Below are positions 1 to 21,007 of a stretch of 21,007 bases of DNA, piece by piece. The stretch lies in the IMG/VR virus record IMGVR_UViG_3300035698_001150, positions 1-21,007 of that record. One strand, written 5' to 3'. Below the pieces are notes generated by a model. It was not told the origin of the DNA, searched no databases, and saw only the letters and a program-made list of their open reading frames with translations. This DNA comes from a virus. The position numbers were made by a program, and so were the translations under genes. Position 1 is the stretch's first letter. Every line of letters begins with the position of its first letter.

Positions 1-1062
1 ATGATTAGATTAAAAGAACTTATTACTGAAATAGAATTTACTGATCAGGCTGATTTTGAGAAGTATGCATCTGATCACAAGATGAGGGATACGACTACAG
101 TAACAATTAGTGGTAAAGAGACGACAGCTGGTGAGGCTAATCCAACTGGAATAACGCCTAAGAAGAAAAAGAAGAAGAAAAAGAAGCCGAAGAAAGTAAT
201 AACGAATCCATTTATCAAAAAGTATGGAAAATTAAAATTGAATGCATTTCCTCCTGAGGGAGTTGACGAAAAAAGTGTTAAAGTAAATGTAGAAGGCAAC
301 ATACATACTCATGCTGTATTACAATGGAAAGATCCGAAATCAGGTAGAACAGTATCATCATATACTCAAAAATTTATGGCAAAGAATGCTAAGATTAAAT
401 GGAAACGAATTCAAAAGATTAAATCAGGTGATATTGAAAAGGTTAATGAAAAGGCGACGAAGTTATTAAAAAATAGAGACCCAAAAGTAAGAGATGCTGG
501 AGCGATTTTATCAATAATATCTCAGACAGGATTGAGACCTGGAAGTGCTTTAGGTTTTGACGACACTGGTAATAGAGGAGTTTCAACTCTTAGTGCTGAA
601 AATATAAAAATTAAAGGTGACAAGATTATACTTAATTTTGTTGGGAAATCATATAAACCAAATAATGCAGAAATAAAAGATAAGGTATTAGCCGAATATT
701 TAACGAAACGAATGAATGAAAGAAAATCTGAAAACTTTTTATTTGATTCTACAGTAGGACAATTAAGTTCTGTATTTGGAAAAATCAGTAAAAAGGGAAT
801 GAAAATAAAAGATATGAGAACATTTGCTGCTACGAAGATGGCGAAAAAAATATTAGAAACTGATAAAACTCCTCCTCCTCCATTACCTGAATCACCAACA
901 GCAATTAAAAAGGCTGTACAAGCTAAATTAAAAATAGTATATGAACAAGTATCACAACGGTTAAATAATACTCCTGCTATGGCTAAATCAAGCTACATTC
1001 ATCCAAAAGTGATTGAACAGTGGTTAGAAAGTATAGGAGTTGAACCCGTTTTAATAAAATAA
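1..1062 (+). CDS. Type IB DNA topoisomerase (poxvirus/bacterial type)
   Basis: This 353-residue protein would relax supercoiled DNA by transient single-strand cleavage through a 3'-phosphotyrosine. Residues 95-140 resemble the N-terminal DNA-binding part of bacterial TopIB (QW.DP.GR). Residues 165-345 carry the catalytic core: GLRPGS with R179, VGKSYK with K216, DMRTFAATK with R273, and NTPAMAKSSYIHP with N323 and the nucleophile Y332. The Asn nine residues before Tyr is as in bacterial enzymes; vaccinia has His there. Ahead of the core lie a block at residues 10-44 (EIEF, HKMRDTT, GKETTAG) that recurs in the 715-residue protein at 14925, and a lysine-rich linker at about residues 53-65. The window begins exactly at this ATG, so an upstream extension cannot be excluded, but MIRLKELITE looks like a natural N-terminus. 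T4 itself uses a type II enzyme. Family call is firm; role in this phage is inferred. Confidence 0.85.
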   Translation: MIRLKELITEIEFTDQADFEKYASDHKMRDTTTVTISGKETTAGEANPTGITPKKKKKKKKKPKKVITNPFIKKYGKLKLNAFPPEGVDEKSVKVNVEGNIHTHAVLQWKDPKSGRTVSSYTQKFMAKNAKIKWKRIQKIKSGDIEKVNEKATKLLKNRDPKVRDAGAILSIISQTGLRPGSALGFDDTGNRGVSTLSAENIKIKGDKIILNFVGKSYKPNNAEIKDKVLAEYLTKRMNERKSENFLFDSTVGQLSSVFGKISKKGMKIKDMRTFAATKMAKKILETDKTPPPPLPESPTAIKKAVQAKLKIVYEQVSQRLNNTPAMAKSSYIHPKVIEQWLESIGVEPVLIK

Positions 1063-1072
1063 GGAAAATATA

Positions 1073-1243
1073 ATGGAAGATACAGAACAAATGAATGATA
1101 AAATGAATCCCAAAGATTTAGAGGAATGTGATGAATATCCGTTACCTGAATGGTGGGACAATGATAAATTTGAATTACGACCAATAAAGAAATCACCAAA
1201 AATTAAAGAAACAATTAAATTGAAAGATATTTATAAAAAATAA
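1073..1243 (+). CDS. Small acidic/lysine-rich hypothetical protein, 56 aa
   Basis: This short ORF starts 10 bases after the topoisomerase stop, with AAGGAAA as a plausible ribosome-binding site just upstream of the ATG. The 56-residue product has an acidic N-terminal half (MEDTEQ, DLEECDEY), a PEWWDND segment and a lysine-rich C-terminus ending DIYKK. No family is recognised. The spacing and Shine-Dalgarno sequence suggest co-translation with the topoisomerase gene. It ends shortly before the AT-rich promoter-like box at 1253. Confidence 0.55.
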   Translation: MEDTEQMNDKMNPKDLEECDEYPLPEWWDNDKFELRPIKKSPKIKETIKLKDIYKK

Positions 1244-1252
1244 AATTTTTTT

Positions 1253-1260
1253 ATATTTAT
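1253..1260 (+). promoter_or_regulatory. TATTTATA box, putative promoter element
   Basis: An intergenic TATATTTATATATG stretch lies about 37 bases upstream of the 84-residue SAP-like gene. The same core TATTTATA occurs at five other gene boundaries in this window. Activity and orientation are inferred. TATTTATA is the reverse complement of the T4 late -10 box TATAAATA. Confidence 0.45.
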
Positions 1261-1296
1261 ATATGATTAGATAAAACTAACTTTAGGAGAATAGTA

Positions 1297-1551
1297 ATGG
1301 CAAATGCTGCTAAATTAATGAAAGAAAAGAAACAACGACAACTTGAAGCTCGAAAGGCTGCTAAACTTGGATTAATCGTTGAAGCACCAATTAAAATAAT
1401 TGACTCTGGTACAGTTACTGAAGTTAATGTTGTTAATATGGAAGCTGATTTAAAAAATACATCAAAAGCAAAATTAATTGAATTAGCTGAAGAACTCGAA
1501 CTTGATACATCAGGAACTAAAGCTGATTTAATAGAGAAGATTCTGGAATAA
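1297..1551 (+). CDS. Small SAP-like domain protein
   Basis: An 84-residue protein with a strongly basic, probably helical N-terminus (residues 5-25, rich in K, R, A and Q). Its C-terminal segment at about residues 50-84 reads as a SAP/HeH-like helix-extended-helix motif (LKNTSKAKLIELAEELELD, then SGTKADLIEKI). Such motifs usually bind nucleic acid or act as small docking domains. The start is supported by TTTAGGAGAA 6-8 bases upstream of the ATG. It sits just before a homing-endonuclease gene and the tail tube gene. Its phage role is unknown; I infer only nucleic-acid or protein binding. Confidence 0.6.
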   Translation: MANAAKLMKEKKQRQLEARKAAKLGLIVEAPIKIIDSGTVTEVNVVNMEADLKNTSKAKLIELAEELELDTSGTKADLIEKILE

Positions 1552-1566
1552 TCGAGAGGATGATGA

Positions 1567-2400
1567 ATGTATAAACGAAAATGTTCAGAATGTGGTAGAG
1601 AAATACCTTATACAAATGAAGAATCATATAATAGAGCAACAAAACATAAAACTAAATGTATGAGTTGTTGTAAATCTGGAATAAGTAATCATATGTTTGG
1701 AAAACAGCGAACTGATAAAGAAAAACAAAATATAAGTGAATCACTTAAAGGAGAAAAACATCCAATGTACGGGAGAAAACGCCCGAAACATTCGGAAAAA
1801 ATGATAGGTGAAAATAATCCTATGTTTGGACGACATCATACTAAAAAAACTAAAAAAATATTAAGTGAACAAAAACAAGGAAAGAAAAATCCTGAACAAT
1901 CTAAAAGAATGTTAGGTGAAAATAATCCATCAAAAAGAGTAGATGTTAGAAGAAAATTAAGTGAAAATACTACTGGTAAAAATAATCCAATGTACGGTAA
2001 AAAACGAACATATGAAGAAAAACGAAAACTTAGTGAAGCAAATAAAGGAGTAAAACGTTCTGAAGAAACTCGTAAAAATATGAGATTATCTGCTATTAAA
2101 AGAATTGAAAAAGCTAAATTTAATGGTGGACAGTTAATACCTGGATATAATCCTGAAGCTTGTAAAATTATAGATGAATATGGTGAAAAACATGGATATA
2201 ATTTTCAACATGCTGAAAATGGTGGAGAGGTCTGTATAGGTGGATATTTTCCTGATGGGTTGGATGCGGAACGGGAAACGATAATAGAAATAGATGAAAA
2301 ACAACATTTTAATGTAGACGGAACATATATAAAAAAAGATATAAAACGACAAAAATATCTTGAAAATTTGGGATATAAAATGATAAGATTAACAATATAA
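1567..2400 (+). CDS. Homing endonuclease 1: zinc finger, NUMOD3-type repeats, Vsr-like nuclease
   Basis: A 277-residue free-standing homing endonuclease candidate. The N-terminus has a four-cysteine finger (C6, C9, C31, C34). Residues 41-175 consist of repeated NUMOD3-like DNA-binding units built on GENNPMFG/GKNNPMYG followed by basic K.SE segments. The C-terminal 60 residues carry a Vsr/PD-(D/E)XK-like core: a strand ending in PDGLDAE, then IIEIDEKQHF (E241, D243, H247), then KKDIKRQKYLENLGYKMIRL. The lysine-rich composition is typical of these selfish genes. It is placed between the SAP-like gene and the tail tube gene, with GAGAGGATG as ribosome-binding site; two earlier ATGs at 1560 and 1563 hit stops at once. 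No intron boundary was seen, so it is called free-standing. The nuclease family assignment is by motif reading only. Confidence 0.8.
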   Translation: MYKRKCSECGREIPYTNEESYNRATKHKTKCMSCCKSGISNHMFGKQRTDKEKQNISESLKGEKHPMYGRKRPKHSEKMIGENNPMFGRHHTKKTKKILSEQKQGKKNPEQSKRMLGENNPSKRVDVRRKLSENTTGKNNPMYGKKRTYEEKRKLSEANKGVKRSEETRKNMRLSAIKRIEKAKFNGGQLIPGYNPEACKIIDEYGEKHGYNFQHAENGGEVCIGGYFPDGLDAERETIIEIDEKQHFNVDGTYIKKDIKRQKYLENLGYKMIRLTI

Positions 2401-2413
2401 ATGGAGAAATAAT

Positions 2414-2908
2414 ATGGCAACAGAACGGCTATTAGAATCCAACGAATTAATGGTAGAACGGTTTCAACCAAAACAAGCACATAGATTTATTATGTATATT
2501 GATGGCGTTCCTGCCTGGGTAATTAAAACAGCTGCTAAACCGTCATATACTATTAATGGACTTGTGATAGATTATATGAATATTAAAAGAAAATATGCGG
2601 GAAAATTAGACTGGCAACCAATCTCAATTACTCTTTATGATCCTGTTGTTCCAAGTGCTGCACAGGCTGTAATGGAATGGACAAGATTACATCATGAATC
2701 ATTAACTGGTCGGGCTGGATATGTTGATTTTTATAAAAAAGATATTGATCTTTATGGAATTGGTCCTGTAGGTGATTTAATTGAGAAATGGAGACTTTAT
2801 GGAGCTTTCATTACCAGTGCTAATTTTGGTGCTTATGATTGGGCAAGTGATGAAGCAATTAGTATTGATATGGAGATCTCATATGATTGGGCAGTCCTCG
2901 AATTTTAA
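2414..2908 (+). CDS. 19: Tail tube protein (T4 gp19-like)
   Basis: This 164-residue protein matches the size of T4 gp19 (163 aa), whose stacked hexamers form the tail tube inside the contractile sheath. Recognisable features are an early F.MYIDGVPAWVIKTAAKPSY segment, a central INGLVIDYMNIKRKYAGKLD.WQPISITLYDP stretch corresponding to gp19 'N.K..VAGD..W....V...', and a C-terminal DEAISIDMEISYDWAVLEF beta segment. The start at 2414 follows GGAGAAATAAT. It is followed by a strong terminator at 2951, fitting a highly expressed structural gene. Homing-endonuclease genes flank it on both sides. Confidence 0.88.
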   Translation: MATERLLESNELMVERFQPKQAHRFIMYIDGVPAWVIKTAAKPSYTINGLVIDYMNIKRKYAGKLDWQPISITLYDPVVPSAAQAVMEWTRLHHESLTGRAGYVDFYKKDIDLYGIGPVGDLIEKWRLYGAFITSANFGAYDWASDEAISIDMEISYDWAVLEF

Positions 2909-2950
2909 TCTAAGACAGCCGAATCAAACATTGTTTTTGTTTACATTTAT

Positions 2951-2983
2951 AAACGGGAGAAATGAACTTTTCTCTCGTTTTTT
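2951..2983 (+). terminator. Rho-independent terminator after the tail tube gene
   Basis: The left arm AAACGGGAGAAA (2951-2962) pairs with TTCTCTCGTTT (2969-2980) through 12 base pairs including one G-U, with a six-base loop and a run of six T at 2978-2983. It lies 43 bases after the tube-gene stop and separates that gene from the homing-endonuclease gene at 3027. Confidence 0.85.
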
Positions 2984-3026
2984 AGTTTAAGAGTATGAAT
3001 GTTATAAATCATTTTAGGATTAAAAT

Positions 3027-4760
3027 ATGAATAATTTTTGTAAAATATGTAAAAAATCATTTAAGAGTTCTCTCTCATTATCTAAACATATTAATAATTA
3101 TCATAAATTGTCAAAAAAACAATATATAATTCAGTATGAATTAAATGGTAAATATCCTAAATGTAAATGTGGTTGTGGTCAATATACTAATTTTACTCGC
3201 GGTAAATTCTCTGATTATATAAATGGTCATTGTCCTATGACGAGTGAATCATTAAAAAAACGATTTGAGACAAATTTAAAAAAGTATGGTTATATAACTC
3301 CATCTAAAAATAAAAAAGTAATAGAAAAAAGTAAAAAAACTTCAATTAAACGGTATGGAGTAAATAATCCTTCAAAATCAGAAGAAGTAAAAAATAAAAT
3401 TAAACAAACAAATTTAGAACGATATAACGTTGAATATACATGGCAATCAGAAGAAGTAAAAAATAAAATTAAGCAAACAAATTTAAAACGATATAATGTT
3501 GAAAATCCATTACAATCAGAAGAAGTAAAAAATAAAATTAAACAAACTAATATTAAAAAATATGGCGTAGAAAATTCATTTCAATCAGAAGAAGTAAAAA
3601 ATAAAATTAAACAAACTAATATTAAAAAATATGGTGTTGAATATCCATCACAATCTATTGTTATTAAAGAAAAAATAAAATTAAATTTATTAAAAACATT
3701 TTATGATAGATTGAAATGCTCAATTATATTAAATGAAAAAATTATACCATTATTTACAGTAGATGAATATACTGGGGTTAAATTAAATCAACGATATAAA
3801 TTTCAATGTAAAGAATGTAATAATGTTTTTTACGACAGATTAGATGATGGACATATACCTATATGTCGTTCTTGTAATCCTGTAAATTATCAAAAAACTC
3901 AAAATAAAATTTTAGAATATATTAAATCTATGTATCATGAAGAAATATTAGTAAATGTTAGAACAATAATTTCACCATTAGAACTTGATATTTATATACC
4001 TGAAAAGAAATTGGCTATAGAGTTTAATGGATTATATTGGCATTCTGAACTCAATGGTAAAGATAAAAAATATCATTTAAACAAAACAATTCAGTGTGAA
4101 AATAAAAATATTCATTTAATTCATATATTTGAAGACGAGTGGTTAAATAAGCAGGATATAGTAAAGAGAAGATTAAAACATATATTGGGTAAATCTGATA
4201 AAGTAATATATGCACGAAAATGTAAAATTAAAGAATTATTTTCAGAAGAAAAAAGAATATTTTTAGAACAATATCATATACAAGGAAATGATAAATCAGC
4301 TATAAAACTGGGATTATTTACTGGTGGAGAACTGGTGAGTGTAATGACTTTTGGAAAACGAAGAATATCTTTAGGTAAAAAATTAACTGAAGAAGGTGAA
4401 TATGAATTAATGAGATATGCCACTTCTGTTTCTGTTATTGGTGGTGCTGGAAAACTTTTAAGTTATTTCATTAAAAATTATAATCCTGTAAAAATAATAA
4501 GTTATGCTGATAGAAGATGGAGTCGAGGAAATTTATATGAAAAACTTGGTTTTAATAAAACAGGAGAAACTCCTGTAAATTATTGGTATTTTAAAAATGG
4601 ATATTTTATAAGAAATCACAGATTTAATTTTAGAAAAAATGTACTAAATGAAAAATTAGAAACATTTAATTCCAGTCTCACAGAATGGGAAAATATGCAA
4701 TTAGCTGGTTATAATAGAATCTGGGATTGTGGTAGCGTGAAATTTGTATTAAAAATTTAA
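3027..4760 (+). CDS. Homing endonuclease 2: zinc finger, six 23-residue repeats, Vsr/EDxHD-like nuclease, GNAT-like C-terminus
   Basis: A 577-residue modular endonuclease. Domains in order: a C2H2 finger (C5, C8, H21, H26); a CKCGCG motif at about 46-51; six head-to-tail 23-residue repeats at 72-209, the last four nearly identical (SEEVKNKIKQTN, then RY/KYG.VE.P.Q); a zinc ribbon (C261, C264, C280, C283); a Vsr/EDxHD-like nuclease core at 318-375 (ELDIYIPEKKLAIEFNGLYW, with D321, E332, H339 and the later FEDEW); and a C-terminal region, about 395-570, with a GNAT/Mom-like pattern (GLFTGGELVSVMTFG, ELMRYAT, GGAGKLLSYFIK, SYADRRWSRGNLYEKLGF) ending WDCGSVKF. From memory this architecture recurs in phage endonucleases often called Hef-like. 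TTTTAGGAT precedes the ATG. The gene lies between the tube terminator and the gp26-like gene. Function is inferred from domains. Confidence 0.82.
   Translation: MNNFCKICKKSFKSSLSLSKHINNYHKLSKKQYIIQYELNGKYPKCKCGCGQYTNFTRGKFSDYINGHCPMTSESLKKRFETNLKKYGYITPSKNKKVIEKSKKTSIKRYGVNNPSKSEEVKNKIKQTNLERYNVEYTWQSEEVKNKIKQTNLKRYNVENPLQSEEVKNKIKQTNIKKYGVENSFQSEEVKNKIKQTNIKKYGVEYPSQSIVIKEKIKLNLLKTFYDRLKCSIILNEKIIPLFTVDEYTGVKLNQRYKFQCKECNNVFYDRLDDGHIPICRSCNPVNYQKTQNKILEYIKSMYHEEILVNVRTIISPLELDIYIPEKKLAIEFNGLYWHSELNGKDKKYHLNKTIQCENKNIHLIHIFEDEWLNKQDIVKRRLKHILGKSDKVIYARKCKIKELFSEEKRIFLEQYHIQGNDKSAIKLGLFTGGELVSVMTFGKRRISLGKKLTEEGEYELMRYATSVSVIGGAGKLLSYFIKNYNPVKIISYADRRWSRGNLYEKLGFNKTGETPVNYWYFKNGYFIRNHRFNFRKNVLNEKLETFNSSLTEWENMQLAGYNRIWDCGSVKFVLKI
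3240..3653 (+). repeat. Six in-frame 69-bp tandem repeats inside homing endonuclease 2
   Basis: The stretch encodes six consecutive 23-residue units (residues 72-209). The last four copies, from 3378, are nearly identical at DNA level over their first part (tcagaagaagtaaaaaataa then aattaa.caaac). The reading frame is kept throughout, so this is a protein repeat, probably a DNA-reading array, rather than a regulatory repeat. Confidence 0.9.
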
Positions 4761-4768
4761 TTTATATA

Positions 4769-4776
4769 TATTTATA
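4769..4776 (+). promoter_or_regulatory. TATTTATA box upstream of the gp26-like gene
   Basis: The 64-base gap between homing endonuclease 2 and the gp26-like gene contains ATATATTTATATATAAG, about 49 bases upstream of the ATG. It shares the core and the downstream ATAAG with the copy before gp32. A promoter role is inferred. Confidence 0.5.
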
Positions 4777-4824
4777 TATAAGAAGATTATTAATTTAGAA
4801 AACAAATAAAAGGAGAATAATGTT

Positions 4825-5646
4825 ATGGGCAAAGAAACAAGCGACAAAGATATTGCTGCTCAGGCAAGGGAAGAATTTGGTGATAAAAGTGATAAAAATT
4901 TCCCTACTGAGGTTTTTACATTACCGTCAAAGGGATATTTTTATTCCAGCGACAATTCATTATCAAAAGGTTCTGTTGAATTAAAATATCCAACAGCAAG
5001 AGAAGAAGATATTCTTACATCTAAGAATTTAATAAACAAAGGGATTGTAATAGATAAGTTTTTACAAACTATTATTAAAGATAATGTTGAGTATAATACT
5101 TTATTACTTGGAGATAAGAATGGTATTATGTTTGCTGCTCGAATATTAGCATATGGTTCTGAGTATGAAACTGAAGTAAAATGTCCTTCATGTGGAGAAA
5201 TACATAAAAATTATTCAATTAGTTTAGATGGATTATTAGCAAAGGAAATTCCGTTTGATGAATTTACAGAGGGTCAAAATGAATTTGATTTTACTTTACC
5301 TGATTCAATCGTTGATATAAAATTCAAGCTTTTAACTCATGCTGACGAAAAGAAAATTGAAGTAGAATTAAAAGCTTTAAAGAAAAAGATGCATGTTGAA
5401 TCAGAGATGAGTACTCGATTAAAACATTCAATTATTTCAATTAATGGAGATGATACACGAGTTGTTATTAATAATTTTGTTGGAACCATGCGGTCAATTG
5501 ATTCATTAGCATTACGAAAAGAAATACAAAGAATTGCTCCAGATGTAGAATCAACATTTTTCTTTACATGTGAAGAGTGTGGATTCGAGGATATGGTGGA
5601 CATCCCATTAGGGATTGGGTTTCTTTGGCCTTCCGGAAGGGTATAA
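4825..5646 (+). CDS. 26: Baseplate hub protein, T4 gp26-like
   Basis: This 273-residue protein resembles the T4 gp26 baseplate hub family. It has an N-terminal LPSKGYFY motif, then VELKYPTAREEDILTSKNLI and KGIVIDKFLQTII. Two Cys pairs, CPSCG (C120, C123) and CEECG (C249, C252), form a likely zinc ribbon joining distant parts of the chain. The C-terminus DMVDIPLGIGFLWP is typical of the family. AAAGGAGAATAATGTT provides the ribosome-binding site. It opens the baseplate block, and its 3' end overlaps the next small gene in another frame by about 32 bases. In T4, gp26 helps assemble the central hub that nucleates the baseplate. Confidence 0.75.
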   Translation: MGKETSDKDIAAQAREEFGDKSDKNFPTEVFTLPSKGYFYSSDNSLSKGSVELKYPTAREEDILTSKNLINKGIVIDKFLQTIIKDNVEYNTLLLGDKNGIMFAARILAYGSEYETEVKCPSCGEIHKNYSISLDGLLAKEIPFDEFTEGQNEFDFTLPDSIVDIKFKLLTHADEKKIEVELKALKKKMHVESEMSTRLKHSIISINGDDTRVVINNFVGTMRSIDSLALRKEIQRIAPDVESTFFFTCEECGFEDMVDIPLGIGFLWPSGRV

Positions 5647-5884
5647 TCGCGTATTTCACGAAGAAATTTTTAATCTTTGTTATTTTAGCAACGGAGGTTT
5701 CACATTTAGAGATGTATATGATCTTCCAGTAATTAAACGAAAATTTTTCTTACAATTATTAAAACGAACAAAGGATGATGAAAGAGAAGCTATAAATTCA
5801 AAACAAGGTACGAGTACTTCTCAAACTCCTCCACCAACTCCCACTCGTTATTCTGATATTAATAAGACTCAAAAGAAGTCCTGA
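5615..5884 (+). CDS. Small baseplate-assembly-type protein overlapping the gp26-like gene (TTG start)
   Basis: An 89-residue ORF whose frame is open only after a stop at 5609. The first usable start is TTG at 5615, inside the end of the gp26-like gene, so translation is probably coupled to that gene. The segment LPEGYNRVFHEEIFNLCYFS, then NGGFTFRDVYDLPVIKRKFF, resembles small proteins encoded right after gp26 in T4-like phages and annotated as hub assembly proteins (gp51-like). That link is from memory and is tentative. The last 30 residues are a low-complexity tail (TSTSQTPPPTPTRY). Its stop lies inside the left arm of the terminator at 5876. Confidence 0.65.
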   Translation: MGFFGLPEGYNRVFHEEIFNLCYFSNGGFTFRDVYDLPVIKRKFFLQLLKRTKDDEREAINSKQGTSTSQTPPPTPTRYSDINKTQKKS

Positions 5885-5908
5885 AGATAAAATCTTTAGG
5901 ACTTTTTT
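5876..5908 (+). terminator. Rho-independent terminator overlapping the end of the 89-aa gene
   Basis: AAGTCCTGAAGAT (5876-5888) pairs with ATCTTTAGGACTT (5892-5904) through 13 base pairs with one G-U and a three-base AAA loop, followed by a six-T run to 5908. The stop codon of the upstream gene is inside the left arm. Confidence 0.88.
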
Positions 5909-5917
5909 GTTTTGATA

Positions 5918-5925
5918 TATTTATA
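5918..5925 (+). promoter_or_regulatory. TATTTATA box between the terminator and the tape-measure operon
   Basis: GATATATTTATAGATAG lies directly after a terminator and 34 bases before the 67-residue gene. The terminator-then-box arrangement is good positional support for a new transcription start on the plus strand. Confidence 0.55.
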
Positions 5926-5958
5926 GATAGTAATAAACATCTAATTTGGAGAATAATA

Positions 5959-6162
5959 ATGGCGAAAAAATTAGTAAATGAAAGTGTGATAGATAAATTT
6001 GTGGATAAAATATTTGATGCTTTAAAAAAGAAAAAAATAACTCAAATAACTAAAAAGATGAAAGATCCTGAATTGGAAAAACAAATTATAGAGTTTAATA
6101 AAGATTATGAGGATCTTAGACAACGTTTAATTAATAAATATAGTGAATATGGATTAAAATAA
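5959..6162 (+). CDS. Small helical protein upstream of the tape measure
   Basis: A 67-residue, lysine-rich protein predicted to be mostly helical (VIDKFVDKIFDALKKKKITQ, then KKMKDPELEKQIIEFNKDYE). TTGGAGAATAATA precedes its ATG, and the stop TAA overlaps the ATG of the tape-measure gene (TAATG), implying coupled translation. Its position directly before the tape measure suggests a tail-assembly chaperone or minor virion protein. That is inference from context; no family is assigned. Confidence 0.65.
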   Translation: MAKKLVNESVIDKFVDKIFDALKKKKITQITKKMKDPELEKQIIEFNKDYEDLRQRLINKYSEYGLK

Positions 6163-8573
6163 TGGCTGATAGTAAACAAGATCAAATAAAACAAACTGAA
6201 CAATTATCAACTTTAACATCAAAAATTTATGAACTTCATAAACAAATTAAAGATGTCGCGGGAGAAGAAGATAAATTATTTGGTAATCAAATAGATAAAA
6301 GTAGACAACTGGTAAAAGATGCGCTTAAACTACAATCAATTAGAGGTGATCAAACAAAAATATTAACTGAATTAGTAAAGTTACAAGAAGAAAATCTTAA
6401 AGTTACTCAAGATTTAAAAGAACATCATGAAAAAATTACTGAAGCTGCTAAAGCACAATTACAACCTCTTGACGACATGAAAAGTAAAGTTAAAGGTATT
6501 GGCGATAATATACAAGGATTTATTCTTAATCCGTGGTTTATACTTGGTGGATTATTATTAATAGGATTAAATTATTTCAAGCAAATAGAAGAAGCTGCTC
6601 AAGGATTTAGGGAGACGACTGGATTAGCAGTAAAGGATACAAAAGCAATACGAGAAAATGCTGCTAACATTACAGCCGAAATGGCTAAGTTTGGTGTTAC
6701 AGCCGAAGAAGCTTTTCAGGCTTCAGCTGCTATAGCCGAACAATTTGGTGATACAACGAGAATAACAAAAGAAACAACAAAAAATGTATTAACGATGTCA
6801 AAGGCACTTGGATTAAGTGCTGATGAATCAGCTGCTTTATTAAAATCGTCAATGGATATGCTTGGTGCAAGTGAAGATACCGCAACGGCGTTTATTGCTG
6901 GGACGACTCAATTAGCTAAGCAAGCTAAGGTAGCTCCAAAGGCTGTATTACAAGACATTGCTCAGAATTCAGAAGCTGTTGCCAAATTTTCTAAAGCTGG
7001 TGGTGAAAACATCGCTGAGGCTGCTGTTCAAGCAAAGAAACTTGGAACGAATATGGCAGCTGTTGCTGGAATGGCAGAAAAGTTACTTGATTTTGAAAGT
7101 TCAATTGAAGGACAGATGAATGCTATGGTTCTTACTGGTCGTTCAATAAATTTAGATAGAGCACGTGCATTAGCTATTGAAGGTGATTTGGTTGGTATGC
7201 ATAGAGAAATGTTACGACAAGTTGGTACTGAAGCCGAATTTAATGAAATGAATATAATTGAACGAAAGGCTTTAGCTGATGCTATTGGAATTGGAGTTGC
7301 TGAATTAGGTCAAATGGTATCAAGGGCATCTGATCTTGAAAAAGTTTCAAGTGGTGCTATGGAACCTTTTGCTGCTATAATGGCTGGAAATAAATTATCA
7401 GATGTATTGGATGCTAAGGGATTGGCTGGTCCTCTTGCTAACATTACAAGGTCATTTAAAAGTATCGTAATAGTTTTGGGTAATTTATTGATACCATTAA
7501 TTACTACGTTAGCAGTTTTATTATGGCCGGTTTATACATTAATTAATTTAATTGCTGATAGTATGCAGAATGAATGGGTCAAGGGACTTACTATGATTAT
7601 TGGGTTGAGTCTTACATTAGCTTTAATATGGAAAACACAGATATTACAAAATATAACAGGGGCATTAATTAGTCCATTTAAAACTGCTGGAGGACTTCTT
7701 AGTGGTTTAATGCAAAAAATGAAAGGATTTGGAGGACTTACATCTAAAATTGGAACAAGTAATAAAGGTGGAATAATGGAATCTCTTATGGGTAAAAGTA
7801 TGACTCCCCAAAAAATGTTAGCTGGGGGAGCTGCTATGGTCATGGTAGCTGGTGCTGTGTGGATTTTGGCTAAGGCTATGCAACAATTTTCAACTGGTGT
7901 TAGTTGGGAAGGTGTAGCAAAGGGTGTAATTTCATTGGGTGTTCTTACAGCTGCTATAATAGGGCTTGGGATATTAATGTCAAGTGGAGTTGGGACTGTA
8001 GCTATTTTAGCTGGAGCTGCTGCAATGGTAATAATGGCTGGTGGTATGTGGATTCTTGGAAAGGCGATGCAAGAAATTTCAAAAGCTGGTGATGTAGCTA
8101 CTCCATTTGAAACACTTGCGTCGGTCGCTCCGGGAATTTTATTAGCGGCTAGCGCAATTATAGCTCTTTCAGGGGCTATGACAGCATTTAGTGCTGCTAA
8201 TGTGGTAGCTGCTGGAAGCGGATTGTTGGCGACATTACTTGGAGGTGGAATTATAGGACAATTACAAGATATTGCTGATATGTCTGAACCATTAGGCAGC
8301 GTCGCTGATTCAATGGGTCGTATTACAGGAACCACTGTGACTCCTGTATTTACTCCTGAACCAATTGGTGCTCAGGTTGCTATGGCTGGGGTTGGGACAA
8401 TGAGTGCAGGGATTAATAAACCAAGTGAAACTGTTCCTATGGAGGAACAGACGACAATGGAAGATGTAGTTAAAGTAATAAATAAATTTATGAAAAAATT
8501 TGATGATGGAGTAGATTTAAAATTACAGGGAGCGAAAATTGGAGAATTTTTGGCTAAGACAGCACGAACATAA
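6162..8573 (+). CDS. Tail tape measure protein
   Basis: An 803-residue protein with the features of a phage tape measure, which sets tail length and is threaded through the tube. A long charged helical N-terminus (residues 1-118) is followed by a hydrophobic segment (about 119-137, GFILNPWFILGGLLLIGLNY). An Ala-rich helical body carries phage-tail motifs such as EEAFQASAAIAEQFG and MLGASEDTATAFIAGTTQLA. The C-terminal half has several hydrophobic stretches (about 430-495, 553-578, 590-637 and 650-700). Two of these are internal repeats: LAGGAAMVMVAGAVWILAKA at about 553 and LAGAAAMVIMAGGMWILGKA at about 613. It is the longest gene in the tail block, between a small chaperone-like gene and baseplate genes. 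T4 uses the unrelated-looking gp29 (590 aa) for this role. GC- and Ala-rich codons make it slightly less AT-rich than its neighbours. Confidence 0.8.
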   Translation: MADSKQDQIKQTEQLSTLTSKIYELHKQIKDVAGEEDKLFGNQIDKSRQLVKDALKLQSIRGDQTKILTELVKLQEENLKVTQDLKEHHEKITEAAKAQLQPLDDMKSKVKGIGDNIQGFILNPWFILGGLLLIGLNYFKQIEEAAQGFRETTGLAVKDTKAIRENAANITAEMAKFGVTAEEAFQASAAIAEQFGDTTRITKETTKNVLTMSKALGLSADESAALLKSSMDMLGASEDTATAFIAGTTQLAKQAKVAPKAVLQDIAQNSEAVAKFSKAGGENIAEAAVQAKKLGTNMAAVAGMAEKLLDFESSIEGQMNAMVLTGRSINLDRARALAIEGDLVGMHREMLRQVGTEAEFNEMNIIERKALADAIGIGVAELGQMVSRASDLEKVSSGAMEPFAAIMAGNKLSDVLDAKGLAGPLANITRSFKSIVIVLGNLLIPLITTLAVLLWPVYTLINLIADSMQNEWVKGLTMIIGLSLTLALIWKTQILQNITGALISPFKTAGGLLSGLMQKMKGFGGLTSKIGTSNKGGIMESLMGKSMTPQKMLAGGAAMVMVAGAVWILAKAMQQFSTGVSWEGVAKGVISLGVLTAAIIGLGILMSSGVGTVAILAGAAAMVIMAGGMWILGKAMQEISKAGDVATPFETLASVAPGILLAASAIIALSGAMTAFSAANVVAAGSGLLATLLGGGIIGQLQDIADMSEPLGSVADSMGRITGTTVTPVFTPEPIGAQVAMAGVGTMSAGINKPSETVPMEEQTTMEDVVKVINKFMKKFDDGVDLKLQGAKIGEFLAKTART

Positions 8574-8586
8574 TTGGAGAAATTAA

Positions 8587-10656
8587 GTGGCATTAATAGA
8601 ACTTTATAATAGAAGTATATTTAAAAAATTAAAAACGACTGATTCACCTGAATTTCCTATACCGGTGGCTACTGAAATGAGTAATCCACCAGTAACAGAT
8701 ACTACGGTGATAAAATCTTTGGCTGATACATATTATGAAAATGCTCCAGTTTTACAGACGACTTATTTAGGATCAGCTGCTCAACCGCTGATAACAATTA
8801 AACCTAATGATTCTGCTGACGAATACTCAAATAAATTAAATTATACATTAACGAGAGCTGGTGCTACAGCCAGATGGTTATTAAGTCCTGAAGGATTAAA
8901 ATTTGGTTTAAATCAAGGTATATTACAAATAATGAATCCTACGATTGAAACTAAAATATGGAAACCAAATTCTATATTAAGTAATCTTATTCCTTTAACT
9001 GGTTATCATGAACGTCGGCACATGGATGCTTCAAATTTATTTGGAATTCCTGGACTTTCAATTATAACTGGTGCAGCACCAGCAACATATACTGAAGCAT
9101 TATATTCTAATGATATAAAAAGCAGAGCATATTATCAGTCGCCGATTCGTGATACTAAAGGGTCTGAATTTCCAGGTATTTTATTTGCTCAGGCTGGTGC
9201 TTATACTATGGGAATGGCTAAAACGTGGAAATCGCTTGATCCAAACAAATATGGTTTTCCAATAGGTGCTGATGGTGGTGGTCTTCCTAATTCAAATAGA
9301 TTATCTCCGTTTGATCATATGAATATAAACAAGGCATTAGCCGAAAAGGGTTGGAGATATACATTAGGTACGGGATACACACCAGTATCAGATGCACAAA
9401 TAACAATGAATAATCAATTAACAGGAACAAGTTTTCTTCAAAATTTATTAAGAAAGATTCCATTTGCGAATACTGTTATGGCTATTTTTGGATATGGTAT
9501 ATTAGGTTCTGAAGCGACAAAAATTAAAATTTTTAATAAATATAATGTGACATATTCATATTCAGCTAAAAAAGGTAAGCAAATTAGAGTAGTTAATAAT
9601 GATGGTGAAGAACTTGATACATATGATGTACAAGCCGGTGAAAGTCCGTTAGAAAGATTATTATATGCTATTACAGAAGGAACTGCTATTGGAGGGGAAA
9701 AAGCTCAAACTGGTACTACATTTGCTAATAAAGCTGCTATTCCAGGATATGATCAATATGCTCAAGCATCATTATATGATAGTAGATTAACAAAAAATCC
9801 CCAAGATAGTTCAAACAAGTTAAATTCATATTTACAAACATATGGTGATATTGTTATACGACGAGGTAGTGCTACAGCAGGTTCATTAAACATAGATAAT
9901 TTACTTGATGAACCAAAAACATATTCACAACATTTGAAGGATTCAGGTGTTTCTATGATATTAAGTCCTCAGGGTCGCGGATTTGCTGATTCTGGAAATA
10001 AAGTAGATAAAGATCGTAAAGGTGATTCATTTAATTTATTAGAATATGGTGAAGAAAAACCTACTGATGGTTCTCAGGATTTAATTCCCTTTAAATTTTA
10101 TCATATCAATAAAAGAAAATGGATTGTATTTAGAGCAAACTTAAATGGCATAACAGATAATGTAAGTCCTGAATGGAACGAGAAGGCATATATTGGTCGT
10201 GCTGACAAATTATATATTTACAAAGGAGCGACACGAAAGGTTAATTTTTCATTTTCATTAATGATTCATAATCCAAAAGAATTACAACCTGTATACGAAA
10301 AATTAAATTATTTAATGGGATTGTGTTATCCTACATATAAAGATTTGTCTGAAGGATATGGAAAATATATGGAAGCTCCATTTGTTAAACTTACAATAGG
10401 TGGATTATTTAATAATGTTGCTGGAATACTTGATGGTGGAGTAACAGTAACATTTGATGATGATATGACTTGGGAAGTGCGGGACGAACAACCGAAATCA
10501 AGATTTGATACTGAAAATATTAAAATTGCTAAATTACCAAGATTGATTAGAGTAACGATTGGTAGCTTTACGCCATTCAGTTTAGATCACCGTCCAATGA
10601 GTTCAACCTCACCATTTTATAGTGCTATAAAAGATTGGCAAAAATCAACAGTATAA
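8587..10656 (+). CDS. Baseplate protein, tube-cap/tube-initiator type (gp48/gp54-like C-terminus)
   Basis: A 689-residue protein beginning at GTG 8587 after TTGGAGAAATTAA. The N-terminal two thirds are not recognised (repeated YSNDIKSRAYYQSPIRD-type loops and Gly/Asn-rich stretches). The C-terminal 170 residues read like the tube-cap family: FRANLNGITDNVSPEWNEKA, YIGRADKLYIYKGATRKVNF, LNYLMGLCYPTYKD, then PPF/APFVKLTIGGLFNNVAGIL and PRLIRVTIGSFTPFSLDHRP. In T4, gp48 and gp54 cap the hub and start tube polymerisation. Location between tape measure and gp53 supports a baseplate role. It is larger than either T4 protein, so exact orthology is unsure. Confidence 0.65.
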   Translation: MALIELYNRSIFKKLKTTDSPEFPIPVATEMSNPPVTDTTVIKSLADTYYENAPVLQTTYLGSAAQPLITIKPNDSADEYSNKLNYTLTRAGATARWLLSPEGLKFGLNQGILQIMNPTIETKIWKPNSILSNLIPLTGYHERRHMDASNLFGIPGLSIITGAAPATYTEALYSNDIKSRAYYQSPIRDTKGSEFPGILFAQAGAYTMGMAKTWKSLDPNKYGFPIGADGGGLPNSNRLSPFDHMNINKALAEKGWRYTLGTGYTPVSDAQITMNNQLTGTSFLQNLLRKIPFANTVMAIFGYGILGSEATKIKIFNKYNVTYSYSAKKGKQIRVVNNDGEELDTYDVQAGESPLERLLYAITEGTAIGGEKAQTGTTFANKAAIPGYDQYAQASLYDSRLTKNPQDSSNKLNSYLQTYGDIVIRRGSATAGSLNIDNLLDEPKTYSQHLKDSGVSMILSPQGRGFADSGNKVDKDRKGDSFNLLEYGEEKPTDGSQDLIPFKFYHINKRKWIVFRANLNGITDNVSPEWNEKAYIGRADKLYIYKGATRKVNFSFSLMIHNPKELQPVYEKLNYLMGLCYPTYKDLSEGYGKYMEAPFVKLTIGGLFNNVAGILDGGVTVTFDDDMTWEVRDEQPKSRFDTENIKIAKLPRLIRVTIGSFTPFSLDHRPMSSTSPFYSAIKDWQKSTV

Positions 10657-10666
10657 GGAGTAGATA

Positions 10667-10972
10667 ATGAGTCGATACCAATACACGACACAAGCAATAG
10701 ATAAAGACACAAAAAACAGGAAACATCAGACGACAATATATCCGAAAATTGAGCCGAATGATGAAGATATTTATGTAATAACTAATATAGGTGATAGACT
10801 GGATTTATTAGCATTTACTTATTATGGTGATGTGACTATGTGGTGGATAATTGCTCAGGCGAATGATATTGGAAAGGGAACATTAAATATAAAGCCTGGG
10901 ACAAATCTAAGAATTCCTCAAAATGTAGAAAATATATATTCTGAAATGGAATCTATAAATAGGAGACGTTAA
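10667..10972 (+). CDS. 53: Baseplate wedge protein with LysM-like fold, T4 gp53-like
   Basis: A 101-residue protein matching the C-terminal LysM-like core of the gp53 family: GDRLDLLAFTYYGDVTMWWI followed by IAQANDIGKGTLNIKPGTNL and RIP. T4 gp53 joins adjacent baseplate wedges around the hub. The start follows AAGGAGTAGATA, 10 bases after the previous stop. T4 gp53 is about 196 residues, so this is a short version that keeps mainly the LysM-like part plus a 38-residue N-terminus. Some contractile systems use a LysM protein of this kind to link the spike, tube and wedges. Confidence 0.78.
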   Translation: MSRYQYTTQAIDKDTKNRKHQTTIYPKIEPNDEDIYVITNIGDRLDLLAFTYYGDVTMWWIIAQANDIGKGTLNIKPGTNLRIPQNVENIYSEMESINRRR

Positions 10973-10975
10973 GTT

Positions 10976-13123
10976 ATGCCATCATCAAAAGATAAATATA
11001 AAACATTTCCTCGTATTGTTCCGTTAACACGACATGATTTTGTAGGAAAAGAACTTATTCGTCGGAAAAAGAAATCATTTGGTAAAAATGCTGTTCCTCG
11101 AGCAGTATGGGTACGAGCCATTTCAAATGCTGTTCAAGTAATAGATAATTCATTTGTTGGACCTCAAAAAACATCTTTAGTTGGTAATTTAAATGTTATG
11201 GTTGGAGGATTATTAAGTAAGAGTTTTTATACTCGTGGTTCATTTGAAACTCTTTACAGACGTCCTGGGCGACAAATGAAAGATAAACCAATACCTGGAA
11301 TTGATTCTATTAATATGTCGAGTAAGGGTGAATTACAATCATTAAGAAAAGTAACTATAAATTGGACTTGTCCAAACCTTGAAGATTTAGATGAGCTTGC
11401 CCCATATTGGCTTACTCCTGGAGTATCAATTTGGTTAGAGTGGGGTTGGGGTCAAGTAGGTAAACGTCCTGTTACTACACCAGTTGATAATATAAATAAA
11501 TTAAAAGAATATTATTTAGATGCTGGTAAAATATATGATGATATTATCATAAAAGCAAATGGAAACCAGGACGCTTATATTGGTTTAATCACAAATTTTT
11601 CATTTAATGCGAATGATGATGGAAGTTGGACTTGTACAACAGAATTAACATCTATGGGTCAGACATTACTCTCTCTTGATTTAAATAAAGACAAAGTTCA
11701 ACCAAGTGCTTCTACAAAAGAAGGTAAAAATATTAAACGATCTCAAACAATAAAAGGATTTATAGAGGATAAATTTAGTGAAGGTGATCTTTTAGATTTA
11801 CCAAAACCAGATGGAACGGGAACTTGGAAATTATCAAAAGATGTACTTAATCTTTCTCAAAAAGATGGTGGATTTTTATGGTTAGATAAAGATATTACGT
11901 TTGTTTCGTGGAAATTTATTGAACAACAGATAGTTAATGCACATTCAGCATGGGAATTTAATGGTGGAGCTGGTAAAGGAACGGCATTTAAAATAGATAG
12001 TTCACAGGTTGAAATATCAAATGATAAATTTTTATTTTCAACAGATGCCAAAATTGGATTAGTTGTTCATTCTGCATCACCGGGTGCTCTTATATTTAAT
12101 ACGAATAATATATCAAATAAATCAGGGAAAATTACTCGTTTATATTTTAATTCTGATTTTGTTAAGGAAACTTTTTCAAATGCTGAAACGTTAGAAGAAG
12201 CACTTATGAAATTATTAAGAGGAATCAGTAATGCTTGTGGTGACATATGGAATTTCAAAATACAACCAGATCCATTAAAAGAGAGTGTATTACAAGTCAT
12301 TGATTTAAATTTTATATCTCAAGACGATATAACTGATGTTGATAAAGCATTTAATGCAAAATTGTCATCAGCCGACAGAATTCTTTCATTTGGTGGTTAT
12401 AGTGGAGAAAGTATATTAGCATCTGTTTCATTTACATCTAAACTTACAGATCAATTAGCATTAAAATATTTTGTGGGTCGTAATAAATCGAACACTAATT
12501 GTTCTGGAATAGTTGTAAATGATGATAATGATGCTGGAGTCAAAGCAATATTTGGTGGTCATGAAGATAGAATATTAAGAAGGCTTTGTCCTCCTCCAAC
12601 TCCACCTCTTTCAGATGCTGAACTTAAAAAACAAGCCGAAAAAGAAAATGAAGAAAAAGATAAAAGAGAAAATTTTTCTGTTAGTTTTCTGGAATTAAGA
12701 AAAGCATTAGCAAATGGAGAGGCTCCAAAAAATAGTGAGTCTGGTTGGCCTCCAAATATAATTATATTAGACCCAAAAGGAAAAAGTTTACTTATTGAAT
12801 ATTTAAATCGAAATTTAGAAGCAAATGGAAAAACAATTATTGAAAATAGAGTTCGACACAATCCAATATATCCTCTTGAAATTTCTGTAACAATTGATGG
12901 AATAAGTGGTGTATTACCTGGAAATTGTTTTACATTAGATAATGTTCCGAAATTATATAAAAATTCTGGTATATTTCAAATTGTTGAAGTGAGTCATGAT
13001 GTATCTGGAGATGATTGGACGACAACATTTAGAAGTTTTTTTAGATACATGGGAAAGGACACAGAAAGTGTAGTATATTATGATCCAAATAATAGAGAAA
13101 AAGAAGGTGTGGTAATATCATGA
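10976..13123 (+). CDS. Baseplate hub protein (gp27-like)
   Basis: A 715-residue protein immediately after gp53 (3-base gap; GGAGACG lies before the start). The middle includes LDELAPYWLTPGVSIWLEWG WGQV and NANDDGSWTCTTELTSMGQT, typical of hub proteins with gp27/late-control-D beta-barrel domains. The C-terminus (about residues 625-700) has NRVRHNPIYPLEISVTIDGI, SGVLPGNCFTLDNVPK and GIFQIVEVSHDVSGDDWTTT, a classic hub/barrel ending where the protein meets tube and spike. A charged linker (KKQAEKENEEKDKRE) lies near residue 550. It is larger than T4 gp27 (391 aa) and may include extra domains. No lysozyme motif of gp5 was seen. The ATG of the next gene overlaps its TGA stop. Confidence 0.68.
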   Translation: MPSSKDKYKTFPRIVPLTRHDFVGKELIRRKKKSFGKNAVPRAVWVRAISNAVQVIDNSFVGPQKTSLVGNLNVMVGGLLSKSFYTRGSFETLYRRPGRQMKDKPIPGIDSINMSSKGELQSLRKVTINWTCPNLEDLDELAPYWLTPGVSIWLEWGWGQVGKRPVTTPVDNINKLKEYYLDAGKIYDDIIIKANGNQDAYIGLITNFSFNANDDGSWTCTTELTSMGQTLLSLDLNKDKVQPSASTKEGKNIKRSQTIKGFIEDKFSEGDLLDLPKPDGTGTWKLSKDVLNLSQKDGGFLWLDKDITFVSWKFIEQQIVNAHSAWEFNGGAGKGTAFKIDSSQVEISNDKFLFSTDAKIGLVVHSASPGALIFNTNNISNKSGKITRLYFNSDFVKETFSNAETLEEALMKLLRGISNACGDIWNFKIQPDPLKESVLQVIDLNFISQDDITDVDKAFNAKLSSADRILSFGGYSGESILASVSFTSKLTDQLALKYFVGRNKSNTNCSGIVVNDDNDAGVKAIFGGHEDRILRRLCPPPTPPLSDAELKKQAEKENEEKDKRENFSVSFLELRKALANGEAPKNSESGWPPNIIILDPKGKSLLIEYLNRNLEANGKTIIENRVRHNPIYPLEISVTIDGISGVLPGNCFTLDNVPKLYKNSGIFQIVEVSHDVSGDDWTTTFRSFFRYMGKDTESVVYYDPNNREKEGVVIS

Positions 13124-13497
13124 ATATAACAGATGAATATAGAAAGGTGGCTCCTCAAGGTACGGGACAAATTATTAAAAAATATCCAGTTAGTTATTAT
13201 CCTCAATTAATTTCAGAAGATTATTCTCGTGGATATATTATAAGATATTTTTTAAAATTAAAAGCAAATAAATATAGTACAATAATTGAAGTTAATGAAG
13301 CAGAATATAAAAAATTTACATCAAATAATATTATTAATGGATACTCTTTTTTTGAAGGTATTTCATTAAGATGGAAAATTACTGGAAAACGAAATGATGT
13401 AATAATGGGAAATACAAAAACATTGGAATCAAAGGAACTTTTCTTACCAGGCATTAGTAAAACAGTAGGTAACAGGCTACAATTTTGGAAAGAATAA
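13120..13497 (+). CDS. Conserved-type small tail-region protein, 125 aa
   Basis: Starts with ATG overlapping the TGA of the hub gene (ATGA), so it is translationally coupled to it. The product is 125 residues and mostly beta in appearance: YPVSYYPQLISEDYSRGYII, RYFLKLKANKYSTIIEVNEA, then ISLRWKITGKR and a LPGISKTVGNRL segment. No signal peptide or membrane segment. From memory, similar short proteins accompany baseplate genes in aquatic T4-like phages, but no function is known to me. The coupling suggests a virion or assembly role. Confidence 0.65.
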   Translation: MNITDEYRKVAPQGTGQIIKKYPVSYYPQLISEDYSRGYIIRYFLKLKANKYSTIIEVNEAEYKKFTSNNIINGYSFFEGISLRWKITGKRNDVIMGNTKTLESKELFLPGISKTVGNRLQFWKE

Positions 13498-13530
13498 TAA
13501 AGGTTTTAATTTAAAATTAAAGGTTATTAA

Positions 13531-14880
13531 ATGAAATATATAGATAGTTTAGACGACTATAATCAACTTATATTGTCTGTAACAAATAAAAATATTATTA
13601 TATTACCCACATTTACAAATCATATAATCCATTATGTTAGAAATGAAGTTTCATTATTATTCATTCGAAATATTGATGATTATACTGATTTTGTAATAGG
13701 AATTAATCATCCTGATTTATTTCATATTCCAGCAGAACGACTTCAAGAATTAAAACCTAAAGAAATTTGGACAATTGATCAAAAACGATTACTTAGTATT
13801 TTTGATAATGACTCTATAATAGATATTAATATGTTTTACTACCTATTGAAAAATAATGTACCAGAGTGGGTCCTGGACACACCGATTCATCTTCTGTACC
13901 AAAGAAAGTATAGTGTGTTGCCTAATGTGAACAATATTATTCCAGCGACGAAACACATAGAATTGCATCAAATTAATGCTGAAAAAATATCTTATATTTT
14001 AGGGAACTTTAATCCTCCGGAAGCGTTACTCTACTATCGGTCGACCCTGTATACAATAAGCCAGTTAGAACGTACTGGTATTCTCATTGATCCTATATTA
14101 TTTAAAAAACATTACGGTAATGATGTTTCTCCTCATATTTCTCCTGACAATTATATTTATTCTGAATATAACTTTTTTACTTCAACTGGCAGACCATCTA
14201 ATCGTTTCGGTAATATTAATTTTGCTGCTATTGAAAAGAAGACTGGAGTGCGTAAAGCATTTATTCCCAGACATGATAATTTTTTATTATTTGATTTTAG
14301 TTCGTTTCATTTAAGTCTTATAGCAAAATTTATAAAGTTTAAATTTGATACAGATGATATTCATACATATTTAGGACAATATTATTTTGGTAAAGAAGAG
14401 CTTACCCCTGACGAATATGAAGAAGCTAAAGGATTAAATTTTAAATATTTATATGGTGGAATTCCAACTCATATTAAAAATGAAATACCTTTTTTTGCTA
14501 AAGTTCAAGAATTTACATATAATATGTGGAATATTATGCGAAAAAATAAATTTTATGTGTCTCCGCTGACGAAAAGAAAAATAATGCTTGAACATATTGA
14601 AAATCCAAATCCAACGAAAGTATTAAATTATTTTATTCAACTTATAGAAACAGAAATAAATGTAATTTTTATTAAACAATTACAAATATATCTTAAAAAT
14701 TTTAAAACTAAATTAGTATTATATACATATGATTCATTTTTAATAGATTATTCAAAAGATGATGGAAAAGAATGTATTTTGGGAATTAAAAATATTTTAG
14801 ATGTATTTCCTACAAAAGTATATTTTGGTAATAATTATCAAGATATGGTAGATGTTACGGAAATATTTAACAAAAGATGA
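13531..14880 (+). CDS. Compact family A DNA polymerase-like protein, thumb apparently missing
   Basis: A 449-residue protein with the ordered motifs of the Pol I palm/fingers. STGRPSNRFGNINFA (218-232) and RKAFIPRHDNFLLFDFSSFH (241-260) give motif A with D255. EEAKGLNFKYLYGG (297-310) is motif B (K300, F304, Y308, G309), with Tyr where Pol I has the upstream Arg. LNYFIQLIETEI (365-376) matches the Q-helix. LYTYDSFLIDY (397-407) is motif C, with D401 kept but His and Glu of HDE replaced by Y and S. Only about 35 residues separate RTGILIDP (181-188) from STGR, so the thumb is nearly absent. Residues 1-110 faintly resemble a 3'-5' exonuclease fold without catalytic acids. The start follows AAAGGTTATTAA. 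It sits between baseplate genes and a 715-residue protein. T4-type phages replicate with a family B enzyme, so this is an accessory protein, possibly with altered activity. Confidence 0.72.
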   Translation: MKYIDSLDDYNQLILSVTNKNIIILPTFTNHIIHYVRNEVSLLFIRNIDDYTDFVIGINHPDLFHIPAERLQELKPKEIWTIDQKRLLSIFDNDSIIDINMFYYLLKNNVPEWVLDTPIHLLYQRKYSVLPNVNNIIPATKHIELHQINAEKISYILGNFNPPEALLYYRSTLYTISQLERTGILIDPILFKKHYGNDVSPHISPDNYIYSEYNFFTSTGRPSNRFGNINFAAIEKKTGVRKAFIPRHDNFLLFDFSSFHLSLIAKFIKFKFDTDDIHTYLGQYYFGKEELTPDEYEEAKGLNFKYLYGGIPTHIKNEIPFFAKVQEFTYNMWNIMRKNKFYVSPLTKRKIMLEHIENPNPTKVLNYFIQLIETEINVIFIKQLQIYLKNFKTKLVLYTYDSFLIDYSKDDGKECILGIKNILDVFPTKVYFGNNYQDMVDVTEIFNKR

Positions 14881-14889
14881 AATTTTTTA

Positions 14890-14897
14890 TATTTATA
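14890..14897 (+). promoter_or_regulatory. TATTTATA box upstream of the 715-aa gene
   Basis: TTTATATTTATATAAAAG lies in the 44-base gap after the polymerase-like gene, 27 bases before the ATG and about 15 bases before the TGGAGAAC ribosome-binding site. That spacing leaves room for a start point just downstream of the box. Confidence 0.5.
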
Positions 14898-14924
14898 TAA
14901 AAGAATTATTTATGGAGAACAAAA

Positions 14925-17072
14925 ATGTTTGATAAAACAAAATTAATCGATGATATTATGTCTGATTGGTCGTATAGAGTTTCTGATGGGAAACCTGATG
15001 TTAATAATTATGAACATAGAGTAATTTTAAAAAATATTTTAAAAGAGCAGGACGTTCCAAATGATGCTATAACGATGATTATTCAAAATTTAGCATACGA
15101 AAAGCAGATTTTACAAGAAGTTGACTCAATGAGGTCAATCACAGGTACTGCAATTTATAATCGTGGTAAAACTCATATGACTGGAAGTGGATATTCAACT
15201 TATTATGATCCATCTCAAATGCAAAATATTTTACCTACACAGGACAGTGAAGAAGAGGAAGAGGAATTAGAAGATGATGGACAGTCGACAACAGCAATAG
15301 AAACATATAAATTTGATAAAGAACAAATGATGATTGTTGAAACAGGAGACACAATTTCAATAGATGATGTATTAGTTGAAAATAAATTTAAGTGTTTTAT
15401 GACTGGTGAAGTTTATTGTGAAACCAAAAATGGGATGCTTGTAAAGGAAAATGACATTATAAATGAAATAGAATTTGGTGATGAAGATGAATTTAAAAAA
15501 TATAAATCTCAACATAAAATGCGAGATACTACGGTTGTAACTGTTGGAGGAAAAGAAACTACAGCAGGTGACGTTGGAAAAGAAAAAAAAGACTCACCAC
15601 AAGATAAAGATAGTGAGAATATTATAGATGGAAAAAACAAATCATTAAAAAAAATTAATACTTTAAAAACTGAAAATTTTAATAAACAATTATCTCCTCC
15701 AAGTAATGATTTTGATAAAAATAATAAACAATATTTTAATGCTGAACCTCCTCCACATTTTAAGTTTTCGAATACATTAAAAACTAACATAAAAATACCA
15801 AAGCACTATACAGAATTATTAGAACGATTTATTAATACGAAATCTATAAAGTCAACTCCAACTCAAAAATTATCATATTTTGTTGATAGTGCTGGAGGAG
15901 CAGGAACAATTAATTCTCAAGCTGGAGAATTAATATCATTATTATTTACAACATTGGATGAGGAAGAATTTTCTTCATTATATAATGAATTAAATAATCA
16001 TGTAAATGAAACAAAACAACAAGGAAATCAAATTTTAACATCAGATTGGATTAAAGGTGCTGTTGGAAATAGACAAGTTATAAAAAATCAAATATCAAAT
16101 AAATTTCCAGAAGGAACAAAAATTATAGCAGGTGCTTGGGATAATCAAAATGACGTTGAAGCACTTGGTCTGTCTGATTATAAAAATAACAAAGGATTTA
16201 CGAGTGATGTTTATTATAAATTACAATTACCAGATGGAAAAATTAAATTATATGAAGTAACATTAAAACAATCTCTTAATGCAAATTTATTAAATTCGCG
16301 GGTTGGAAAACTATTAAAGTGGAATCCGAATATTGATGATTCAATTAATCCAAAGGTTTTCACTGTTAGAGAACGTACTATGATTGTTAATGGAGCGGAC
16401 AAATTAAAAAAATCTATTAATGAATTAGATAAGTTATTGAAAAGTAATAAAACAGTAAACATGACCGAAGATATGAAAACGTTTTTAGATGCTCAAAAAA
16501 CAAAAAAATATTCATTTGATGAAGCATTAGAAAAAGCAAAAAAATCTCCTTCTCGAGGTGACATGAAAGTTATTTATTATGGAATTAAAGCATTGGCTGA
16601 TAATGGTGATAAAAATGCTATTAAGATTGTTGATACTTATTATACTATGTATAGACAATATCAAAGTGATTCACTCAAGGCAATGGCTGGAGATGAAAAA
16701 TTAAAAGAAGGATTGCTCAATGATATTAAACAAGAGTTTCCATTAAAATCAATAACGAATAAAGAAGAAAATATGGCAGTAGGAAATCAATCATTAGATT
16801 CAATTATAGTAAAAGAGATTTTTGGAACAGAGGATTTTGATAAAATAAAAGAACAATTAACAACTGAAATTGATAGTAAAGGAAATCCATATCTTGCATA
16901 TAGAGTAAAAGTTGAAGCTGGAAAAGAAGAAAAGATTATACCTATTGCTGGTATTAAAATCAGATCAAATGGAATTGGATATGCTGGGCCGGATATTAAA
17001 TTTGAAATGTCTTTACATAATGATTTTAAAAAACTGATTAAAGATGCAAATAAAAAGATATATAATACATAA
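14925..17072 (+). CDS. Multidomain protein with the topoisomerase-shared block and a possible PD-(D/E)XK-like core
   Basis: A 715-residue protein of unknown function. Residues 1-60 form a helical module (KLIDDIMSDWSYRVSDGKPD, then YEHRVILKNILKEQ). An acidic run follows at 108-119. Residues 128-180 form a small beta module. Residues 181-215 match residues 10-44 of the topoisomerase at 25 of 35 positions (EIEF, HKMRDTT, GKETTAG). After a low-complexity linker (216-285), residues 425-450 (TSDVYYKLQLPDGKIKLYEV, then TLKQS) could be the D...(S/T)LK hairpin of a degenerate PD-(D/E)XK nuclease with D428 and K448; this is a weak call. The C-terminus is lysine-rich and helical, ending in a beta segment (YAGPDIKFEMSLHND). 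TGGAGAAC precedes the start. It could be a virion-associated or DNA-processing protein; no role is established. Confidence 0.6.
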   Translation: MFDKTKLIDDIMSDWSYRVSDGKPDVNNYEHRVILKNILKEQDVPNDAITMIIQNLAYEKQILQEVDSMRSITGTAIYNRGKTHMTGSGYSTYYDPSQMQNILPTQDSEEEEEELEDDGQSTTAIETYKFDKEQMMIVETGDTISIDDVLVENKFKCFMTGEVYCETKNGMLVKENDIINEIEFGDEDEFKKYKSQHKMRDTTVVTVGGKETTAGDVGKEKKDSPQDKDSENIIDGKNKSLKKINTLKTENFNKQLSPPSNDFDKNNKQYFNAEPPPHFKFSNTLKTNIKIPKHYTELLERFINTKSIKSTPTQKLSYFVDSAGGAGTINSQAGELISLLFTTLDEEEFSSLYNELNNHVNETKQQGNQILTSDWIKGAVGNRQVIKNQISNKFPEGTKIIAGAWDNQNDVEALGLSDYKNNKGFTSDVYYKLQLPDGKIKLYEVTLKQSLNANLLNSRVGKLLKWNPNIDDSINPKVFTVRERTMIVNGADKLKKSINELDKLLKSNKTVNMTEDMKTFLDAQKTKKYSFDEALEKAKKSPSRGDMKVIYYGIKALADNGDKNAIKIVDTYYTMYRQYQSDSLKAMAGDEKLKEGLLNDIKQEFPLKSITNKEENMAVGNQSLDSIIVKEIFGTEDFDKIKEQLTTEIDSKGNPYLAYRVKVEAGKEEKIIPIAGIKIRSNGIGYAGPDIKFEMSLHNDFKKLIKDANKKIYNT

Positions 17073-17083
17073 GGAGAAGGTTT

Positions 17084-17482
17084 ATGACTGAAGGAACTCA
17101 ATTACTATGCACGTTTACACGACGAGATAAATTAAATGAAACAATAGATGAAATAAAAAGTATATATGAAATTTCATATGGTAAATTATTTATATTAGAA
17201 AATCTAAATAATAATAGGGAATTGATATTAACATATAATATTGATAAAGGAAAAGTTTCTGGTGAAACGATGAGAAATACAATTTCTATACATCGTAAAA
17301 AATATACAAATACTTTATATACTATAAATGCTCTTAATGAAGTCGTGAGTCTTTTTAATGACGGAAAAATGGATGCTGATTATGAAGTCGATTGGGAAAA
17401 ATATAGAAATACATTATTGGTTACAGACGACGACGGATTAAAAAAGACAAAAACCAAAATATATAAAATAGAGGATATATAA
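17084..17482 (+). CDS. Conserved-type hypothetical protein, 132 aa
   Basis: A 132-residue protein with TAAGGAGAAGGTTT before the ATG, 11 bases after the previous stop. The sequence LLCTFTRRDKLNETIDEIKS, then KLFILENLNNNRELILTYNI, then ISIHRKKYTNTLYTINALNE and VDWEKYRNTLLVTDDDGLKK, suggests a compact alpha/beta domain. I recall proteins of this kind in marine T4-like genomes without a known function. No catalytic motif, signal peptide or membrane segment is visible. It is the last gene before the gp32 leader. Confidence 0.7.
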   Translation: MTEGTQLLCTFTRRDKLNETIDEIKSIYEISYGKLFILENLNNNRELILTYNIDKGKVSGETMRNTISIHRKKYTNTLYTINALNEVVSLFNDGKMDADYEVDWEKYRNTLLVTDDDGLKKTKTKIYKIEDI

Positions 17483-17533
17483 AAATTTAATTTACAAATT
17501 ATTTTTAAAAAAGTCAAATTTTATGGAACTTTA

Positions 17534-17541
17534 TATTTATA
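17534..17541 (+). promoter_or_regulatory. TATTTATA box in the gp32 leader
   Basis: TTTATATTTATATATAAG is nearly identical to the copy at 4769. It lies 116 bases upstream of the gp32 ATG, so a transcript starting here would carry a leader of about 105-110 bases including the repeats and hairpin described separately. Confidence 0.5.
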
Positions 17542-17555
17542 TATAAGTATAAACT

Positions 17556-17628
17556 ATTAAACATAAGTAAAAAAATTAAACATTAAAACACAAATGGTTA
17601 CGCTGATATTAAACCATTAAACTTAAAT
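17556..17628 (+). promoter_or_regulatory. Putative gp32 autoregulatory leader: hairpin plus ATTAAAC repeats
   Basis: The leader contains ATTAAAC or ATTAAAAC at 17556, 17575, 17582, 17608 and 17616, then CTTAAAT at 17622. Within it AATGGTT (17593-17599) and AACCATT (17612-17618) form a perfect 7-bp stem with a 12-base loop. T4 gp32 represses its own mRNA by nucleating at a leader pseudoknot and spreading over UUAAA-type unstructured repeats. This layout is similar, but a pseudoknot here is inferred, and the repeats partly overlap the 3' arm. Confidence 0.5.
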
Positions 17629-17656
17629 CATGAACCCTAAAATAAGGAGAATTATT

Positions 17657-18511
17657 ATGGGAACAGCAACAAGAGGCATCGATTTAGATGCTGTTCGAGC
17701 ACGTCTCGACAAACTTAAAAAATCCAAGAAAAACTCTAATCTTACTTGGAAACCAACTGATAAAGAACAAACCATTCGGATTGTTCCTTACAAACTTCAA
17801 CCTGATAATCCTTTCATTGAATTATATTTTCATTATAATTTTAATGGTAAAACTTATCTTTCACCTGTTTCATTTGGAAAACCTGATCCTGTAATGGAAG
17901 TTGCACAAGGATTAAAAAACACTGGAAATAAAGAAGATTGGATTCAAGGTAAACAACTCGAACCTAAATTGAGAACTTTCGCTCCTATTATTGTGCGCGG
18001 ACAAGAACATGAAGGTGTAAAATTCTGGGGATTTGGAAAAACAATTTATGAAGAATTGCTTTCTAATATTGCTGACCCTGATTGTGGTGATATTACTGAT
18101 CCTGCATCTGGTTATGATATTGTTGTTTACACTGTTAAGGAAGAAGGTAAAAAATTCAACACTCCTAAAATGCGAATTAAAAGGAATTCGTCTCCTGTTA
18201 CAAATGATCGTGCTATTCTTCAAAAAATCGTTGAAGAACAACCTGATATTAACGAATTGTATGAAGAAAAAACGTATGAAGAATTAGCTGAAGCTCTTGA
18301 ATTATATTTAAATCCTGAAGAAGTAGTTGAAACTCCTACAACAGATACACCTGATGAATCACCAACCGAATCACCAGCCGAATCAACTGAAACAGACACG
18401 AAACCAGCATCAGAAACTCCTGAAAAACTAGCACCTGAAACTATTGCTAATCCGGAAGATGTTAAGGCTATGTTTGATGATATATTCAAAGATAAACCGA
18501 AGGACAAATAA
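17657..18511 (+). CDS. 32: Single-stranded DNA-binding protein, T4 gp32-like
   Basis: A 284-residue protein from ATG 17657, chosen because AATAAGGAGAATTATT precedes it; an in-frame ATG at 17630 lacks a site and would contain it. gp32 coats ssDNA and coordinates UvsX, polymerase and primosome. Recognisable parts: a basic N-terminus, WKPTDKEQTIRIVPYKLQPD, YFHYNFNGKTYLSPVSFGKP, APIIVRGQEHEGVKFWGFGK, then PASGYDIVVYTVKEEGKK and MRIKRNSSP, and a low-complexity acidic C-terminal tail (about 220-262, rich in T, E, S, P) ending in an acidic helix (MFDDIFKD), the usual partner-binding tail. The only cysteine is C143, so the zinc-binding His/Cys cluster of T4 gp32 is absent. It is followed by a strong terminator and uvsX. 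Confidence 0.88.
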   Translation: MGTATRGIDLDAVRARLDKLKKSKKNSNLTWKPTDKEQTIRIVPYKLQPDNPFIELYFHYNFNGKTYLSPVSFGKPDPVMEVAQGLKNTGNKEDWIQGKQLEPKLRTFAPIIVRGQEHEGVKFWGFGKTIYEELLSNIADPDCGDITDPASGYDIVVYTVKEEGKKFNTPKMRIKRNSSPVTNDRAILQKIVEEQPDINELYEEKTYEELAEALELYLNPEEVVETPTTDTPDESPTESPAESTETDTKPASETPEKLAPETIANPEDVKAMFDDIFKDKPKDK

Positions 18512-18525
18512 ATTCGTTGGTTAAT

Positions 18526-18555
18526 TGGTCGGAATTAACGTTCCGACCATTTTTT
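18526..18555 (+). terminator. Rho-independent terminator between gp32 and uvsX
   Basis: TGGTCGGAA (18526-18534) pairs perfectly with TTCCGACCA (18541-18549) around a six-base loop, followed by six T to 18555. Readthrough or processing must supply uvsX, whose ribosome-binding site (TTTAGGAGAAC) starts just after the T run and which has no TATTTATA box of its own. Confidence 0.88.
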
Positions 18556-18571
18556 ATTTAGGAGAACATAT

Positions 18572-19744
18572 ATGAGCAAAAAAACAATAAAGAATGATTT
18601 AGCATTATCTCTTGCTGAAACATTAAATAAAAAATTTAAAACAGAAGGACAAGTTGCATATTTTATTGGTGGAGAAGTTACTCCTACTGATGTAAAGGAA
18701 TGGATTTCTACAAGCAGTCCTATTTTAGATTTAGCAATATCGAATCGTCCACATGGAGGAATACCTGTCGGTAGGATAACAGAATTAAATGGGCTTGAAG
18801 CATCTGGCAAATCACTTATAGCTGGTCACATATTAGCCGAAACACAGAGATTAGGTGGAGTGGCTGTATTTATTGATACAGAGAATGCATTAAGTCAAGA
18901 TTTTTTAGAAGCTATTGGAGTTGATGTATCGAAGATGTTATATGTTCAGTTAGATACTGCTGAGTCCATATTTGAAGCGATAGAGCATATAATTGGTGTA
19001 GCAAGAGAGGCAAATATAGATAGGCTTGTAACAATAGTTGTTGATTCATTTGCTGGCGCGTCGACTGTAGCCGAAATGGAAGGTGATTATGACAAGGATG
19101 GATGGGCAACAGGTAAGGCTATTATTTTATCAAAGGGCTTTAGAAAGATAACTCGTTTAATTGGTAAAGAACGAATTGCAGTTTTAGCAACGAATCAATT
19201 AAGAGACAAATTAGGTGTAATGTTTGGTGATAAATTTACAACATCTGGCGGAAAGGCTTTGGGTTTTCATGCATCAGTTCGTATTAGATTAAAATTAATG
19301 GGTCAAATTGTAAAAAAAGTTACTGGTGGAAAAGAAGTTATAGGAGTAAAAGTTAATGCACAAGTAATAAAAAATAGAGTAGGTCCTCCATTTAAAATTG
19401 CATTATTTGATGTATATTTTGATCGTGGAATTGATGATTCAGAACATTGGTTACAAATATTTAAAGATAATGATATTGTAATACGGTCTAATCCTGGTTC
19501 AAAAATAATAAATCAAAGTGGTGAAGAAATAAAATTTCTTAATGAAGAATGGTCTGATGTATTAAAGGATGTTGATTTAAAAGAATTTTTATATGGGAAA
19601 CTATGTGATTTACTTATTATGAAATATAAAAGTAAAGACGATGGTTTAGATATTGAAATACCTACAATTACAGAAAATGAAGATGATATTGAAAAAAAAG
19701 AAGATGATATTGAAAAAAAAGAAGATGATATTGTAGAAGAATAA
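18572..19744 (+). CDS. uvsX: UvsX RecA-like recombinase
   Basis: A 390-residue protein, almost the same length as T4 UvsX (391). It forms filaments on ssDNA and performs strand exchange for recombination-dependent replication and repair. Walker A is GLEASGKS (74-81). The RecA-type catalytic Glu is in FIDTENAL (E104). Walker B is VTIVVDSFAG (D158). Sensor and loop regions include LATNQLRD (N208, Q209) and TTSGGKALGFHASVRIRL. The start ATG 18572 has a clear Shine-Dalgarno. The C-terminus is an unusual acidic tail made of a near-perfect heptad repeat (EDDIEKK twice, then EDDIVEE) encoded by a 21-bp tandem repeat. Gene order gp32-uvsX-RNase H fits a recombination/replication cluster. Confidence 0.93.
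   Translation: MSKKTIKNDLALSLAETLNKKFKTEGQVAYFIGGEVTPTDVKEWISTSSPILDLAISNRPHGGIPVGRITELNGLEASGKSLIAGHILAETQRLGGVAVFIDTENALSQDFLEAIGVDVSKMLYVQLDTAESIFEAIEHIIGVAREANIDRLVTIVVDSFAGASTVAEMEGDYDKDGWATGKAIILSKGFRKITRLIGKERIAVLATNQLRDKLGVMFGDKFTTSGGKALGFHASVRIRLKLMGQIVKKVTGGKEVIGVKVNAQVIKNRVGPPFKIALFDVYFDRGIDDSEHWLQIFKDNDIVIRSNPGSKIINQSGEEIKFLNEEWSDVLKDVDLKEFLYGKLCDLLIMKYKSKDDGLDIEIPTITENEDDIEKKEDDIEKKEDDIVEE
19679..19741 (+). repeat. 21-bp tandem repeat encoding the acidic UvsX tail
   Basis: Two identical 21-bp copies begin at 19679 and 19700 (gaagatgatattg followed by eight A). A third, diverged after its first 13 bases, begins at 19721 and runs into the stop codon. In frame it gives EDDIEKK, EDDIEKK, EDDIVEE. 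Confidence 0.9.
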
Positions 19745-19751
19745 CATATAT

Positions 19752-19800
19752 TTTCTCAGTGAATTGATATTTATATCTGAAAGTATAATTCACTGGGAAA
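19752..19800 (+). promoter_or_regulatory. Hairpin with TATTTATA box in its loop, covering the RBS of homing endonuclease 3
   Basis: TTTCTCAGTGAATT (19752-19765) pairs with AATTCACTGGGAAA (19787-19800) over 14 base pairs with one G-U; nine central pairs (CAGTGAATT/AATTCACTG) are perfect. The 21-base loop holds the box TATTTATA (19768-19775). The 3' arm contains GGGA, the only plausible ribosome-binding site for the TTG at 19806. A transcript reading through from uvsX would fold and hide the site. One starting just after the box would lack the left arm. T4 gene e, soc and I-TevI use this logic; applying it here is inference. Confidence 0.62.
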
Positions 19801-19805
19801 CTTTA

Positions 19806-20195
19806 TTGGCTAAAAAATTCAATCGAAAACGTAAATTAACGACGAAGAGCAGAGGACAGGCAGAAGTTTCAAAGTTCTTTCGTAAAGTGGGTTATACCGT
19901 AACTGATGAATTTTACATTGAAAATTTACCTTATGATTTATACATTAAAGAATATAATCTTATTATTGAATATTATGGCGACCGCTGGCATTATCCAAAA
20001 GATGTATATCCATCTGATTTCTGGGATAAAGTAAAAAATCGATATGTTTGGGAAAAATGGGAAAAAGATGCTGCTAAAATTAAATTTGCTGAAAGTAAGG
20101 GATTTAATGTTAGAATTATTTGGGAGCATGATTGGAAAAAAATATCAAACAAAACACGGTATATAGAAAAAATGATAAATAAGTTAAAGGAATAA
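19806..20195 (+). CDS. Homing endonuclease 3: small Vsr/EDxHD-type nuclease
   Basis: A 129-residue protein from TTG 19806. The frame is open further upstream, to another TTG at 19764, but that start has no ribosome-binding site and lies in the hairpin loop. Candidate active-site residues are E20 (SRGQAEVSKFF), D44 (LPYDLYIK), E55 and H62 (IIEYYGDRWHYP) and the terminal WEHDW (E107-D109), with an AESKGFNVRIIW strand before it. This is the single-domain Vsr/EDxHD layout. The founding member of that homing family, I-Bth0305I, is associated with a phage recA gene, and this copy directly follows uvsX. The basic N-terminus (AKKFNRKRKLTTK) could contact DNA. It separates uvsX from the RNase H gene. 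A repair nuclease is a less likely alternative. Confidence 0.75.
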   Translation: MAKKFNRKRKLTTKSRGQAEVSKFFRKVGYTVTDEFYIENLPYDLYIKEYNLIIEYYGDRWHYPKDVYPSDFWDKVKNRYVWEKWEKDAAKIKFAESKGFNVRIIWEHDWKKISNKTRYIEKMINKLKE

Positions 20196-20198
20196 GTT

Positions 20199-21007
20199 AT
20201 GAATAATATAGATAGTATTCTTGCTAACATTAAACGTAGTAAAGAAGAAGAAACTAATATTAATTCAAAGGTTCTCTTAATTGATGGATTAAATATTTAT
20301 TTACGAGCATTCTCGTGCAATCCTACCATGAATGATGATGGAACACATATTGGAGGAATTACAGGATTTTTTAATTCTTTGTGTGCTGCTATTCGTCAAA
20401 TGTCTCCGACTCGTTGTGTGATTGTATTTGATGGAAAAGGTGGAAGTCAGCGACGGCGAAAAATATATGAAGAATATAAAGCTAATCGTCGTGGATTGAG
20501 AGTAAGACTTAACAGAGCATATGATTTTGAGGATGCTGACGACGAACATAAGAATGCCATGAGACAATTGTTACGTATTTCTGATTATTTAGAACAATTA
20601 CCAGTTACAGTATTAATACGTGATAATATAGAAGCTGATGATGTAATTTCTTATTTGGCTAAAGATGTATTTAATGAAAAGGTTGTCATTATGTCAACTG
20701 ATGGTGATTTTGTTCAATTAGTAAATGACAGAATATCTATATGGAATCCTCCTCACAAAAAATTATATACACCTGAATTAGTTAAAGAAAAGTATGAATT
20801 TACACCAGAGAATCACATTTATCTAAAAATAATTTCTGGCGACAAGAGTGATAATATTCCTGGGATAAAAGGTATTGGCATTAAAACAATTCAAAAAAAT
20901 CTACCATTAATAACATCAGATGTAGATATATCATGGAGCGAATTTAAAGATTATTTAGAAAAAAGTATTGATAATAAAACAGCGAAACGACTTGTTGAAG
21001 AAATGGA
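20199..21007 (+). CDS. rnh: 5'-3' exonuclease / RNase H (T4 Rnh, FEN family), 3' end cut by the window
   Basis: A partial gene of at least 269 codons, open to the window end. AAAGGAATAAGTT precedes ATG 20199, 3 bases after the homing-endonuclease stop. The product would remove RNA primers and 5' flaps from lagging-strand fragments. Metal-binding acidic residues are in order: LIDGLN (D29), FDGKGG (D78), IEADDV (E145, D147, D148), STDGDF (D168, D170) and SGDKSDNIPG (D215, D218), followed by the helix-hairpin-helix GIKGIGIKT. A helical arch region with KIYEEYKANRRG lies between. T4 RNase H is 305 residues, so perhaps 35-50 residues are missing. Confidence 0.9.
   Translation, partial: MNNIDSILANIKRSKEEETNINSKVLLIDGLNIYLRAFSCNPTMNDDGTHIGGITGFFNSLCAAIRQMSPTRCVIVFDGKGGSQRRRKIYEEYKANRRGLRVRLNRAYDFEDADDEHKNAMRQLLRISDYLEQLPVTVLIRDNIEADDVISYLAKDVFNEKVVIMSTDGDFVQLVNDRISIWNPPHKKLYTPELVKEKYEFTPENHIYLKIISGDKSDNIPGIKGIGIKTIQKNLPLITSDVDISWSEFKDYLEKSIDNKTAKRLVEEM

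Follow-up and report, generated by a model that had tools for sequence, protein, structure and literature searches.

A candidate translational switch in a promoter-bearing hairpin between uvsX and a nuclease gene of an uncultured phage

How could a nuclease be made apart from the UvsX recombinase when its gene lies directly behind uvsX? This question is raised by a 21-kb virus record that is AT-rich (30% G+C) and was analyzed over its whole length of 21,007 nt, hereafter the window. The window encodes gp32, UvsX, a tail tube protein, a baseplate hub protein and a short family-A DNA polymerase, and the phage belongs to a family of large uncultured phages. Between the end of uvsX at 19744 and the start of an RNase H-like gene at 20199 lies an open reading frame of 129 amino acids, separated from uvsX by a gap of 61 nt. 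Gene models and starts are the output of a simple ORF caller. The features of the locus are as follows.

18526 to 18555, plus strand: canonical terminator-like hairpin with a T-run in the gap between gp32 and uvsX, used below as a contrast.
18572 to 19744, plus strand: uvsX/RecA-like recombinase gene, the source of readthrough RNA, without an upstream box.
19752 to 19765, plus strand: left (5′) arm of the stem, TTTCTCAGTGAATT, which RNA started at the box is predicted to lack.
19768 to 19775, plus strand: the box TATTTATA, here extended as GATATTTATATC, a predicted promoter element without a −35 region.
19778 to 19783, plus strand: predicted transcript start zone, about 10–13 nt past the first base of the box, placed by the register of the early promoter and of T4 late promoters (PMC2988020).
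19787 to 19800, plus strand: 3′ arm of the hairpin, AATTCACTGGGAAA, with a Shine–Dalgarno-like GGGA at 19795–19798, from folding and opening energies.
19806 to 20195, plus strand: gene of the 129-aa nuclease, with a TTG start, an EDxHD/Vsr-like predicted fold and signs of purifying selection.
20199 to 21007, plus strand: 5′ nuclease/RNase H-like replication gene, named by sequence resemblance, directly 3′ of the nuclease gene and extending past the window.

A sequence-only reading of this DNA had described a 14-bp hairpin with a recurrent box in its loop and a ribosome-binding site in its 3′ arm, and most of this description was borne out. The two arms (19752–19800) form 14 bp, one of them G-U, and the box lies between them, part of it being paired in a weak upper stem in the minimum-energy fold. 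RNA from 19740 to 19840 folds with −19.6 kcal/mol, compared with −9.6 ± 2.5 kcal/mol for shuffled sequences (z −4.1), and none of 200 shuffles was as good; the hairpin thus exceeds chance expectation. In a scan for stems spanning the box the window site scored 31, and a score of at least 23 was reached by 8 of the 47 boxes lying between genes in four related phages, as against 0 of 35 in-gene boxes and 0 of 29 boxes in reverse orientation. The GGGA in the 3′ arm lies 7 nt upstream of the TTG start; the ribosome-binding site is indeed there but is weaker than had been implied, with GGGA and TTG instead of GGAG and ATG, and this weakness counts against reading the element as a switch. An Rfam search returned no known RNA family. 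An exact search of viral contigs with the 17-nt loop sequence hit 34 contigs, among which a comparable stem was found only in a relative already known, the next best scoring 23.

Is the hairpin conserved? Searches with the nuclease and with UvsX yielded four further distinct phages with a nuclease gene directly after uvsX (G001, G004, G008 and G002). In the window, G001, G004 and G008 this gene stands behind a box-bearing hairpin, which in all four is predicted to cover the site of translation initiation when the RNA reads through from uvsX; the box is placed between the arms in 4/4, so that RNA started there is predicted to lack the 5′ arm. The stems fall into two groups. Between the window and G001, whose nucleases are 75% identical, 12 of 14 pairs are kept, with one two-sided change and two changes accommodated by G-U, the two outermost pairs being lost. 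Between G004 and G008 all 15 pairs are kept, with one two-sided change and two G-U pairs. When the partners were slid by 1–3 columns, pairing dropped to 21–55% in both pair alignments; a shuffle control on these alignments was uninformative, with two sequences in each, and for the same reason covariation alone carries little statistical weight. The stronger argument, drawn from sequence comparison, is that the architecture appears to have been rebuilt: across the two groups the nucleases are 53–57% identical and the stem sequences are unrelated, and what recurs is the box between the arms, a GGGA within the 3′ arm and a TTG as start codon.

The hairpin does not accompany every such nuclease. 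In G002 the nuclease gene follows uvsX without hairpin or box, which indicates that the switch is not obligatory. The uvsX gene of G002, adjoining this nuclease gene, is apparently interrupted by an intein and another open reading frame (L004 809–2976). Two uvsX loci free of a nuclease gene (L009 and L010) have neither box nor hairpin. A search of species genomes with a nuclease profile found no relatives, and in a wider search covering 80 uvsX loci the sole nuclease neighbour was one already known and the box showed no strand bias (39 vs 37).

What is the box? In the window, TATTTATA occurs 12 times where 6.7 copies are expected, so it is recurrent as claimed, and its intergenic copies are all on the coding strand, mostly 35–56 nt upstream of a start. 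Taking the window, G001, G004 and G008 together, it is the commonest oriented word in gaps: on the coding strand the gaps (20.2 kb) hold 47 copies and the genes (244 kb) 35, compared with 4 and 25, respectively, for the reverse complement. In the 168-kb relative G004 it is the top oriented 8-mer upstream of genes (21–22 vs 3–6 for the reverse complement, several of whose sites look like spurious open reading frames), and the enrichment extends to G002 (28 vs 10) and to Microcystis phage Mel-JY01 (11 vs 2). As a control, the same script, applied to part of T4, picked out different upstream words and did not return TATTTATA.

When extended, the consensus reads TATATTTATAtaT(A/G), and no −35 is conserved. 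A second promoter class, CAGTTGACA-17-TATATT, stands in uniform form before small, mostly unidentified genes of G004, G002 and G008 and is probably early. The box shares the TATATT −10 hexamer with this early, primary-sigma-like promoter (TTGACA-17-TATATT) and extends it, but differs from it in that TTGAC is found upstream in just 2 of 66 box promoters. T4 late promoters likewise consist of a single box without a −35 (PMC2988020), a layout that the single TATA-like box here shares. The T4 box itself is TATAAATA, whereas the box here is TATATTTATA; in coding-strand gaps the 47 copies of TATTTATA compare with four of TATAAATA. The earlier reading had spoken of a different box orientation; this is better explained by a −35-less promoter that incorporates TATATT than by a flipped T4 box, and, since the box is an extension of the clade's own hexamer, its likeness to a T4 late box in reverse is probably a coincidence. 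Among the genes with a box are those for tail sheath, portal, tail fibres and head–tail adaptor, and also, outside the virion, ribonucleotide reductase, a primase-like gene and gp32. Since it is used mainly by virion genes, the box is probably a late phage promoter. The gp32 gene, directly upstream of uvsX, has its own box, and readthrough RNA may therefore also be late. No late sigma factor of the gp55 type turned up in the related contigs with phrog_234, phrog_12791, PF04542 or phmmer (query T4 gp55), though the contigs may be incomplete or the protein divergent. No relevant mention of TATTTATA as a promoter in phages came up in a literature search.

Does starting RNA at the box change access to the start codon? 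The energy cost of unfolding positions −16 to +6 relative to the start codon was computed on readthrough RNA and on RNA begun 13 nt past the first base of the box. For the nuclease genes this cost is lower on box-started RNA by 12.2 (window), 11.9 (G001), 18.1 (G004) and 11.6 (G008) kcal/mol, values little altered by shifting the RNA start by up to 6 nt either way, compared with a median drop of about 1 kcal/mol for box genes. By these predicted energies the start-site block would be kept on readthrough RNA and lost on box-started RNA. The same metric recovers gene e (14.9) and I-TevII (11.5) of T4, and does not recover the known case soc (1.8).

A drop above 7 kcal/mol was found for nine of 73 box genes in six phages: the four nuclease orthologues, genes for an HNH and a GIY-YIG/NUMOD3 nuclease in G002, a NUMOD3/DUF559 nuclease gene and a tail-fibre gene in G004, and one doubtful open reading frame of Mel-JY01 that scores 7.5 and may be spurious. 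This amounts to 7 of 10 nuclease genes as against 2 of 63 others (p 2e-6), or 4 of 7 against 2 of 63 when orthologues are counted once (p 5e-4), p values that are descriptive because both the cut and the list of nucleases were set after the ranking had been seen. The hairpins of the HNH and GIY-YIG/NUMOD3 genes (G002 L158:3904–4593 and L167:15981–17009) and of the NUMOD3/DUF559 gene (G004 L028:6903–7712) are unrelated in sequence, and each holds the box while burying the start. The G004 tail-fibre gene (1757 aa) follows a gp46/47-like gene, and a single hairpin contains its box, GGAGA and ATG (L027 around 19106; reverse-complement position 9240); in G002 the gp46/47 gene is not followed by this hairpin.

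Taken together, the element is quite likely a translational switch like that of I-TevI and gene e in T4. RNA entering from uvsX would hold both arms and fold, hiding the GGGA together with the bases immediately ahead of the TTG, and the nuclease would not be made. RNA started by the box, a putative −35-less and probably late promoter used mainly by virion genes, would begin at about 19778–19783 without the 5′ arm, leaving the start site open for translation, which would be weak because of the TTG start. The nuclease would thus be uncoupled from uvsX and made only while the box promoter is active. The activity of this promoter, its timing and the translation of its RNA are what we infer from these computations.

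Those predictions of the sequence-only reading that sequence analysis could address all held, and the T4 precedents that it named (I-TevI, gene e and soc) agree with the literature. Readthrough RNA of I-TevI, I-TevII, I-TevIII, segB and Aeh1 mobE has its ribosome-binding site masked by a hairpin (PMC2988022), and the start regions of e and soc of T4 are sequestered unless RNA begins at an internal late promoter (PMC3014915). As with these endonuclease genes, the nuclease gene of the window lies inside a transcription unit of nucleotide or DNA metabolism, and the promoter lies within the hairpin, so that its RNA is predicted to lack the 5′ arm. Unlike T4, the phages here are not Tevenvirinae by their sequences, the start codon is TTG, and the window nuclease is EDxHD/Vsr-like by its model, whereas the T4 and Aeh1 nucleases are GIY-YIG or HNH. 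The e and soc genes encode lysis and virion products and are unrelated in sequence, whereas the gene in the window encodes a putatively selfish nuclease; they are late genes behind early genes, a layout that the G004 tail-fibre gene shares.

The main rival of the translational switch is that the hairpin is principally an intrinsic terminator of uvsX with an embedded promoter, which would stop uvsX RNA and restart transcription at the box, the target being RNA polymerase instead of the ribosome. Intergenic terminator hairpins are common in these phages. All four phages have a canonical one, with a GC stem, a short loop and a T-run, directly before the ribosome-binding site of uvsX (window 18526–18555, L005, L006 and L008), and Mel-JY01 has a terminator-like hairpin without a box between uvsX and the RNase H gene; after the gp32–uvsX terminator no recognisable promoter for uvsX was seen in the four phages. 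TTTTTT also follows the stem in G001, as it does the hairpin of the G004 NUMOD3/DUF559 nuclease gene. However, the usual T-run follows the uvsX–nuclease stem in only one of the four phages, being absent in the window, whereas it is present in 4/4 at gp32–uvsX, and the start region stays buried in 4/4; for these reasons we disfavour a terminator and give it a small chance of being the main function. Moreover, the start codon comes almost directly after the stem in G004 and G008, strong termination would cut off the downstream replication genes, and the window hairpin was not among the calls of a terminator scan, although the loop limit of that scan would exclude such a loop. Either a terminator or a translational block would separate the nuclease from transcription of uvsX, and the two may coexist.

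Could the inverted repeat work as DNA instead? I-TevI represses its own late promoter through an overlapping operator (PMC2988022), and here too the repeat flanks a promoter box, so an operator for a dimeric protein, such as the nuclease repressing itself, can be conceived. It is highly improbable because changes in the stem are tolerated as G-U, which fits RNA and breaks DNA symmetry, and because the stem sequence is not kept between the two groups despite nucleases that are 53–57% identical. An operator resembling a homing site in uvsX or the downstream gene was also considered; the best match was 16/20, equalled by 19 of 60 shuffles and so not beyond chance. Hairpins at gene ends often stabilise RNA, a common role for such structures, and this one might merely protect or process the mRNA, its overlap with the box being accidental. 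We hold this reading to be very unlikely, as a box in the loop and a buried start are found together in eight genes, seven for nucleases of several kinds and one for a tail fibre, and are concentrated on nuclease genes.

The translational switch would extend a textbook device of T4 to another phage group, another promoter element and another nuclease family. One locus offers two unrelated stem sequences with the same layout, and their comparison can test why homing endonucleases need delayed translation. The signature of a box plus a drop in opening energy at the start can be read from a genome; it recovers e and I-TevII of T4 and finds new cases. There is perhaps an even chance that phages outside the Tevenvirinae have repeatedly and independently placed their own promoter in start-burying hairpins before at least four kinds of nuclease genes, which would make this a general solution for taming homing endonucleases and not a peculiarity of T4.

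What, finally, is the nuclease? Pfam gave a sub-threshold match to MTES_1575, PHROGs gave homing/HNH endonuclease families, and a sequence search of the PDB returned nothing. An AF2 model made from five sequences (pLDDT 76) matches best the catalytic domain of the EDxHD homing endonuclease I-Bth0305I (PDB 3r3p, E 8e-4) and then Vsr (1vsr, E 8.5e-3), and conserved acidic and histidine residues are present. The model thus resembles a Vsr-like catalytic fold, in line with the claim that the nuclease family is unrelated to that of I-TevI, which is GIY-YIG. Between the window and G001, dN is 0.15 and dS 0.87 (dN/dS about 0.18), which implies a functional product under purifying selection. The term homing endonuclease follows from family resemblance: the 129 residues would roughly suffice for a catalytic domain by itself, and as no separate DNA-binding region is evident, a stably inherited nuclease is as possible as a homing one. 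Two more open reading frames resembling homing nucleases flank the tail tube gene of the window (1567–2400 and 3027–4760), neither with a box hairpin; their domains are NUMOD3/DUF559 in one and DUF7487 repeats, a zinc finger and MTES_1575 in the other.
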